NCBI RefSeq assembly: GCF_002760615.1
Contig: NZ_AWWI01000173.1
Location: 1-64,000, forward strand
Length of the DNA: 64,000 bases
Direction of reading: 5' to 3'
From: Puniceibacterium antarcticum
GTDB lineage: Bacteria > Pseudomonadota > Alphaproteobacteria > Rhodobacterales > Rhodobacteraceae
Under the pieces are notes generated by a model that saw only the letters and a list, made by a program, of their open reading frames with translations, did not search any database and was not told the origin of the DNA. Both the position numbers and the translations under genes were made by a program. This document shows positions 1 through 64,000 of the stretch, in pieces. Within the stretch, counting starts at the first letter, position 1. Each line of letters opens with the position of its first letter.

Positions 1-2
1 CC

Positions 3-485
3 CAAAGCGGCGTCAGCATGATCGGCACCGCCGTCAGCACCGCCACCGCCGCCGGGGCAAGCATCGCGGGCGGTGCGGGCGGCGCGCTCGGCAGTGCCGC
101 CGCCATTGCCACCGCCCCGGTGACCATCCTGATCGCAGGCGCCACCGCCGCTGTCATGGGCGGCTACGAAGGGGCCTGCTATTTCGGGGATGAACGCATC
201 ACCGACAGGGCAGAAATCACGTCTATTCTGCAGAACCTGTCGGACAATTCCGACCCCGCCCTGTTCGCGCTGATCCCCTGGGGCACCGATTACACGGATG
301 CAGAGGGCAACACCGCCACCGCCGATCAGGCCCGCATCCGCGTCGGCACGCCCGCAGGCGACGTGGACTTTTACGACATCGCCAACCTCTACATCGTCAA
401 CTCCACCCTCAGGAACAGCGACCGGGGCCGCGACACCGTGATCGGCAAGGTCGGCCTTGAGGTGGTGGAGGTCGAGGAAAAATAA
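3..485 (+). CDS. Gly/Ala-rich hypothetical protein, 5' end cut by window
   Basis: The frame is open to the left edge, so the start may lie outside; the first internal ATG is at 18. The visible N-terminal part is a Gly/Ala-rich hydrophobic stretch (about residues 10-55) that could insert in a membrane, followed by a soluble acidic domain with DERITD, DFYDIANLYIVN and TVIGKVGL motifs. I do not recognise a named family. A clearly related but truncated protein lies at 56621-56989, sharing DERIT, a DP pair, DI-x-x-LYI and T-x-IG. Function unknown; the hydrophobic glycine-rich segment plus small acidic domain would fit a secreted or membrane-active protein, but that is only a guess. Confidence 0.6.
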   Translation, partial: QSGVSMIGTAVSTATAAGASIAGGAGGALGSAAAIATAPVTILIAGATAAVMGGYEGACYFGDERITDRAEITSILQNLSDNSDPALFALIPWGTDYTDAEGNTATADQARIRVGTPAGDVDFYDIANLYIVNSTLRNSDRGRDTVIGKVGLEVVEVEEK

Positions 486-786
486 CAGACATCGCCAAAG
501 GTCACGCCCAGCTTCACGACCCCGAAACCCCTTGACGCTATGCTGGTCCTTGCGTGCCTGCAGGTCTGACACCGCTTTGCCCCCTTTCAAACGGGCATAT
601 GCGTTAAGCAGTGTTGCGACGTGACGGCGTGTTGTGTTTTATCAGAGTCAGACAGTGGCGAAAAACGCGTTCGACCAAAGCGAGAGGCCGCTTTTTTAGT
701 TATCGATTAAATGCAACAAGCCCTAGACGCAGCTTGCCACACTGACCCATCGGACTGCGCCGCTTGACCCTGAAACAGGAGTTTTC
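486..786. other. Intergenic stretch with no gene seen
   Basis: About 300 bases between the left-edge protein and the anti-sigma-like gene. No convincing coding frame is seen. The last 100 bases are AT-richer (around 690-725) and probably hold the promoter of the downstream gene, but I could not define -35/-10 boxes. Confidence 0.4.
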
Positions 787-1125
787 TTGAACGACCCCGA
801 AACATCTGCGCTGGCGGGAGAGCTGGTCCTCGGCTTGCTGGAGGGCGAAGAGTTGCGTCGAGCCACAGACTTGGCAGAAAGCAACCCTGAGATGCGCGCC
901 GAGGTCGCCTTCTGGGAAGAGAACCTCGTTGTCATGCTGGGGGAGGATGCCGTCGCGCCGCCGCCACGTGTCTTTCAGGCGCTGTCCGCCGCGCTCTGGG
1001 GCGCGCCCAGGCGCACGCTGCTGCAGGACCTCTTTGCACCTGAAAACCGCGCGGTTCTGGTCGGCGTCGCCGCCGCCAAGATCCTTCTTATCGGCGCATT
1101 GATCTGGCTGATCTTCACACCCTGA
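787..1125 (+). CDS. Short anti-sigma-factor-like (RskA/ChrR-type) membrane protein
   Basis: 112 aa. The N-terminal helix-rich segment (ALAGELVLGLLEGEE, then NPEMRAEVAFWEENL) matches the cytoplasmic sigma-binding domain of anti-sigma-K (RskA-like) proteins. A single hydrophobic segment (about residues 90-110, VLVGVAAAKILLIGALIWLI) ends the protein. Typical members are about 220-270 aa with a periplasmic domain after this helix, so this one lacks the sensor domain. The TTG start at 787 is chosen because a good AGGAG site (about 776-780) precedes it. No ECF sigma gene is adjacent. It may sequester a sigma factor at the inner membrane; the partner is unknown. Confidence 0.6.
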   Translation: MNDPETSALAGELVLGLLEGEELRRATDLAESNPEMRAEVAFWEENLVVMLGEDAVAPPPRVFQALSAALWGAPRRTLLQDLFAPENRAVLVGVAAAKILLIGALIWLIFTP

Positions 1126-1158
1126 CCTCTCCTGACCCTCGGGGGCGTGATCTGGGCC

Positions 1159-1410
1159 TTACTCTGCGGCACCTGCGCTGAACGCCGATGCACTGCCCTG
1201 CCCCTGCAAATCCGAACCGGAGCCGAGCGCGCGCCCCAGATAAACAATCAAAAGAACTGCCGTCACAACCGTCGCGAGCAGGGTGGTCAGGATGATGCCA
1301 AGATCGCCGCGCAGCCCGTCCATCGCGAGAATGCTGACAACCGCGGCAAGGGGGATGTGGGACAGGGCAAAGCAGACAATCTGAACTTTGCGAACGGAAG
1401 AGATAGCCAT
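1159..1410 (-). CDS. Small two-helix membrane protein, hypothetical
   Basis: 83 aa. Two clear hydrophobic segments (about residues 8-28 and 36-58, IILTTLLATVVTAVLLIVYL) are joined by a short DGLRGDLG loop, ending in a Ser/Gly/Ala-rich tail. It converges with the anti-sigma-like gene. No family recognised. The regular membrane topology makes it likely to be real, but no function can be assigned. Confidence 0.5.
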   Translation of the reverse strand: MAISSVRKVQIVCFALSHIPLAAVVSILAMDGLRGDLGIILTTLLATVVTAVLLIVYLGRALGSGSDLQGQGSASAFSAGAAE

Positions 1411-1680
1411 TTCTATAACGCAACCTTGATGCCATGGGTGTGAGGGAGATCAGGGGCAGCCTGATGCACGGTGACAGTGCAATGTTGCAAATTTTGGTGA
1501 TTCAGGCAACGATCCCCGACGTACTGCGCAACACGCTCTCGTCAGTGCAGGCATGCGCTGCCCGACGGGTGGGGTCGCGTCAGGTCTGCCGGGCTGCGGG
1601 TATCACAACAACAGTGTCAGGCCAGAACGCGACGTTGACAGTCAAACCGGTCAGCACCTCCCCAAACCTCTCTCAAAACC

Positions 1681-2034
1681 TCAGCGCCCTTTCACCCTGC
1701 TCCAGGCGTCCTCGTCCACGGACCTGAGCCGATCCAGCGCCGCAACCGCGTGGGCCTCCAATGCAGCGCTTGAGGCCATCTTTACCTCTCGGACCCGCTC
1801 GTAGAGTGAATCGATCTCGGGCAAGGCAACCTCCGTCTTGTCGGACAGCAGCCGAAGCGCTTCCAGCACCTTGTCCAGCTGCGCGCCGTAGCTTGCGACA
1901 TCGCGGATCACCGCCAGTTCGATTTCGGGCACGCCCGCGATATGGGTGGTGAATTCCGGGTCGATGTCCTGATGAATGTCGCCAGACAGCGGGAAACGAA
2001 AGATCGGGGACCAAAGCGAAAAGGGTCCGAACAT
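1681..2034 (-). CDS. Hypothetical protein with helical C-terminal half
   Basis: 117 aa from the ATG at 2034, which has an AGGTGAGG ribosome-binding site just upstream. The N-terminus is hydrophobic/aromatic (MFGPFSLWSPIFRFPLSGD) and the remainder is charged and helical (LDKVLEALRLLSDKTEV, DSLYERVREVKMASSAALEA), suggesting a coiled coil or helical bundle. No signal peptide or membrane helix is evident. A longer frame begins at 2139, but its extra N-terminus lacks a better start. Not recognised; function unknown. Confidence 0.5.
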   Translation of the reverse strand: MFGPFSLWSPIFRFPLSGDIHQDIDPEFTTHIAGVPEIELAVIRDVASYGAQLDKVLEALRLLSDKTEVALPEIDSLYERVREVKMASSAALEAHAVAALDRLRSVDEDAWSRVKGR

Positions 2035-2249
2035 GGCAAACCTCACCTGAGGGGTCTCAATTGCAACCTGATGCCTCTGCCCTTCCCCAGTGCCAAAGAG
2101 GCACTGGGGAAGCGATTGCAATTCGAAACGCTGTGTCAAAAAACATTATCTTCACGCGACGGCAAAATCGGGTCAAGAGATGGCGCGGAAAACCCCTTGC
2201 GTCCGGCGCAGGAAATGCGACCCTGACTGCAAAACAGACGGACTCCCCC

Positions 2250-2678
2250 ATGAAAATGCTCATCACCGCCATCACCCTTGCCCTTGCCAGCCAGGCGCAG
2301 GCCGAAGGACAGACTCATCACGTCGCAATCCATGTGGATCAGAACGACCCGCAGGTGATGAACATGGCACTCAACAATGCCCAGAACATGGACTCCTTCT
2401 ATGCCGATCAGGGCGACAGCGTCGTGATCGAGGTGGTGACCTACGGCCCTGGCCTGATGATGTTGGTCAAGGGACAAAGCCCGGTGGAACAGCGCATCTC
2501 GGCCATGAGCCTGGAGATGGAAAACCTCAGCTTTTCCGCCTGCCAGAACACCCTCAACGGCATGCAGAAAAGCGCAGGCCACGACATTCCGCTGGTGTCA
2601 GAGGCCGCAATGACCCCCTCGGGCGTGGTGCGTCTGGTCGCTCTGCAGGAACAGGGCTACGCCTACATCCGCCCCTGA
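2250..2678 (+). CDS. Periplasmic DsrE-family-like protein
   Basis: 142 aa. A cleavable signal peptide (MKMLITAITLALASQAQA, about residues 1-18) precedes a DsrE/YchN-like alpha/beta domain. The sequence runs VAIHVDQNDPQVMNMALNNA, then GDSVVIEVVTYGPGL, then a single cysteine in FSACQNTL and a C-terminal VVRLVALQEQGYAYIRP. The cysteine sits where DsrE/COG1416 relatives carry their sulfur-handling or structural cysteine. Its 3' end overlaps the convergent phosphatase gene by 16 bp. Role inferred only from the fold: small periplasmic protein possibly linked to sulfur or redox chemistry. Confidence 0.7.
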   Translation: MKMLITAITLALASQAQAEGQTHHVAIHVDQNDPQVMNMALNNAQNMDSFYADQGDSVVIEVVTYGPGLMMLVKGQSPVEQRISAMSLEMENLSFSACQNTLNGMQKSAGHDIPLVSEAAMTPSGVVRLVALQEQGYAYIRP

Positions 2679-3163
2679 GGCAGGCAAAGCTGGTCCAGCA
2701 GCCCAGTGGCGGCGGATTCGATCAGATCAAGACAACCGTCGAAATCCCGCGTGTAATAGGGGTCGGGCACATCACCCGCGCCACCTGCCCCCGGCGCGCA
2801 GTCCGCGCCACCTGCCCCCACCGCATAATCGGTGAACATCCGCAGTTCTGCTGCACTGCCGGCGGGACGCATCCGCTCCAGATGGGCCATATTCTCGCCA
2901 TCCATCGCCAGAATCAGATCAAACGCCGCAAAATCCGCAACGCTGACCTGTCGCGCCCGCAGCCCCGCCAGATCATAGCCCCGCGCACCGGCGGCAGCCT
3001 GCATCGGGCCATAGGGCGGCTCGCCCAGATGCCAGTCCCCGGTGCCTGCGCTGTCGATCTCGACCGCGACACCGCGCGCTTTGGCCATCTGGCGCAGCAC
3101 CCCCTCGGCAGAGGGGGACCGGCAGATGTTGCCGAGACAGACAAAGAGAATACGATAGGGCAT
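2663..3163 (-). CDS. Low-molecular-weight protein-tyrosine phosphatase
   Basis: 166 aa. It has the family signature at the N-terminus: the P-loop FVCLGNICRS (residues about 6-15, C-x5-R-S) carrying the nucleophilic Cys and Arg, and the general acid DP in VPDPYYT near residue 135. Members hydrolyse phosphotyrosine or arsenate-like substrates in the cytoplasm. The ATG at 3163 has a strong AGGAGGTG site. An insertion (VGAGGADCAPGAGGAGD) before the DP motif is longer than usual. The target protein is unknown. Confidence 0.9.
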   Translation of the reverse strand: MPYRILFVCLGNICRSPSAEGVLRQMAKARGVAVEIDSAGTGDWHLGEPPYGPMQAAAGARGYDLAGLRARQVSVADFAAFDLILAMDGENMAHLERMRPAGSAAELRMFTDYAVGAGGADCAPGAGGAGDVPDPYYTRDFDGCLDLIESAATGLLDQLCLPQGRM

Positions 3164-3202
3164 GAGGCACCTCCTGCCCGATCCTAACAGCCAGAGGCCA
3201 GC

Positions 3203-3907
3203 ATGCAAACCAGCGGTACAATCCTGATCCTGACCGGCGCCGGGATTTCGGCGGAAAGCGGGCTGGGCACCTTTCGCGACAGTGACGGCCTGTGGGAACA
3301 GGTCCCGATCACAGAGGTGGCAACACCGCAGGCCTTTGTCCGTGATCCGCAAAAGGTCCATGATTTCTACAACATGCGTCGGCAGGCAGCGGGCAGGGCA
3401 CAACCCAATGCCACCCATCACGCGCTCGCCCGGCTGCAGCGGGACTGGCCCGATCCGGTGGTGTTGATCACCCAGAATGTCGATGCCCTGCACGAAGCGG
3501 CCGGCAGCACGGCCCTTCACATGCACGGCGCGCTGTCCGGCGCCGTTTGTGCGGCCTGCGATCACCGCTGGCCCGCGCCTGCACTCATGGCGCCCTCAGA
3601 CGCCTGCCCGCACTGCGGCAAGGCGGCCACCCGGCCCGATATCGTCTGGTTTGGGGAAATGCCGCATCACCTGCCCGCCATCGACCGCCATCTCAGCGAC
3701 TGCGCGCTGTTTGTGGCCATCGGCACCTCGGGCGCGGTCTATCCCGCCGCCGGCTTCGTCGCCGAAGCCGCCTGTCACGGCGCCGCAACGCTGGAAATCA
3801 ACGCCGCCGCAACCGATGTGTCAGAGGCCTTCGAACAGCACATCATTGGCCCCGCCAGCACCGTCGTGCCCGATTGGGTCGACACCCTGCTGGCGCAGCA
3901 TAGCTGA
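3203..3907 (+). CDS. cobB: NAD-dependent protein deacylase (class III sirtuin)
   Basis: 234 aa, the usual bacterial CobB length. It shows the NAD-binding GAGISAESGLGTFRDSDGLW motif, TQNVD, the catalytic His in MHG, and four zinc ligands (CAAC and CPHC). FYNMRRQ provides the Tyr-x-x-Arg pair that in SIRT5-like sirtuins binds acidic acyl groups, so desuccinylation or demalonylation is plausible as well as deacetylation. It removes acyl groups from lysines in cytoplasmic proteins, releasing nicotinamide and O-acyl-ADP-ribose. It is divergent from the phosphatase gene (39 bp apart), so the two may share a promoter region. Confidence 0.92.
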   Translation: MQTSGTILILTGAGISAESGLGTFRDSDGLWEQVPITEVATPQAFVRDPQKVHDFYNMRRQAAGRAQPNATHHALARLQRDWPDPVVLITQNVDALHEAAGSTALHMHGALSGAVCAACDHRWPAPALMAPSDACPHCGKAATRPDIVWFGEMPHHLPAIDRHLSDCALFVAIGTSGAVYPAAGFVAEAACHGAATLEINAAATDVSEAFEQHIIGPASTVVPDWVDTLLAQHS

Positions 3908-3913
3908 TCTGCA

Positions 3914-3951
3914 CACACGAAAACAGCCCCGGTCCAGAAGGGCCGAGGCTG
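3914..3951 (-). terminator. Rho-independent terminator of rpmB
   Basis: Inverted repeat 3924-3951 (CAGCC...GGCTG with inner CCGG/CC pairs) lies just after the rpmB stop on the minus strand and is followed, on that strand, by a T-rich GTTTTCG tract. Confidence 0.65.
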
Positions 3952-3975
3952 CTAAAGTCTTCAGGATCAAAAAGA

Positions 3976-4266
3976 TCAGGCCTGAGCGACCTGCGCCTTG
4001 GCGATCTCTTTTTTCACTTTCAGCGCATCAGACGAAAGTTCAACATCCTTGGCTTTCGCCAGGAAAAGGTCCAGACCACCACGGTGATCAACGCTGCGCA
4101 GCGCCGACGCCGAAATCCGCAGCTTGATGCCACGGCCCAGAACTTCGGACTGCAGCGTCACGTCGTTCAGGTTCGGCAGGAAACGCCGACGGGTCTTGTT
4201 GTTTGCGTGGCTGACATTGTTGCCAGACATCGGGCCTTTTCCGGTCAATTCGCATACACGCGACAT
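3976..4266 (-). CDS. rpmB: 50S ribosomal protein L28
   Basis: 96 aa. Recognised from [20 protein letters not shown], the RRRFLPNL segment and [16 protein letters not shown]28 binds the 23S rRNA near the E site of the large subunit. The alphaproteobacterial form has a Lys/Ala-rich C-terminus as here. It is a single-gene transcript with its own terminator. Confidence 0.97.
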
Positions 4267-4474
4267 GGGTCCATCCTCGTCTTTGCTTTCGGCGACTGCC
4301 AGAACCTCACCAAAAGTCCGGGCATCCCCAATATGAAAGGGCGCCGCAAAGCCGCGCCCAGAATCTCGTTACGGGTGGGTAAGCGTTTCGCCCCTCGGCG
4401 TCAAGGGGCGCAAGGGCGGTGTAAACGATCCTGTCTTAATTTTTTCACATGCGACAGGCCCACTCAACGGCACC

Positions 4475-5203
4475 CTACATCAGCGGCCGACTCGCGACAC
4501 CATCGTCCTCGACCAACCCCAGTTCTTCCAGTGCCTCGATATCGGACACCGTCAGAAGGCCGTCACTCCAGCTCATCAGCTGCTTTTCCCGCATCCGCGC
4601 CAGCGTCTTGTTGGTATGCACCAGCGACAACCCAAGCGCATCCGCCAGATCCTGCTGGCGATAGGGCATCGGCACGGATTTGCCTTTCCCTTCTCCCATG
4701 GCCTGAAGGTGGCGAAACACCCGTGACATCGCCCAGGCAATCCGCTCGGTTGCAGATTTCTGCCCGATTGACGTCATCGCCTCGCCCAGAAACCGCTCTT
4801 GCGTCGCGGCAAGCCAAGTAAGATCGAACCCGCGGCCCGGCATGTGCCGGAACATGTTGAACAGTTCCGAACGGTCAAAGACACACAGACGCATGTTGGT
4901 TGTCGCCTCGACCGAATGGGTCATCTCGCGCATCACGCCCGACTGCAGGCCCAGGAAATCGCCGGGGAACACAAAGCTGATCACCTGTCGGCGCCCATCC
5001 TCCAGCAACTTGTAGCGCAAACCCATCCCACTCAGTGCCGTATAAAGCTGCGGCGCATTCGATCCTTCGGACATCAGGGGCGTGCCCGGCTCGACCACCA
5101 GTTCCCCCACTTTGAAGCGCTGCATATACTCCAGTGTCTCGGAATCCATGGCCTGAAAAATAGGCGACTTTCTAATCGGACAATTCACGCATTTGATCGA
5201 CAT
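4475..5203 (-). CDS. Crp/Fnr-family transcriptional regulator
   Basis: 242 aa. An N-terminal cyclic-nucleotide-like beta-barrel domain (VVEPGTPLMSEGS, then QVISFVFPGDFLGLQSG) is followed by a dimer helix and a C-terminal winged helix (RQQDLADALGLSLVHTNKTLARMR). The N-terminus has only one C-x2-C pair (CVNCPIRK), so a full FNR-type four-cysteine [4Fe-4S] site is not obvious; this fits FixK/DNR-like members that sense another signal or are controlled by level. It is divergent from the pseudo-receiver gene at 5265, 61 bp apart, suggesting shared regulation. Targets unknown. Confidence 0.88.
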   Translation of the reverse strand: MSIKCVNCPIRKSPIFQAMDSETLEYMQRFKVGELVVEPGTPLMSEGSNAPQLYTALSGMGLRYKLLEDGRRQVISFVFPGDFLGLQSGVMREMTHSVEATTNMRLCVFDRSELFNMFRHMPGRGFDLTWLAATQERFLGEAMTSIGQKSATERIAWAMSRVFRHLQAMGEGKGKSVPMPYRQQDLADALGLSLVHTNKTLARMREKQLMSWSDGLLTVSDIEALEELGLVEDDGVASRPLM

Positions 5204-5264
5204 CTATATCTCCAGCTATGTCGTAGATTAATGCGGATAGTCACAGTTCTGTTCCATATGGCGC

Positions 5265-5684
5265 ATGGAAACTCTTCAAACCGGACATAATATCATCATT
5301 GATTCGCATCCTCACGGCCGCGTGCCTTATTATACCGTCATAAGCTCTGAGCTTTTTGTCGGAGAGGACGCCGCCGAGGCGATCCGCAGCTACGTCCCCG
5401 GGGCCGAAGTTGCGGTGTTCAGCTCGCTTGAGGAGGCAGCGCGGGCCATCTCCGATCGCGTGGATGTTGTCGCATCCCTGATCATCGCCCCGCGCCAGGG
5501 ACTGATGGACAGTCCCTTCGTCGCCCTGCTGAAAGAACGCAACGGAGCGCTTCTGCTGCTGCTGTCCGACATGGCGCATGCGGGAATGACCGCCTGTCGC
5601 ACGCTGACGGCGGAACTGCCGTTCACCAATGAAACGATCCAGCTCATGCTTGAAGAGTTGTCAGGCCGCCGGCCCAGCGCCTGA
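5265..5684 (+). CDS. Receiver-like protein lacking the phospho-acceptor Asp
   Basis: 139 aa. The pattern of alternating hydrophobic strands and helices (YYTVISSELFVGED, VAVFSSLEEAARAI, VVASLIIAPRQGL, GALLLLLSDMAH, ELPFTNETIQLMLEEL) matches single-domain response-regulator receivers with the usual C-terminal KPF-like strand, here LPF. The position normally reading LLDVN has IIAPR, so the phosphorylatable Asp and the conserved Lys are missing. This would be a pseudo-receiver. It is divergent from the Crp/Fnr regulator. The fold assignment is inference; the gene itself is well formed. Confidence 0.55.
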   Translation: METLQTGHNIIIDSHPHGRVPYYTVISSELFVGEDAAEAIRSYVPGAEVAVFSSLEEAARAISDRVDVVASLIIAPRQGLMDSPFVALLKERNGALLLLLSDMAHAGMTACRTLTAELPFTNETIQLMLEELSGRRPSA

Positions 5685-5781
5685 AAAACTGTTTCGTCCC
5701 CGCGTCCGCCTTCCGCAAGGCGAGGCGCGGTAACGGGACCGGACCCGCTTTGGGAGGGGCGGGTTCGGCTCCCTGTTTGAA

Positions 5782-5813
5782 GAGAGGCGCGCGATGGAGG
5801 CCGCGCGCCTCTC
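5782..5813. terminator. Perfect 12-bp inverted repeat between convergent genes
   Basis: GAGAGGCGCGCG and its exact complement CGCGCGCCTCTC flank an 8-base loop, about 100 bases after the stop at 5684. No T-run follows on either strand. It may be a transcription barrier, an mRNA 3' stabilising hairpin or a structural element. Confidence 0.5.
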
Positions 5814-5878
5814 GCAGGATCACCCGACTTGGTCCGGGCAAGGCGGCTTCAGCCCCCCCCTGTCACCGACGCAGTCAG

Positions 5879-5929
5879 CCATACGCAAACCATACGGTTT
5901 CCATACGCCTTCCATATGCCATCCATCAG
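5879..5929 (+). repeat. Helically phased CCATACG repeat array
   Basis: The heptamer CCATACG occurs at 5879, 5890 and 5901, then as CCATATG at 5912 and a weak CCAT at 5923. Every unit is exactly 11 bp from the last with a variable 4-base spacer. It lies between the convergent pseudo-receiver and Nudix genes. A second array in reverse orientation sits at 37733-37761. One-helical-turn spacing suggests a protein binding along one DNA face. Confidence 0.75.
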
Positions 5930-6068
5930 GGTATTTTAACCGTCGCGCCGACGGCCAACACAACCGGCACACCGCAGCGGGTTTATGGCGCGGGTACGAC
6001 GGCCAAACGCGCCGTCCGCGCCGGTCAAGACCTTTCATGCGCCCACCCGCGTACCGGGCAGGCAGATC

Positions 6069-6527
6069 CTATGCCGTGCGCAGCAGTTCCTGAATTACAG
6101 GTTGTTTTCGCGGGCGTTTTGCGAGCCCTATCAACAATTCGGACAGATCCGGTTCGTGCACCTGCTTGGCTGCGGATTTCGCGCTGAACCACTTGCGTTT
6201 GCGCTCGTGGCGTTCTTTCCAGTTCCGCCTCAGGTTTTCGACGATCATCGGATACACCTGCACGCTGCAGGGTATCGTCTTGCCGTTGTTCAGAATTTTG
6301 CGATAGCTGTAGCTGCCGATGGCCACCTGAGAGATATAGCCGACGGCACCCGCCTCTTCCAAGGCTTCGATCTCGGCTGCGGCCCAGGGTTTATGGTCAT
6401 CCATGGTCCAGCCCTTGGGCATGACCCATCGACCGGTATCCCGCGAGGTGACCAGTAAAATCCGCAATACACCGTTTTTATCCCACCGTATCGGTAAGGC
6501 AGCGATTTGTTCAGCTATTTCCTGCAT
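6069..6527 (-). CDS. Nudix hydrolase (diphosphoinositol-polyphosphate type)
   Basis: 152 aa from the ATG at 6527; a TTG at 6560 would add 11 residues. The Nudix region runs TSRDTGRWVMPKGW, then DDHKPWAAAEIEALEEAGAVG, giving the metal-binding EALEEAG core, although the usual Arg of R-E-x2-E-E is replaced (AEIEALEE). The TGRWVxPKGW lead-in is typical of DIPP-like Nudix proteins, which cleave diphosphate bonds in dinucleoside or inositol polyphosphates. The tail is basic. The next gene, gph, lies upstream on the same strand about 100 bp away. Confidence 0.82.
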   Translation of the reverse strand: MQEIAEQIAALPIRWDKNGVLRILLVTSRDTGRWVMPKGWTMDDHKPWAAAEIEALEEAGAVGYISQVAIGSYSYRKILNNGKTIPCSVQVYPMIVENLRRNWKERHERKRKWFSAKSAAKQVHEPDLSELLIGLAKRPRKQPVIQELLRTA

Positions 6528-6628
6528 TCTCTCAGACACTCTCGCAAACAAACCTTTCAAGAAAATCTTATCGCACAGAATTTAACAAAATATAGCTAAC
6601 AGGAAATGTTACAATACCAGATCTACGA

Positions 6629-7288
6629 TTACTCCGCGTGTTGCAGGATCAATGCGGCCAGATCACCCATATGGCTGACCGTCAAATCAGGTTTGAATCC
6701 CGCAATCTCCGTGTTCTGATAACCGCCATCGAAATAGGCAAAACGTATTCCCGCGCGCCGCGCCGTCAGATAGTCGGTTTCGCTGTCACCCACATACAGC
6801 GTCTCAGGCCCGGTGCCGCCAAGCGCCGCTATGACATGGCGCAAAGGTGCCGGATCAGGCTTGCGCACCTCCAGTGTGTCCCCTCCCAATACGACGGGGA
6901 AAAACCTCTCAAGATCAAGGGCCTGACACAGATCACGCGCAGGTTTTTCAGGTTTGTTCGTACACAATCCAAGGGCGAACCCTCCCTCTTGCAGCTGCTC
7001 CAGCAGCGGCACCACCCCGGGGTAGGGCCGGGTCAGAGTGGTCAGGTCGCGGGCATAATAGGCGTGAAACATTTCCAGCGCACGGCTCAACTCCTGCGGG
7101 TCATGCCCCACATGGCGCAGGCAGCGCCGCACCAGCGCCTCTACCCCGTTGCCGATAAAGCTGATCACGACCTCGATATCGATCGGGTCATGCCCCAGAT
7201 CTGCCAGCATGCGGTTTGCGGCGGCCTGCAGATCCGGCGCGCTGTGAACCAATGTGCCGTCAAGATCGAAAACAACGGTGCGAATCAT
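6629..7288 (-). CDS. gph: Phosphoglycolate phosphatase (HAD family)
   Basis: 219 aa. HAD motif I VFDLDGTLVHS (nucleophile Asp), motif II LCTNKP, motif III Lys in VRKPDP and motif IV GDSETD are all present, with a helical cap domain between motifs I and II. It dephosphorylates 2-phosphoglycolate made by Rubisco oxygenation or by repair of 3'-phosphoglycolate DNA ends. The length is normal. No cbb operon is in view, so the DNA-repair/salvage role is the likelier one. Confidence 0.88.
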   Translation of the reverse strand: MIRTVVFDLDGTLVHSAPDLQAAANRMLADLGHDPIDIEVVISFIGNGVEALVRRCLRHVGHDPQELSRALEMFHAYYARDLTTLTRPYPGVVPLLEQLQEGGFALGLCTNKPEKPARDLCQALDLERFFPVVLGGDTLEVRKPDPAPLRHVIAALGGTGPETLYVGDSETDYLTARRAGIRFAYFDGGYQNTEIAGFKPDLTVSHMGDLAALILQHAE

Positions 7289-7685
7289 GTATGAACTCCT
7301 GAACTCAACGGCTTGTCCTGTCTCGGGGTGGCTGCCGCAAACTTTGGGTGGATTCTATGTCAGCTTGCCGCCTGCCCTGCCCGCATTCTAGCACATTTTC
7401 CCGCACCACACGGTATCTCTGCGTAAAATCTGTGCAATATTGCCCCGGTACTGGCACAGGCCCCGCCGATACACCGTTCGCTGCGTTTCCGGTTTGCTCT
7501 GCCCGCTGCGCTATTCTCCTGCCGGTACGCTGTGCAAGGTTTTTTAAAACGCAGCGTTGCATTCTTTTCTGTATACATGGCTTCATGCAAAATGGCCTGC
7601 CCCTTCTTTCCCGCGCCACAGTTCGCGTATAAGCTGACCAAAGCCGGATCGGGCTGCGGGATCCATGCCACAAGGTGTTCTAAAA
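7289..7685. other. Divergent intergenic region of gph and the FCD regulator
   Basis: About 400 bases with no convincing gene. The right half is AT-richer (TTTTTTAAAACGC around 7540) and contains the TGTATACA palindrome at 7570-7577, so it probably holds the promoter and operator of the GntR/FCD regulator. Confidence 0.4.
7570..7577. promoter_or_regulatory. TGTATACA palindrome, candidate GntR-type operator
   Basis: A perfect 8-bp palindrome (CTGTATACATGG context) about 110 bases upstream of the FCD regulator start. GntR-family proteins commonly bind GTATAC-centred sites. An identical core occurs at 29254-29261. Confidence 0.45.
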
Positions 7686-8378
7686 ATGACGAAAAATATC
7701 AGCCGTTCAGACGGGATCTATCGCGAGGTCAAGGAGATGGCCGCTCGCTTCGATTTCAAACCTGACGCGCGCATCAATGAAAGCGAACTTTCGCTTCGTC
7801 TCAACGTGTCCCGCACCCCCTTGCGCGAGGCGCTGAACCGTCTCGCATCCGAAGGATTTCTGACCTACCAGAGCGGTCAGGGGTTCTTTTGCCGCTCGCT
7901 CAACCCGCTGGAAATCCGCAACCTCTATGAGGCCCGCGCCGCCATCGAAGCTGAGGCCGTGCGCCTGGCCACCGACCGCGCCAGCGACGCAGAGCTAGAG
8001 GATCTCAACCAGTTCATCACCGACGCCCGCGCCACCTATCGGCCGGGCACCTCACCGGTGGAACTGGTGCGGCAGGATCAGGACTTTCACCTGCGCCTCG
8101 CGCATCTGTCGGGCAATGGCGAACTGCTGAAGCTGCTGGAAAACATCAATGCCCGCATCCATTACATCCGCCTGATCGACCTGCAGGCGATGAGCGAACA
8201 ACGCGGCGGACAGGATCTGGACAACCAGTCGCACGAACGCATCGTCGCCGCCATGCGCGCCAGAGATCGGATCGCAGCCTCGCAGCAGGTACGCGACCAT
8301 ATCGAAGAGCGCCTGAGCGAGGTCACAAACAACGTCAAACGCGCCTTCTCCCAAATCTACGTCCCGCAAGCGTCTTGA
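7686..8378 (+). CDS. GntR-family regulator, FCD (FadR-like) subfamily
   Basis: 230 aa. An N-terminal winged helix (INESELSLRLNVSRTPLREA) is followed by an all-helical FCD ligand domain (LYEARAAIEAEAVRLAT, QDFHLRLAHLSGN, HERIVAAMRARD) whose Asp/His residues usually bind metal and a carboxylate ligand. The ATG at 7686 is preferred over 7665 because AAGGTG lies 9 bases upstream. Such regulators repress nearby catabolic genes, but neither neighbour here is an obvious pathway gene, so its target is unknown. Confidence 0.85.
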   Translation: MTKNISRSDGIYREVKEMAARFDFKPDARINESELSLRLNVSRTPLREALNRLASEGFLTYQSGQGFFCRSLNPLEIRNLYEARAAIEAEAVRLATDRASDAELEDLNQFITDARATYRPGTSPVELVRQDQDFHLRLAHLSGNGELLKLLENINARIHYIRLIDLQAMSEQRGGQDLDNQSHERIVAAMRARDRIAASQQVRDHIEERLSEVTNNVKRAFSQIYVPQAS

Positions 8379-8407
8379 GACAGAAAGCATTGACCCAAAC
8401 CGGAAGC

Positions 8408-8860
8408 TCAGCGCCTCGGCAGCCCCGACAGGGTCACCACGGCGCAATAGTCACGCAATAGCCGGACCAGATTCTGATTGTGCTCTTCGGTGGCGTGTTT
8501 GACGATGTATCCCGCGACATTCTGGTCATAAGCCGCGTTGATACGACCCCGATCCCCCGAAGCGGACATGACCAGGATCACGCTGCGGCACAGCCAGCGA
8601 TCCTTTCGGATTTCGGCCACAAGATCCTCGTGCCCTCCCAGCGCCGAGTCGAGATCAAGAAGGATGACAAGACCACCAGCAATTTCGAAATTCCGATGCT
8701 TCAGATGGTCAATGGCGTTGGCCGCATCATCGAAACACTCGACCCGGAACCGAATCCCGTCTTCGGCAAGAGACTGGCGCAGGCTTCCGACATCGAAATC
8801 ATCACTGATGATCATCAGGACACCGGTCGAGCCGCGGCCAAATCCTTGGGCTGCAATCAT
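8408..8860 (-). CDS. Single-domain response regulator
   Basis: 150 aa, a CheY-like receiver only. The acidic pocket is SDDFD near the N-terminus, the phospho-acceptor Asp lies in ILLDLD, the conserved Ser in VMSAS, and the Lys in YIVKH. The longer loop and Glu/Arg content resemble phytochrome-associated Rcp-type receivers. No output domain and no kinase gene nearby, so it probably relays phosphate to or from an unlinked histidine kinase. The start at 8860 is not strongly supported; an internal ATG at about 8815 is possible. Confidence 0.75.
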   Translation of the reverse strand: MIAAQGFGRGSTGVLMIISDDFDVGSLRQSLAEDGIRFRVECFDDAANAIDHLKHRNFEIAGGLVILLDLDSALGGHEDLVAEIRKDRWLCRSVILVMSASGDRGRINAAYDQNVAGYIVKHATEEHNQNLVRLLRDYCAVVTLSGLPRR

Positions 8861-9520
8861 CGCAAGGGTCCGATTTCAGATTCGCCATCGACGCCTGCAG
8901 AGTCACGGGATTGCCGTTTCACATCTACTGGCGGGCCATTTGCATTGTGACGGCAGCCGTCCCGTTGCACATAGCCAACTTCAGCGCAGACCCGCATGTC
9001 TGGCTCTGTCTTGTTCATTCTTTATTTCACCATACCACTACCCGAATGGTTTTCGACGAAATCCATGAAAAAATCCTGAATCCGTTCAGCAAGGTTTCAA
9101 GAAATGTGAACAGATCCATAATTTTTACCCCCCTGAAATCACGCCCGATGCATACATCGGTAACGTGACCACACACGTCTCCCCGGACACATCTGTCAGG
9201 AAAGTCACGCAGGCCACGACCCCGTACCAGCCAGCATCCTCTTGAGGTCAAATCGGAATTTTACCAAAGATGCCCCGAATTCCAAAGCCGGGCACCTGGG
9301 ATCCTGCCGGAAATGGCCATGCGCAGGAATCTCGTTACAATCAATCTGGCTTTGGCGGCTGCCCCGACGCTCTGGCATCCAGCACTTTGGCACAAGTCCA
9401 TACACTGCGCCTGCCAATACGGAACGGCGATATCTTCGTCGCCCCGTTTCAGCGCCCGACTGATCCTTGGCGTGACCGGCGGCGCCTGGACGCCGCCGGT
9501 CTTTTGATCAAAGCCTCGCT
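8861..9520. other. 660-base region without a clear gene
   Basis: No conserved coding frame is seen. One very short minus-strand frame (9119 down to 9027, 30 aa, MDLFTFLETLLNGF...) has a G-rich site just upstream and could encode a small hydrophobic peptide, but nothing else supports it. The right end contains the hairpin at 9474-9501. Confidence 0.35.
9474..9501. terminator. Hairpin after the alcohol dehydrogenase operon
   Basis: Perfect 11-bp stem (GACCGGCGGCG / CGCCGCCGGTC) with a 6-base loop, 20 bases past the stop of the Fe-alcohol dehydrogenase. A TTTT tract follows on the plus strand only, so termination of the minus-strand operon would be imperfect or Rho-assisted. Confidence 0.55.
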
Positions 9521-10666
9521 TCAGAAACAGGCCCTGAGCAGCGCCGTGGTGTTTTCCACCGTCATCTCGACCGGGTTGCCGCCAACGCTCGGGTCCTGCA
9601 GGGCCGAGGCGACCAGCGCGTCGATATCCGGGTCCTTGACGCCCAGCGCAGTCAGGTTCGCCGGGATCTTCAACTCGGCATTCAGCGCGCCGACATAGTC
9701 GTAAAAACCCTGAAAACCGCCGTCGATTCCCAGATAGCGCGCCGCCATCTCAAGCCGGTCCTCAACCGCAGGCCGGTTGAACATCAGCACCGGCTGCATC
9801 ACCACGGCATTGGTCGTGCCGTGGTGCGTATGGTGCCAGGCGCCAATCGGGTGGCTCAGCGCATGGATCGCGCCAAGGCCCTTCTGGAACGCCGTAGCCC
9901 CCATCGCAGCGGCAGACATCATCTGACCACGCGCCTCGATATCGCTGCCATCGGCAAACGCACGCGGCAGGTAGTCTTTGACCAGCCGCATGCCTTCAAG
10001 CGCGATGCCTTGGCTCATCGGGTGGTAATGCGGCGAACAGAACGCCTCAAGACAATGGGCAAAGGCGTCCATGCCGGTGCCTGCGGTGATCATCGGCGGC
10101 ATGCCGATGGTCAGTTCCGGGTCGCAGATCACAACCTTGGGCAGCAGCAGCGGGTGGAAAATGATCTTTTTCTCATGGGTCTGCGAATTGGTGATCACGC
10201 TGGCGCGGCCCACTTCGGAACCGGTCCCGGCGGTGGTCGGCACGGCCACGATGGGGGCGATCACACTGGCATCGGCGCGGGTCCACCAGTCGCCGATATC
10301 CTCGAAATTCCATAGCGGGCGGGTCTGCCCGACCATAAAGGCAACCATCTTGGCAAGGTCGAGCCCCGAGCCACCGCCAAAGGCAATCACACCGTCGTGG
10401 CCGCCATCACGATAGGCTTTCACACCGGCTTCGACATTGTGCTCGGTCGGGTTGGGATCAACCTCGGAAAATATCGCGCGGCCCAGACCGGCGGCTTCGA
10501 CCAGATCCAGCGTCTTGGCCGTGATCGGAAGAGTGGCAAGCCCCTTGTCGGTGACCAGCAGGGGTTTCTTGATGCCCGCAGCGGCGCAGGCCTCGCCAAT
10601 CTCGGCGATGCGGCCCGCCCCGAAACGGATGGCGGTGGGATAGGACCAGTTGGCTTTCAGCGACAT
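9521..10666 (-). CDS. Iron-containing alcohol dehydrogenase
   Basis: 381 aa, normal length. The NAD-binding GGGSGLDLAKM motif, VPTTAGTGSEVG, and the metal-binding His residues in AFAHCLEAFCSPHYHP and ALSHPIGAWHHTHHG mark the group III Fe-ADH family. It follows the aldehyde dehydrogenase by 3 bases in an operon with a glutamine-synthetase-like ligase and a TRAP importer. From that context it probably oxidises a terminal hydroxyl, for instance on a gamma-glutamylated amino alcohol, to the aldehyde used by its neighbour. Substrate is inferred, not seen. Confidence 0.88.
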   Translation of the reverse strand: MSLKANWSYPTAIRFGAGRIAEIGEACAAAGIKKPLLVTDKGLATLPITAKTLDLVEAAGLGRAIFSEVDPNPTEHNVEAGVKAYRDGGHDGVIAFGGGSGLDLAKMVAFMVGQTRPLWNFEDIGDWWTRADASVIAPIVAVPTTAGTGSEVGRASVITNSQTHEKKIIFHPLLLPKVVICDPELTIGMPPMITAGTGMDAFAHCLEAFCSPHYHPMSQGIALEGMRLVKDYLPRAFADGSDIEARGQMMSAAAMGATAFQKGLGAIHALSHPIGAWHHTHHGTTNAVVMQPVLMFNRPAVEDRLEMAARYLGIDGGFQGFYDYVGALNAELKIPANLTALGVKDPDIDALVASALQDPSVGGNPVEMTVENTTALLRACF

Positions 10667-10669
10667 GGA

Positions 10670-12043
10670 TCAGGCTTTCTTCAGGTGATAGGATTTCGGA
10701 CGGGTCAGCGCGCGGTAACCGAGTTCCGACAGGCCCGCGCCACGCCCGGTCTGTTTACACCCGGTCCAGCACAGCGCCGGGTCCAGATAATCGGCACGGT
10801 TCATGAACACGGTGCCGGTTTCAAGCCGCGCACCGATGGCCTCAGCCGCAACCGCGTCCTTGGTAAAGATCGCGGCGGTCAGACCAAAGACGCTGTCGTT
10901 CATCAGGACGATCGCTTCTTCATCATCCTTGACCGGCATGATGCCGACCACGGGACCAAAGCTTTCGTCGCGCATCACACGCATGTCATGCGTCACATTG
11001 GTCAGCACCTGCGGCGTGAGGTAGGCGCCGCCATTATCGGCAGGCATCTTCGCGATATGCGCCTTGGCCCCCATGGCAACGGCTTCGTCGATCTGCGCAC
11101 GCACTTCCTTGGCGAAACGCACATTGGCCATCGGGCCCAGCGTCGTCGCCTGTTCCAGCGGGTTGCCCAGGTTCAGGGCGTTGACCCATGCCACGGCTTT
11201 TTCGACAAAAGCGTCATAGAGGCTTTCGTGCACGTATATCCGCTCGATCCCGCAGCAGCATTGCCCGGCATTGAACATCGCCCCATCCATCAGCCCATCG
11301 ACCGCAGCGTCCAGATCGGCATCGGCGCGGACATAGCCCGGATCCTTGCCACCCAGCTCGGTCGCAACGCCGGTAAAGGTGCCGGCTGCGGCACGTTCCA
11401 TCGCCTGACCACCGCCGACGGAGCCGGTGAAGTTGATGAAATCGAACGCATTCTCGGCGATCAGAGTCGAGGTTGTGTCATGGTCCAGCACGATGTTCTG
11501 GAACACGTCCTTGGGCACCCCGGCGGCATGATAGGCATCCGCCAGATGTTCGCCCACAAGGATGGTCTGCGATGCATGTTTCAGAATCACCGTATTGCCC
11601 GCAATCAGCGCGGGCGCGATGGTGTTGTTCGCCGTCATGTAGGGATAGTTCCAGGGCGCGACCACGAACACCACGCCATGCGGTTCAAAGGCGATCTTGC
11701 GCAGGGCCTTGTCGCTGTCCTCGATGACTTTCGGCGCCAAAGACTCAACCGCGATGCGGCCCATATGGCTCGCGCGTTCCTTGAACCCGCCAAACTCGCC
11801 GCCATAGCGCACGGGGCGCCCCATCTGATGCGCCAGTTCCAGAGTCATACGCTCTTTGCTCTGCTCGATCTGGTCGATGGCGCCCATCACCAGATCAATA
11901 CGTTCCTGCAAGGGGCGCGCGGCCCAAGCCGTTTGCGCGGCGCGCGCACGGGCCACGGCGTCCAGCGCGGCGTCCTTGCTCAACGCGTCACGGGTGGCAT
12001 AAACCGATCCGTCGATCGGTGAAATACAGCTGATTGTCGTCAT
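10670..12043 (-). CDS. NAD(P)-dependent aldehyde dehydrogenase
   Basis: 457 aa. ALDH landmarks are PWNYPYM, the cofactor-binding FTGSVGGGQ, the general base in ATELGGKDPG and the nucleophile in GQCCCGIER (three consecutive Cys), plus ESFGPVV. The ATG at 12043 is chosen: it lies 4 bases after the ligase stop with a TGAGGAC site inside the upstream gene. It should oxidise the aldehyde made by the Fe-ADH to a carboxylate. The cluster suggests a gamma-glutamyl-aminoaldehyde substrate, comparable to PuuC, but this is inference. Confidence 0.9.
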   Translation of the reverse strand: MTTISCISPIDGSVYATRDALSKDAALDAVARARAAQTAWAARPLQERIDLVMGAIDQIEQSKERMTLELAHQMGRPVRYGGEFGGFKERASHMGRIAVESLAPKVIEDSDKALRKIAFEPHGVVFVVAPWNYPYMTANNTIAPALIAGNTVILKHASQTILVGEHLADAYHAAGVPKDVFQNIVLDHDTTSTLIAENAFDFINFTGSVGGGQAMERAAAGTFTGVATELGGKDPGYVRADADLDAAVDGLMDGAMFNAGQCCCGIERIYVHESLYDAFVEKAVAWVNALNLGNPLEQATTLGPMANVRFAKEVRAQIDEAVAMGAKAHIAKMPADNGGAYLTPQVLTNVTHDMRVMRDESFGPVVGIMPVKDDEEAIVLMNDSVFGLTAAIFTKDAVAAEAIGARLETGTVFMNRADYLDPALCWTGCKQTGRGAGLSELGYRALTRPKSYHLKKA

Positions 12044-12047
12044 GTCC

Positions 12048-13412
12048 TCAGGCCCTTTCAAAGCCGCGCGCGATTTCCCAGTCGGTCACGGCGCGGTCAA
12101 ACTCTTCCTGTTCCCATTCTGCCGCCCGGGTGTAATGGTCAACCACATCATCGCCCAGAACCTCGCGCAGGAAGGCAGAATTGCGCAAGGTGCCGGTCGC
12201 CGCCATCAGGCTTTGCGGGATGTCCCCGGCCTTGGAATCCTCGTAGACGTCGCCGGTCGTCGGCGCGCCCAGCACCATATTGTCCTCGATCCCCTTGATC
12301 CCGGCCGCCAGCATCACGGCCTGCGCCAGATAGGGGTTGAGGTCGGATCCGCCAATGCGGCATTCGACCCGCACGCCCTTGGTTCCTGCGCCGCACAGGC
12401 GGAATCCGGCGGTGCGGTTGTCTACGGACCAGACGGTCTTGGTCGGCGCAAAGCTGCCCTTGGCAAAGCGTTTATAGCTGTTGACGTAAGGCGCCAGAAA
12501 ATAGGTGTAGTCGGGCGCATAGGCAATCAGCCCCGCCATGTAGTGTTTCATAAGCTCGGACATGCCCAGATCATCCGCCTTGTCTACAAAGGCGGGCGTG
12601 CCATCCTGCCACAGCGACTGGTGCACATGGCTGGAGGACCCGACACGGTCCGCATGCCATTTTGGCAGAAAGCTTGCCGCATGGCCGTGTTGCCAGGCGA
12701 TTTCCTTGACAGCATTTTTTGCGATGGTGTGAAAATCCGCGCAGTCGAGCGCGGGAGAATAGCGGATGTTCAGCTCTTCCTGACCGGCCTCGGCCTCGCC
12801 CTTGGAATTCTCGATCGGAATGCCCGCGGCGTAAAGATGATTGCGCACCGGGCGCATGATCATCTCTTCCTTTGTGGTCTGGAAGATATGGTAGTCCTGA
12901 TTGTAGCCGCTGATCGGGGTCAGATCGCGAAAGCCGCCCTTGCGGATCTCATCCAGGCTTTTCTCGAACAGGAAAAATTCCAGTTCCGTCGCCATCATCG
13001 CGTCAAAGCCCAGTTCGGCCAGGCGCGCGATCTGTTTCTTGAGGATTGCACGGGGGGAATGCGGCACCGGCTGATGATGGTGGTGATCAAGGATATCGCA
13101 CAGCACCATGGCCGTTCCCGCAAGCCAGGGAACCGGGCGCAGGGTAGACAGATCCGGCTGCAACACATAGTCGCCATACCCCGCCTGCCAGCTGGCCGAG
13201 GCATAGCCGGACGGCGTCGCCATTTCCAGATCGGTCGCCAGCAGGTAATTGCAGCAGTGGGTTTCCTCGTACGAGGTTTCGATGAAATTCGCCGCGTGGA
13301 AGCGCTTGCCCATCAGGCGGCCCTGCATATCGACCGCGCAGACCAGCACGGTGTCGATCACACCGCTGGCGACTTGGGATTTCAGGTCTTCAAAGCTCAG
13401 AGTGCCGGCCAT
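12048..13412 (-). CDS. Glutamine-synthetase-like gamma-glutamyl-amine ligase
   Basis: 454 aa. The catalytic GS domain is recognised from MATELEFFLF, ENSKGEAEAGQEELNIRY, the ATP/ammonium-region KWHADRVGSSSHVHQSLW, NSYKRF and RVECRIGGSDLNPYL. The sequence belongs with PuuA/GlnA4-like ligases, which join glutamate to an amine at ATP expense, rather than housekeeping GlnA; the Tyr adenylylation loop is not evident. Neighbours (ALDH, Fe-ADH, FGase-like hydrolase, TRAP importer) fit use of an amino alcohol such as ethanolamine as substrate. That substrate is an inference. Confidence 0.85.
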   Translation of the reverse strand: MAGTLSFEDLKSQVASGVIDTVLVCAVDMQGRLMGKRFHAANFIETSYEETHCCNYLLATDLEMATPSGYASASWQAGYGDYVLQPDLSTLRPVPWLAGTAMVLCDILDHHHHQPVPHSPRAILKKQIARLAELGFDAMMATELEFFLFEKSLDEIRKGGFRDLTPISGYNQDYHIFQTTKEEMIMRPVRNHLYAAGIPIENSKGEAEAGQEELNIRYSPALDCADFHTIAKNAVKEIAWQHGHAASFLPKWHADRVGSSSHVHQSLWQDGTPAFVDKADDLGMSELMKHYMAGLIAYAPDYTYFLAPYVNSYKRFAKGSFAPTKTVWSVDNRTAGFRLCGAGTKGVRVECRIGGSDLNPYLAQAVMLAAGIKGIEDNMVLGAPTTGDVYEDSKAGDIPQSLMAATGTLRNSAFLREVLGDDVVDHYTRAAEWEQEEFDRAVTDWEIARGFERA

Positions 13413-13438
13413 GGTATTCGTCCATTTTCGTGAGGGTT

Positions 13439-13462
13439 GGGGGCACCCGTACGGATGCCCCC
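13439..13462. promoter_or_regulatory. Intercistronic hairpin between dctP and the ligase gene
   Basis: GGGGGCA...TGCCCCC with an inner CCGTACGG palindrome forms an about 11-bp stem with one mismatch. Hairpins after TRAP or ABC binding-protein genes commonly stabilise the upstream message, raising binding-protein levels over downstream genes. No T-run follows. Confidence 0.5.
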
Positions 13463-13472
13463 GGTTTCAGGT

Positions 13473-14510
13473 TCAGCCAAAGGTATAGGGGGGGCCTGCC
13501 TTGCTGATGACCTCGTTATAGTCCTCAAAGATCTTGACGATCTTGGCATGCACTTCGCCTTCTCCGGCGACCTCTTTCCAGAACACCTTGGCGGCCTCTT
13601 CGACCTGCACCCATTCCTCTTGCGGGATCGAGCGCAACTGAAGCTTGTCGCCCTGCGCACGCAGGCGCGCCTCGCCGCCCCAGTACCACTGGTTGCGGTA
13701 GGTGTGACCGGCCTCAATGCCTGACATCACGATGGCCTTGAGGTGTTCGGGCAGATCGGCCCACTGTTTCTGGTTCACAAAGAACGACCCGATCCAGGCG
13801 CCCGAGATGTTGTTGGTCAGGAAGTAGTCGGTCACATCCGCCCAGCCGACAGTGTAATCCTCGGTGATGCCCGACCAAGCCATGCCGTCCAGCTCGCCGG
13901 TCTGCACGGCGACCTGTGCATCCTCGTAGGGAATGGACACGGGAACCACACCAAACTGCGACAGGAACCGGCCCGCCGTGGGGAAGGTATAAAGCTTCAG
14001 ACCATCCAGATCGGCCAGCGACGTGACCTCTTTCTTGGTGTTGAAGTTGCAGGGATCCTGACCCGCAGCGGACAGCCACTGGACGCCAACCTTGGCGTAT
14101 TCTTCACGCCAGATATCGGCAAGACCGTACTGGTTGAACAGCACAGGCACATCCAGCGAATGCTTGGTCGCCAGCGGGAAGTATCCGCCAAACACCTGCA
14201 GCGGTGTGGGCGAGGCCATGGAATCGTCGTCCGAATGCACAGCGTCGATGGTGCCGCGCTGCAGCGCCTGGAACAGCTCGCCTGTGGGCACGATCTGGTC
14301 GGCGTAATACAGCTCGATCTCCATCTCGCCGTTGGCGGCGTTGTTGATGTAGTCGATGGTCGGTTTGGTCACAAACTCACCCAAGGCCGCACCGGCATAG
14401 GTCTGAAAGCGCCATTTGATCGGCGTCTGGGCGCGGACGATGGCGGGGCTTGCCACCGCAGCGGCACCGCCAAGGGCGGCGGTGCGCAGGAAGGAACGTC
14501 TCGAAGTCAT
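13473..14510 (-). CDS. TRAP transporter solute-binding protein (DctP type)
   Basis: 345 aa. A twin-arginine signal (TSRRSFLRTAALGG, then AIVRAQ) precedes the DctP fold: IELYYADQIVPTGELFQALQ, DLDGLKLYTFPTAGRFLSQF, and ELDGMAWSGITEDY around the ligand site. It captures the substrate in the periplasm and hands it to the DctQM membrane pair encoded just upstream. The invariant family Arg that binds carboxylates appears to be replaced or shifted in the GLKLYTFP region, which would fit a non-carboxylate or amine-type ligand. This residue reading needs alignment. Confidence 0.9.
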   Translation of the reverse strand: MTSRRSFLRTAALGGAAAVASPAIVRAQTPIKWRFQTYAGAALGEFVTKPTIDYINNAANGEMEIELYYADQIVPTGELFQALQRGTIDAVHSDDDSMASPTPLQVFGGYFPLATKHSLDVPVLFNQYGLADIWREEYAKVGVQWLSAAGQDPCNFNTKKEVTSLADLDGLKLYTFPTAGRFLSQFGVVPVSIPYEDAQVAVQTGELDGMAWSGITEDYTVGWADVTDYFLTNNISGAWIGSFFVNQKQWADLPEHLKAIVMSGIEAGHTYRNQWYWGGEARLRAQGDKLQLRSIPQEEWVQVEEAAKVFWKEVAGEGEVHAKIVKIFEDYNEVISKAGPPYTFG

Positions 14511-14561
14511 GGTCTTCTCCTTGTTGGTTGGGGTCTGCTCCGTTTGCCGGAGTTCTTGGGG

Positions 14562-15887
14562 TTAATTTGCGTAAACGTAATTGGGCAGCCACAGGGCGAT
14601 CTGCGGAAAGATCATGACAACAGCCAGCGCCAGAGCCATGACCAGAACAAACGGCAGGATCGACTGATAGATATCCTGGATCGAGATTTCCGGCGGCGCC
14701 ATTGCACGCATCAGGAACAGGTTATAGCCAAAGGGCGGCGTCATGTAGGCGATCTGGCAGGTGATCGTGTAAAGCACACCGTACCAGACCAGATCAAAGC
14801 CCAGCTCCCCCACCAGCGGCACATAAAGCGGCGCAACAATGACCAGCATTGCGGTGTCGTCCAGAAAGGTGCCCATCACGATAAAGCTCAGCTGCATCAG
14901 GATCAGGATCACCCAGGGGTTCAGCCCCAGCTGTTCGGTAAACAGCCCCGAGATCGCCTTGACCGCGCCCAGCCCGTCGAACACCGCGCCAAAGGCCAGC
15001 GCGGCGAGGATGATCCACATGAACATGCAAGTGATGCCAAGCGTGTTTCTGACGGAATTCTCAAACACCTCGCGCGTCATGCGCCCCTTGAGAACCGCCG
15101 CCATGAACGCGGCCATTGCGCCGATGGCCGAGCTTTCCACCAGCGATGTCCAGCCGTTCACAAAGGGCACCATCATCACTGCAAAGATGCCCAGCGGCAG
15201 CGCGCCCGCCCCCAGAAGTCGCATCTTTTCCGCCATCGGAATGTCACGTTCTTCGCGTGGCAGCACCGGGCCGAGTTCCGGGTTCCGCCAGCAGCGGATC
15301 ACGATATAGGCGATGAACATGCCCGCCATCATCAGCCCCGGGATCACCCCGGCCAGCCAGAGCTGCCCAACCGGCTGGCGCGCGATCATTGCATAAAGCA
15401 CCAGCACAACCGATGGCGGCACAAGGATGCCCAGACTTGACCCAGCCTGGATCACCCCCGTCACCATCCGCTTGTCATAGCCGCGCTTGAGCAGCTCTGG
15501 CAGGGCAATGGTCGACCCGATGGCCATACCTGCCACTGACAGCCCGTTCATGGCTGAAATAAGTACCATCAGACCAATCGTGCCGATGGCCAGACCACCG
15601 CGCAACCCACCCATCCAGACGTGGAACATCTTGTAAAGATCATCGGCAATTTTGGATTCCGACAGCACGTAGCCCATGAAGATGAACATCGGCAGGGTCA
15701 GCAGCGGATACCACTTCATCAGCTTCATCGCCGCCGAAAACCCGATGTCATAGCCACCCCGGTCGCCCCACAGCAGCAGGGCCGCCATCACTGCGACAAA
15801 CCCGATGGCGCCGAACACCCGCTGACCGGTCAGCAGCATCAGCATCATTGTCGCGAACATCAGCGTGGCAATCAGATCGTAGGACAT
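14562..15887 (-). CDS. TRAP transporter large membrane subunit (DctM)
   Basis: 441 aa with about twelve hydrophobic segments, the size and pattern of DctM. LPMFIFMGYVLSESKIADDLY near residue 75 and GSSLGILVPPSVVLVLYA are family landmarks. It is the sodium-coupled channel subunit. Its ATG shares one base with the stop of the small subunit (TGATG), so translation is coupled. Confidence 0.92.
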   Translation of the reverse strand: MSYDLIATLMFATMMLMLLTGQRVFGAIGFVAVMAALLLWGDRGGYDIGFSAAMKLMKWYPLLTLPMFIFMGYVLSESKIADDLYKMFHVWMGGLRGGLAIGTIGLMVLISAMNGLSVAGMAIGSTIALPELLKRGYDKRMVTGVIQAGSSLGILVPPSVVLVLYAMIARQPVGQLWLAGVIPGLMMAGMFIAYIVIRCWRNPELGPVLPREERDIPMAEKMRLLGAGALPLGIFAVMMVPFVNGWTSLVESSAIGAMAAFMAAVLKGRMTREVFENSVRNTLGITCMFMWIILAALAFGAVFDGLGAVKAISGLFTEQLGLNPWVILILMQLSFIVMGTFLDDTAMLVIVAPLYVPLVGELGFDLVWYGVLYTITCQIAYMTPPFGYNLFLMRAMAPPEISIQDIYQSILPFVLVMALALAVVMIFPQIALWLPNYVYAN

Positions 15888-16444
15888 CAGATCGCCTCAC
15901 CTTTCAGCCGCAGCACGTCTTTCAACAGCTCGGAAATACATTGCAGCAGCATGAGGAATATCCCGAGAATCATGATGGTTTTGATCGGCCACAGCCAGGG
16001 CCGCCAGCCCGAGGGCGAAGTTTCCAGATAGCCGATCTCTTCGCTGCCGGTGATCAGCCCGCCAAAGAACGAAATCGGTTCTGTCCCGAAATAACCAAGG
16101 CTGTAAGCGGTCGATCCGATGGCGCCGTAAAGCAGCACACAGAGGTAGAAGATCAGGAACAGCACGGTGAACAGATCCACCACCGCCTTCTTGCGCGGGG
16201 ACCATTCACCATACAGCAGATCCATCCGCACGTTTGATCCCAGCTGGATCGAATAGGGCCCGCCGAGGATGTAATAGGCGACCATGGTGAACTGCGCCAT
16301 TTCCAGCGTCCACAGCGTGGGCGTGAAAAACGTCTTGTTGATTGATGAGATCAGCAAGATCCCCATCAGCACAAAGATCCCGTACATCATGATCCGACCA
16401 AGGCGGTGGTTGAAGCCATCCACACCACGGATAAACTTACGCAT
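15887..16444 (-). CDS. TRAP transporter small membrane subunit (DctQ)
   Basis: 185 aa from the ATG at 16444. Four hydrophobic segments, with the characteristic WTLEMAQFTMVAYYILGG and VRMDLLYGEWSPRKKAVVDL regions of DctQ. A longer frame (to 16540) overlaps the upstream hydrolase and is not preferred; the chosen start overlaps that gene by 8 bp. It partners DctM in the inner membrane. Confidence 0.88.
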   Translation of the reverse strand: MRKFIRGVDGFNHRLGRIMMYGIFVLMGILLISSINKTFFTPTLWTLEMAQFTMVAYYILGGPYSIQLGSNVRMDLLYGEWSPRKKAVVDLFTVLFLIFYLCVLLYGAIGSTAYSLGYFGTEPISFFGGLITGSEEIGYLETSPSGWRPWLWPIKTIMILGIFLMLLQCISELLKDVLRLKGEAI

Positions 16445-17198
16445 CGCGTCCCCCCTGCACTGTTTCCAGCGCCTCACGTACCCAGCCTGCCAGCATTGCG
16501 GCAATCGACTGCTGCTGCGCCTCGGTCGCGATAAGATCATTGCGGATTTCGATCATCACATTCGGATGCCCGCCCGGCAAAGCATGTTCCCGCAAGGTAT
16601 GGGTCACACGGTCCTCGGGGCCATAGGGCGCGTTGCGCTGGACGTTCAGCAGCGTATGCCGCGCCGCACTGTCCAGCATCGCATCGGCCAGACGCGTGTC
16701 ACTGTCATGCAACACACCGATCTCAACCGTCCGAGGCTGACCATGAAACACCCGGGTAAAGCTGTGAATGGTCACGATCACCGGCGCCGCCACGGTCGCA
16801 ACCTCCTGCGCAAGCGCGGCGCGAAAGGGGGCGTAATACCGGCGCGCCCGCTCGGCCCGGTCCGCCTCGGACAGATCCGCATTGCCCGGCACCACGATCA
16901 CTTCGCTTTGCGCTGGCATGGCGTCGGGCGCCTCGGGCGGGCGATTGCAGTCATAGACCAGCCGCGAAACGTTCGACGCGACCAGCACCGCATCCAACTC
17001 TGCTGCCATACGTTCTGCCACTGCCATGGCACCCGGATCCCAGGCAGCGTGGCTCAGACGATCCGCCTCGGACAGACCCAGACCTTTCAGCCCCTCGGGG
17101 ATAAAGGCCGAAGCATGTTCGCAGACCAGCACCACAGCGCTGGAACCGCCACACACCGTGACGATGGACTGGTTTTCTGAGGTCGCAATCCCTGACAT
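16437..17198 (-). CDS. N-formylglutamate-amidohydrolase-family enzyme
   Basis: 253 aa. The family's metal-site motifs are visible: VLVCEHASAFIP, HAAWDPGA, SRLVYDCNRP and VTIHSFTRVF, with a C-terminal VMIEIRNDLIA. It differs clearly from the bona fide HutG at 22341. As the first gene of the TRAP/ligase/dehydrogenase operon, it may hydrolyse the gamma-glutamyl or other N-substituted glutamate product of this pathway and release free glutamate. A GGGGGACAG site precedes the ATG at 17198. The substrate is inferred from context. Confidence 0.8.
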   Translation of the reverse strand: MSGIATSENQSIVTVCGGSSAVVLVCEHASAFIPEGLKGLGLSEADRLSHAAWDPGAMAVAERMAAELDAVLVASNVSRLVYDCNRPPEAPDAMPAQSEVIVVPGNADLSEADRAERARRYYAPFRAALAQEVATVAAPVIVTIHSFTRVFHGQPRTVEIGVLHDSDTRLADAMLDSAARHTLLNVQRNAPYGPEDRVTHTLREHALPGGHPNVMIEIRNDLIATEAQQQSIAAMLAGWVREALETVQGGRDA

Positions 17199-17253
17199 CT
17201 GTCCCCCGTTTTCCAGAAACCTTCGGGGGAGGTTAAGATTCTGTCAATAACTT

Positions 17254-17290
17254 AATGTAACAGATCTCACATATGCTATCATGATGTAAC
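17254..17290 (+). promoter_or_regulatory. Two ATGTAAC direct repeats, candidate RpiR operator
   Basis: AATGTAAC at 17254-17261 and GATGTAAC at 17283-17290, 29 bp apart, lie in the 117-bp gap between the divergent catabolic operon and the RpiR regulator. A regulator bound here could control both directions. Confidence 0.45.
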
Positions 17291-17315
17291 GAATTCCATC
17301 AAAACGAGCGAATCC

Positions 17316-18188
17316 GTGGCTCAGAGCGACCAGACCATTGCAGAACGCATCCAGTCCGAACTGGACACGCTGACCCGCGCCGAACGACAGCTCGCCCATG
17401 CGATCCTTGAAAATTATCCCGCCAGCGGCCTTGGCCCACTCTCTGCGCTGGCGCGCGATGCCGAGGTATCGGGGCCGACCGTGCTGCGTATGTTGCAAAA
17501 GCTGGGGTATGCCGGCTACCCAGATTTTCAGGCAGAACTGCGCGAAGAACTGCGCGCCAAGGTCAAAAGCCCCATCGCAAAATATGACAACTGGGCCGAG
17601 GCCGCGCCTTCGGGCCACATCCTCAACCGCTTTACCGAGGCGGTGATCGACAACATCCGCCATTCGCTGGCGCAGATCGAACCCGAAGCCTTTGATGCCG
17701 CCTGCGCGCTGATCGCGGACCCCAAGCGCAAGGTGCATATCGTCGGCGGGCGAATCACGCATACCCTGGCAGAATACCTTTACCTGCACATGCAAGTGAT
17801 CCGCCCGGACGTTACACATATCCGCTCTACCTCGAACACCTGGCCGCATGACCTGCTGGATGCGGGACCGGGCGATGTCTTCGTCATTTTCGACATGCGC
17901 CGGTACGAGAATAATACCCTGAAGCTTGCCGAAATGGCGGTGGCGCGGGGCGCGCAGATCATCCTGTTCACCGATCAGTGGCGCTCGCCCATCCACGCTC
18001 TGGCAGGCATCTGTTTTTCAAGCAGGATCGTCGTGCCCTCGGCCTGGGATTCGCTGGCAACCCCGATGCTGCTGGTCGAGACGATGATTTCCGCCGTTCA
18101 AAGCCTGTTGTGGGAGGACACGCGCCGCCGCATGGAAACGCTGGAAGAGATGTTCGACCAGACCAAGCTGTTTCGCAAGTTCACCTGA
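17316..18188 (+). CDS. RpiR-family transcriptional regulator
   Basis: 290 aa starting with GTG. An N-terminal HTH_6 domain (LTRAERQLAHAILENYP, DAEVSGPTVLRMLQKLGYAG) is followed by a SIS sugar-isomerase-like domain (KVHIVGGRITHTLAEYLYLHM, GPGDVFVIFDMRRYENNT). Such proteins sense phosphosugars or other anionic metabolites. It is divergent from the TRAP/ligase operon and very likely its regulator. It ends 5 bases before the convergent hutF stop. Confidence 0.9.
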   Translation: MAQSDQTIAERIQSELDTLTRAERQLAHAILENYPASGLGPLSALARDAEVSGPTVLRMLQKLGYAGYPDFQAELREELRAKVKSPIAKYDNWAEAAPSGHILNRFTEAVIDNIRHSLAQIEPEAFDAACALIADPKRKVHIVGGRITHTLAEYLYLHMQVIRPDVTHIRSTSNTWPHDLLDAGPGDVFVIFDMRRYENNTLKLAEMAVARGAQIILFTDQWRSPIHALAGICFSSRIVVPSAWDSLATPMLLVETMISAVQSLLWEDTRRRMETLEEMFDQTKLFRKFT

Positions 18189-18192
18189 TGCG

Positions 18193-19530
18193 CTACCGCG
18201 CCAGCACGTCCCGCACCACCTGAACATAGCGTTGCGCGATTGCGTCTCGCGCCACATGCCGCCCCTCCTGAACAAGATGCGCCCCGCGCACCCAGACATC
18301 ACGCACCCGAATATCCCGGCCAAAGATCCAGCGGTCCAGCGTCTGCGCACCGTCTGTGCCCAGCTGAAACGGATCGTCCAGCGCCACCAGATCCGCAGGC
18401 GCCCCGACCGCTATCACCGGATCACCCGCGCCCAGTGCCTGCGCGCCTCCGGCCAGAGCCGCATCGAACAGCTGCTGACCAGTTGATCCCGGCTGCGGCG
18501 TCATCACATTGCGCTCACGCAGGCTCAACCGCTGGGAATATTCCAGCGCCTGCAATTCCCCGGCCAACCCGATTTGCACATTGCTGTCGGTGCCCAGACC
18601 GATGCGCCCGCCAGCCTCAAGAAATGCCCGCCCCGCGAATATCCCGTCGCCCAGATTCGCCTCTGTTACCGGACACAGCCCCGCCACAGCGCCAGAGGCC
18701 GCGATGCGCGCAACCTCCCCTTCGGTCAGGTGCGTCGCATGGATCAGGCACCAGTCCGGCGTGACTTCGGCATGATCAAACAGCCAGTCCACCGGGCGTT
18801 GCCCGCTGAAGGCGATACAATCCTCGACCTCTTTCACCTGCTCAGCGATATGGATATGCACCCGCCGCCCCGGCAGCGCCGCCACCAGCGCGGACAGATC
18901 CGCACCACTGGCCGCCCGCAGCGAATGAGGCGCATAACCCACCAGATCCCCGGGCCGGGTGGCCAAAGCATCGCAGTGGCTGATCAGCTCAAGAAACGAC
19001 TCGAAACCATGCAGGAACCGCCTTTGTCCCGCCCCCGCAGGAACGGGGCCAAAGCCACCGTGAGCATAGAACACCGGCAAATGGGTCAGGTTCAGCCCCG
19101 TCGCATGGGCTGCGGCAAAGATGCGCGCCGACATCTCGGCGGGGTCATCATAGGACTGCCCGTCAGGCGCATGGTGCAGATAGTGAAACTCGCCCACGCG
19201 GGTATAGCCCGCCTCCAACATCTCGACATAGGCCATCTCGGCAATGGCCTGCGCGCCGTCGGGGTCCAGTTGCAGCGCAAAGCGATACATCATCTCGCGC
19301 CATGTCCAGAAGCTGTCGCGCATGGCCCCTCGCTGTTCGGTAAGGCCGGCAAACCCGCGCTGGAACGCATGGCTGTGCAGATTGCTCATCCCCGGCAGCA
19401 AGGTGTCCACACCGGCAGCAACGCCCGCCCCGGCAGGCTCAACCGCAGTGATCACGCCATCACTGACCGTGATCGCGATATTCTCTGCCCAACCTTCAGG
19501 CAGCAGGGCCTGTTTTACGACAATCTGCAT
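18193..19530 (-). CDS. hutF: Formimidoylglutamate deiminase
   Basis: 445 aa amidohydrolase. The metal ligands are in LLPGMSNLHSHAFQRG, HIHIAEQ, LIHATHLTE and LGTDSNVQIG. The GAMRDSFWTWREMMYRFA stretch is characteristic of HutF. It converts N-formimino-L-glutamate to N-formyl-L-glutamate plus ammonia, feeding HutG. This defines the five-step histidine pathway found in Pseudomonas and many alphaproteobacteria, as opposed to the four-step HutG formiminoglutamase route. It is divergent from hutI with a shared operator region. Confidence 0.93.
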   Translation of the reverse strand: MQIVVKQALLPEGWAENIAITVSDGVITAVEPAGAGVAAGVDTLLPGMSNLHSHAFQRGFAGLTEQRGAMRDSFWTWREMMYRFALQLDPDGAQAIAEMAYVEMLEAGYTRVGEFHYLHHAPDGQSYDDPAEMSARIFAAAHATGLNLTHLPVFYAHGGFGPVPAGAGQRRFLHGFESFLELISHCDALATRPGDLVGYAPHSLRAASGADLSALVAALPGRRVHIHIAEQVKEVEDCIAFSGQRPVDWLFDHAEVTPDWCLIHATHLTEGEVARIAASGAVAGLCPVTEANLGDGIFAGRAFLEAGGRIGLGTDSNVQIGLAGELQALEYSQRLSLRERNVMTPQPGSTGQQLFDAALAGGAQALGAGDPVIAVGAPADLVALDDPFQLGTDGAQTLDRWIFGRDIRVRDVWVRGAHLVQEGRHVARDAIAQRYVQVVRDVLAR

Positions 19531-19575
19531 GACACCTCTCCGATCAACAACACTTTGGGCTTTGCTGAAGGCCCC

Positions 19576-19597
19576 TTATTATGTATATACTTATTAA
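19576..19597. promoter_or_regulatory. Candidate HutC operator between hutF and hutI
   Basis: Near-palindrome of 22 bp centred on GTATATAC (TTATTATGTATATACTTATT context), 18 of 22 positions symmetric, in the AT-rich gap between divergent hutF and hutIHGUD. HutC-type GntR regulators bind TGTATATACA-like sites, and hutC is encoded at 25400-26143. It is placed to control both transcripts. Confidence 0.65.
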
Positions 19598-19624
19598 TGG
19601 TGCAGGAAAAGGCGGAAGATCGGG

Positions 19625-20812
19625 ATGTTGAAACTCTGGACCAATGCGCGGGTGATCACGGGGCAGACTGACCAGATCCGCCCGGAACCTCTGGATGTGC
19701 TGTGCGACAACGGGCGGATTATCCACGTCGCGCCCGGTATTGAGGCACCCAATGCCGAGGTTGTCGATTGCGGCGGCGCGCTGATGACGCCCGCACTGGT
19801 GGATTGTCACACGCATATCGTGTTCGGCGGCGACCGCGCCCGCGAATTCGAACTGCGGCTTGAGGGCGCGAGTTACGAACAGATCGCCCGCGAAGGCGGC
19901 GGAATCGCCGCCACCATGACTGCCACCCGCGCGATGAGCGTGGATGACCTGGTGCAATCCGCACTGCCCCGCCTTGATCACCTGCTGGCCGAAGGCGTCT
20001 GCACGGTCGAGATAAAATCGGGCTATGGTCTGGATATCGAGGCCGAGCTGAACATGCTGCGCGCCGCCCGTCGGCTGGGTGAGGTCCGCCCGGTCCGCGT
20101 GGTGACCACATGGCTCGCCGCCCACGCCCTGCCCCCCGCCTACAAGGGCCGCGCGGCGGAGTATATCGCCGAGGTGGCAATTACCGGCCTCGACCGCGCA
20201 CAGGCCGAAGGGCTGGTCGATGCGGTGGACGCCTTTTGCGAAAGCATCGCCTTTTCGGTGGAACAACTGGAACCGCTGTTTGCCCACGCCACCAAACTGG
20301 GCATCCCGGTCAAACTGCATGCCGAACAGCTCAGCCATTGCGGCGGCACGCAGCTGGCCACCCGGCACAAGGCGCTGTCAGCAGATCACGTCGAATACGC
20401 GACAGAGGCGGATGCGCATGCCATGGCCGCCGCCGGAACTGTCGCCGTGCTGCTGCCCGGTGCGTTTTATACATTGCGCGAAACCCAGTCGCCCCCCGTC
20501 GCGGCCTTTCGCGCGGCTGGCGTGCCCATGGCGCTGGCCACCGACTGCAACCCGGGCACATCGCCCGTCACCTCGATCCTGCTGACCATGAACATGGGCG
20601 CGACGCTGTTCCGCCTGACTGTGCCCGAATGTTTCGCCGCCGTCACCCGGCATGGCGCGCAGGCGCTGGGGCTGAGCCATGAAACCGGCACCATCGCACC
20701 GGGCCTGTCGGCAGATTTCGCCCTGTGGGAGGCGGACAGCGCCGCCGTCATGGTGAACCGCATCGGGTTCAACCCGCTCAAAGCGCGGGTCTTCAAAGGG
20801 GAATACGTCTGA
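19625..20812 (+). CDS. hutI: Imidazolonepropionase
   Basis: 395 aa. Amidohydrolase motifs [48 protein letters not shown] and [11 protein letters not shown] are diagnostic for HutI, which opens the imidazolone ring to N-formiminoglutamate (third step of histidine breakdown). First gene of hutIHGUD; its TGA overlaps the hutH ATG. Confidence 0.96.
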
Positions 20813-22341
20813 TGACACTTACGCTGACACCCGGCACCGTGGATCTGGCCACACTGGCCGACATCTACTGGCACCAGACCCCGGTCACGCTCGACGCCTC
20901 GGCCCTGCCGGGGATCAGGGTCGCGGCTGCACGGGTGGCCGAGGTCGCCGCCGGCAGCGATCCGGTCTATGGCATCAACACAGGCTTTGGCAAACTCGCC
21001 TCCCTGCGCATCGCGCCGGGGGATGTGACCACCCTGCAGCGCAACCTGATCCTGTCCCATTGCTGCGGCGTTGGTGATCCGCTCGCGCCCGAGATCGTGC
21101 ACCTGATCCTGACGCTGAAGCTGTTGTCGCTGGGGCGTGGGGCGTCGGGTGTGCGCCCGGAACTGGTAGCACTGCTGGAGGGGATGCTGGCCCGTGGCGT
21201 GATCCCCGTCATTCCCGAAAAAGGCTCGGTTGGCGCCTCGGGTGACCTTGCCCCGCTGGCCCATATGGCCGCTGTGATGATCGGCGAGGGAGAGGCATGG
21301 GTGCACGGCGTCCGCCTGCCGGGATCGGATGCTTTGACCCGCGCGGGGCTGAAACCCGTCGTTCTGACCGCCAAAGAGGGGCTTGCCCTGATCAACGGCA
21401 CGCAGGTCTCGACCGCATTGGCTTTGGCCGGGCTGTTCCGCGCCATGCGCGCGCTGCAGGCCTCGGTCGTGACCGGCGCGCTGACAACCGATGCGGCGAT
21501 GGGATCGACCGCGCCCTTTGCCGAAGAAATCCAGCTGCTGCGCGGCCAACCCGGCCAGATCGAAGTTGCCGCCACCCTGCGCGCCCTGCTCGACGGGTCG
21601 GACATCCGCGACAGCCACACCGATGGGGACGAGCGGGTACAGGACCCCTATTGCATCCGCTGCCACCCACAGGTGGGCGGTGCCTGCCTTGACCTTTTGC
21701 GACAGTCCGCCACCACCCTGCGGATCGAGGCGAATGCCGCAACCGACAACCCGCTTGTCCTGTCGGACGGCAGCATTGTGTCGGGCGGGAATTTCCACGC
21801 CGAACCCGTGGCCTTTGCCGCTGATCAGATCGCCCTTGCCGTAGCCGAAATCGGGGCAATTGCCCAGCGGCGTGTGGCGCTGCTGGTGGACCCGACCCTG
21901 AACTACGGCCTGCCCGCGTTCCTCAGCCCCGCACCGGGCCTGAACTCTGGCCTGATGATCGCCGAGGTGACCACCGCCGCCCTGATGAGCGAGAACAAGC
22001 AGCTCGCGCATCCCGCTTCGGTCGATTCCACCCCCACCAGCGCCAGCCAGGAGGATCACGTGTCCATGGCCTGCCACGGCGCGCGGCGGCTGCTGCAGAT
22101 GACCCAGAACCTGTTCTGGATCATCGGGGTCGAGGCGATGACCGGCGCGCAGGGCATCGAAATGCGTGGCCCGCTGAAAACCTCGCCCAGCCTGCAGGCG
22201 GTGATCGCAAAGATCCGCGAAACCGTCCCCGCCCTTGCCGAAGACCGCTACATGGCACCCGATCTGGACGCTGCAGGGGCGCTTGTGGCCAGCGGCGCGC
22301 TGGCGCAGGCTGCGGGCATCCCCTTGCCGGAGGTTTCCTGA
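20812..22341 (+). CDS. hutH: Histidine ammonia-lyase
   Basis: 509 aa. The Ala-Ser-Gly that cyclises to the MIO electrophile is in [14 protein letters not shown] (about residue 143). [25 protein letters not shown] and [10 protein letters not shown]-like ([13 protein letters not shown]) segments confirm HAL. It deaminates histidine to urocanate, the first step of the pathway. The start at 20812 is fixed by the TGATG junction with hutI and the conserved TLTLTPG N-terminus. Confidence 0.97.
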
Positions 22342-23135
22342 TGCATCCCGTCACCGTCACCCGGGGCGACAGCCCGCTGGTTCTGGGCTTTCCCCACACC
22401 GGCACCTATGTGCCCGACGACATCCGCGCCCGCCTGAACCCCGAAGGGCGGATGCTGCGCGACACCGACTGGCATATCGACTCGCTCTACCGCGATCTGA
22501 TACCCGGAATCACCTGCGTCGCGGCGAATTTCCACCGCTACGTCATTGACGCCAACCGCGACCCCGACGGAGCATCGCTCTACCCCGGGCAGACCACCAC
22601 CGGCCTTGTCCCGCTGAACACCTTCGACAACACGCCGATCTGGGCCGAAGGGGCAGAACCGACCGAGGCTGACATCGCCCAGCGTCTGGCCGACTGGCAC
22701 CGCCCCTATCACGCGGCGCTTGAGGCGGAACTGGCGCGGGTCAAGGCCCGGCACGGCATCGCGATCCTCTATGACTGCCACTCGATCCGGTCGGTCATTC
22801 CCTGGCTGTTCGACGGCACCCTGCCCGATTTCAACATCGGCAGCGACAGCGGCGCCACCTGCGCGCCTGCGCTGGAACAAGCCGTGCTGAAACGCTGCAC
22901 CGCGTCTGGCCGCACCACCATCCTGAACGGGCGCTTTCGCGGCGGCTGGACCACCCGGCACTACGCCACGCCCGCCACAGGCATTCACACAATCCAGATG
23001 GAGCTCGCACAGTCCAGCCATCTTGCCCGCGAGACACCTGATTTTGCGCTGGACCCTGACAAATCCGACAGCCTGCGCGCCGTTCTGAAACCCATCCTGC
23101 AAGATCTCATCGACCTTGCCCCCACCCTCGCCTGA
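22341..23135 (+). CDS. hutG: N-formylglutamate deformylase
   Basis: 264 aa. LGFPHTGTYVPDDI, DTDWHIDSLY, FHRYVIDANRDPDG, ILYDCHSIRSVIP and TTRHYATPATGIHTIQMELAQ identify the HutG form used after HutF. It releases formate and glutamate from N-formylglutamate. The start overlaps the hutH stop by one base. Confidence 0.95.
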   Translation: MHPVTVTRGDSPLVLGFPHTGTYVPDDIRARLNPEGRMLRDTDWHIDSLYRDLIPGITCVAANFHRYVIDANRDPDGASLYPGQTTTGLVPLNTFDNTPIWAEGAEPTEADIAQRLADWHRPYHAALEAELARVKARHGIAILYDCHSIRSVIPWLFDGTLPDFNIGSDSGATCAPALEQAVLKRCTASGRTTILNGRFRGGWTTRHYATPATGIHTIQMELAQSSHLARETPDFALDPDKSDSLRAVLKPILQDLIDLAPTLA

Positions 23136-23147
23136 AAGGATCGTCTC

Positions 23148-24842
23148 ATGCCCGGCTCCCGCCACAACCTGCGCGACATCTACCCGCCCACCGGCCCCGA
23201 GCTGACCGCGAAAAGCTGGCAGACCGAGGCGCCCCTGCGGATGCTGATGAACAACCTGCACCCCGACGTGGCCGAGAACCCGCACGAGCTGGTGGTCTAT
23301 GGCGGTATCGGGCGCGCGGCCCGGACTTGGGAGGATTTCGATTGCATCGTGGCGAGCCTCAAGGATCTCGAAGCGGACGAAACCCTGATCGTGCAATCGG
23401 GCAAACCCATCGCCATCATCCGCACCCACCGGGACGCGCCGCGCGTGCTGATCGCGAATTCCAACCTCGTGCCGGAATGGGCCAATTGGGACCACTTCAA
23501 CGAACTCGATAAAAAGGGCCTGATGATGTACGGCCAGATGACCGCCGGGTCCTGGATCTACATCGGCGCGCAGGGCATCGTGCAGGGCACCTATGAAACC
23601 TTTGCCGAGGCCGGGCGCCAGCATTACGACGGCAACCTCACCGGCAAGTGGATTCTGACCGGGGGGCTTGGCGGCATGGGCGGGGCGCAGCCCTTGGCCG
23701 CTGTCATGGCCGGGGCCTGTTGTCTGGCGGTAGAATGTGACGAGACGCGGGCCGATTTCCGCATCCGCACGCGGTACTGCGATGAAAAGGTTCATACGCT
23801 GGACGACGCGCTCGCGCTGATCGACCAGTGGACCCAAGCGGGTGAGGCGAAATCCGTCGCCCTGATCGGCAACGCCGCAGACGTCTTTCCCGAAATCCTG
23901 CGCCGCATGCAGGCTGGTGAGGCGCTGCCCAATGGCCGCCCCGACATTGTGACCGACCAGACCTCGGCCCATGACCCTTATCGCGGCTACCTGCCCGCAG
24001 GCTGGTCCGTGGCAGAATGGCGCGAAAAGCAGGAAAGCGACCCCAAGGCGGTCGATGCCGCCGCACGTGCGTCGATGAAGATCCACGTCGCCGCCATGGT
24101 CGGCTTCTGGAACGCCGGTGTGCCGACGCTGGATTACGGCAACAACATCCGGCAGGTGGCCAAGGATGAGGGGCTGGAAAACGCCTTTGCCTTTCCCGGC
24201 TTTGTGCCCGCCTATATCCGCCCGCTGTTCTGCAAGGGCATCGGGCCGTTCCGCTGGGTCGCGCTGTCCGGCGACCCAGAAGATATCTACAAGACCGACC
24301 GCGCGATGAAGGAACTCTTCCCAGAGAACGAAGGCCTGCACCGCTGGCTCGATATGGCGCGCGACAGGATCGACTTTCAGGGGCTGCCCGCCCGCATCTG
24401 CTGGATCGGACTGGGTGACCGTCACCGCGCGGGGCTGAAGTTCAACGAAATGGTGGCGAGCGGCGAATTGTCCGCGCCCGTCGTCATCGGACGCGACCAT
24501 CTGGATTCAGGCTCTGTCGCCAGCCCCAACCGCGAAACCGAAGCGATGCGCGACGGGTCCGACGCGGTCAGCGACTGGCCCCTGCTGAATGCCCTGATGA
24601 ACACGGCGAGCGGCGCAACCTGGGTGTCGATCCACCACGGCGGCGGCGTCGGCATGGGCTATTCGCAACACGCCGGCGTGGTGATCTGCGCCGATGGCAC
24701 CCCCGAGGCAGCGAAACGGCTGGAACGGGTGCTGTGGAACGACCCCGCGTCGGGCGTCTGGCGCCATGCGGATGCAGGGTACCCCGAGGCCGTGGAATGC
24801 GCCCGCGCCAACGGGCTGCGCTTGCCCCGGATTCTGGGATGA
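23148..24842 (+). CDS. hutU: Urocanate hydratase
   Basis: 564 aa. Urocanase features: [20 protein letters not shown], the NAD-binding [11 protein letters not shown], the conserved Cys in [13 protein letters not shown], and [15 protein letters not shown]. It converts urocanate to imidazolonepropionate using tightly bound NAD as an electrophile. It follows hutG by 12 bases and overlaps hutD. Confidence 0.97.
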
Positions 24843-25378
24843 GGGTCTGGCGCGCCGCCGACCGCGTGTCCGAGCCGTGGAAGAACGGCGCCGGGACGAT
24901 GGCCGTGATTCTCACCAGCCCCGGGGGCACCGATTGGGACAGGCTCGACTGGCGGGTGAGCACGGCGGTTATCACCCGCTCTGCACCGTTTTCGCATTTT
25001 CCCGGGCTGGATCGCCTGTTCACGCCCTATCAGGGCGGCACGGTCACCCTGCGGCTGCCAGGGCAGGTCCAGAAGGTCACGCCGGGGGATGCGCCCTTTG
25101 CCTTTTCCGGTGAAGCCGAGTGTTATTGTGACCACGACGGCGCAGAGACGCTGGTGCTGAACCTGCAGACCCGTGCGCCGTACCGGGCGGCAGCGGGGTA
25201 TGACGCCTCGGTCTGGGAGGGGGCACCGGTGGCGTGCTACCTGTTCGCGCTGGAAGCGATGGGAGACCTTGCAGCCTTTGATCTGGTGGAGGTCAAACCC
25301 ACTGATTGCGTTCCAACGGGACGGGCACTTTTTGTGGCCATAAATAAAATCTCTGAGATCCCCGTGCCAACAGCCTGA
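24839..25378 (+). CDS. hutD: HutD-family cupin protein
   Basis: 179 aa. Start fixed by the ATGA overlap with hutU. The HutD signature [12 protein letters not shown] leads into a bicupin-like fold ([34 protein letters not shown]). HutD proteins accompany hut operons and are thought to bind a pathway intermediate or cap induction of the pathway; the biochemical role is not settled. It is the last gene of the operon. Confidence 0.9.
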
Positions 25379-25384
25379 ATTCAG

Positions 25385-25401
25385 GACGCGGGGGCGTCTT
25401 T
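25385..25401. terminator. Short hairpin between convergent hutD and hutC
   Basis: GACGC-GGGG-GCGTC followed by TTT on the plus strand in the 21-base gap between the two stops. A weak terminator that could serve the hutIHGUD transcript. Confidence 0.4.
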
Positions 25402-26143
25402 ACCCCTGATCGCTTTGCGCCCTTGGTGCAAAGGCGGCGACCAGTTGATGACTGTCGCCCGGATAAACCAGCCGCGCCCAGGTCACCCAGCCTTCGGACG
25501 TGCGGGTGCGGCGGACAATTTCCAGACAGGCATCACCGTCGCTCAGCGCCAGCGCGCCCGCCATTTCAGAATCTGCGTTCAGCGCACGGATGCGATGGCT
25601 TGCCTCGCTCCACGGCACGCGGCGCAGCAGCCATGTGCCCGGCGGGGTCGCACCAAAGTCCTGCTCCAGAACGCCAGGGGCCTGACCCGGGTTCACCAGA
25701 CGGGTTTCGTGACAAAATGGCTGGCCATCGGCGCTGTGCAATCCTTCCAGCTGCAAGGCGCCCTGCCCTGCGACCGCGCCGCTACCGATATCAGCCGCTT
25801 CGGAACCGCTCAGCGCGCGGGAATTTCGCGACAGCAGGGTAAAGCGGTAATCCTGTCCCATGGAACCGACCTCGGCCTCGATATCCGCGATCTCCATGAT
25901 TGCCGATTGCGCGCGCGGCTGTGCGACAAAGGTGCCGCGTTTCTTGCGACGGATCAGATAGCCCTCGCGCGCAAGCCGCGTCAGTGCCTTGTTCATCGTC
26001 ATGCGCGACACGCCATAGGTTTCCGCCATAGCCGTTTCCACCGGCAGCTGATGCCCCGGCGCCCAGTCGCCCGACACGATCATATGACGGATGTCCGCGG
26101 TGATCCGGTCATGCTGGCTGATCCGCCTTGGCGGCTGTGTCAT
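25400..26143 (-). CDS. hutC: Histidine-utilisation repressor, GntR/HutC family
   Basis: 247 aa from the ATG at 26143 with an AGGA site. Winged helix: DRITADIRHMIVSGDWAPGHQLPVE and AETYGVSRMTMNKALTRLAREGYL with RRKRGTFVA-like wing (RRKKGTFV region reads RRKKRGTFVA). C-terminal UTRA ligand domain (CLEIVRRTRTSEGWVTWARLVYPG). HutC represses hut genes until urocanate binds. It is the last gene of the ABC importer operon, 47 bp after the ATPase, so importer and repressor are probably co-expressed. Confidence 0.92.
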   Translation of the reverse strand: MTQPPRRISQHDRITADIRHMIVSGDWAPGHQLPVETAMAETYGVSRMTMNKALTRLAREGYLIRRKKRGTFVAQPRAQSAIMEIADIEAEVGSMGQDYRFTLLSRNSRALSGSEAADIGSGAVAGQGALQLEGLHSADGQPFCHETRLVNPGQAPGVLEQDFGATPPGTWLLRRVPWSEASHRIRALNADSEMAGALALSDGDACLEIVRRTRTSEGWVTWARLVYPGDSHQLVAAFAPRAQSDQG

Positions 26144-26190
26144 CTGTGGTCCTTCCTCGCGACTGAGCCGGCTGCCGTTGCCGGAAGGCA

Positions 26191-26979
26191 CTACTGCACC
26201 AGAAAGGCACCACGGTCGAGATAGGTATCAAGGAACTGCTCCAGGCGCGGATTGCGCGGAGCGGCAAAGACCTTTTCCGGGGTGTCATGGAACAGCAGCT
26301 TGCCATGATCCAGAAAACAGACCTTGTTGCCGACCGAGGCGGCAAAGCCGATCTCATGCGTGACCACCACCATGGTCATACCCTCATCCGCGAGGGTGCG
26401 CATGACGTTCAGCACCTCGCCCGTCAGTTCGGGATCGAGCGCCGATGTCGGTTCGTCAAACAGCATGATTGTCGGGTCGAGCGCGAGGGCGCGGGCGATC
26501 GCCACGCGCTGCTGCTGGCCGCCGGACAGCTGAGAGGGATAGTGATGCGCGCGTTCCTTAAGATCGACCTTTTCCAGCTGGCGCATCGCTATGGCCTCGG
26601 CCTCGGCCTTGGACATCTTGCGCACGCGGCGCAAACTGGCTGACACGTTGCCCAGCGCCGTCATATGTGGCCACAGATTGAACTGCTGGAACACCATGCC
26701 GATCTTGGAACGTGCGCGGCGCAACTCTGCAGCCGTCTGACGGCGTCGCCCGTTCGGACCGTCGACAAAGCCTACCGGCTCTCCCTCGATCAGGATCGTT
26801 CCGGCATTGGCCTGTTCCAGAAACGCCATGCAGCGCAGCAGGGTAGATTTGCCCGACCCCGACGGCCCGATCAGGCAAGACACCTGACCCTTTGGCACCT
26901 CAAGGTTGATGTCGCGCAGCACGACGGTGTCACCGAACTGTTTGGAGACGTTCTTGATGCTGATGGCGCTGTCGGTCAT
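26191..26979 (-). CDS. Amino-acid ABC transporter ATP-binding protein
   Basis: 262 aa. Walker A GPSGSGKST, Q-loop FQQFNLWPHMTAL, signature LSGGQQQRVAIARAL, Walker B IMLFDEPTSALDPE and switch His VVTHEIGFA are all intact; the PAAT (polar amino acid) subgroup. The start at 26979 gives the ATGA overlap with the permease upstream. Linked to hutC, it probably powers uptake of histidine or urocanate. Confidence 0.93.
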   Translation of the reverse strand: MTDSAISIKNVSKQFGDTVVLRDINLEVPKGQVSCLIGPSGSGKSTLLRCMAFLEQANAGTILIEGEPVGFVDGPNGRRRQTAAELRRARSKIGMVFQQFNLWPHMTALGNVSASLRRVRKMSKAEAEAIAMRQLEKVDLKERAHHYPSQLSGGQQQRVAIARALALDPTIMLFDEPTSALDPELTGEVLNVMRTLADEGMTMVVVTHEIGFAASVGNKVCFLDHGKLLFHDTPEKVFAAPRNPRLEQFLDTYLDRGAFLVQ

Positions 26980-27638
26980 GTCACACTCAGTTTTGCGATT
27001 TTGCGTTCTGTGATGCGGCCCAGCCAGTTGGCAAGCTCGACCAGGGCCCAGTAGACAAGGGCCAGCACCACGATGGATTCGACAAAGGCATATTGCTGCG
27101 ACCCGATGGCGCTGACCGTCATGGTCATTTCCGGCACCGTGATCAGCGACAAAAGTGCGGTGTCTTTCAGAAGGATGATCGCCATGTTCATCGACGGCGG
27201 CAGCACCAGCAGCGCCATTTCCGGCAGCAGGATGAACAGGATTGTCTGCAGGCGGGAAAAGCCGACGCATTCCGCCGCCTCCACATGGCCCGGGGGAACC
27301 GACTGATATCCGGCGCGGAAAATCTCGGAATAATAAGCGGCACCATAGACCGAAATGCCCAGCAAACCGGCGGTTATCGGATCAAGGCGCAGGCCGATGT
27401 AGGGCCCGCCGAAATACAGCAGAAAGATCTGGATCAGAAACGGCGTGCCGCGCAGCACCTCGACCGGGACCATCAGCACAAGATTGATCAGCGGCCCGCC
27501 AAAGCGGCGCGCGGTGGCCACGACAAAGCCAAGGGCAACGGCCAGCGCCGTGCCCGCCAGCCAGATCAGGACGGTGACACCCAGACCGGACAGGATCTGC
27601 GGCCCCTTGGCCAGAATGACGGCGAAATCAAAGCTCAT
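26976..27638 (-). CDS. Amino-acid ABC transporter permease
   Basis: 220 aa, about five membrane helices. The PAAT permease signature VEVLRGTPFLIQIFLLYFG and the EAA loop HVEAAECVGFSRLQTILFILLPE that docks on the ATPase are present. Overlaps both neighbours by ATGA, so it is translationally coupled. Confidence 0.93.
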   Translation of the reverse strand: MSFDFAVILAKGPQILSGLGVTVLIWLAGTALAVALGFVVATARRFGGPLINLVLMVPVEVLRGTPFLIQIFLLYFGGPYIGLRLDPITAGLLGISVYGAAYYSEIFRAGYQSVPPGHVEAAECVGFSRLQTILFILLPEMALLVLPPSMNMAIILLKDTALLSLITVPEMTMTVSAIGSQQYAFVESIVVLALVYWALVELANWLGRITERKIAKLSVT

Positions 27639-28279
27639 TTGGCGGGCAACCCCGGCAGGGCGTCTTCGGCCCGGCGGGCGGCAAAGGCGACGATCAGGTT
27701 GATGACCAGATAGATGAGGCCGGCGGAGGCAAAGATCGGCAGTGGCTGATAGGTCGAGGCCGCAAGGTTCTGCGCCATCTTGGTCAACTCGACCAGGCCC
27801 ACTACGGACACAAGGGACGAGGCCTTGAGGATCAGGATCGCCTCGTTCACCAGCGCCGGAAAGGTCATGCGCAGCGCGATGGGCGTGCGGATATAGATGA
27901 ATGTCTGCAGGCGCGAAAACCCGGCCATTTCGGCGCTTTCGACCAGACCAATGGGCACGCCTTCAAACCCGCCGCGCAGGTTTTCAGCCTGATAGGCTGC
28001 GGTGCTCAACGACAGGCCGATGATGGCTGTGGCCAGGCTGGGCAGGGTGATGCCAATCACCGGAAGCAGGTTGAAGATCAGCAGGAGCTGCACCAGCAAG
28101 GGCACACCCCGGAAGAAAGAGATGAACAGCCCCGCGCCGCCAAACAGCACGCGATTACCGGACATGCGCATAGCCGACAGAAGAACCGCAAACCCCAGCC
28201 CGGCAAAAATCGAAAGGACACTTACGAAGATCGTCATCAGCGACGCCTGCAAGAGCAGCTGGAAGAGATACCAGGTCAT
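27635..28279 (-). CDS. Amino-acid ABC transporter permease (second)
   Basis: 214 aa. FFRGVPLLVQLLLIFNLLP and the EAA loop LVESAEMAGFSRLQTFIYIRTP mark it as the partner of the preceding permease. The start at 28279 was preferred to 28303 because it gives the typical MTWYLFQLLLQ N-terminus. The two permeases presumably form a heterodimer. Confidence 0.9.
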   Translation of the reverse strand: MTWYLFQLLLQASLMTIFVSVLSIFAGLGFAVLLSAMRMSGNRVLFGGAGLFISFFRGVPLLVQLLLIFNLLPVIGITLPSLATAIIGLSLSTAAYQAENLRGGFEGVPIGLVESAEMAGFSRLQTFIYIRTPIALRMTFPALVNEAILILKASSLVSVVGLVELTKMAQNLAASTYQPLPIFASAGLIYLVINLIVAFAARRAEDALPGLPAK

Positions 28280-28343
28280 GGGGTGAGGAGTCCTGTCATG
28301 CATGCGCGACGGGCCGGGTGGGCCGCCCCGTCGCGCGGGTCGA

Positions 28344-29168
28344 TCAGATGTTGGGGTCGGTCACGTAGTCGGGCATGTCAAAGGTGGTGCCGAACCATTT
28401 TTTCTGCAGCTCCGCCATGCGGCCGTCTGACTTCATCGCCAGCAGGATCTCATCGATCTTGTCCATCAGGCTGGAATATTCCGGCTCGATCCGGCCCGGA
28501 AAACCGAAATAGGTCGGGGTGCCAAAGGCAGGGGTGATGACCTTGAATACTTCGGGACGCTGGCTGGCGACAAAGGCGATGTTCGGCAGGGAATTTGCCA
28601 TCGCCTCGATCCGGCCAGCGGCAAGGTCAGCATAGGCTTCGTTGAACGACACGTATTCGCGATACTCGGTCGGTGCCGGGTCCAGCGTCGCGCCGAATTC
28701 CTGCAGCTGCGCCAGCTGCGCAGTGCCGGTCGCCGATCCAACCGGCTTGCCCGCAATATCCGCAGGGGCGGCAATGTCGCTGTTCGCGCCAACCAGCAGG
28801 GCGACGGTCGCCTCTGCGATGGGGCTGGAGAAGCGGTAGCGTTCCATCCGGTCCTTGGTGATCGTGGCAGGGCCTGCGACAACGTCAAAGCGACCTGCCT
28901 CAAGACCTGGCAGAACCCCGGTCCAGTCGAGGGTAATCCATTCGATCTTGACCCCCATTTCCTTGCCGATCTCATCGTAGATATCCATGTTGAGGCCGGT
29001 GTGGGTGCCCGCATCGATATAGTCGAACGGGGCAAAGGCGGTTTCGGTGCCGACCTTCAACGTGCCCGCCGCCATGACGCGTTCCAGCGCGTCTTGGGCT
29101 TGGGCCGTTATGGTCGTACCAAACAGAAGGGCCGCGCCGGTGAGGGCGGCAAGAAAGTGCTTGCGCAT
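28344..29168 (-). CDS. Amino-acid ABC transporter substrate-binding protein
   Basis: 274 aa. Signal peptide MRKHFLAALTGAALLFGTTITAQA, then a family 3 periplasmic binding fold: GTLKVGTETAFAPFDYIDA, TGLNMDIYDEIGKEMGVK, GRFDVVAGPATITKDRMERY. The Asp/Arg ligand positions for an alpha-amino acid are in place (FAPFDY, R of DRMERY). A GGGAGA site lies upstream. First gene of an operon ending in hutC, so histidine or urocanate is the likely ligand. Confidence 0.92.
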   Translation of the reverse strand: MRKHFLAALTGAALLFGTTITAQAQDALERVMAAGTLKVGTETAFAPFDYIDAGTHTGLNMDIYDEIGKEMGVKIEWITLDWTGVLPGLEAGRFDVVAGPATITKDRMERYRFSSPIAEATVALLVGANSDIAAPADIAGKPVGSATGTAQLAQLQEFGATLDPAPTEYREYVSFNEAYADLAAGRIEAMANSLPNIAFVASQRPEVFKVITPAFGTPTYFGFPGRIEPEYSSLMDKIDEILLAMKSDGRMAELQKKWFGTTFDMPDYVTDPNI

Positions 29169-29253
29169 TGATATTCTCCCTGTGCGCCCCTGACGGGGCA
29201 TCGTTGTTGATTGTCCTGATCGCGGAGGCCCTGCAGACGCCGCATGGCTTTTG

Positions 29254-29261
29254 TGTATACA
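29254..29261. promoter_or_regulatory. TGTATACA palindrome upstream of the importer operon
   Basis: Perfect palindrome in TTTTGTGTATACAAATAG, 86 bases upstream of the binding-protein start. Similar GTATAC-centred site lies between hutF and hutI. With hutC at the end of this operon it is a candidate autoregulatory HutC site. Confidence 0.55.
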
Positions 29262-29365
29262 AATAGCAGTGAACAGCAAAAACAGGCGATGGGGAAGTCG
29301 GTTTCCGCCGATAGACGCCTGTCCATTGGGCACTTTCAACCAGCCCCGCGCAAGAAACAGGCACG

Positions 29366-30345
29366 TCATGCAAGTTCCGATCTGGGAAAACAGCGGTGCC
29401 TGATGCCGGGATGGGCCGTCGCCTGCCCCAAAAGATCAAAGATCTTGCCGGGGTTCAGAATCCCCTTGGGATCGACCGCGCGGTTCAACCGTCGCATGAG
29501 CGCCAGCGCGCCGCCATGCTCGGCCTCCATTAACGCGTTCTTGCGCAGCCCCACAGCATGTTCGCCCGTCGCCGTGCCGCCACAGGCCAGCGCCATGCCG
29601 AAAATCCGCGCGTTCAGCGCTTTCACCCGTGACTGTTCCTGCGCATCCTCGGGATCGAAAACCACGATAAGGTAAAAATTGCTGCCCCCCAAAATAGCCG
29701 TGCAGGGGGGGGCGATGATGCCTTCGGCAGTAATTTTTGCCTGAATAGCGGCGATGATCCCGGGCAGTTCAGACATCGGCACACAGACATCTGTCGACAG
29801 GCTATTGCCACCGGGGCGCAGGGTCAGTTCGGTGACAATGCCCAGCGTGCCCTCGGCCACGACGAACAGCGCAGTCAGGTCATGTCTTTAGGACGACTTG
29901 CGCGCCCGGCCCCCGGTGTGGATCATGGATCACCTCACCATCCGGCAGCACCAATGTCAGCCCCATGACAAGAGCGCAGCTTGGCATGCGCGCCCACGTC
30001 GATGGGCAGGAAGAGCCCGGTGTCGCGCAGATGTTCGTTCAGCTGCTCGCGGGTCACGCCAGCCTCGATCGTGGCATCCATATCCTCGGGCGACACAGGC
30101 AGGATCGCGGTCATGTTGGTCAAATCGATGCTGAGGCCACTCTGCACCGCCTGTGTCGAAGAGCCATGTCCGAAGGCGACAACCGTAAAACCATGATCGT
30201 TGCAGATTGCCAGAGCGTGCGACACATCCTGCGTCGTCTGCGCAAACAGCACCGCAAAGGGGGGCGCGGCGGCGTGCCAGCTGTACCCGGAGCCATGCTG
30301 ATCGCGCAGAGCAGCACGGGTTAATATCCGGTCCCCGAAACGGGC
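29366..30345 (-). pseudogene. Degraded FAD-linked oxidase (GlcD/D-lactate dehydrogenase type)
   Basis: Pieces of one FAD_binding_4 oxidase remain in order. The N-terminal part is 30340 down to about 29935 (ALTARFGDRILTRAAL, FAQTTQDVSHALAICNDHGF, GVTREQLNEHLRDTGLFLPID). After a break, LGLTLVLPDGEVIHD follows in another frame, then the C-terminal half from 29860 (AEGTLGIVTELTLRP, GEHAVGLRK, NRAVDPKGILNPGKIF). The segment with the glycine-rich FAD motif after FLPID is shortened, and no ATG is found at the front, so at least one deletion, one frameshift and start loss are apparent. Intact members oxidise D-lactate or glycolate-like 2-hydroxy acids. Confidence 0.85.
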
Positions 30346-30374
30346 GGTCAGGGCGTCAAGCGCACTTACTCTGC

Positions 30375-31721
30375 CTAGTTGCGTGCCGCCACGTGGCGGT
30401 TGATGGGAAAGGACAGCCCCAGGTTTTCACGCAGGGTTGTGCCCTCGTATTCCTCGCGGAAGAGCCCACGGCGGCGTAGTTCCGGCACCACGAGACGGGT
30501 GAAATCCTCAAGGCTGGAAGGCAGCGTCGGACACATCAGGATGAACCCATCCGCCGCCTCGGCCTCGAACCACTCCTGCATGTAATCAGCGACTTCCATG
30601 TACGACCCGGTCAGCCCGTTGCCGGTGTGCTGGCGCGCGTAATGGATGATGAGGTCGCGCAAGCTGTGCCCCTGTTCGACGAATTCCTTGACCCCTTCGA
30701 ACATCGCTACCGATCCCTTGGCCTTTGTCGGCATCCGCTCCATCGGAAAGGGTTTGTCCAGATCCGCGCCGTGCAGGTCGATCTCAAGAAACTCCTGCAG
30801 CATCAGCAAGCCGACCTCGGGGTGCATCACATCCACCATTTCCTGCGCGCGCGCCTCGGCCTCTTCGCGCGTCTCGCCCACGTTGATCACGATCCCCGGC
30901 ATGATCTTGAGGTCTGACGGCTTGCGGCCATACTTGGCCATCCGCCCCTTCACATCCGCATAAAACGCCTTGTTCTTGTCGATGTTCGAAGCCAGCGAAA
31001 ACACCACCTCGGCAGTGCGCGCCGCGAGTTCCTTGCCCCTCTCGGAGCCGCCAGCCTGCGCGATAACCGGTCGACCCTGCGGCGTGCGGGCGATGTTCAG
31101 CGGCCCGCGCACCTGAAAATGTGCCCCCATATGGTCAAGCTGATGCAGCTTGCCCTTGTCGTGATACAGCCCGTTTTCACGGTCAAGCAGCAGCGCGTCA
31201 TCCTCCCACGAATCCCAAAGACCCAGCACAACATCCAGAAACTCCTCGCCCCGATCATAGCGGTCGCCATGGGCATCCAGCCCCTCACGGTTGTAGTTAT
31301 ACCCGGTCTCATCATGGTCGGATGTCACCACGTTCCAGCAGATCCGCCCGCCCGAGATATGATCGGCAGACGCAAAGAGCCGCGCAATATTATAGGGTTC
31401 GTAATAACTGGTCGAGGCGGTGGCGACGAATCCGATACGCGCTGTCACCATCGACAGCGCCGTGATTGCGGTGATCGGCTCAAACCGGTTCATCTTGGTG
31501 GGCTGGCGGGCCAGCGCCTCTGGGTGGCCGACGGCAGCGGCGGGGCTGTCGGCAAAGAACATGAAATCAAGGCAGGCCGCCTCGGAAATCTGCGCGATCT
31601 TTACCATATGGTCGATGTTGTTCGCCCCGGTCACATCCGATCCGGGATGCAGCCAGGCGGCGGGATGAAAGCCGAAGGTATAGACAAATGTGCCAAGTTT
31701 CAGCGTATCGATGCGCGCCAT
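30375..31721 (-). CDS. Luciferase-like flavin monooxygenase (NtaA/SnaA/DszA family)
   Basis: 448 aa from the ATG at 31721, which has a GGAGGGCGAGC site. Family marks are LDFMFFADSP, HISGGRICWNVVTS, GYNYNREGLDAHGDRYDRGEEF and PVIAQAGGSERGKELAARTAE. Members use FMNH2 supplied by a separate reductase to attack compounds such as nitrilotriacetate, dibenzothiophene sulfone or alkyl sulfones. No reductase gene is adjacent. The decayed FAD oxidase lies directly downstream. Substrate unknown. Confidence 0.88.
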   Translation of the reverse strand: MARIDTLKLGTFVYTFGFHPAAWLHPGSDVTGANNIDHMVKIAQISEAACLDFMFFADSPAAAVGHPEALARQPTKMNRFEPITAITALSMVTARIGFVATASTSYYEPYNIARLFASADHISGGRICWNVVTSDHDETGYNYNREGLDAHGDRYDRGEEFLDVVLGLWDSWEDDALLLDRENGLYHDKGKLHQLDHMGAHFQVRGPLNIARTPQGRPVIAQAGGSERGKELAARTAEVVFSLASNIDKNKAFYADVKGRMAKYGRKPSDLKIMPGIVINVGETREEAEARAQEMVDVMHPEVGLLMLQEFLEIDLHGADLDKPFPMERMPTKAKGSVAMFEGVKEFVEQGHSLRDLIIHYARQHTGNGLTGSYMEVADYMQEWFEAEAADGFILMCPTLPSSLEDFTRLVVPELRRRGLFREEYEGTTLRENLGLSFPINRHVAARN

Positions 31722-31911
31722 GCTCGCCCTCCAGAATGGGATTTTCGCCGCAGTATGCGCGCCTGCGCCGGGGGGCAAAAGCCGATTTCGACCGCCCTGC
31801 CCAAGTGGACGCCGAATTTCAGCGGGAATCGGCATCACTGCTTAAGGGCGCGGCAAGCAGTCCGCCGGAATAGAAACCGCCCACCTACCTTCTGTTGATC
31901 CATTAAGGTAT

Positions 31912-31961
31912 TCATACACAACTTATTGCGTTCTCATCCACAAGATATTGCGTTTTCCACA
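31912..31961 (+). promoter_or_regulatory. Three near-consensus DnaA boxes upstream of ybjN-like gene
   Basis: TCATACACA (31912-31920), TCATCCACA (31934-31942) and TTTTCCACA (31953-31961) each differ from TTATNCACA by one base, on one strand, 19-22 bp apart. ATTGCGTT also repeats at 31925 and 31946. They lie in the AT-rich upstream region of the gene at 32103. Confidence 0.4.
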
Positions 31962-32102
31962 GAAATTTAGCTTTACAGATATGACCCCTGGCAGGCACCA
32001 TATGTGGTAAGGAATGCGGAAATCCCCGCAGGTCCTTGAGCAGGCACCTAGCGCTTGGGACGCTCTCAGGCCCCTGCGCTACGCAAACAAAAAGGTGGCG
32101 TC

Positions 32103-32603
32103 ATGGCATTGTCCGAGCAGTATCTTGAAGACGACATTCACCCGATCGACATCGTCGAGCATCTGGCCGAACATCACGATTGGGACTTTGACCGCATCGC
32201 TGACGATCAGATTGCGATGACCGTAGAAGGACAGTGGCGCACCTATTCCATAACCCTCGCTTGGTCCAGCTATGATGAGACCCTGCGCCTGATCTGTACC
32301 TTTGAGATGGAGCCGCCAACCGAACGGCTGGGCAACCTGTACGAGGGGCTGAACTCGGTCAACGATCAGTGCTGGACGGGGGCCTTTACCTATTGGGCCG
32401 AAGAAAAGCTGATGGTCTATCGCTACGGTCTTGTGCTGTCCGGCGGTCAGGTCGCAGCGCCCGATCAGATCGACACTCTGATCAACGCTGCAGTGACAAA
32501 TGCCGAACGGTATTACCCGGCATTTCAGCTGATGGTCTATTCCGACCAGACGCCGCGCCAAGCGCTTCAGGTCGCCATTGCAGAAGCCTACGGTCGCGCG
32601 TAA
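32103..32603 (+). CDS. YbjN domain-containing protein
   Basis: 166 aa. The YbjN fold, related to type III secretion chaperone-like domains, is recognised from HPIDIVEHLAEHHDWDFDRI, the central strand set (WRTYSITLAWSSYDETLRLICTFEM) and the acidic YWAEEKLMVYRYGLVL segment. Start at 32103 has an AAGGTGG site. In alphaproteobacteria this gene often precedes proC, as here. Proposed roles include protein-stability or stress regulation; the exact function is unknown. Confidence 0.8.
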   Translation: MALSEQYLEDDIHPIDIVEHLAEHHDWDFDRIADDQIAMTVEGQWRTYSITLAWSSYDETLRLICTFEMEPPTERLGNLYEGLNSVNDQCWTGAFTYWAEEKLMVYRYGLVLSGGQVAAPDQIDTLINAAVTNAERYYPAFQLMVYSDQTPRQALQVAIAEAYGRA

Positions 32604-32622
32604 CTTTTGCCGCACGCAGGTT

Positions 32623-32655
32623 GAAAAGGATCGGGCGACCGATCCTTTTCGCTTT
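32623..32655 (+). terminator. Rho-independent terminator of the YbjN-like gene
   Basis: 12-bp perfect stem (GAAAAGGATCGG / CCGATCCTTTTC) with a GCGA tetraloop followed by GCTTTTG, 20 bases after the stop at 32603. Confidence 0.8.
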
Positions 32656-32684
32656 TGAACCAACCGTAAACGAAGGACAATATC

Positions 32685-33497
32685 ATGCAGGAGAGCGAGA
32701 TCGCAAAGCGGGGGCTGGTGCTGCTGGGCTGTGGCAAGATGGGCTCGGCCATGCTCGAAGGTTGGCTGGCGCGCGGATTGCCGAAAACATTGGTCTGGGT
32801 CATGGACCCCCATCCCAGCGACTGGCTGTCCGCGCAGGGCGTGCGCCTGAACGAGGGCGTGCCAGAAGATCCGGCGGTGGTGCTGATCGCGGTCAAGCCG
32901 CAGATGATGGCAGATGCGCTGCCGTCGCTGCAGGCGCTGGGGAATGGCACCACCGTGTTTCTGTCGGTCGCTGCGGGCATTCCGATTGCAACCTTCGAAC
33001 GGATGCTGGGCGCGCACTCTCCGGTCATCCGCGCAATGCCGAACACACCTGCCGCCGTCGGGCGCGGGATCACCGCGATCATCGGCAATCCGCATGTGAG
33101 CGAGGGCGATCTGGACGCCGCCGAGGCCCTGCTGAGCGCCGTGGGCGAGGTTGTGCGGCTTGAGGATGAAAGCCAGATGGACGCTGTGACGGGGGTCAGC
33201 GGCTCTGGCCCGGCCTATGTGTTTCACATGATCGAATGCATGGCCGCCGCCGGCGTGGCCGAAGGTCTGTCACCCGAGCTGGCCCTGCAGCTGGCCCGCG
33301 CCACGGTGGCGGGTGCCGGGGCGCTTGCCATGAGCGGCGAAGACCCCGGTCAGCTGCGCAAGAATGTCACCAGCCCCAATGGCACGACGCAGGCCGGGCT
33401 TGAGGTGCTGATGAACGCAGACACCGGCCTGCCGCCGCTGATGAAGGCGGTTGTGCGTGCGGCCGCAGCACGGTCCAAGGAGCTGGCCAATGGCTGA
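32685..33497 (+). CDS. proC: Pyrroline-5-carboxylate reductase
   Basis: 270 aa. NADPH-binding LVLLGCGKMGSAMLEGWL, VLIAVKPQMM, the conserved RAMPNTPAAVG and the C-terminal VSGSGPAYVFHMIECM and VTSPNGTTQAGLEVL motifs. It performs the last step of proline synthesis. Its stop overlaps csaA by 8 bp. Confidence 0.95.
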   Translation: MQESEIAKRGLVLLGCGKMGSAMLEGWLARGLPKTLVWVMDPHPSDWLSAQGVRLNEGVPEDPAVVLIAVKPQMMADALPSLQALGNGTTVFLSVAAGIPIATFERMLGAHSPVIRAMPNTPAAVGRGITAIIGNPHVSEGDLDAAEALLSAVGEVVRLEDESQMDAVTGVSGSGPAYVFHMIECMAAAGVAEGLSPELALQLARATVAGAGALAMSGEDPGQLRKNVTSPNGTTQAGLEVLMNADTGLPPLMKAVVRAAAARSKELANG

Positions 33498-33828
33498 GAT
33501 CTCCTTTGATGATTTTCTGAAGGTCGATATCCGGGTCGGTCAGATCGTCCGGGCAGAGCCGTTTCCCGAGGCGCGCAAGCCCGCGATCAAGATGTGGATC
33601 GACTTTGGCCCCGAGATCGGGGAGCGCAAGACCTCGGCCCACGTGACGGTGCATTACACGCCCGAGTCGCTGGTCGGCAAACGGGTGATGGCGGTGGTGA
33701 ACTTTCCCCCGCGCCAGATCGGGCCGGTGAGGTCCGAGGTTCTGGTGCTGGGCGTGCCCGACGCCGAGGGCGCCGTGGTGCTGCTGAGCCCGGATCAGGA
33801 TGTGCCCCTAGGCGGGCGGATGCACTGA
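33490..33828 (+). CDS. csaA: CsaA-type tRNA-binding protein
   Basis: 112 aa. An OB-fold tRNA-binding domain alone: FLKVDIRVGQIVRAEPFPEARKP-type N-terminus, the SAHVTVHYTPE strand and NFPPRQIGPVRSEVLVLGVPD. It is the size of Bacillus CsaA, a chaperone-like protein associated with secretion and tRNA-like binding. The start lies within the 3' end of proC. Confidence 0.9.
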   Translation: MAEISFDDFLKVDIRVGQIVRAEPFPEARKPAIKMWIDFGPEIGERKTSAHVTVHYTPESLVGKRVMAVVNFPPRQIGPVRSEVLVLGVPDAEGAVVLLSPDQDVPLGGRMH

Positions 33829-33853
33829 CTTCTGACGTTTCGCCCGTGGCGGC

Positions 33854-33892
33854 GGGCGGATTTTGCGTATTTGGAAAGAGAAGAAGCCGGGG
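33854..33892 (+). repeat. Dispersed repeat, copy 1 (TTTTGCGTATTTGGAAAGAG)
   Basis: GGGCGGATTTTGCGTATTTG continuing through GGAAAGAGAAGAAGCCGGGG is repeated almost exactly at 40559-40599 in the same orientation (one extra A in the second copy). Both copies are intergenic. Confidence 0.8.
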
Positions 33893-33969
33893 ACTGGCGC
33901 GGGTCGTGTCACGTCGTGCTTGACCCGTGACTGCGGGTGCGCTGTGGTCGCGGCGACGGAGGAGAGACG

Positions 33970-35100
33970 ATGTATCAGCCAGCCATCACCGGATCGGGTG
34001 TGTACACCCCTGAACAGGTGATCACCAATGATGAACTCGTGGTCGCGTTCAACGCCTATGTGGCGCGCTACAATGCCGAAAACGCCGAGGCGATTGCCGC
34101 CGGTGCGCTGCGCGCCAAGGGGCCGTCAAGTTCTGAGTTCATCCTGTCCGCCAGCGGGATTGAGCAGCGGTTCGTCATGGACAAGGACGGGGTGCTGGAC
34201 CCGGACCGGATGTATCCCCGCCTGCGCCAGCGCAGTGATGACGAACCGGGGATCATGGCGGAAATGGCGCTTGAGGCCTGTGGCAAGGCGCTGACAGCGG
34301 CGGGGCGACCGGGCGCCGATGTTGATCTGGTGATCTGTGCCGCGTCGAACCACGAACGTGCCTATCCGGCGATCGCGATCGAGATCCAGCAGCTGCTGGG
34401 CGCGGGCGGCTTTGGGTTTGACATGAACGTGGCCTGCTCTTCGGCCACCTTTGGCATTCAGGCGGCGGCAGATATGGTGCGGGCGGGATCGGTGCGCTGT
34501 GCGCTGGTCGTCTGCCCCGAGATCTGTTCCGGCCATCTGGAGTGGCGCGACAGGGACTGTCATTTCATCTTTGGCGATGTCTGCACGGCGCTGGTGATCG
34601 AGCGGGCAGAGGAGGCGCAGGGCGCGCATTTTGTGGTGCGCTCGACCCGCTGCGCGACGCAGTTTTCCAACAACATCCGCAACAACAACGGCTTTCTGCG
34701 TCGCACGCGGCCCGATGGGACCAACGACCGGCGCGACATGCAGTTCATGCAGAATGGCCGCAAGGTGTTCAAGGAAGTGCTGCCAATGGTGTCGGCCCAT
34801 ATCGCCGGGCACCTAGAGGCCGAGAGCGTCGGCGCGGATCAGCTGCGCCGCCTCTGGCTGCATCAGGCCAACAAGTCGATGAACGATTTCATCGGGCGCA
34901 AGGTGCTGGGGCGCGACCCTGGCCCGGGCGAGCAGCCCAACATCCTGCAGGATTACGCCAATACCTCGTCCGCCGGGTCGATCATCGCCTTTTCCAAATA
35001 TTGCGAGGATCTGGTGGACGGCGATCTGGGGCTTATCTGCTCATTCGGGGCCGGCTATTCCGTCGGCTCTGTCCTGTTGGAACGAAAGGATGTGGCATGA
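33970..35100 (+). CDS. 3-oxoacyl-ACP synthase III-like enzyme (FabH-related)
   Basis: 376 aa, longer than FabH (about 320 aa). Thiolase-fold catalytic triad: Cys in NVACSSATFGIQ, His in LWLHQANKSMND and Asn in YANTSSAGSII. The extended N-terminal region (AFNAYVARYNAENAEAIAAG) and the FSNNIRNNNGFLRRT insertion separate it from housekeeping FabH and group it with the long KAS III-like proteins. It would condense an acyl-CoA or acyl-ACP with malonyl-ACP or a related extender. It is translationally coupled to the rhodanese gene. Product unknown. Confidence 0.85.
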   Translation: MYQPAITGSGVYTPEQVITNDELVVAFNAYVARYNAENAEAIAAGALRAKGPSSSEFILSASGIEQRFVMDKDGVLDPDRMYPRLRQRSDDEPGIMAEMALEACGKALTAAGRPGADVDLVICAASNHERAYPAIAIEIQQLLGAGGFGFDMNVACSSATFGIQAAADMVRAGSVRCALVVCPEICSGHLEWRDRDCHFIFGDVCTALVIERAEEAQGAHFVVRSTRCATQFSNNIRNNNGFLRRTRPDGTNDRRDMQFMQNGRKVFKEVLPMVSAHIAGHLEAESVGADQLRRLWLHQANKSMNDFIGRKVLGRDPGPGEQPNILQDYANTSSAGSIIAFSKYCEDLVDGDLGLICSFGAGYSVGSVLLERKDVA

Positions 35101-35489
35101 CATTGCGCGTAAAGGATATGGTCGCGGCGGCAGAGACCGAGATTGTGACGCTGCGGGCGGAAGAGGCGAAGGCGCGGCATGGTGCGGCGGATGTGCGGTT
35201 CATCGATCTGCGCGACCGGCGCGAGCTGGAGCGTGAAGGACGGATCCCGGGTGCCTTTCACTGCCCGCGCGGCATGCTGGAATTCTGGATCGACCCGGAA
35301 TCGCCCTATCACAAGCCGATCTTTGCCGAGGATGTGCAGTTCGTGTTCTATTGCGCCAGTGGCTGGCGGTCGGCCCTGTCGGCCAAGACGGCGCAGGATA
35401 TGGGGCTGGACAAGGTTTCGCATCTGGGCGGTGGGTTCAGCGCCTGGCGCGATTCCGGTCTGCCGGTGGAGCAGGTGACGGCGAAGTAA
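35097..35489 (+). CDS. Rhodanese-like sulfurtransferase
   Basis: 130 aa, single rhodanese domain. DVRFIDLRDRRELEREGRIPGAFHCPRGML and the active-site loop FYCASGWRSALSA carrying the persulfide-forming Cys, then HLGGGFSAWRDSGLPVE. The ATGA overlap with the upstream synthase fixes the start and suggests coupled expression. Acceptor unknown. Confidence 0.9.
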   Translation: MTLRVKDMVAAAETEIVTLRAEEAKARHGAADVRFIDLRDRRELEREGRIPGAFHCPRGMLEFWIDPESPYHKPIFAEDVQFVFYCASGWRSALSAKTAQDMGLDKVSHLGGGFSAWRDSGLPVEQVTAK

Positions 35490-35602
35490 CGCCTTGGCGC
35501 GTCACGGGGAACCTTGAAACACGATGGATCACGTTTCGCGGTTGCGCCGCAGGCGAAAGGCCGTGAACACGTGATACATGTATGTCCCGAAACGCCCTGT
35601 TC

Positions 35603-36187
35603 TCAGGCCTCTTCGCCCACCGCTGCACGCCAGTGGCGTCGGCAGAGCGGCACATAGGTTTCATTGCCGCCGATCTGCACCTGCGCGCCCGAGGTCAGCG
35701 CATGGCCGGTTTCGTCCTGCCGCACCACCATCGTCGCCTTGCGCCCGCAATGGCAGATGGTGCGCACCTCGCGCAGGTCATCGGCCAGCGCCAGAAGGGT
35801 CGCGGAGCCCGGAAACAGCGCGCCCCGGAAATCCACGCGCAGCCCGTAGCACATCACTGGCACGCCGAGATCATCCGCCACGCGCGCCAGCTGCCAGACC
35901 TGATCTGGGGTGAGGAACTGCGCCTCGTCCACAAAGATGCAGGCGATGTCCTGCAGGGCCGAGGCTTCCTTGAGCCGGGCAAAAAGCTCGGTGTCCGGGG
36001 CAAAGGTTTCAGCGTCGCGGCCAAGGCCGATGCGTGAGCCGATGCGCCCCTGCCCTGCCCGGCTGTCCACAGCGGCGGTCAGCAGAAAGGGCATCATGCC
36101 GCGTTCCTCGTAATTATGCGCGGCCTGCAACAGCAGGGTAGATTTTCCCGCATTCATTGTGGAATAGTGAAAATAGAGCTTTGCCAT
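35603..36187 (-). CDS. tdk: Thymidine kinase
   Basis: 194 aa. Type II TK: P-loop FHYSTMNAGKSTLLLQA, Walker B IFVDEAQFLTPDQVWQL, the lasso-domain zinc ligands CHCGRKA and the later CRRHW, and YGLRVDFRGALFPGS. It phosphorylates thymidine (and deoxyuridine) for salvage. Confidence 0.95.
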   Translation of the reverse strand: MAKLYFHYSTMNAGKSTLLLQAAHNYEERGMMPFLLTAAVDSRAGQGRIGSRIGLGRDAETFAPDTELFARLKEASALQDIACIFVDEAQFLTPDQVWQLARVADDLGVPVMCYGLRVDFRGALFPGSATLLALADDLREVRTICHCGRKATMVVRQDETGHALTSGAQVQIGGNETYVPLCRRHWRAAVGEEA

Positions 36188-36282
36188 GGCGCCCTCTTGC
36201 CGCGCACAAGGTGGCTTGGCAAGACCCCAAGGTTGCCTCTGCCACTCCGGCTTCGCGGGTGCTGTTCAGAACAGGAGATGGA

Positions 36283-37659
36283 TCAGACGAGGCGGCCCCA
36301 GAGGTCGTATTCGCCGGCTTCATCCACATCGACCGTCACGATATCCCCGGGTTTCAGGCCTTCATGGCCCGTATCGATGAACAGGTTGCCATCGATTTCG
36401 GGCGCATCTGCCATGGTGCGGCAGGTCGCGGCGTCATCTTCGACCAGATCGACAATCACCTGCTGGCGGGTGCCAACCTTGGCCTCAAGCTTGGCCTCGG
36501 AAATGGCCTGCGCCTTGGCCATGAAGCGGTCCCAGCGATCCTGCTTGACCTCGTCCGGCACATGATCCTGCAGGGCGTTCGACCGCGCACCGGCGACGTT
36601 TTCGTACTGGAAACAGCCGACACGATCCAGCTGCGCCTCATCCATCCAGTCGAGCAGCGTCTGAAATTCGTCTTCGGTTTCACCTGGATAGCCGACGATA
36701 AAGGTCGAGCGCAGGGTGATATCGGGGCAGACATCGCGCCATGCAGCGATTTCGTCCAGCGTGCGGGCAGCGGCGGCGGGGCGGGCCATGCGTTTGAGCG
36801 TGTCAGGATGGGCGTGCTGGAACGGAATATCGAGATAGGGAAGCACACGACCGCCCGAGGAAGACTGCGCTGCCATCAGCGGGATAAGATCCCTAACATG
36901 CGGATAAGGATAGACATAATGCATCCGCACCCAGGCGCCCAGCTGGCCGAGTTCGCGGGTGAGGTCGAGGATGGGGGCTTTGGAATCGCGGTCTTTCCAG
37001 TCGGTGCCGTAGGCGGAGGTGTCCTGAGAGATGACCAGCAGCTCTTTCACCCCTGATTCGACCAGCTTTTCCGCCTCGCGCAGGACGGCGCGCTGGGGGC
37101 GGGATTGCAGACGTCCACGCATGTCGGGGATGATGCAGAACTTGCATTTGTGGTTACAGCCCTCGGAAATCTTGAGGTAGCTGTAGTGGCGCGGGGTCAG
37201 CTTCACCCCCGCCGCAGGCATCAGATCAATGAAGGGATCGGGCGACGGCGGCACGGCCAGATGCACGGCGTCCAGCACCTGTTCATACTGATGCGGGCCG
37301 GTCACGGCGAGGATGCGGGGATGATGTTCGCGGATGTAATCTGGCTCTGCCCCCAAGCAACCCGTTACAATCACACGACCATTTTCGGCCAGCGCCTCGC
37401 CTATTGCCTCAAGGCTTTCGGCCTTGGCACTATCCAGAAAGCCGCAGGTGTTGACGATCACCGCATCGGCGCCGGCGTAATCGGCGGAGATTCCGTAGCC
37501 CTCGGCGCGCAGCCGGGTGAGGATACGTTCAGAGTCCACCAGCGCCTTGGGACAGCCGAGCGAGACCATCCCGATCGAGGGCTGGCCCGCGCGTCGGTCG
37601 GACGGCAGGGTGGCTTTGGGGGCAAGGTCGGGGCGCAGATTCGGCGGGTTCTGGGACAT
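36283..37659 (-). CDS. rimO: Ribosomal protein S12 methylthiotransferase
   Basis: 458 aa. N-terminal UPF0004 domain with Cys in [26 protein letters not shown] and [12 protein letters not shown]; radical-SAM cluster motif CNHKCKFC; C-terminal TRAM domain ending YDLWGRLV. RimO adds a methylthio group to Asp88 of ribosomal protein S12. The [10 protein letters not shown] motif separates it from MiaB and MtaB. Confidence 0.96.
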
Positions 37660-37732
37660 GGCTCCTCATAGCGGCAGCTTTGAGCGCCGGAAAGGGTTTG
37701 TTGCGGGGCGCCGCAAAACCCGGGCTGGAAAC

Positions 37733-37761
37733 CGTATGGATTGCGTATGGAAAGCGTATGG
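37733..37761 (-). repeat. Helically phased CCATACG array, second copy
   Basis: CGTATGG at 37733, 37744 and 37755, exactly 11 bp apart, i.e. CCATACG on the minus strand. Degenerate units continue the spacing on both sides (GGGCTGG at 37722, GGTAGGG at 37766). It lies about 75 bp upstream of the rimO start. Same unit and period as 5879-5929. Confidence 0.75.
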
Positions 37762-38091
37762 CTAGGGTAGGGGTGTGGTGTGGTGTGTGAGGGATTTGGG
37801 GACAGATGGCGGAGATTTGGCGACAGAGTTTGGCCGATGTGAAGAAAAAGCGCCCTTGGTCCAAAGCTGAAAAAAACTAATTGCTCAGGCGAAAACTGGT
37901 CGCGTTGTTTTGGGCAATGGAGTTCGACCGCACCGTCAAAGGATCGGGGAATTTGGGGGGCCATCGGCTATTGGGCGCGGATGCCGGTGCAGATGGCTGG
38001 TTGAATCATCACCGCCGTGGGTGCGGCGGCGCTGGCCGGGTTGGTTGGGCGGAAGGATTGAAGATCAGCCGTCCCCTTCCCCTCACGCCAC

Positions 38092-38122
38092 AAAAAAGGA
38101 CGCGCCGTGAATGCGCGCCCTT
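38092..38122 (-). terminator. Rho-independent terminator of gcrA
   Basis: On the minus strand AGGGCGCGC - loop - GCGCGTCCT forms a 9-bp stem followed by TTTTTT, 28 bases after the gcrA stop. Confidence 0.75.
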
Positions 38123-38149
38123 CCAGAATTTCGATAGAGGGGCCGGTCC

Positions 38150-38767
38150 CTAGCGGCGGCGGTCGCGTCTTGCCGACATGGGTTGGAAGGCGACGCCGAC
38201 ATGGGCTTCGCAATAGGGTTTGCCCTGTTGCACGGGCAGGCCGCAGAACCAGAAGTGCTCGGTCGCAGGGTCACCCACGGGCCATTTGCAGGTGCGCTCG
38301 GTCAGCTCCATCAGGGTAAGCTTTTTCGCCTTCTTCTCGATCTCGTTCACCTTGGCGAGGGCCTCGGGGCTGATTTCGTTGGCAGAGGGCTGCGGCGGCA
38401 GGGGCTGGCCGGCCGGAATGATCGCACGGCGCGCAGGCGGCTGGGCGGATTTGGTTTCAAGCACAGGCTCGGTCGATACCGGGCGGGCGCTTTCGGTCTT
38501 GGGCTGGGGGATTTTAGGCTTCGCTTCTGGTTTGGGGGTTGCTGGTTTTGCGCGTGCTTCCACCTGGGGCTGTTCTGTCGGGGGCGGGGCTGTCGGGGCT
38601 GCGGGCGCGGGATCCGCGCCGACGCGGTTGGACAGGCCCAGCCGGTGCACCTTGCCGATCACCGCATTGCGGGTGACCCCGCCAAGTTCCTTGGCGATCT
38701 GACTGGCGGACTGACCTTCACCCCACATCTTTTTCAGCTGCTCTACGCGTTCGTCGGTCCAGGACAT
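38150..38767 (-). CDS. gcrA: GcrA cell-cycle regulator
   Basis: 205 aa. N-terminal DNA-binding segment MSWTDERVEQLKKMWGEGQSASQIAKELGG plus RNAVIGKVHRLGLSNR is the GcrA signature. A long Pro/Ala/Glu-rich linker (about residues 50-130) joins a C-terminal sigma-70-binding domain with CKWPVGDP, FCGLPV and PYCEAH. GcrA acts with CcrM-methylated GANTC sites to control cell-cycle genes in alphaproteobacteria. This gene is strong evidence for the taxonomic placement. Confidence 0.96.
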   Translation of the reverse strand: MSWTDERVEQLKKMWGEGQSASQIAKELGGVTRNAVIGKVHRLGLSNRVGADPAPAAPTAPPPTEQPQVEARAKPATPKPEAKPKIPQPKTESARPVSTEPVLETKSAQPPARRAIIPAGQPLPPQPSANEISPEALAKVNEIEKKAKKLTLMELTERTCKWPVGDPATEHFWFCGLPVQQGKPYCEAHVGVAFQPMSARRDRRR

Positions 38768-38887
38768 GGGAGTTCCTTACTGAAAAAGCGGCCACGCTGG
38801 CGGGCCGCCTGAAAATTCCGTATGAGGTCCTATTCTAATCACTCCACCCCGAGTTACAAGCGGGTGAGTCCATGAGGAGCAGACGAT

Positions 38888-39697
38888 ATGCACGAATCCG
38901 CCCCCTATCCGCAAGGAACACGCCGCTTTGGCCGGGTCAACTGGCTGGGTCTGTACACACTGGCGCGGCGCGAGGTGATGCGGTTCAGTTCGGTCTGGAC
39001 GCAGACGCTGCTGGCGCCGCTGGTGACGGCGGGGCTGTTTCTGCTGATTTTCACCATCGCCATCGGGCCGACGCGGGGGGATGTGATGGGGGTGGCGTTC
39101 ACCACGTTCATCGCGCCGGGCATCCTGATGATGACGGTGATCCAGAATGCGTTTGCCAATACCTCATCCTCGATCGTGATTTCCAAGGTGCAGGGCAATA
39201 TCGTTGACACGCTGATGCCACCGCTGAGCGGGGGTGAGCTGGTGCTGGGGTATCTGGCGGGCGGTGTGGCGCGGGGGCTGTTCGTGGCGGTGGCGCTGGC
39301 GGCGGTGCTGGGGTTTGCGCTGGGGATCGTGCCGGCGCATCCGTTTGTGGCGCTGGTGTTCGTGATCCTGGGCGCGGCGTTCATGTCGTCGCTGGGGTTG
39401 CTGGCGGGGATCTATGCCAACAAGTTCGACCAGATGGCGGCGATCACCAACTTCCTGGTCACACCTTTGGCGTTCCTGTCGGGCACGTTCTATTCGGTTC
39501 AGGCGCTGCCGCCGGTGCTGCGCGAGATCACGCATTTCAACCCGATCTTCTATCTGATCGACGGGGTGCGTTATGGGATGATCGGTGTGTCCGATTCCTC
39601 GCCCCTGCTGGGGTTCTGCGTGGCGCTGGCGGCGACGCTGGCGATACTGGGTGTTGCCTGGCAGATGTTCCGCACCGGGTACCGGCTGAAGGCCTGA
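38888..39697 (+). CDS. ABC-2-type transporter permease
   Basis: 269 aa, six hydrophobic segments. ABC2_membrane features include the amphipathic YTLARREVMRFSSVWTQTLLAP start, FIAPGILMMTVIQNAF, the KVQGNIVDTLMPPLS coupling region and PLAFLSGTFYSVQALPP. Such permeases export polysaccharides, drugs or lipids with a separate ATPase. No ATPase gene is adjacent, so its partner is encoded elsewhere. pcs is convergent downstream. Confidence 0.88.
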   Translation: MHESAPYPQGTRRFGRVNWLGLYTLARREVMRFSSVWTQTLLAPLVTAGLFLLIFTIAIGPTRGDVMGVAFTTFIAPGILMMTVIQNAFANTSSSIVISKVQGNIVDTLMPPLSGGELVLGYLAGGVARGLFVAVALAAVLGFALGIVPAHPFVALVFVILGAAFMSSLGLLAGIYANKFDQMAAITNFLVTPLAFLSGTFYSVQALPPVLREITHFNPIFYLIDGVRYGMIGVSDSSPLLGFCVALAATLAILGVAWQMFRTGYRLKA

Positions 39698-39759
39698 CGT
39701 CTGGTCCGGGCGGGGCTATCCCCCCTGCCCGATCCCCCTGTCCAGCCACATTGTGCGGA

Positions 39760-40452
39760 TCAGCGGCGCGCGGGGATCAGCTGCTGCAGGATGCCGACCG
39801 AGATCAGGTAGACCGAGGTCACGACCAGCCCCCAATGTGCCCAGCTTTGGGGGTGGAAATCGACCCAGGCGGCCCAGCCGGCGAAAAACGTCCAGGCAAT
39901 GGCCATGGGCAGGGACACGCCCCGCCAGCGTTCCGTGCGCACCGGGTGGATGAATTTCAGCGGCAGGAACATCGTGACGGCAAGCACGCCCACCACCGCG
40001 AGGATGATCCAGAAATTTGGCGTCAGCGCGAACATCACCAGCACCAGCATGTTCCAGCAGCCCGGAAAGCCCTGAAAGGAATTGTCAGAGGTTTTCATGC
40101 GGTTGTCGGCAAAATACATGGCACTGGCAAAGGTGATCAGGATGATCGCCACCCAGCCTGTCCAGCCCGGCAGCAGCCCTGACTGGAACAGCGCAAAGGC
40201 CGGGATGAAGACATAGGTCAGATAGTCGATGATCAGATCCAGCAGCACGCCATCAAAGCGCGGTGCGTTGGTTTTCACATCGTATTTGCGCGCCATCGGT
40301 CCGTCGATGCCGTCGACGAAAAACGCCACCACCAGCCAGAGGAACATGATGGACCATTTTCCCTGTGCCGCCGCCAGAAGGGCAAGCATGGCAAAGACCG
40401 CGCCCGTGGCGGTCAGGAGATGGACGGTGAGGGCTTTGGTCTGTGCGGTCAT
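39760..40452 (-). CDS. pcs: Phosphatidylcholine synthase
   Basis: 230 aa with about eight membrane segments. The CDP-alcohol phosphotransferase motif is DGIDGPMARKY plus APRFDGVLLDLIIDYLTYVF (D-G-x2-A-R...G-x3-D-x3-D). The extended second half matches Pcs, which joins choline directly to CDP-diacylglycerol and is found in host-associated and marine alphaproteobacteria. Confidence 0.92.
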   Translation of the reverse strand: MTAQTKALTVHLLTATGAVFAMLALLAAAQGKWSIMFLWLVVAFFVDGIDGPMARKYDVKTNAPRFDGVLLDLIIDYLTYVFIPAFALFQSGLLPGWTGWVAIILITFASAMYFADNRMKTSDNSFQGFPGCWNMLVLVMFALTPNFWIILAVVGVLAVTMFLPLKFIHPVRTERWRGVSLPMAIAWTFFAGWAAWVDFHPQSWAHWGLVVTSVYLISVGILQQLIPARR

Positions 40453-40558
40453 CGAACTGTCATGGACACTTTTTGCGCGGCTTGCAAACCGGATATAGGT
40501 CGCGAGGGCGTACCTTCACGGGGGTGTGCACATTTTGCACAGGACTGCGCCTGCGGCA

Positions 40559-40599
40559 CGGGCGGAATTTTGCGTATTTGGAAAGAGAAGAAGCCGGGG
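40559..40599 (+). repeat. Dispersed repeat, copy 2
   Basis: Second copy of the about 39-bp element at 33854-33892, same strand, with one base inserted (GGAATTTTGCG). It lies between pcs and the CPT-like gene. Confidence 0.8.
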
Positions 40600-40619
40600 T
40601 CTGCGCAAGGGGCCCGCAC

Positions 40620-41143
40620 TCAGGCGGTGAAGAAGGCTGAGCGCGGGCGTGGATCTGCAAGAGCGTTGAGGATAAGGTGCGCGTTGCCCTTAGGGTCGGC
40701 GGTACCGTCAAGCGTGATGTCGTAGCGCAGACCGCTGTGGATTTTGGCGTGATCCTGCAGGGCAGAGCCAAGGGGGCGGTCGCCGCGCGCCGTTTCACGC
40801 TGTGTCAGCGTTTCCGGCGGGGTCAACAGGGCGACGAACAGCACGTCGAAGGGGGCGAAGGCCGTCTGGAGCTGTGCGTGCCAGCCCGGCGTGTCAAGGA
40901 TGTGTCCACGATCAGGTCATTGCCCGCCTCGGCAAAGGCCGCCATGGCGCGGTGCATCCCGTCAAAGACCGCGGGCCGTGCGGCGGCCCAATCCGGATAG
41001 GCCTTGGGATCGAGCGCGCCGCTGTCACGGAAGTGATCCAGCGAGAGGTGGAGGAAGGGACGCCCTGCGCTGGCGCGAATCGCGCGGGTCAGTGTCGATT
41101 TCCCGCTGCTGGAGGCGCCGTGCAGGAAGAGGATCAGCGTCAT
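40620..41143 (-). pseudogene. CPT-like phosphotransferase with a single-base frameshift
   Basis: Two frames together make one chloramphenicol-phosphotransferase-like protein. The first carries the P-loop LHGASSSGKSTLTRA, LSLDHFRDSGALDPKAYPDW and NDLIVD. The second carries VLFVALLTPPETLTQRETA, GDRPLGSALQDH and DITLDGTADP. The break is at about 40903-40905, where one C (G on the plus strand) appears missing after GTGGAC; restoring it gives a continuous reading VDHILDTPGWHAQL. All other family features look intact, so this is either a very recent mutation or a sequencing error. ATGA overlap with mtaB suggests the operon dapF-mtaB-CPT. Confidence 0.8.
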
Positions 41144-42408
41144 GCCAGCAGGTGAGTTGCGTGCGCGCCGGTGATTGTGGCGGTGACGATCTGGCCTTCG
41201 GTCTGGGGGATTGCGAAATGCACCTCGGTGAATTGTTCGGTGCGGCCCATGTCGGGGGATTCCATCAGGATGTGATGCGTGCGGCCGATCTGTGCAGCGA
41301 GGTGCCGCAGCACCTGTTGATCGCCGACGGCGCGCAGGCGGGCGGCGCGTTTCTTGATCGCGGCGCCGTTGACGGCGGGCATGCGGGCGGCGGGGGTACC
41401 TTGCCGGGCGCTGTAGGGGAAGACGTGCAGCCAGGTGAGGTCACAGTCCTCGACCAGTTTCAGGGAGTTTTCGAAATGAGCCTCGGTCTCGGTCGGGAAA
41501 CCGGCGATGATATCGGCGCCAAAGGTCATGTCGGGGCGCAGTTTGCGCGCCTCCTGGGCAAAGCGGATGGCATCGTCGCGCAGGTGGCGGCGTTTCATCC
41601 GTTTCAGGATCAGGTCGTCGCCGTGTTGCAAGCTCAGGTGCAGATGCGGCATCAGGCGGGATTCGGTGGCGATGGCCTGCAGAAGGTTTTCATCGACCTC
41701 AATCGAATCGATGCTGCTGATCCGCAGGCGCGGCAGGTCGGGCACCAGCTTCAGGATACGCATCACCAGATCACCGAGTTTCGGCGTCGCGGGCAGGTCC
41801 GCACCCCAGGAGGTCAGGTCGACGCCGGTGAGGACGACCTCGTTAAAGCCCTTGTCCACGAGGCGTTTGATCTGATCCACCACCACGCCTGCGGGGACGG
41901 ACCGGGAATTGCCGCGCCCGAAGGGGATGATGCAGAAGGTGCAGCGGTGATCGCAGCCGTTCTGGACCTGCACATAGGCGCGGGAGCGGGTGCCGAAGCC
42001 GTCGATCAGGTGGCCGGCGGTTTCGGTGACGGACATGATGTCATCGACCATCACCTTTTCCGTCTGGCCGATGAAATCGGTGGCCAGCGTCTGCCAGGTG
42101 GCCGGGGTCATCTTTTCGGTATTGCCGATGACGGCGTCGACCTCTGACATCGCCTTGAAGGTTTCAGGTTCGGTCTGGGCGGCGCAGCCGGTGACGATCA
42201 GGCGGGCGTCGGGATTTTCGCGGCGCAGGCGGCGGATTTCCTGACGGGCCTTGCGCACCGCTTCGGCTGTCACAGCGCAGGTGTTGATGACCACGGCGTT
42301 GGTCATGCCTGATTCGGCGGCAAGCGCCTTCATCGCCTCGGTCTCATACGCATTCAGGCGGCAGCCCAAAGTCGCAAAAACCGGTGTGGTGACTTTGGGC
42401 GCGCTCAT
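41140..42408 (-). CDS. mtaB: tRNA t6A37 methylthiotransferase
   Basis: 422 aa. MTTase N-terminal Cys in TLGCRLNAYETEAM, INTCAVTAEAVRKARQ and VTGCAAQTEP, and radical-SAM motif GCDHRCTFCIIPFGRGNSRS. The GCRLN motif distinguishes MtaB from MiaB and RimO. It adds a methylthio group to t6A37 of tRNAs reading ANN codons. Overlaps dapF by ATGA. Confidence 0.94.
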   Translation of the reverse strand: MSAPKVTTPVFATLGCRLNAYETEAMKALAAESGMTNAVVINTCAVTAEAVRKARQEIRRLRRENPDARLIVTGCAAQTEPETFKAMSEVDAVIGNTEKMTPATWQTLATDFIGQTEKVMVDDIMSVTETAGHLIDGFGTRSRAYVQVQNGCDHRCTFCIIPFGRGNSRSVPAGVVVDQIKRLVDKGFNEVVLTGVDLTSWGADLPATPKLGDLVMRILKLVPDLPRLRISSIDSIEVDENLLQAIATESRLMPHLHLSLQHGDDLILKRMKRRHLRDDAIRFAQEARKLRPDMTFGADIIAGFPTETEAHFENSLKLVEDCDLTWLHVFPYSARQGTPAARMPAVNGAAIKKRAARLRAVGDQQVLRHLAAQIGRTHHILMESPDMGRTEQFTEVHFAIPQTEGQIVTATITGAHATHLLA

Positions 42409-43238
42409 AGCGTGGCCAGCCAGTCAGGGGTGAGCGTGCCCGAGGCGACGTGCATCGACGCCCCGGTCATCCAGACACCATCGTCGCGCCAGTCGATCAT
42501 CAGTGTGCCGCCATCAAGGTCGATCTGCACCCTTCGCCCGGTGAGGCCGCGGCGTGCGGCAGCCACCGCCGTGGCGCAGGAGGAGGAGCCGGAGGAGAGG
42601 GTGACGCCAACGCCGCGTTCCCAGACGCGCATGCGCAGGTGGTCCGGCCCGATCAGCGAGGCGACCTGTACATTGGTGCGCTGAGGATACAGCGGGTGGT
42701 GTTCATAGCGCGGTCCGAACTGGTCAAGCACAACCGCCTCTGCATCCGGCACAAAGAAGGTGCAGTGCGGATTGCCCATGCCGGTGGCGGTGGGGCCACC
42801 CTCGATGGGCAGTTCAAGGGTATCCATCGCCTCGGCCAGCGGGATCTCGGCCCAGTCAAGCTGTGGATGGCCCATGTTGACCGAGGTAAGGCCGTTGCCC
42901 GCATCCACGGCCTGCAGGGTGCCGCGGTCGGTGATCAGGGTCAGCCTCCCCTGCCCTGTCTCGTTCATGATATGACGCGCGATGCAGCGGGTGGCATTGC
43001 CACAAGCGGCAGAGGTCGACCCGTCGGCATTGTAAAACGTCAGATGCGCATCGCCACGGTCGCTGGGCGTGATCAGGGCGAGCTGGTCGAACCCGATGCC
43101 CCGGTGCCGGTCGGCCAGCGCAATGGCAAGCGCTGGCGTCACGGCGATGTCGCGCGCGCGCGCGTCCAGCACGACAAAGTCGTTGCCCAGCCCGTGCATC
43201 TTCATGAAGGGCAAACCAGAGGTATCCTGCGTGTTCAT
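42405..43238 (-). CDS. dapF: Diaminopimelate epimerase
   Basis: 277 aa. The catalytic Cys pair lies in SAACGNATRCIAR and GSSSCATAVAA; FMKMHGLGNDFVVLD and GIGFDQL start the protein. It interconverts LL- and meso-diaminopimelate for lysine and peptidoglycan synthesis. First gene of an operon with mtaB. Confidence 0.96.
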   Translation of the reverse strand: MNTQDTSGLPFMKMHGLGNDFVVLDARARDIAVTPALAIALADRHRGIGFDQLALITPSDRGDAHLTFYNADGSTSAACGNATRCIARHIMNETGQGRLTLITDRGTLQAVDAGNGLTSVNMGHPQLDWAEIPLAEAMDTLELPIEGGPTATGMGNPHCTFFVPDAEAVVLDQFGPRYEHHPLYPQRTNVQVASLIGPDHLRMRVWERGVGVTLSSGSSSCATAVAAARRGLTGRRVQIDLDGGTLMIDWRDDGVWMTGASMHVASGTLTPDWLATL

Positions 43239-43337
43239 GGCCGCGCCTATACGCCTTGTGGGGGCGTCTTTCCAGTGGGCTCGCAGCGGCTGACGCTAGG
43301 GCCGTTACAAGTTGGTCATAAAATGCACTTTTGGGGG

Positions 43338-43366
43338 TTGACCCGCCCCGCCAGTATTTCTAGACA
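43338..43366 (+). promoter_or_regulatory. Probable promoter of tRNA-Lys
   Basis: TTGACC (43338-43343), 17-bp spacer and TAGACA (43361-43366), ending 10 bases before the tRNA 5' end. Confidence 0.5.
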
Positions 43367-43376
43367 GCCGCCTAGT

Positions 43377-43452
43377 GGGCCGGTAGCTCAGTTGGTAGAG
43401 CAACTGACTTTTAATCAGTAGGTCTCGGGTTCGGATCCCGACCGGCTCACCA
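43377..43452 (+). tRNA. tRNA-Lys (anticodon TTT)
   Basis: Full cloverleaf. The acceptor stem GGGCCGG pairs with CCGGCTC (one G-U), D arm GCTCAGTTGGTAGAGC, anticodon arm CTGA-CTTTTAA-TCAG with TTT, T arm with GGTTCGGATCCC, discriminator A, and encoded CCA. It marks the junction between core chromosome and the accessory region, a common integration point, although no integrase is adjacent. Confidence 0.97.
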
Positions 43453-43971
43453 CTTTTTCTAATGTAAGACGACACTAGGTTTGTCGCTTACGACAGGAAT
43501 TTGGTGTTTTTCGACATTGGGATTATTGCTTCAAGCTCAATCTGTCGCGCTCTTGAAATATATGCCGCTTCAAATCTGTGAACGCTTCGCACGACGGTCC
43601 CTGCCGTTCTGGTTCAGGCACCATAAGCGCGGCCGTTAGCTGCGAATGCTCGATTTGTTGCATAGCCTTGAAGGCTTCAGGGAAGCGTGCATTCGCTGCG
43701 CCGCTCTCGAACAGCAGCAACGCGCAGAAAGCCGTCGGTGCAAAGTTGCGAACCGTGGCCGCCCTCAGTGACTTGAACGGCCCTTAGCGGACCTTGGCCA
43801 TCCGATCAGAATGCTACGGTGCGGCCCGTCGAAGCGGTCATTCATCTATGCATCAGCACTTTATCTTCGTTGTGGGATAGCCTGATAATTCTCTAAAATA
43901 CTACGACATAGTTCTACGAACCATCTTTGTCCTAAGTTCGATGGCCAATTCGTGTCTTGCATCGGGAAGGC
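43453..43971. other. Gene-poor junction after tRNA-Lys
   Basis: About 520 bases. Right after the tRNA is an imperfect inverted repeat at 43463-43491 (GTAAGaCGACA ... TGTCGCTTAC). On the minus strand a frame without a clear start (about 43783 to 43523; KSLRAATVRNFAPTAF, then ANARFPEAFKAMQQIE) reads like a protein scrap but matches nothing I know. It is probably the debris of past insertions. Confidence 0.4.
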
Positions 43972-44181
43972 CTATTGTGAATGACCTACCAACACAGCGT
44001 TGATCCGCACCGAATAGTAGACACTATCCCTACTGCTTTTACTCTCAAGTTCTAGGCCGTGCGTTTCGCTCAACTTAGTGAGATACCTAATTTCGGCAGA
44101 CTTTTTTCTATTCAACCTCCAGATAAATGAACTATGACGAAACAAATTCAGGAGATTTCCTTTTTTGATTTTGATCTTCAA
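43972..44181 (-). CDS. 69-aa basic protein downstream of the phosphoesterase-NTPase
   Basis: TTG start at 44181 with a GGAGGG site five bases upstream, lying inside the 3' end of the 1044-aa gene (50-bp overlap, different frame). The product starts very Lys-rich (KIKIKKGNLLN) and continues helix-strand-like (KSAEIRYLTKLSETHG, VYYSVRINAVLVG). Base composition is AT-rich like its partner. The overlap and good ribosome-binding site suggest coupled translation and a functional link to the large protein; no family recognised. Confidence 0.45.
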   Translation of the reverse strand: MKIKIKKGNLLNLFRHSSFIWRLNRKKSAEIRYLTKLSETHGLELESKSSRDSVYYSVRINAVLVGHSQ

Positions 44182-47100
44182 AAACCCTCCAAAGCGCAGA
44201 ATGACATCTATCGAACAAATTAAATAGACGTTCGTTATACAGATAGTGATATGCTTCGATTAGCCGGGTCCTCTCGCCATTGCTAAGCAATGAAATTTGC
44301 CCTATTCCCTCTGCAAGATCAACAATTGCGCGAGCGGAGTTGTAGGCATCTCCCTTTAGCGCTGAGTTCTGCAACACCGCACGAATGAGGTTATCCACGT
44401 TCTCGCCGTTGTTTCGACCAATCTCAGCAACTTTAAATCGAATGTTCGCTGCTACAACGTGGTTCTGCTTTGCTTCAGCACGCTGCAATAGACGGCTAAG
44501 TACCTTCAACATTTCAGTCTTATCTTCTATTTGCTCAGCAAGTATAATTTCGGCATGAAGTGCAGGTGCAGTTCCTCGAGATATTGAAATTGTCTGCTTG
44601 GCTGCCTCCGCAGCAGCTAATATATCTCCTTGACTTTCAAAACAAAGAGCTAATCCCAATTTGGCTTGTTGCTTTTGTGGTTTGTTTAGCAATTCGTAAT
44701 TCAGTGAATCAAAAATCACTTGTGCATCTGTAGTGCGACCCATCATACGCAAGGCCCGCGCCTGTTCGTACCTTATGAAATTTAGATCAGCGCCCAAATC
44801 AGCCGTTTCGCCGATTAAACCAATTATGTCTTCACATAGGAGATTGGCGCTACGGTAGTGAGAGCCGGCTTTTAGCTTTGAAATAAAAGATGTTGCAAGT
44901 AGCACAGCCGCTTTTATATCCAATAAATTGGATGTAGCAAGCGCTCGCCTTAACGCACGAAAAATCAACGCGTTCGCATTAACCAATTCATGGTTGCTAA
45001 CTACGGCTAGCCGAACACGTTTTGATAATTTTGATTTGCTTATTTCTCCAGTTTTCCAATCGCTGCCAAAAAATAGATTTAGGGCCATTACGTCAATTTC
45101 TTTTGCCCTGGTCTGTTCTGTAATTTCACGGACATAGTCTCTAACTGGCCGAGGAACTGAAACAACTTTTCGAGTAGATGCATCTTGAACACCATCCAAA
45201 AAAGCCAAGCTATTCATGTCTATGAGTGAACGCTCATGCAAAATGCGAGCGTGTATCGGTCCAATCGGATGTGGCCCCAAGAACCGCTTCAAATTTACTA
45301 ACTGTTCACCGCGTGGGAGCGCAGACAAAGCAAGTAGTAACTGATACGCGCGACCAACAGCATCATCATCAGATAGCTGCATATCTCTTATTGTCGCAAC
45401 TAAAGCGGCGGGCGCGTCCGTTTTCGTTTCTTGGTTGTCTGAAAAATCTGGATCCATACGTAGGAGATCATCAATCGACATAAACTCGAGATCCCGCAAA
45501 GCTGCATCTACTCTGGATGGAACGCCATCTGTGTGGCGGTACAGAATAGAAGCGTGTGATGGCTTTCCGTATGCATCACTTCCAAATTCGCTTTCTACAA
45601 CATACGTAGCCAAATCTGGCTCATCAAGTGGTTTGAGTTCGACAACAGAGATGGTAGCTTTACGAGGCAACTTTCGACATCTAATTGCTAGAAAAGCTTC
45701 GGGCGCAAAATCCGATATGGTTTGGCAAAACTCTTCTATGTCTGAAGTAAGGGCCTTTTCAACGTGCATTGTGGTAGTTGCATCAACATCATCAAGCACC
45801 AAAACAGATGGCCCGACAATGGACAAAGACTCACACATGCTTTGAAATGTAGCACCATAAGTATTTCTGAAACTGTCAAAGAACGCATCTCTGTCTTGAT
45901 AGGCACTCATGTCTATAAAGAAAATATTTTCTGGGCGCACATTCAAATCGACGACAATAGACGAAAGAAACCCGCTCAGGCCCATCCCCCAGTCCGAAGC
46001 TAACCATACTGCACGATCTTGCTTTAATGACTTTACGCAAAGTTCTTGCTCCAAATGTCGGACCTTCGCATGCGCTTTTGCAGAGCTGGGACTTTGCCTC
46101 AGAATTTCAATATCAAAATCGCTTTCCATATTTAGTTCTATGGGATTTTGCTCTTGAGTTATTATTTCAATAGGTGCGGCCTCATCAAAAGTGGGCGCAT
46201 TTTTCCCTATATAGGAAATTGAAAAACTACCAGACACATCATCTAGGTCTTGAGTATTGTCCTGCACCATTTTCATAGTACCGTTGGCCATCTGCTCCAA
46301 TATTCGGGGCCAGCTCTTAAAAACACGACTGGCCCCATTTAGGCAAATCTCATTCAAGGAATATCCTTGAATTCGATCTGATCGATTGTTGCCATAGTGC
46401 TGAAGACCAAAGAGTGACGCGGCTTGGCTTTCAATTTTACTTTTGCCGCCACCGACCGTTGACGATCTAGTAATTGGATCATGCATGTGTCCAAAAAGAT
46501 GCAGATCATATCGCCCTGCTGGAAAAACGTCATTGTCCCATGTGCTGGGTGAGTTCGTTCTCAACCAGCTAGCTGGTTGATGAGTGACTAAAAGGTTGAT
46601 TTCTTGCTTTTCAACCCATTCACCGGCATTTTTCCCTGTTATTGCATGGAGTTGGCGGACGTCGACATGCAGCTCACCCTCATAGTTGCTTCCACTGAGT
46701 TGCAACCACGTTGAGTTGAGTGCATTTACGCCAACTTTGCACTGTCCGTTGTCGATTACGTATGATGCATCGCCGGGCAAAATACCCTCTATTTCGGGCT
46801 TTGCATGAGTGCCAGAGTCTATTGCGCTCGTCACCCATGACGAGTAATTCTTAAACACTTTTTTGAGAAAAGTGTCATATTTGCGATCTCGCTTCCAGAA
46901 AGCGTTTCTAAAAGGCTCGTGGCTCCAATATTGAGTAAAGGCAATTGCTTCTGGTACTGTGACCTTTGGTCGTTCAAGATCATGATTGCCGGGAATCGTG
47001 ATAATTTGGGGTCTGTTTTGGGTTTGCTCAATATGATCCAAGATTTTGGTTATTACTTGATCAAAATTACGAAACTCAGCCACAAGTCCTTTGTTGACCA

Positions 47101-47266
47101 TATCCCCCGAGAACACGATTAAATCCACTGGACCGGACCGGTTCAAAAGGCTTGTTAGGTCTTTTAGAAAAACTTCATTCACTCGCGGCCAGAGTTCATC
47201 CAAATTACTTGCGCCAATATGCAGGTCACTAAGATGCAGCCACCGAAAATACTTAGCTTTGGTCAC
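44132..47266 (-). CDS. Metallophosphoesterase fused to a STAND-like NTPase with TPR-like tail
   Basis: 1044 aa, AT-rich compared with the core genes. N-terminal calcineurin-type phosphoesterase (residues about 5-290) with all metal motifs: LSDLHIG, FSGDMVNKG, PGNHDLERP (near 92), LLVTHQP and LFGHMHD (near 260). A central P-loop NTPase-like region (about 400-650) has a Walker B, VLVLDDVDA (near 490), but the Walker A position reads SDWGMGLSG, lacking the Lys. The C-terminal 350 residues are helical repeats of TPR character (AAAEAAKQTISISRG, ILAEQIEDKTEMLKVLSRL). The architecture of effector, NTPase switch and repeat sensor resembles antiphage STAND proteins. Its place in a defence island supports that inference. 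Confidence 0.8.
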   Translation of the reverse strand: MTKAKYFRWLHLSDLHIGASNLDELWPRVNEVFLKDLTSLLNRSGPVDLIVFSGDMVNKGLVAEFRNFDQVITKILDHIEQTQNRPQIITIPGNHDLERPKVTVPEAIAFTQYWSHEPFRNAFWKRDRKYDTFLKKVFKNYSSWVTSAIDSGTHAKPEIEGILPGDASYVIDNGQCKVGVNALNSTWLQLSGSNYEGELHVDVRQLHAITGKNAGEWVEKQEINLLVTHQPASWLRTNSPSTWDNDVFPAGRYDLHLFGHMHDPITRSSTVGGGKSKIESQAASLFGLQHYGNNRSDRIQGYSLNEICLNGASRVFKSWPRILEQMANGTMKMVQDNTQDLDDVSGSFSISYIGKNAPTFDEAAPIEIITQEQNPIELNMESDFDIEILRQSPSSAKAHAKVRHLEQELCVKSLKQDRAVWLASDWGMGLSGFLSSIVVDLNVRPENIFFIDMSAYQDRDAFFDSFRNTYGATFQSMCESLSIVGPSVLVLDDVDATTTMHVEKALTSDIEEFCQTISDFAPEAFLAIRCRKLPRKATISVVELKPLDEPDLATYVVESEFGSDAYGKPSHASILYRHTDGVPSRVDAALRDLEFMSIDDLLRMDPDFSDNQETKTDAPAALVATIRDMQLSDDDAVGRAYQLLLALSALPRGEQLVNLKRFLGPHPIGPIHARILHERSLIDMNSLAFLDGVQDASTRKVVSVPRPVRDYVREITEQTRAKEIDVMALNLFFGSDWKTGEISKSKLSKRVRLAVVSNHELVNANALIFRALRRALATSNLLDIKAAVLLATSFISKLKAGSHYRSANLLCEDIIGLIGETADLGADLNFIRYEQARALRMMGRTTDAQVIFDSLNYELLNKPQKQQAKLGLALCFESQGDILAAAEAAKQTISISRGTAPALHAEIILAEQIEDKTEMLKVLSRLLQRAEAKQNHVVAANIRFKVAEIGRNNGENVDNLIRAVLQNSALKGDAYNSARAIVDLAEGIGQISLLSNGERTRLIEAYHYLYNERLFNLFDRCHSALWRVFEDQNQKRKSPEFVSS

Positions 47267-47623
47267 ATCATCCCCTATCTAGCGATCAACAACTTTGATT
47301 TACCTTGGCTAAGGGTGGTTGGACATGCAACCTTCGGTAACTAAAAATGTGTCTTGTATCGTATATTGCGGTTGTAACGCCTTTGCGCAATGATTCCTGA
47401 GCTTCCAAAAGTGTCTGCTTTGATCATCTGCGTTTGATCACTCTTAGCCGCAGCGGATGTCTCCTTTCCGCCCTTCGTGTCAGATGCTGCATCTGCAAAG
47501 CCGAAGCGTGTGACCGGCAAGTTTGAGCTGCCTACCGCCTCGCGCTGCAAGCCGAGGCGGCTTACAGCGCGAGGTTCTGTGGGCGTCAAAATACAATGAC
47601 CGCCCGATCTGACAAAACGGCGT
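47267..47623. other. Intergenic region, probable insertion debris
   Basis: About 350 bases upstream of the phosphoesterase-NTPase gene. The first 70 bases should contain its promoter. The rest switches abruptly to GC-rich sequence (about 47510-47620) unlike the AT-rich gene beside it, consistent with remnants of another element. No intact gene seen. Confidence 0.4.
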
Positions 47624-47806
47624 GGATACAATCTCCCAAGCCGCGTCGAGGCAAAGATGGACTGTGTGAAACTGCTGGGGCAGCGCCTCATGGCGCAGGA
47701 CTTCGATATTCAAGCTGCTGAAACCCAGATGAAATACCGGGTCTGGAAGGGAATTTCGGACCTGCCCCAGTCCGCCATGGTGAGCACGAGGGTTTTGCCC
47801 ATTTAG
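47624..47806 (+). pseudogene. Transposase C-terminal remnant
   Basis: An open frame without its own proper start reads SRVEAKMDCVKLLGQRL, then AQDFDIQAAETQM and a stop at 47804. This resembles the conserved C-terminal end of alphaproteobacterial IS5/IS1182-like transposases (VEAKMHCVKLLGQRLxARDFDRQVAExQVR). Everything upstream is lost, so it is a relic of an insertion next to the restriction operon. Family assignment is from memory of the motif. Confidence 0.45.
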
Positions 47807-48717
47807 GAATCTCCGTAGCTGCGTTCGATCAGAGGCATAGCGCGCTCAAGATCGTCAGCAGTCGTCAAGGCAATCTCCAAATCGCCGGTGCCAAAGTGGC
47901 CCACTTTTGATACATCCCGCGTGAACCCGGGCTCTATCTTCACGGTGGACGGGTCGACTTTGACGAAAACGAGTATCTTGTTTGCCGTCGGTCGAAATTC
48001 CACGCAGGCGAAATTCTTGATCCGCTTGAACGCGATATAAAGCTGCAATGTTGTTTCCTGTACGTCGTCGCCCAGTGCCACCAGGTAGGCACGGAGCGCT
48101 TCGAACCTGTCGATCATGCTTGCGTCCAGCTCTGCCATGACTGTGCTGATCGTTTTCTGTTTTCCAGACACAGTCACTGCACCATTGCCCAAGCCTCCAA
48201 GGCCCACCAAACCTTTCACAGACGTCGCCGCCACAAGGTCAAGCATCAGCAAGTCACCTCCAAAGCGGCGATACCGGATCAACTCGATATTGCGCTGGAT
48301 TTGTTTGACGGCGTGATCGTCATAGCGGTTGAAATCACCGGCGATGCAGATCAGTCGCGGGGCGGACCAGTCGACGGCATCGGCCGCGTCTTTGCCCAGC
48401 TTTTCCAGCACCAGCCACTGAAAATCCTTCCGGTGGTCCATAAGCCAGTCAAGATAGAAGAGGCCCTGATTGATCACGTTCTCATTCGAGGCGCGCTTGT
48501 ATTCCAAGATCACCGGGCAGCCATTTTCATCAAGGCCCAGCGTGTCGATCCGCCCACCATGGGTGGTGGTGAATTCGGTGGCGAGGAATCTGACGCCCAA
48601 AAGTGCCTCGAGGTTCGTTTCAAACAGGATTTGAACCGATCTTTCGACGGTATCTGTAGTGCCGGTCAGTTCGGTGACGGCGTTCGAGGCTATACGGAAG
48701 AGTTTGATATCACTCAT
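47803..48717 (-). CDS. NucS/DUF91-like nuclease domain with DUF5655
   Basis: 304 aa. The N-terminal half (about residues 25-90) has a PD-(D/E)xK-type core: GGRIDTLGLDENGCPVILEYKRA, where RIDTLG supplies the Asp and ILEYKR the Glu-x-Lys. The C-terminal about 110 residues (LQLYIAFKRIKNFACVEFRP, VKIEPGFTRDVSKVGHFGTGDLEIALTTADDLERAMPLIERSY) match DUF5655. It begins 39 bp after the MBL-fold gene, as the last gene of the hsdRMS operon. A DNA-cleaving or DNA-binding accessory role in defence is likely but inferred. Confidence 0.75.
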   Translation of the reverse strand: MSDIKLFRIASNAVTELTGTTDTVERSVQILFETNLEALLGVRFLATEFTTTHGGRIDTLGLDENGCPVILEYKRASNENVINQGLFYLDWLMDHRKDFQWLVLEKLGKDAADAVDWSAPRLICIAGDFNRYDDHAVKQIQRNIELIRYRRFGGDLLMLDLVAATSVKGLVGLGGLGNGAVTVSGKQKTISTVMAELDASMIDRFEALRAYLVALGDDVQETTLQLYIAFKRIKNFACVEFRPTANKILVFVKVDPSTVKIEPGFTRDVSKVGHFGTGDLEIALTTADDLERAMPLIERSYGDS

Positions 48718-48756
48718 TTTTACATTTGCCCTTCAGTAGATGCAACGTTTCTGATT

Positions 48757-50031
48757 TCAACGCTTCAGAACCACATGCAACGAGAAACCCGAGTGCTGAT
48801 CCACTTGCACGGGACGGAACGACCAGAAATCGCGCAACACCTCAGCATGCGGGTGGCCGTAGCTGTGGCGCGGATCCGAGCTGAAGACGCTTATTGTGGG
48901 CGCAGCCAGCGCGGCAAGTCCTTCGTGCCAATTTGCCCGGGCGCCATGGTGCGCGACTTGAAACACGCTCGTTCGTCTTGCCCGGCGTGCGTCAACGTAA
49001 CCCTCCAAATTGTCCCACTTTGCAGGGCGGCTCAGGTTCCCATCGCCGGTTAACAGGATCGCCCCTCTCGTTTCATGTTCCTTCCAACAGCCGCAAACCC
49101 CAATAAGTCGGTGATAAAAGCATTCGCAGTCGCAGATGCTCTGCCCCGTCCAAGGGCCAACCGCGCCCCCATAAAGCGTCAGGCTGACATCGTTCATTGC
49201 CGCTCGACCGAAGGTCGCCTCATACAACGCCCTCAGAGCTTTAAGCGCCGTCTTCCGTTTGGCATCGTTCCCATTCAGGAGTTGATCCCGCAAAGCGTCT
49301 ACCTTTGCGGCGAACCCAGCCGGATCAGATGGTTCCGTGTCCGGATCGTTGTATGGAACGAACTCCCAAACGCCTAAGACGGAAATCGCTAGACCGGGCC
49401 GGAGCATCCGCACGCCGTCGTCCCCGTGATTGTCTGACAGGTCCAGTTCATCAGGTGAACATGGCTCGCCCGGGCCCGACGACTTGTCGGAGTCATCTAA
49501 GTCTTCGGGGGCTGCGGTTGGTTCGGCCGGGAATGGTGGCCCATCACCGTCAGATGGCATGACGAACAAAACCTGTCCAAATCCATCACCTGCCACCTGG
49601 GCGAAGTATTGTACAGGATCGACAAAGAACAACATCTCCGGGTCGTCTGCCCTCAGCCCCTGTTCAAAGCCGATCAGCAGACGGTGCCACAGCGGCGCCC
49701 AAGGCAGCATGACCGTCTCGGCACCGATCTCATTCAGCAGGTCAACCACGCCGCTGATATGGTCGTTGTGGAAATGCGACAGGGTAAGAAGGTCGATTTT
49801 TTCACCTTTGCATACGCCTTTCAGGTCAGTGATGGCGTTGGTGACCAGCCGCTTGTTCGTGCTGGACCCACAGTCATAGACCCAGCGATACGGTCCGACC
49901 GGAGCAGGTTTGGTCCGCCCGTGAGTTTTGACGCGCTTCGGCTTCTGTGGTGGCCAGTGCTCTACCGAACCAGTGGCAAACAGACCCTGACCGACCGGAA
50001 AGAACCGATGGACCGCGCGGATCTGGGTCAT
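48757..50031 (-). CDS. MBL-fold metallohydrolase (ComEC-like) in the type I restriction operon
   Basis: 424 aa from the ATG at 50031, which forms an ATGA overlap with hsdS. Metal-binding signature LSHFHNDHISGV (H-x-H-x-D-H) follows YDCGSSTNKRLVTNAI; later ILLTGDGNLSRP and VFQVAHHGARANWHEGL supply the remaining ligands. The pattern is closest to the ComEC/Rec2-type beta-lactamase domain but without membrane segments; nuclease or phosphodiesterase activity is possible. Acidic inserts (DDSDKSSGPGEPCSPDELDLSDN) interrupt the fold. Translational coupling to hsdS argues for a role in the same system. Confidence 0.8.
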   Translation of the reverse strand: MTQIRAVHRFFPVGQGLFATGSVEHWPPQKPKRVKTHGRTKPAPVGPYRWVYDCGSSTNKRLVTNAITDLKGVCKGEKIDLLTLSHFHNDHISGVVDLLNEIGAETVMLPWAPLWHRLLIGFEQGLRADDPEMLFFVDPVQYFAQVAGDGFGQVLFVMPSDGDGPPFPAEPTAAPEDLDDSDKSSGPGEPCSPDELDLSDNHGDDGVRMLRPGLAISVLGVWEFVPYNDPDTEPSDPAGFAAKVDALRDQLLNGNDAKRKTALKALRALYEATFGRAAMNDVSLTLYGGAVGPWTGQSICDCECFYHRLIGVCGCWKEHETRGAILLTGDGNLSRPAKWDNLEGYVDARRARRTSVFQVAHHGARANWHEGLAALAAPTISVFSSDPRHSYGHPHAEVLRDFWSFRPVQVDQHSGFSLHVVLKR

Positions 50032-51779
50032 GCGTCGGCTGTTTCTGCGGCAGGCTCCAGCGCCTCGTGCAGGAGGGCGTTGAGGAGTTTGCTGCGGGTG
50101 GCGGCGGTGGTGGTGAGGCTGGCCTCCAGCTGATCGCAAAGGGTCATCAGGGCATCGACCTTTGCCACAATGCGGTGTTGTTCGGCGAGGGGTGGGAGCG
50201 GGATCGGAAGAGGCTTCAACTTTGCAGCCTTTATACCCTTGGCTGTCATTCCTGTCGCCTGTCCGTCGATCAGAGCTTGCATGACTTCGCTTGTCAGCGC
50301 GAGCATGAGGTAGCGCGTATCGATTGTTGCGTATGGTTGAAAACAGATGACCCGCTGTGCCAAAGCAAATGGCTCTTCGATGTCATTGAGGCAAACATTG
50401 GCCAATGGCGCTTCGGTTGTGAAAAACAGATCACCCAAACGCGGAAAACCTCGTGTCATCCACTTCTCGAACGTCTGCTCAGATATGTATTCACGGGGTT
50501 CTCGATTGAGGGCTCCCATTCGCACGTTTTTCGCGGTGATCAGCGGTACGCCACCTTCTGTCTTAGGCGGGGTATTGCCTCGATAGTCTATAAAGAGAAA
50601 TAGATTCTCGAAGGACTGCACCTCCCAACCAAGCGGAAGGTCTAAAGGATAACCTTCTCTCTTTGCGTCGGGGGCTAGCCTTATTCTAGCGTCACCCGTT
50701 TCCTTCTTGAGAGCGTCTTTCCCGGCCTTGAAACGCTTCAACAATTCCGCCGCCGGTTCGTCCGCCGCATCCTGCGCCACCAGCTTGCCGCGCACGGCGA
50801 GGTTCAGGATGGTTTGGCGGAGGGTTTTGATTTGGTCGGGGCGGGTGGTGAGGGTGGGGAGGGATTGCAGGGCGAAGCGGGCGTGGGATTGGAAGGCTTC
50901 TGCGTCGGTCTCGGGGGCGGTCAGGCGGGCGAGGCTGGCGGTGGTCAACCGATCCCGCACCGCCTCGCGCCCCGCGCGGGCCTGTTCCAACTGATCACAC
51001 AGCGCCATGAGTTCATCGACCTTGGCCACAATCCGGTGCTGCTCGGCGAGGGGTGGGAGGCCGAATGGTAGATTGAGCAAGATTGACTGGTTCAAGTTTT
51101 GCATAGTCGAACCGATAGATGAACTACCCAGATATTCCCTTCCAAAGGGCGACCCGATCACCAACACGAGAAACCGAGCACAGAGAAATGTAGAAGGTCT
51201 TAAAATAAGACTGCCTGTGCCACAGAGCCATCCGGCCTCATTTTCTGTGACAATCGCACACCGTCCCATCTCGCCTCGTCGCGCCAAGACAATGTCACCA
51301 GGGCGCAACTTGAACGAAGCCAATCGCTCAAGCGTTGTGATGTCGACGGCCATCTTTTCTATCGGCACGATCCGCCCGTCTTGGAGTGAGGCAGGATTGA
51401 TGACGGGTATGCCGCCCAAGCAGTAATCGCTTTGATGCAGCGAGCTGCCAAATGGGCCGGTCTGAAGCTCGTTAAGAACTGCCTCGACGAAAGCCGGTCG
51501 CCAAGGTGGAGGAATGGCGAATGCAAGGTCGCCATGAGATATTTGATCTCTTGCTTTAAATTTTCCGATCTCCCCAGCCTTCAACAGCCGCGCCTTCTCC
51601 TGTGCAATCCGCTTCAACAACTCCGCCGCAGGCTCATCCGCTGCATCCTGCTCAACCAGCTTGCCCCGCACGGCGAGGTCCAGCACGAAGCGGCGCAGGC
51701 GGGGGATGGCGTCTTCGGCATCAGAGATGCGGTCGTAAAGCTCCAGCAGGCGGGTAGATGAAAAGGTGGTGTCCTTCAT
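50028..51779 (-). CDS. hsdS: Type I restriction-modification specificity subunit
   Basis: 583 aa with two target-recognition domains (about residues 65-245 and 370-520). The conserved spacers are internally duplicated: LAVRGKLVEQDAADEPAAEL near 35 and LAVRGKLVAQDAADEPAAEL near 335, and LPPLAEQHRIVAKVDELMAL and LPPLAEQHRIVAKVDALMTL after each domain. Each recognition domain reads one half of a bipartite DNA target. The coding DNA is repeated too (around 50140-50205 and 50985-51055), so recombination could swap domains. ATGA overlaps with hsdM and with the MBL gene. Confidence 0.95.
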   Translation of the reverse strand: MKDTTFSSTRLLELYDRISDAEDAIPRLRRFVLDLAVRGKLVEQDAADEPAAELLKRIAQEKARLLKAGEIGKFKARDQISHGDLAFAIPPPWRPAFVEAVLNELQTGPFGSSLHQSDYCLGGIPVINPASLQDGRIVPIEKMAVDITTLERLASFKLRPGDIVLARRGEMGRCAIVTENEAGWLCGTGSLILRPSTFLCARFLVLVIGSPFGREYLGSSSIGSTMQNLNQSILLNLPFGLPPLAEQHRIVAKVDELMALCDQLEQARAGREAVRDRLTTASLARLTAPETDAEAFQSHARFALQSLPTLTTRPDQIKTLRQTILNLAVRGKLVAQDAADEPAAELLKRFKAGKDALKKETGDARIRLAPDAKREGYPLDLPLGWEVQSFENLFLFIDYRGNTPPKTEGGVPLITAKNVRMGALNREPREYISEQTFEKWMTRGFPRLGDLFFTTEAPLANVCLNDIEEPFALAQRVICFQPYATIDTRYLMLALTSEVMQALIDGQATGMTAKGIKAAKLKPLPIPLPPLAEQHRIVAKVDALMTLCDQLEASLTTTAATRSKLLNALLHEALEPAAETADA

Positions 51780-53224
51780 CGCGCAAGCGCCTCGGTCAAG
51801 ATGGCTTTCAACTGATCGCGCAGGGCGGCTGTCTCGGCCTCTGCCGCTGTCAGATCGGCCAGCAGGGTTTCGGGATCGCCATGATCCTCGGCCACCGTAT
51901 GGGGGTTCTTGACGTCAAGGTTATAGCCGCGTGCCTTGATCTCTGCCGCCGTGACCTTCCACGCCTGCGGGCCTTCGACCCGCCCTTCGCGCGCGGCCCC
52001 GCCCCACCATGCGGCGCAGTCGTCCAAATGATCGAGCCGGATCGGCCTGGTCATGGAATAGGCTTTCTGCGTCTCGGGCACTTTGTGTTCCCAATACCAG
52101 ATGTCCTGTGTCGGCGTGCCCTTTTCAAAGAACAGGAGGTTAGTGCCGATGGAGGCATAGGGTTTGAAGACCGAGTTGGGCAGCCGCACGATGGTGTGCA
52201 GGTTGCATTCCTCCATCAGGTGTTCCTTGAGCCGGGTCTTGATCCCCTCGCCGAACAGCGAGCCGTCGGGCAGCACCACGGCGGCGCGGCCACCGGGTTT
52301 GAGCAGGCGGATGATCAGGGCAAGGAACAGATCGGCGGTTTCGCGGGTGCGGAAGGTGGGGAAGTTGGATTCGATCCCGTCCTCCTCTTTGCCGCCGAAG
52401 GGTGGGTTGGTCAGCACGATGTCGACGCGCTCATCTTTGGTCCAGCTGACCAATGGTCGGGCCAGCGTGTTGTCGTGGCGCACGAAGTCCGGCTCTTCCA
52501 CCCCATTCAGCAGCATGTTGGTGACGCAGAGCATGTGGGGCAGCGGTTTCTTTTCCACGGCACGCAGGGCGCCCTGCATCAGCGCCTCATGCTCGGAGCG
52601 TTTTACGTAGTTTTCGCGCATGTGGCGCATAGCGCAGGTCAGAAAGCCACCGGTGCCGCAGGCAGGGTCAAACATGATCTCGCCGGGCTTGGGGTCGATC
52701 TGCTGCACCATGAAGGCCGTGACGGCGCGCGGGGTGTAGTATTCGCCCGCGTTGCCCGCGTTCTGAAGATCGTTCAGGATCTGTTCGTAGATGTCGCCGA
52801 AATGCTGGCGTTCGGTCAGGTTGTTGAAGTCGACCTCGTTGATCTTGTTGATCATCTGCCGCATCAGCTGGCCGGATTTCATGTAGTTGTATGCATCCTC
52901 GAACACGTCGCGGACGACCTTGGCGCGGGGGCCTGCATTGGTGGGCAGGGATTTGAGATCTGGGAACAGGGTGTTGTTCACGAAATCCAGCAGCGTGTCA
53001 CCCGTGATCCCTTCCGGGTCAGCAGCCCAGGCGCGCCATTGCAGATCAGCTGGAATGGGCGAGGCGTAATCATCCTTGGTAAGTTCGAGTTCCTGATCCT
53101 GATCGTCGATGATCTTGAGGAAGAACATCCAGCAAAGCTGGCTGATGCGCTGTGCATCCCCATCCACGCCGGTGTCTTTGCGCATTATGTCTTGGATGGA
53201 TTTAACGAGGGTGCGAACGGACAT
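51776..53224 (-). CDS. hsdM: Type I restriction-modification DNA methyltransferase subunit
   Basis: 482 aa. N-terminal HsdM helical domain (DIMRKDTGVDGDAQRISQLC), SAM-binding motif I FDPACGTGGFLTCAM and catalytic NPPF in VDIVLTNPPFGGKEEDG mark an N6-adenine methyltransferase. YTPRAVTAFMVQ precedes motif I as usual. Works with HsdS to modify host DNA. Confidence 0.96.
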   Translation of the reverse strand: MSVRTLVKSIQDIMRKDTGVDGDAQRISQLCWMFFLKIIDDQDQELELTKDDYASPIPADLQWRAWAADPEGITGDTLLDFVNNTLFPDLKSLPTNAGPRAKVVRDVFEDAYNYMKSGQLMRQMINKINEVDFNNLTERQHFGDIYEQILNDLQNAGNAGEYYTPRAVTAFMVQQIDPKPGEIMFDPACGTGGFLTCAMRHMRENYVKRSEHEALMQGALRAVEKKPLPHMLCVTNMLLNGVEEPDFVRHDNTLARPLVSWTKDERVDIVLTNPPFGGKEEDGIESNFPTFRTRETADLFLALIIRLLKPGGRAAVVLPDGSLFGEGIKTRLKEHLMEECNLHTIVRLPNSVFKPYASIGTNLLFFEKGTPTQDIWYWEHKVPETQKAYSMTRPIRLDHLDDCAAWWGGAAREGRVEGPQAWKVTAAEIKARGYNLDVKNPHTVAEDHGDPETLLADLTAAEAETAALRDQLKAILTEALAR

Positions 53225-53227
53225 CGG

Positions 53228-55681
53228 TTATGCGCTTTCTTCGTAAATGGCAGATTGCAGGTCCTGGACGGCCTGTTCGAACCCGGGTTTTCCACCGAAA
53301 GCATGGACGAGTTCAACCACGCTTCCCATGCCGCTGAAAGGTGCGATCTTTAGGACACCGAGGTCGTTGAGGTTCATTACGCCCTCGTCCGCGTACTTTT
53401 CAAGCAGTGCTTCGAGCACTGCCCTCGCCTGAGGACCGTACTTGGCGAAGACATCGCGTTTTTTAACGCCGTCGGCCCGCTCGCGCCGGGTCAGAGGTTT
53501 AGCATCGAAAGCGATGTGACAGATGAGGTCAAACGGATCCAGATCTTTACCAAGCTCTGCCGCGATCACATCGAGCGGCAGGCCCTCTGCCTCCAGTTCC
53601 TCGAAAAGGGCCTGTTTCCGGCCTTCGCCTTTCCAGCGTTTCAGGAAGTCATCAAGGCTGGAAAATTGCTGTTTCAGAGCCTTGCGAGTGTAATCGCGCA
53701 GGGATTCTGTTACTAACTTGCCGTTCTCGTCGAGATACTCGACCCGTTCCGCTACAATGACGGCACCTACCCCATCAACATAGACCTTGCGGAGAGGAGT
53801 ACCTCCGGTGGTGCCACCGACTGGGTCCAGCGGATCGATGAGCACAGTTTCATCGACACCCGGATCTGGCGACAATGCCTCACCGTCATCGCCAGGTTGC
53901 AGCACTTCGTCCGGTGGTGTGATAGGATCATCCGGGCCGGGCTGATAAATCTGAACCGGTTCGCCATCAAATTCAGGATCGGCAAAATGACTGGTTGCGC
54001 CACGGAAATCCATCACGGTGAAAAAAAGTTTCTGGGTATCCTCATGCACTCGCGTACCACGACCGATGATCTGCTTGAACTCGGTCATTGACCCGACTTC
54101 GCGATCCAAGACAATCAGGCGGCACGTCTGCGCGTCAACGCCGGTGGACAGAAGCCGGGAGGTCGTCACGATCACCGGATAAGGTGCCTCGGGGTCGAGG
54201 AAGTTCCCCAGTTGATCAAGGCCGTCCTTGTCACTGCCCGTGATACGCATGACATAGCGGTGGTTCTGGGTCGCGAGATCAGCATTCTCATTGATCAGTG
54301 CTTGGCGCATCCTAGCCGCATGTTCCTGATCAACGCAGAAGACGATCGTCTTGGCCATCCGGTCGCCGCTTTGCTTCAGGAATTCCGACACTTTCTTGGC
54401 TACAAGTTTGGTGCGATCTTCCAGAACCAGTGTCCGGTCAAAATCTTTAGTATTGTAGATGCGATCCTCAACCTCTTCCCCATCACGGTCGAGTTGCCCT
54501 TGGACCGGGCGATAACCCTGCACATCTCGATCGATATGGACCTTGATCACCTTGTAAGGCGCTAGAAACCCATCGCGAATGCCTTGTTTCAGCGAATAGC
54601 TGTACACTGGCGCGCCAAAATAATCGATATTGGAGGCATATTCAGTCTCTTTTGGCGTGGCGGTCAGGCCGATCTGGGTCGCCGATGTGAAATGGTCGAG
54701 TATTTCCCGCCACGCGGAGTCGTCTACCGCACTGCCCCGGTGACACTCGTCGATCACGATTAAATCAAAGAAATCGCGCGAGAACTCCTTGTAGAGCTTT
54801 TGGCTTTCATCCGGACCGGTAATCGCTTGGTATAATCCGAGGTAGATTTCGTAAGACGTGTCAATCCGGCGACGCTTGTCCAAAGCCAATGTCAAATCAG
54901 TTGACGTACCATCCGCGCGTTCAATCGTTTTCGCCTTCGTCGACAGTTTGGCCATATTGCCCGCGAATGGCCGGAAGTCGTTCACCATCGTTTGGTCGAT
55001 GAGCACATTGCGATCTGCCAAAAACAGGATACGCTTTTTCTGGCCCGCTTTCCAAAGTCGCCAGATGATCTGAAAGGCCGTGTAGGTCTTGCCAGTGCCG
55101 GTGGCCATCACCAACAGAACTCGATCCTGTCCTTTAACAATCGCCTCAACCGCAGCGTTCACTGCATTTATCTGATAGTAGCGCGGAGTCTTACCGCTGC
55201 CGTCGTCAAAATAATCCTGTAGGGCAACGCCTGACGCATCTTTAGACAAGCCTTTCCACTGGCAATAACGTGCCCAGAGTTCCGCAGGTGAAGGGAACTG
55301 GTCCAGCGAAAGTGTGACTTCAGGAGAGGGGCTCATGCCAGTTCGATCGTGAAGGACAAAGCCATCGCCATTCGAAGAAAACACAAATGGAATTCCCAGC
55401 GTTTCTGCATACTCCAAAGCTTGCTGCAGTCCAGCGCCAATAGATTGGGTGTTTTCCTTCGCTTCAATTATTGCGATTGGAATATTCGGCTTAACGGAAA
55501 GGATGTAATCAGCGCGTTTTCCCTTACCGCGGCTCACCAACTTTCCACGAACAATTATTCTACCCTTGGTAAAGCTGACCTCTTCTCGGATTTGACTTAA
55601 TTCATCCCAGCCCGCCCGACGAAGTGATGGTGTTATGTACTTCGTACAAATGTCACGCTCACTAAGTGACCGTTTGTCCAT
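53228..55681 (-). CDS. hsdR: Type I restriction-modification nuclease/translocase subunit
   Basis: 817 aa, EcoEI (type IB/IC-like) size. N-terminal nuclease core: GKRADYILSVKPNIPIAIIEAKEN (Asp...Glu-x-Lys). Helicase motor: Walker A MATGTGKTYTAFQI, motif II LIVIDECHRGS, motif III LTATPKETE, motif VI QIIGRGTRVHED. C-terminal EcoEI_R_C region (FDLICHIAFDAKPLTRRERADG). Translocates and cleaves unmodified DNA with HsdMS. It is the first gene of the operon; hsdM follows after 3 bases. Confidence 0.96.
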   Translation of the reverse strand: MDKRSLSERDICTKYITPSLRRAGWDELSQIREEVSFTKGRIIVRGKLVSRGKGKRADYILSVKPNIPIAIIEAKENTQSIGAGLQQALEYAETLGIPFVFSSNGDGFVLHDRTGMSPSPEVTLSLDQFPSPAELWARYCQWKGLSKDASGVALQDYFDDGSGKTPRYYQINAVNAAVEAIVKGQDRVLLVMATGTGKTYTAFQIIWRLWKAGQKKRILFLADRNVLIDQTMVNDFRPFAGNMAKLSTKAKTIERADGTSTDLTLALDKRRRIDTSYEIYLGLYQAITGPDESQKLYKEFSRDFFDLIVIDECHRGSAVDDSAWREILDHFTSATQIGLTATPKETEYASNIDYFGAPVYSYSLKQGIRDGFLAPYKVIKVHIDRDVQGYRPVQGQLDRDGEEVEDRIYNTKDFDRTLVLEDRTKLVAKKVSEFLKQSGDRMAKTIVFCVDQEHAARMRQALINENADLATQNHRYVMRITGSDKDGLDQLGNFLDPEAPYPVIVTTSRLLSTGVDAQTCRLIVLDREVGSMTEFKQIIGRGTRVHEDTQKLFFTVMDFRGATSHFADPEFDGEPVQIYQPGPDDPITPPDEVLQPGDDGEALSPDPGVDETVLIDPLDPVGGTTGGTPLRKVYVDGVGAVIVAERVEYLDENGKLVTESLRDYTRKALKQQFSSLDDFLKRWKGEGRKQALFEELEAEGLPLDVIAAELGKDLDPFDLICHIAFDAKPLTRRERADGVKKRDVFAKYGPQARAVLEALLEKYADEGVMNLNDLGVLKIAPFSGMGSVVELVHAFGGKPGFEQAVQDLQSAIYEESA

Positions 55682-55802
55682 TAAGTTTTTTCCTAACTAC
55701 ATAAAGCGCCACAAAAGTAGCAAATCGAATAAACCTTTTATTTTTGGACCTTAGACGGATTTTCAGCCGTTCAGCAACGGCTAACGGCTGTAGGCTCTGG
55801 AC

Positions 55803-56192
55803 TCATAACCAAAAGATCACGGTTGCGGCGAGAGCGATGGCTGAGAGAAAGACTTTGGGGCTTCGGTCATAGCGTGTGGCGACGCGTCTCCAGTCTTTCA
55901 AGCGTCCGAACATAATCTCGATGCGGTTGCGCTTTCTGTAGCGACGCTTGTCATATTTGACGGGCGTGTCGCGTGACTTTCGACCAGGGATGCAGGGCGT
56001 TATCTTCTTGTCGACAAGGGCTTCGCGGAACCAATCCGCGTCATATCCCCGGTCGCCCAAGAGCCAGTCCGCGTTCGGAAGACTGCTCAGCAATGCCCTC
56101 GCTCCGGTATAATCGCTGACCTGACCGGCCGTCATGAAGAACCGGATGGGCCGCCCACGCGCATCGGTCACAGCATGCAGCTTGGTGTTCAT
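55803..56192 (-). CDS. IS5-family transposase, second frame (catalytic C-terminal part)
   Basis: Frame B. The reading frame is open upstream to the slippery run at 56226-56237, so the natural product is probably a fusion. It carries the second catalytic Asp in WLLGDRGYDADWFREAL and the Glu in YRKRNRIEIMFGRLKDWRR, with the DDE transposase family's C-terminal helix. The ATG at 56192 (MNTKLHAVTDARG) is probably internal. Confidence 0.85.
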   Translation of the reverse strand: MNTKLHAVTDARGRPIRFFMTAGQVSDYTGARALLSSLPNADWLLGDRGYDADWFREALVDKKITPCIPGRKSRDTPVKYDKRRYRKRNRIEIMFGRLKDWRRVATRYDRSPKVFLSAIALAATVIFWL

Positions 56193-56212
56193 ACCGCCCT
56201 TGGTTCGCCCGA

Positions 56213-56560
56213 TCAGACGTCCACGCCCCCCTTTTTTGACCCCAGACTTGAGGCCGTGCGATGTGCTTTGAGGTAGGTCGCATCGATGGAGATCGTCTTG
56301 TGGTCAGAGGCTTCTGCCGCCAATCCCGTCATGATCCGCGCAAACACGCCCATATCACTCCACCTTTTACAGCGGTTGTAGAGGGTTTTGTGGGGGCCAT
56401 ACTCGGCCGGTGCATCTCGCCAGCGCAAGCCGTTGCGATTGATGAAGATAATGCCGCTGAGGACACGCCGATCGTCGACGCGCGGCACGCCATGGCTCTT
56501 CGGAAAATAAGGCCGGAGCCGCTCCATCTGAGCCTCGCTAAGCCAATACAGATTACTCAT
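56213..56560 (-). CDS. IS5-family transposase, first frame
   Basis: 115 aa from the ATG at 56560 with a GGAGGG site. N-terminal DUF4096-type region LSEAQMERLRPYFP, NGLRWRDAPAEYGPHKTLYNR and the first catalytic Asp in ISIDATYLKAH. It ends shortly after an A6G6 tract (minus strand, 56226-56237) at which a -1 slip joins it to frame B, a known strategy in the IS427 group. Confidence 0.85.
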   Translation of the reverse strand: MSNLYWLSEAQMERLRPYFPKSHGVPRVDDRRVLSGIIFINRNGLRWRDAPAEYGPHKTLYNRCKRWSDMGVFARIMTGLAAEASDHKTISIDATYLKAHRTASSLGSKKGGVDV

Positions 56561-56620
56561 CAAGCCCTCCTTGGTTCGAGGACGGTGAATCATGCAGGCC
56601 TCGCAGCATCAACCCGATTA

Positions 56621-56989
56621 ATGGGTCCTGACCCTAATCCATTTGTCTGGGTCCCTGCTGCAATTTTGGGTGTAGGAGGTGGTGGCTTTGAGGCGGTGTG
56701 CGCCTTCCTCGTTGATGAGCGAATAACTGAATACGAAGAAGTCCTAACGATAATGGAATCGTTTGCAGCACACGCCGACCCTAAATATTTCCAAATTGTA
56801 AAAAACGCTATTCCAGCTTTTATCAATCTGTCTGATGGTGAAGGGTCATGGATTCGTTACGATATTGAAGACCTATATATCGCCGACGGGATGTTAAAGA
56901 GTAGGGACTGGGGGCCTAATACAAAGATTGGGAGAATTGTTCTTTTAAGCGACAATGAGGTTTTTCAGAGCGATAGTAAGAAAGATTAG
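56621..56989 (+). pseudogene. Truncated relative of the left-edge Gly-rich protein
   Basis: The frame runs out of the insertion sequence and becomes gene-like from about 56636: VPAAILGVGGGGFEAVCAF, then LVDERITEYEEVLTIMESF, HADPKYFQIVK, YDIEDLYIADG and TKIGRIVLL. The second half aligns with the protein at 3-485 (DERIT, ADP, DI-x-x-LYI, T-x-IG). The 5' part ends at the IS border, and the sequence left of the IS has no matching coding start, so the gene is truncated. The ATG at 56621 lies in the IS terminal repeat; expression from it is possible. Low-GC compared with the left-edge copy. Confidence 0.65.
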
Positions 56990-57006
56990 ATACGTTTTCA
57001 TCCAAA

Positions 57007-58095
57007 ATTCTTGGTCTCAAGATTGAAGTGCGACACCCACAGCCCGAAGGGCATAGGATGTTGGCATGGAAAGTCACTACAAGCACCCGAACGCCGAGGA
57101 ACGTGGCGTGATTTTTGCGGAGAACCGGCGGGGATCGAGCTTGCGTCAGATCGGTCGGCTTCTTGGGAGGCATCATGGCACCATCGGGCATGAACTGAAG
57201 CGAGGAAAGATGCCTTGCGGGTATGATCCACAGGTGGCGAGGCTGGCGCGGGATGCGGCTCAGTTGCGTTCGGGTCGACGGAAAAAACTGGTCCCCGCAG
57301 GCCCATTCTATGACTGGGTGCGCAACCGTCTGATCCATTGGCGCTGGTCGCCAGAGCAGATCTCGGCCAGACTGCGGCGCATGCATCCCGATGATCCCAG
57401 TCAGCGCGTCAGCCACGAGACAATCTATGCCGCGATCTACGCACAGCCCCGGGGCGGGCTGAAGACGCTGATGATCGAGGCACTCAGGCAGGCCAAACCG
57501 AAGCCCGGCGCCCGGCGCACCTCTCTGGCGGGATCTTCTATCATCCCGGAAACGCTGCGGACTATCCATCGTCCCGAAGACATCGAGGCGCGTCTTGTTC
57601 CAGGCCACTGGGAGGGGGACCTGATCAAGGGCGCCTTCAACCGCTCGGCGGTGGGCACGGTGGTCGAGCGCAAGACCCGCTTTGTCATTCTCAGCAAGAT
57701 GAACGGCTGCACCGCCAGCGCCGCCCTTGAAGGGTTCACGCGACAGATGAAACGGTTGCCCGTGGCGTTACGCCGGTCCATGACCTATGATCGTGGCTCG
57801 GAGATGGCCTGCCACTCGGAACTGGCGCGACGCCTGGAGATCGATATCTGGTTTTGCGATCCGCACGCGCCCTGGCAGCGCGGATCCAACGAAAACACCA
57901 ACGGCCTGCTGCGCCAGTTCTTCCCGAAAGGCACGGACCTGAGCGGCCTCAGTCAGACCGAACTGAACGACGTCGCACGCTTGATGAACAACCGTCCCCG
58001 CAAGACACTGGGATGGAATACGCCTGCAGAAGCCATAGCCGAAGAACTCGCGGCCATCAAATCAACCGTCGCACTTCAAACTTGAATCCAAGATT
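57007..58095 (+). mobile_element. IS30-family insertion sequence
   Basis: About 1.09 kb bounded by 28-bp inverted repeats (57007-57034 and 58068-58095) that match at 24 positions and share a perfect inner TTTGAAGTGCGAC / TTGAAGTGCGAC part. The transposase fills the element. The target duplication could not be fixed; CCAA occurs close outside both ends. Confidence 0.88.
57066..58085 (+). CDS. IS30-family transposase
   Basis: 339 aa, intact. N-terminal HTH (EERGVIFAENRRGSSLRQIGRLLGRHHGTI) and second helical motif WSPEQISARLRR, then the DDE core: GHWEGDLIKG, MTYDRGSEMACH and the Glu in QRGSNENTNGLLRQFFPKGTDL. The C-terminal LNNRPRKTLGWNTPAEA-type ending is typical. The stop lies inside the right terminal repeat. 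Confidence 0.95.
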   Translation: MESHYKHPNAEERGVIFAENRRGSSLRQIGRLLGRHHGTIGHELKRGKMPCGYDPQVARLARDAAQLRSGRRKKLVPAGPFYDWVRNRLIHWRWSPEQISARLRRMHPDDPSQRVSHETIYAAIYAQPRGGLKTLMIEALRQAKPKPGARRTSLAGSSIIPETLRTIHRPEDIEARLVPGHWEGDLIKGAFNRSAVGTVVERKTRFVILSKMNGCTASAALEGFTRQMKRLPVALRRSMTYDRGSEMACHSELARRLEIDIWFCDPHAPWQRGSNENTNGLLRQFFPKGTDLSGLSQTELNDVARLMNNRPRKTLGWNTPAEAIAEELAAIKSTVALQT

Positions 58096-58333
58096 CCCCA
58101 AGTATATTGCTTTCTCTTGAATGTTGTGGCGATCTTGCGCTCCGATCACGCCATCTGTGCGTCTTGCGATTTTTTTGTAGTCCATATCGCGTGAACTGAG
58201 CCGAATTTTGGGTCTTGGTGACAGGTTTGTAGTTTGGGGTGAATGCCGTTCGTCCAGACGGCGGATGGAGCCGCGCGACAAGATCGATGTGCAAAGCACG
58301 CTCTGGATCGCCCACAATTACAAGGATGAGGAC

Positions 58334-60496
58334 ATGGCAACATTTTCGCGGGAAGCGATCGAAGGGGCGATGGATGCATATGATAGCTATCTCAAGTCAG
58401 GCGAGCATGGTGCAATCTTCGATAGCTTCGGTACGCCGCGCGACTACTGGGTGCGTTCGACGCGCGAGCGTACCAATCGAATCTACCCCTCCAAGCCAAT
58501 CAATTTTTGGCTTAATGGCAACAAGGCGAGCTCTGGGGGTTGGGCTGGCCCAAAATACTCAGCTGCAGCACTGCATAATTCCGGATTTATCATCGTAGAT
58601 AGTGATGACAATCCGATTGACCCGCCAACCCGGGACTATTTGATCGCAGGTGCTGATCGCATCCGCCTGTGCGCTCGAAACTATCATATCGAACCGGCCC
58701 GGGAGAACGGCGCAGCCGAAGTTGCCATACGCGCCCGCGATCTCGGCCACGAAATGGGTTTACGCGAACGGCATCCCGCTATTTGTGGCGCGCTCGGGAG
58801 TAAAGATTTCCAGCGATATGCTCAGGTTCCACCGCCAAAGTACACCTTGCCAAATCCCAGCAGCTCCACTGTCTTCACTTTTCACCTCGCCTCGGCGGAA
58901 GGGCACGAACCGATGACATTTGAACCCATGACCGCAATTCCCACCCCCACTAACCTCATCCTCTACGGCCCGCCCGGAACCGGCAAAACCTACGCCACGG
59001 CCTGGGAGGCAGTGCGCCTTTGCCTGGACGGGGCCGCAACCGAACTGTTGCGCGATGACCGCGATGCCCTGATGACCGAATATCGCCGTCTTGTTGGTGA
59101 AGGTCGGATCGAGTTCGTTACTTTCCATCAGTCTTTCTCATACGAGGATTTTGTCGAAGGGCTGCGGCCTACGACAGGGAATGATCAGGAAGGCGACGAA
59201 GAGGGTGCAAGTAATTCTGGCGGTTTCAGCCTCAAGCCTCATGCCGGAGTATTCAAGATCATCAGCGAGAAGGCACGGCTCGATACTGGCGATGCACCCG
59301 TCACTCGACTCGACCGATCGCGCCCAATCTACAAGATTGCTCTCGGTCAGCGCGGCAGCCAAGAGGACCGAATCCGCGAAGGCCTCGATGGTGGATTGAT
59401 CCATCTCGGCTGGGGCGGCGATATCGACTGGTCGGACGAACGCTTCGATGATTTCGAAGAAATCCGAAGGGCGTGGAACGAGCAAAAGGATCCCGAAGCA
59501 TCCGGCAAGGACCCCAATATTGAGATGCTCTTCGCGTTCCGGTCCGGCCTTCAGGTCGGCGACTATGTTGTCATCTCTGATGGCCGTGACGGTTATCGCG
59601 CCTTTGGACGTGTGAACGGCGAGTATTATTTTGACGCCCATGCCGACTTTCATCCTCATCGGCGCAGTGTTGAATGGATCTGGCGCGACGACAACGGGTC
59701 TGAGCGCGCACCTTTCTACGCACGGAACTTCCGCCGCCAGTCCGCCTATCGGCTCGATCCGAACCGGGTCGACTGGGATGCGCTGGAATCGGTGGTGATT
59801 GATCCCAACGCCGAGCGGCCTGTGGCCAGTGCGCGCCCGCATGTCCTCATCATCGACGAGATCAACCGGGCCAATATCTCCAAAGTCTTCGGCGAGCTGA
59901 TCACGCTGCTCGAAATTGACAAGCGGCTCGGCTGCGAAAACGAAGTTAAAGTCCGGCTTCCCTATTCGGGGACGAGTTTTGGCGTCCCAGCCAACCTGCA
60001 TATCATAGGCACCATGAACACGGCAGACCGTTCGATTGCTCTGCTCGATACGGCCTTGCGCCGCCGCTTTACGTTCCGCGAACTAATGCCCGACGTTGAA
60101 GAATTGCGTCGGGCGCTGGTGGCGCGGCAGCTTGATGCCGCAAATCTCGAGGGGCTCGATATATGCAAGTTACTGCAGACCCTCAACGAGCGGATCGAAT
60201 ATCTCTTTGATCGCGAACACCAGATCGGCCATGCTTACTTCACCGGTTGCACGACCCGTGCCGATGTAGACGAGGTCATGCGCCACAAGGTCATCCCGCT
60301 TTTGGCAGAGTATTTTTACGAAGACTGGTCAAAGGTCGCCGCAGTGCTCGGCGATGGCGACGGTGTCAAAGGCTCTAACTTCCTGGAAGCTAAACGATTA
60401 GTGGCTCCCCTCGGCTTTGAGGATGATGAGCTGGGCGGGGACAAGCTGCGCTGGACTGTAAAGGCCAGTTTCGATTTCTCGGACTTTGCAGCCTGA
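58334..60496 (+). CDS. McrB-like AAA+ restriction GTPase with an inserted domain
   Basis: 720 aa from the ATG at 58334; an upstream start at 58208 is less likely. A novel-looking N-terminal domain (about 1-200) is followed by the McrB motor: Walker A YGPPGTGKT (residues 212-219), FHQSFSYEDFVEGLRP, Walker B VLIIDEINRANISKVFGE (about 505) and the McrB consensus GTMNTADRSIALLDTALRRRF. Between about 320 and 495 a separate domain is inserted (IHLGWGGDIDWSDERF, LQVGDYVVISDGRDGYRAFGRV), with a PUA/EVE-like look. McrB normally recognises modified DNA through an extra domain and drives McrC cleavage; here the insertion or N-domain may read the base. Its TGATG overlap couples mcrC. Confidence 0.9.
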   Translation: MATFSREAIEGAMDAYDSYLKSGEHGAIFDSFGTPRDYWVRSTRERTNRIYPSKPINFWLNGNKASSGGWAGPKYSAAALHNSGFIIVDSDDNPIDPPTRDYLIAGADRIRLCARNYHIEPARENGAAEVAIRARDLGHEMGLRERHPAICGALGSKDFQRYAQVPPPKYTLPNPSSSTVFTFHLASAEGHEPMTFEPMTAIPTPTNLILYGPPGTGKTYATAWEAVRLCLDGAATELLRDDRDALMTEYRRLVGEGRIEFVTFHQSFSYEDFVEGLRPTTGNDQEGDEEGASNSGGFSLKPHAGVFKIISEKARLDTGDAPVTRLDRSRPIYKIALGQRGSQEDRIREGLDGGLIHLGWGGDIDWSDERFDDFEEIRRAWNEQKDPEASGKDPNIEMLFAFRSGLQVGDYVVISDGRDGYRAFGRVNGEYYFDAHADFHPHRRSVEWIWRDDNGSERAPFYARNFRRQSAYRLDPNRVDWDALESVVIDPNAERPVASARPHVLIIDEINRANISKVFGELITLLEIDKRLGCENEVKVRLPYSGTSFGVPANLHIIGTMNTADRSIALLDTALRRRFTFRELMPDVEELRRALVARQLDAANLEGLDICKLLQTLNERIEYLFDREHQIGHAYFTGCTTRADVDEVMRHKVIPLLAEYFYEDWSKVAAVLGDGDGVKGSNFLEAKRLVAPLGFEDDELGGDKLRWTVKASFDFSDFAA

Positions 60497-61809
60497 TGCC
60501 GACGTACACGGTTCGTGAATGGAACAAGCTTGCCTATGGCGACGCCAAGGGGCAGATCGCGGCTCACCATGCCGACCGACTAGCGGGGCTGGCTGCCCGA
60601 TCCGCCTTTGCTGGCCGCGGCGGCAGCGGAGTGCTCGAGCATGGCCGACACGCGTTGCGTGCCCGCGGCGTGGTCGGCATTCTGGCGGCGGGCGATGCAA
60701 GCCTAGAGATCTTGCCAAAGATCGATGTGGCGTCCGATGAGACACCAGATCACCAGAACGCGGCGATCCGCAAACAACTGGTGCATATGCTGGCCGTCGC
60801 GCTTAATCTCAAGATCGATCTCGGCGTCATTACCGATCTCGCTTGGCAGCGCGAAACCCTTCTGGAAATCCTGATCCGCATCTTTTGCGATAAGCTGACG
60901 GAAGCCCTTCGCAAGGGCATGCCGCGCCGCTACGTCGGTCGCGAAGAAGAATTGCCGACTTTACGTGGCCAGCTCGACGTTACCCGCCAGTTCACCCGTT
61001 ATGCGGTCAATCCTTCACGCCTCGCCTGCCGTTTCGACCTTCTATCGGAAGACACGCCGCTCAACCGGATCATGAAGGCGGCAGTAGTACACCTGTTTCG
61101 CCTCTCGCGGCACAGCGCCAACCAAAAACGCCTGCGTGAACTCGCCTTTGTTTACGCCGACATCTCCGATGTGACGGTCCCAGCGCTGCTATGGGATGAG
61201 GTCGTCATCGACCGGACCAACCGATCCTGGCAGGAGCTATTCGCCATGGCGCGACTCTTCCTGCATGACCGCTACCAGACGACGACAGGCGGGACGGGCC
61301 GAGGCACCGCCATGCTGTTCGAGATGAGCGCACTGTTCGAAGAATATGTCGGGCGGCTGATCGCTCGCGCGCTGGCGGGAACCGGGCTCACCGTCTCGCT
61401 ACAAGGTGGACGCCTGTTCTGCCTCAGCGCGCAGGACAGCGAACGCGAGCTGTTCCAGACCAAACCCGACATCCTGATCCGCAGGGGTGGTAAGGTAACC
61501 CATGTCATCGACACCAAGTGGAAGCGGATATCCTCGAGGATCGATGACCCTAAACAAGGCGTCTCGCAGGCCGATATCTATCAGATGATGGCCTATGCTC
61601 AGCTCTATCCCGCTCCCCGCTTAACACTGCTCTATCCCCATCACCCCGGCCTCGGATCCAAAGACGCTGTTCATGCCCGCCATCGCATCATCGGGCATTC
61701 CACTATTCTCGAGACCGCGAGCATAGACGTGTCGAATAATGCAAATATACTTAATCGCATCCGACGACTACTTATCGACGATGAGGCTATGATCGAAGCC
61801 ACTGGCTGA
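60496..61809 (+). CDS. McrC-like nuclease subunit
   Basis: 437 aa. Starts on the TGATG overlap with mcrB. N-terminal McrC region (TYTVREWNKLAYGD, LEILPKIDV) and central LRGQLDVTRQFTRYAVNPSRLACRFDLLSEDTPLNRIMKAAV are family marks. The PD-(D/E)xK nuclease is FQTKPDILIRRGGKVTHVIDTKWKRI (Asp...Asp-x-Lys). It cleaves DNA when stimulated by McrB hexamers. The pair looks complete. Confidence 0.92.
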   Translation: MPTYTVREWNKLAYGDAKGQIAAHHADRLAGLAARSAFAGRGGSGVLEHGRHALRARGVVGILAAGDASLEILPKIDVASDETPDHQNAAIRKQLVHMLAVALNLKIDLGVITDLAWQRETLLEILIRIFCDKLTEALRKGMPRRYVGREEELPTLRGQLDVTRQFTRYAVNPSRLACRFDLLSEDTPLNRIMKAAVVHLFRLSRHSANQKRLRELAFVYADISDVTVPALLWDEVVIDRTNRSWQELFAMARLFLHDRYQTTTGGTGRGTAMLFEMSALFEEYVGRLIARALAGTGLTVSLQGGRLFCLSAQDSERELFQTKPDILIRRGGKVTHVIDTKWKRISSRIDDPKQGVSQADIYQMMAYAQLYPAPRLTLLYPHHPGLGSKDAVHARHRIIGHSTILETASIDVSNNANILNRIRRLLIDDEAMIEATG

Positions 61810-61879
61810 CCGAGCTCGAAAGCGCTTGCGCCACAAATCAGCATGCTGAAAAATGAAGAAGGTTGGACTTCAGGCCCAT

Positions 61880-62116
61880 CCGCTCCGCCATTGTCCCCAT
61901 TGCGAACCAGTGCGATGTCGGGCGTCATGCTGTTCGTGCCGTTCACCAGTCGCTCGATTCGTGAACGTGGTACACCAAAAGTATCCGATGGGGTGGACGC
62001 CCCCCGGCGGCATCAAAATGTGCCAAGGTAGCGCGATCGCACCGGTTCCTAGCGGAGCCATTGTACAGCTCTTTCAGAACTTCACCTGGGTGTACCGGGT
62101 CGTCATGCAAGCTCAT
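61880..62116 (-). pseudogene. Degraded higA antitoxin gene
   Basis: Three frames carry successive pieces of a HigA-type HTH antitoxin: MSLHDDPVHPGEVLKELY from 62116, then APLGTGAIAL, then VPRSRIERLVNGTNSMTPDIAL near 61940-61900. An unrelated 40-50-base segment and frameshifts separate them. No HigB toxin gene is recognisable upstream. The toxin-antitoxin locus is dead. Confidence 0.75.
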
Positions 62117-62326
62117 GGCGTGTCCTTTCATTGGTAGCCTAAAGCTTGTGCCCATTCACGGCGAGAGACATGAGCGACGTCTTTGAAGAGCAGCTTCGAT
62201 CAGCAGAAGGGGTGCTTGTGAGGTCAAGCACCATATCGGTAATCGGATCCTGCACTGTAAGGCGGCGTAAGGATCCGATAGCTAATACACTGGCGAAGAT
62301 CGCGGATCTGCATTTTGGCACCAACA

Positions 62327-62878
62327 CTATAGCTCATTCCCATGCTCGACATCAGTCCAATGCTTGTTCACAGGCAGACGTTTGGCTCGCCTTGCGATAT
62401 CTTTGATTTGCACTGGCCTGAAATCCCATTGGTCAACGCCGATGTTGACGCTGTTCCTAGACCCTTGCCACTGATCGTGTACATGGCCGAAGAGTTGCAG
62501 CGCGCCGCGTCGTGCGCCGTTCCAAGTGATCATGGGGTAGTGGCAAAGCACCAGAGCATGCTCACCGTCTTGGATCTCAGCCAGGTTTTCGATGCTCTCC
62601 CAAGGCAGTGAGACCACGGCCTCGTCGTCATGGTTTCCGATGATAAGATGTTTGCGGCCTGGCAAGCTGTGAAACCAGTTTTCGAACCGTTTGGTATCGT
62701 CTGCGCGCCCGAAAGCGAAATCACCGAGGATCCACAGGTCATCGTCGTGACCGACGCATGCCTGAAAACTCGCGATAATGGCAGCATTCATCTCAGCCAC
62801 CGATTTGAACGGCCGTCTGCAAAACTCGATGATGCGACTGTGACCGAAGTGAAGATCGGCCGTGTACCAGTTGGCCAT
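62327..62878 (-). CDS. Small calcineurin-like metallophosphoesterase
   Basis: 183 aa from the ATG at 62878 (MANWYTADLHFGH), preferred over 62956. All metal motifs are present: ADLHFGH, ILGDFAFG, IIGNHDDEA, LCHYPM and LFGHVHDQ. This short form is frequent in phages and accessory regions and acts on an unknown phosphodiester or nucleotide. It is unrelated in length and architecture to the large phosphoesterase at 44132-47266. Confidence 0.88.
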   Translation of the reverse strand: MANWYTADLHFGHSRIIEFCRRPFKSVAEMNAAIIASFQACVGHDDDLWILGDFAFGRADDTKRFENWFHSLPGRKHLIIGNHDDEAVVSLPWESIENLAEIQDGEHALVLCHYPMITWNGARRGALQLFGHVHDQWQGSRNSVNIGVDQWDFRPVQIKDIARRAKRLPVNKHWTDVEHGNEL

Positions 62879-63303
62879 GTTCCCCCCATCGCTACACGGC
62901 TTAACTGTAAGCCACAGCAGCGCTAATTCGCAATGCGTTTGGATTGAAGTTGGCACTACATGTTGATCGGATAATCCTAGGCGCGAAGACTTGAGAGAAA
63001 CCTCGAAAGAAGCGTTTTAAGCTGCTCGATTGAAGCATTCTCCACGCTTTTTGGTGGCCCTTTGTGAGCGGCACTATCCTACAAGCTGCTGAACTGGTGG
63101 GCGTCAATGTATATGTTTACCTCTCAAGTAACTGATTAATGTATATATTTACCTGAAAAGTTCCGACTTCGTTCCCCCCTTTAGTGGAGGGTGATCATTT
63201 ATTTCTCAAATAATCTTCTTTGTTTGTTGACAGCGCAGACACTGAGAGTCCATGCCAGATTCGGAGCCGACCTAAACACCAGAAGAATGGAGCGGGCTTG
63301 GGC
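62879..63303. other. Junction region with direct repeats, no gene
   Basis: About 425 bases. No coding frame is convincing. It holds the two TGTATAT repeats described separately, a CCCCCC/GGAGGG hairpin candidate near 63172-63191 and TTGACA at about 63225, a possible -35 box for the Ner-like gene. Confidence 0.4.
63106..63154 (+). repeat. Two AT-rich 17-bp direct repeats
   Basis: AATGTATATGTTTACCT (63106-63122) and AATGTATATATTTACCT (63138-63154), 16 of 17 identical, 32 bp apart, about 150 bp before the Ner-like gene. They could be operators or transposase-binding sites at a transposon end. Confidence 0.65.
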
Positions 63304-63531
63304 ATGGTACTAGATTTAGATCGGCATGGGATGATCGTCACCCGGCTCGCGGCGAAGGGTATAACGCTTTCGCAGATCGCGCGGGAAATTGATCGAACAC
63401 GCGGGCTGATTACCTCCGTGTCACAAGGGCACTATCGAAGCCGCCGAGTTGAGGAAGCCATCGCGGCGCATCTCGACTGCTGTCCGCCAGACATTTGGCC
63501 CGACCGTTACGATGATGAGGAGAACACATGA
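63304..63531 (+). CDS. Ner-like (Nlp) HTH regulator
   Basis: 75 aa from the ATG at 63304; an upstream start at 63220 is possible. HTH in RLAAKGITLSQIAREIDRTRGLITSV followed by a family-typical EEAIAAHLDCCPPDIWPDRY, matching the Ner/SfsB (Nlp) family where P-x-x-IWP-x-RY closes the domain. In phage Mu, Ner represses the transposition operon. Its place just before a TnsA-like gene suggests the same role here. Confidence 0.75.
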   Translation: MVLDLDRHGMIVTRLAAKGITLSQIAREIDRTRGLITSVSQGHYRSRRVEEAIAAHLDCCPPDIWPDRYDDEENT

Positions 63532-63549
63532 CATGATCTAACCAAAACG

Positions 63550-63640
63550 AAAAAGAGCCTGGAGACTGCAATCTCCAAGCCCTTCATTCGGGTATCTAGG
63601 ACACCCTCTTTCCAAGTCCTCGATACCCCCTTCTCGATCA
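63550..63640 (-). ncRNA. Candidate structured small RNA or antisense leader
   Basis: On the minus strand, a 12-bp stem with one G-A mismatch (63590-63628: GGGTATC-G-AGGAC / GTCCT-A-GATACCC, 13-base loop) is followed 7 bases later by an 11-bp terminator stem (63555-63582) and TTTTT. TTGACT at 63649-63644 could be a -35 box but the -10 is poor. It lies between the Ner-like and TnsA-like genes, antisense to any message running through them. Existence as an RNA is inference. Confidence 0.45.
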
Positions 63641-63710
63641 TCAAGTCAAGCGTTTGGCGCTCCTGTTGGCGTGCCAAACCGAAACGTTTGTCATTTGAAA
63701 GGGGTCTTCC

Positions 63711-63809
63711 ATGGCCATCTTCACGCGCATGTCCTGCGCGCCGGGCTACATCGGTTCGCCTTCTCCAGCCCATTCCGCCTCCTGTTGTGGGGAGGGCGGC
63801 AATGTCTAA
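63711..63809 (+). CDS. Possible 32-aa leader peptide before tnsA-like gene
   Basis: ATG at 63711 with GAAAGGGG eight bases upstream; the frame ends at 63809, overlapping the TnsA-like ATG at 63802. Product is Ser/Pro/Cys-rich (MAIFTRMSCAPGYIGSPSPA). It may only serve to couple translation. Weak evidence. Confidence 0.3.
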   Translation: MAIFTRMSCAPGYIGSPSPAHSASCCGEGGNV

Positions 63810-64000
63810 CCAAGTTATCAAAGGCTTTGTGCTTCCGGAGCCGTCCCGGGCCACGCGCCCGATCTCACGGAAATCGCGCGGAAGCTGTCGGGGTTCCGCT
63901 GTGTTGTACATCGGCAGTCATCGGCAGATCGTCGTCTATGAGAGCCTTCTGGAGCTCATGTGCATCCTGCTCATCATCTCTCGTGGCGATGTGATCGATG
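63802..64000 (+). CDS. TnsA-like transposon endonuclease, 3' end cut by window
   Basis: 66 codons before the edge: NQVIKGFVLPEPSRATRPIS, RGSAVLYIGSHRQIVVYESL, then LELMCILLIISRGDVID. This is the N-terminus of TnsA-like endonucleases of Tn7/Mu-type transposons in alphaproteobacteria; VVYESLLE holds the first catalytic Glu and the xxxxGDVID segment leads to the DQP strand. TnsA makes the 5' cuts that let such transposons move by cut-and-paste. A Mu-type transposase (TnsB), TnsC ATPase and TniQ are expected to the right. Confidence 0.75.
   Translation, partial: MSNQVIKGFVLPEPSRATRPISRKSRGSCRGSAVLYIGSHRQIVVYESLLELMCILLIISRGDVID

Follow-up and report, generated by a model that had tools for sequence, protein, structure and literature searches.

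The question raised by this locus of Puniceibacterium antarcticum is whether the ligase, dehydrogenase, hydrolase, transporter and regulator genes at positions 9521-18188 of the analysed stretch of DNA (64,000 nucleotides, hereafter the window) form a route for the use of an amino alcohol, and if so, of which one. A first-pass annotation had proposed that an amino alcohol, for example ethanolamine, is gamma-glutamylated and finally released as glutamate and an amino acid such as glycine, a proposal that is supported here, with ethanolamine as the likely substrate, and agrees with both a published marine pathway (PMC10132767) and Csal_0678 (PDB 4uab). Judging by homology and gene order, we consider it very probable that the cluster corresponds to an operon known from bacteria of the Roseobacter group, which takes up ethanolamine and gamma-glutamylates it. 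The pathway is thus known, ordinary, and widespread in marine bacteria, and the genome appears able to use ethanolamine, e.g., from membrane lipids, by this published route. Points of some interest are the solute-binding protein, which differs in a close relative, and the ethanolamine ammonia-lyase found in the same genome.

Gene content and proposed steps

All eight genes (8/8) are present as full-length, intact open reading frames, and the GS-like ligase, iron-containing alcohol dehydrogenase, aldehyde dehydrogenase, FGase-like hydrolase, TRAP importer and RpiR regulator named by the annotation all have matches to their families. Seven of them form a tightly packed run on the minus strand, in the order FGase, DctQ, DctM, DctP, ligase, aldehyde dehydrogenase and alcohol dehydrogenase (17198 down to 9521), with neighbours closely spaced or overlapping, and the RpiR gene is divergent from this operon:

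17316..18188, plus strand: RpiR-family regulator (HTH_6 6.8e-14, SIS 1.4e-14), in the same place in the MED193 cluster
17199..17315, no strand: divergent intergenic region, possible promoter/operator (TTGACA hexamer, A/T-rich block)
16437..17198, minus strand: FGase-family amidohydrolase, predicted gamma-glutamylglycine amidohydrolase, GGAH (FGase 2.3e-42; 2odf, Atu2144, 3.3e-75)
15887..16450, minus strand: TRAP small permease DctQ, EtoV (DctQ 9e-14)
14562..15887, minus strand: TRAP large permease DctM, EtoW (DctM 4.2e-67)
13473..14510, minus strand: TRAP solute-binding protein DctP, EtoX, predicted ethanolamine binder (DctP 7.8e-24; Csal_0678/4uab)
12048..13412, minus strand: GS-like ligase, predicted gamma-glutamylethanolamide synthetase, ETAGA (Gln-synt_C 8.1e-96; 5dm3)
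10670..12046, minus strand: aldehyde dehydrogenase, predicted to convert the gamma-glutamyl aldehyde to gamma-glutamylglycine, GAADDH (Aldedh 1.4e-114; GQC and ELGG motifs kept in the translation)
9521..10666, minus strand: iron-containing alcohol dehydrogenase, predicted gamma-glutamylethanolamide dehydrogenase, GETADH (Fe-ADH 6.5e-50)

The steps in this genome are all read from homology and gene order; the binding and induction data come from Phaeobacter sp. MED193. Periplasmic ethanolamine would be captured by EtoX (DctP) and imported through EtoVW (DctQM), after which the GS-like ligase would use ATP to join it to glutamate, giving gamma-glutamylethanolamide. The bound alcohol would then be oxidized to gamma-glutamylglycine by the Fe-dependent alcohol dehydrogenase followed by the aldehyde dehydrogenase, and the FGase-like amidohydrolase would split this product into glutamate and glycine. 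Control of the operon is expected to lie with the divergent RpiR protein, which probably senses ethanolamine or one of the pathway products, although its ligand is a guess. On the minus strand of the intergenic region (17199-17315), a TTGACA hexamer is found in the window as well as in 26/26 aligned relatives; an A/T-rich block, conserved in part, precedes it, and the two together are a possible promoter and RpiR operator. An operator palindrome upstream of the operon was borderline only (inverted repeat 0.511 vs. a 95% level of 0.50 from column shuffles) and was not retained.

Substrate of the ligase and the binding protein

Membership of the ligase in the Gln-synt_C family leaves room for an ammonia-using glutamine synthetase placed in an operon for some unrelated substrate. 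The roles of the FDGSS loop, the flap glutamate, and the other conserved motifs are well established for glutamine synthetases. The window ligase keeps ELEFF, QEE, SSHVH, NSYKR, NRTAGFR, and ECR; compared with the separate GlnA candidate of the same genome (contig C100), it lacks the FDGSS ammonium loop with its aspartate and the flap glutamate (GFEAP replaced by GSFAP), a pattern shared by its best solved relative in the PDB, 5dm3 (763 bits). It is thus a GS-family protein that lacks the ammonium site of genuine glutamine synthetases, which argues against an ammonia-only enzyme, and it scores far below the NCBIfam cut-offs for glutamine synthetase (241 vs. 469.6 and 238 vs. 429). On the residues and the cut-offs this alternative was rejected, and its probability is close to nil.

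For the binding protein, the closest PDB entries are 4uab and 4xf5 (2.8e-145), which lies well within the published e-60 limit for DctP proteins of the Csal_0678 type, with the reservation that the database size differs from that of the published search. Entry 4uab is Csal_0678 of Chromohalobacter salexigens with ethanolamine, its platform residue being Glu220 (PMC12410723), and the usual carboxylate-binding arginine is missing in this protein (PMC4646407). The ITEDYT stretch that holds the presumed platform glutamate is identical in Csal_0678 and the window DctP, where E217 presumably corresponds to Glu220 if a numbering offset of three residues is assumed. The two proteins nevertheless share only 66% identity (487 bits) and fall into different clades of the tree, separated by a long branch (support 100/99), so that a shifted preference under the same cluster logic, e.g., for 3-aminopropanol, alaninol, or serinol, is conceivable. 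We consider such a shift very unlikely, as E217 and many aromatic residues are among the 91 positions invariant across 101 DctP sequences of all clades, and a same-genus relative with a DctP of the other clade has a ligase, an aldehyde dehydrogenase, and an alcohol dehydrogenase 89-95% identical to those of the window, meaning that nearly the same enzymes act downstream of either DctP type.

In this relative (locus L107), the unit is flanked by histidine-utilisation (hut) genes as in the window, and the operon proteins other than DctP are 73-95% identical to ours, DctP only 64%. The drop in DNA identity between the two loci spans approximately 14600-13400, i.e., the DctP gene together with the spacer that follows, and in the tree the DctP of L107 falls on the side of Csal_0678. 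One reading is that the DctP gene alone was exchanged between clades within a conserved operon, possibly adjusting the affinity, or the preference among ethanolamine and related amino alcohols, which we put forward tentatively and regard as rather improbable. Another locus (L019) has the window-type DctP in the same hut-flanked layout; an exchange would therefore more likely have happened on the L107 side, its direction not being proven. Towards its 9800-9501 end the three-way DNA alignment shows low identity, which probably reflects an edge effect.

Genomic neighbourhood and distribution in the family

From 18193 onward the unit is adjoined by histidine-utilisation genes, hutF (assigned by NCBIfam) ending at 18193, only a few bases away from where the RpiR gene ends (18188); hutI, hutH, hutG, and hutU are putatively assigned from their translations. 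This proximity could suggest that the FGase-like gene serves histidine use rather than the ethanolamine operon, but an FGase-family gene is already present among the hut genes, namely the HutG candidate at 22341-23135 (Pfam FGase 1.5e-71), and the window protein, whose best solved relative in a PDB search is 2odf (Atu2144, 3.3e-75), falls short of the score for HutG N-formylglutamate deformylases (28.7 vs. 278.75 bits). In addition, inspection of 99 loci showed that the FGase gene is still part of the ethanolamine cluster at loci that lack hut genes. A second HutG was rejected on these three grounds, and we give a role in histidine use hardly any credence.

Among 149 sampled genomes of the family, orthologues of DctP were found in 86 (E <= 1e-90) and those of the ligase in 92 (E <= 1e-120). 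The complete eight-gene unit occurs in the same order at 72 of the 99 inspected loci, which were picked by DctP (80 as its closest matches) and do not form an unbiased sample: at 69 of them the eight queries line up precisely as in the window, and a further three have the same order plus adjoining hut matches, so the arrangement is not due to chance. Many of the remaining loci are cut off by a contig end within the cluster. Coupling of the pathway genes to a TRAP importer and an RpiR regulator is the rule in these loci, and given the 72 complete loci and the 86 genomes with DctP, the view of the first-pass annotation that it is unusual was wrong; this is the standard layout of the Roseobacter group, MED193 included.

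Deviating loci were also observed. No aldehyde dehydrogenase match lies between the ligase and the alcohol dehydrogenase at L065 and L076. The genomes of L109 and L121 (G014, G138) are near-complete and encode an EtoX-like TRAP transporter, but yield no ligase match above approximately 200 bits. At L110, L122, and L123 (G026, G091, G121) the ligase is elsewhere in the genome, apart from the EtoX-like TRAP genes. One cluster (L032) is found on a MAG labelled Deltaproteobacteria and its DctP is nearly identical to that of L033, the label probably being a binning error.

The same genome also encodes the ethanolamine ammonia-lyase subunit EutB (1.3e-208, contig C127:21370-22665; L006, L102), adjoined by a EutC-like frame. 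Together they may provide an alternative, so that two ethanolamine routes could coexist. Beside them lies a frame that looks like a choline/ethanolamine-type kinase.

Comparison with known systems

The cluster of Phaeobacter sp. MED193 (MED193_10021-10056) has the order RpiR, GGAH, EtoV, EtoW, EtoX, ETAGA, GAADDH, GETADH (PMC10132767), and the window has the same eight families in the same arrangement, thus carrying a probable EtoX-type cluster. The purified EtoX of MED193 binds ethanolamine with a Kd of 7.9 uM and does not bind phosphoethanolamine, phosphocholine, or glycerol phosphates, and growth on phosphoethanolamine raises the proteins of the operon (PMC10132767). Unlike the MED193 cluster, the window unit adjoins a hut cluster.

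The best PDB matches are Csal_0678 (4uab) of Chromohalobacter salexigens for the window DctP and 5dm3 for the window ligase, the latter presumably from the same organism and gene neighbourhood as Csal_0678; Vetting et al. 2015 (Biochemistry 54:909) is reportedly the reference for this system. Papers that cite it disagree on the enzyme steps in C. salexigens, which are given as demonstrated (PMC10132767) or as predicted in silico (PMC6529630).

The comparison with the GlnA4 route of Streptomyces, made in the first-pass annotation, agrees with the literature: GlnA4 (SCO1613) of Streptomyces coelicolor was shown to make gamma-glutamylethanolamide, and the route proposed there has the same chemistry, likewise ending in a step by an FGase-family enzyme (PMC6529630). 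It differs from the window cluster in having a permease instead of a TRAP importer and EpuRI as the regulator (PMC6529630). A separate Puu-like gamma-glutamylputrescine cluster was observed in the genome of P. antarcticum (contig C31, L103 8449-13309), with two GS-like ligases, an amidotransferase-like protein, and a FAD oxidoreductase, and the C31 ligase shares only ~30% identity with that of the window. As the annotation had also pointed out, the putrescine pathway PuuABCD follows the same gamma-glutamylation logic as the window cluster; it uses, however, a FAD oxidoreductase where the window has the Fe-dependent alcohol dehydrogenase, and a hydrolase of the class I amidotransferase type where the window has the FGase.
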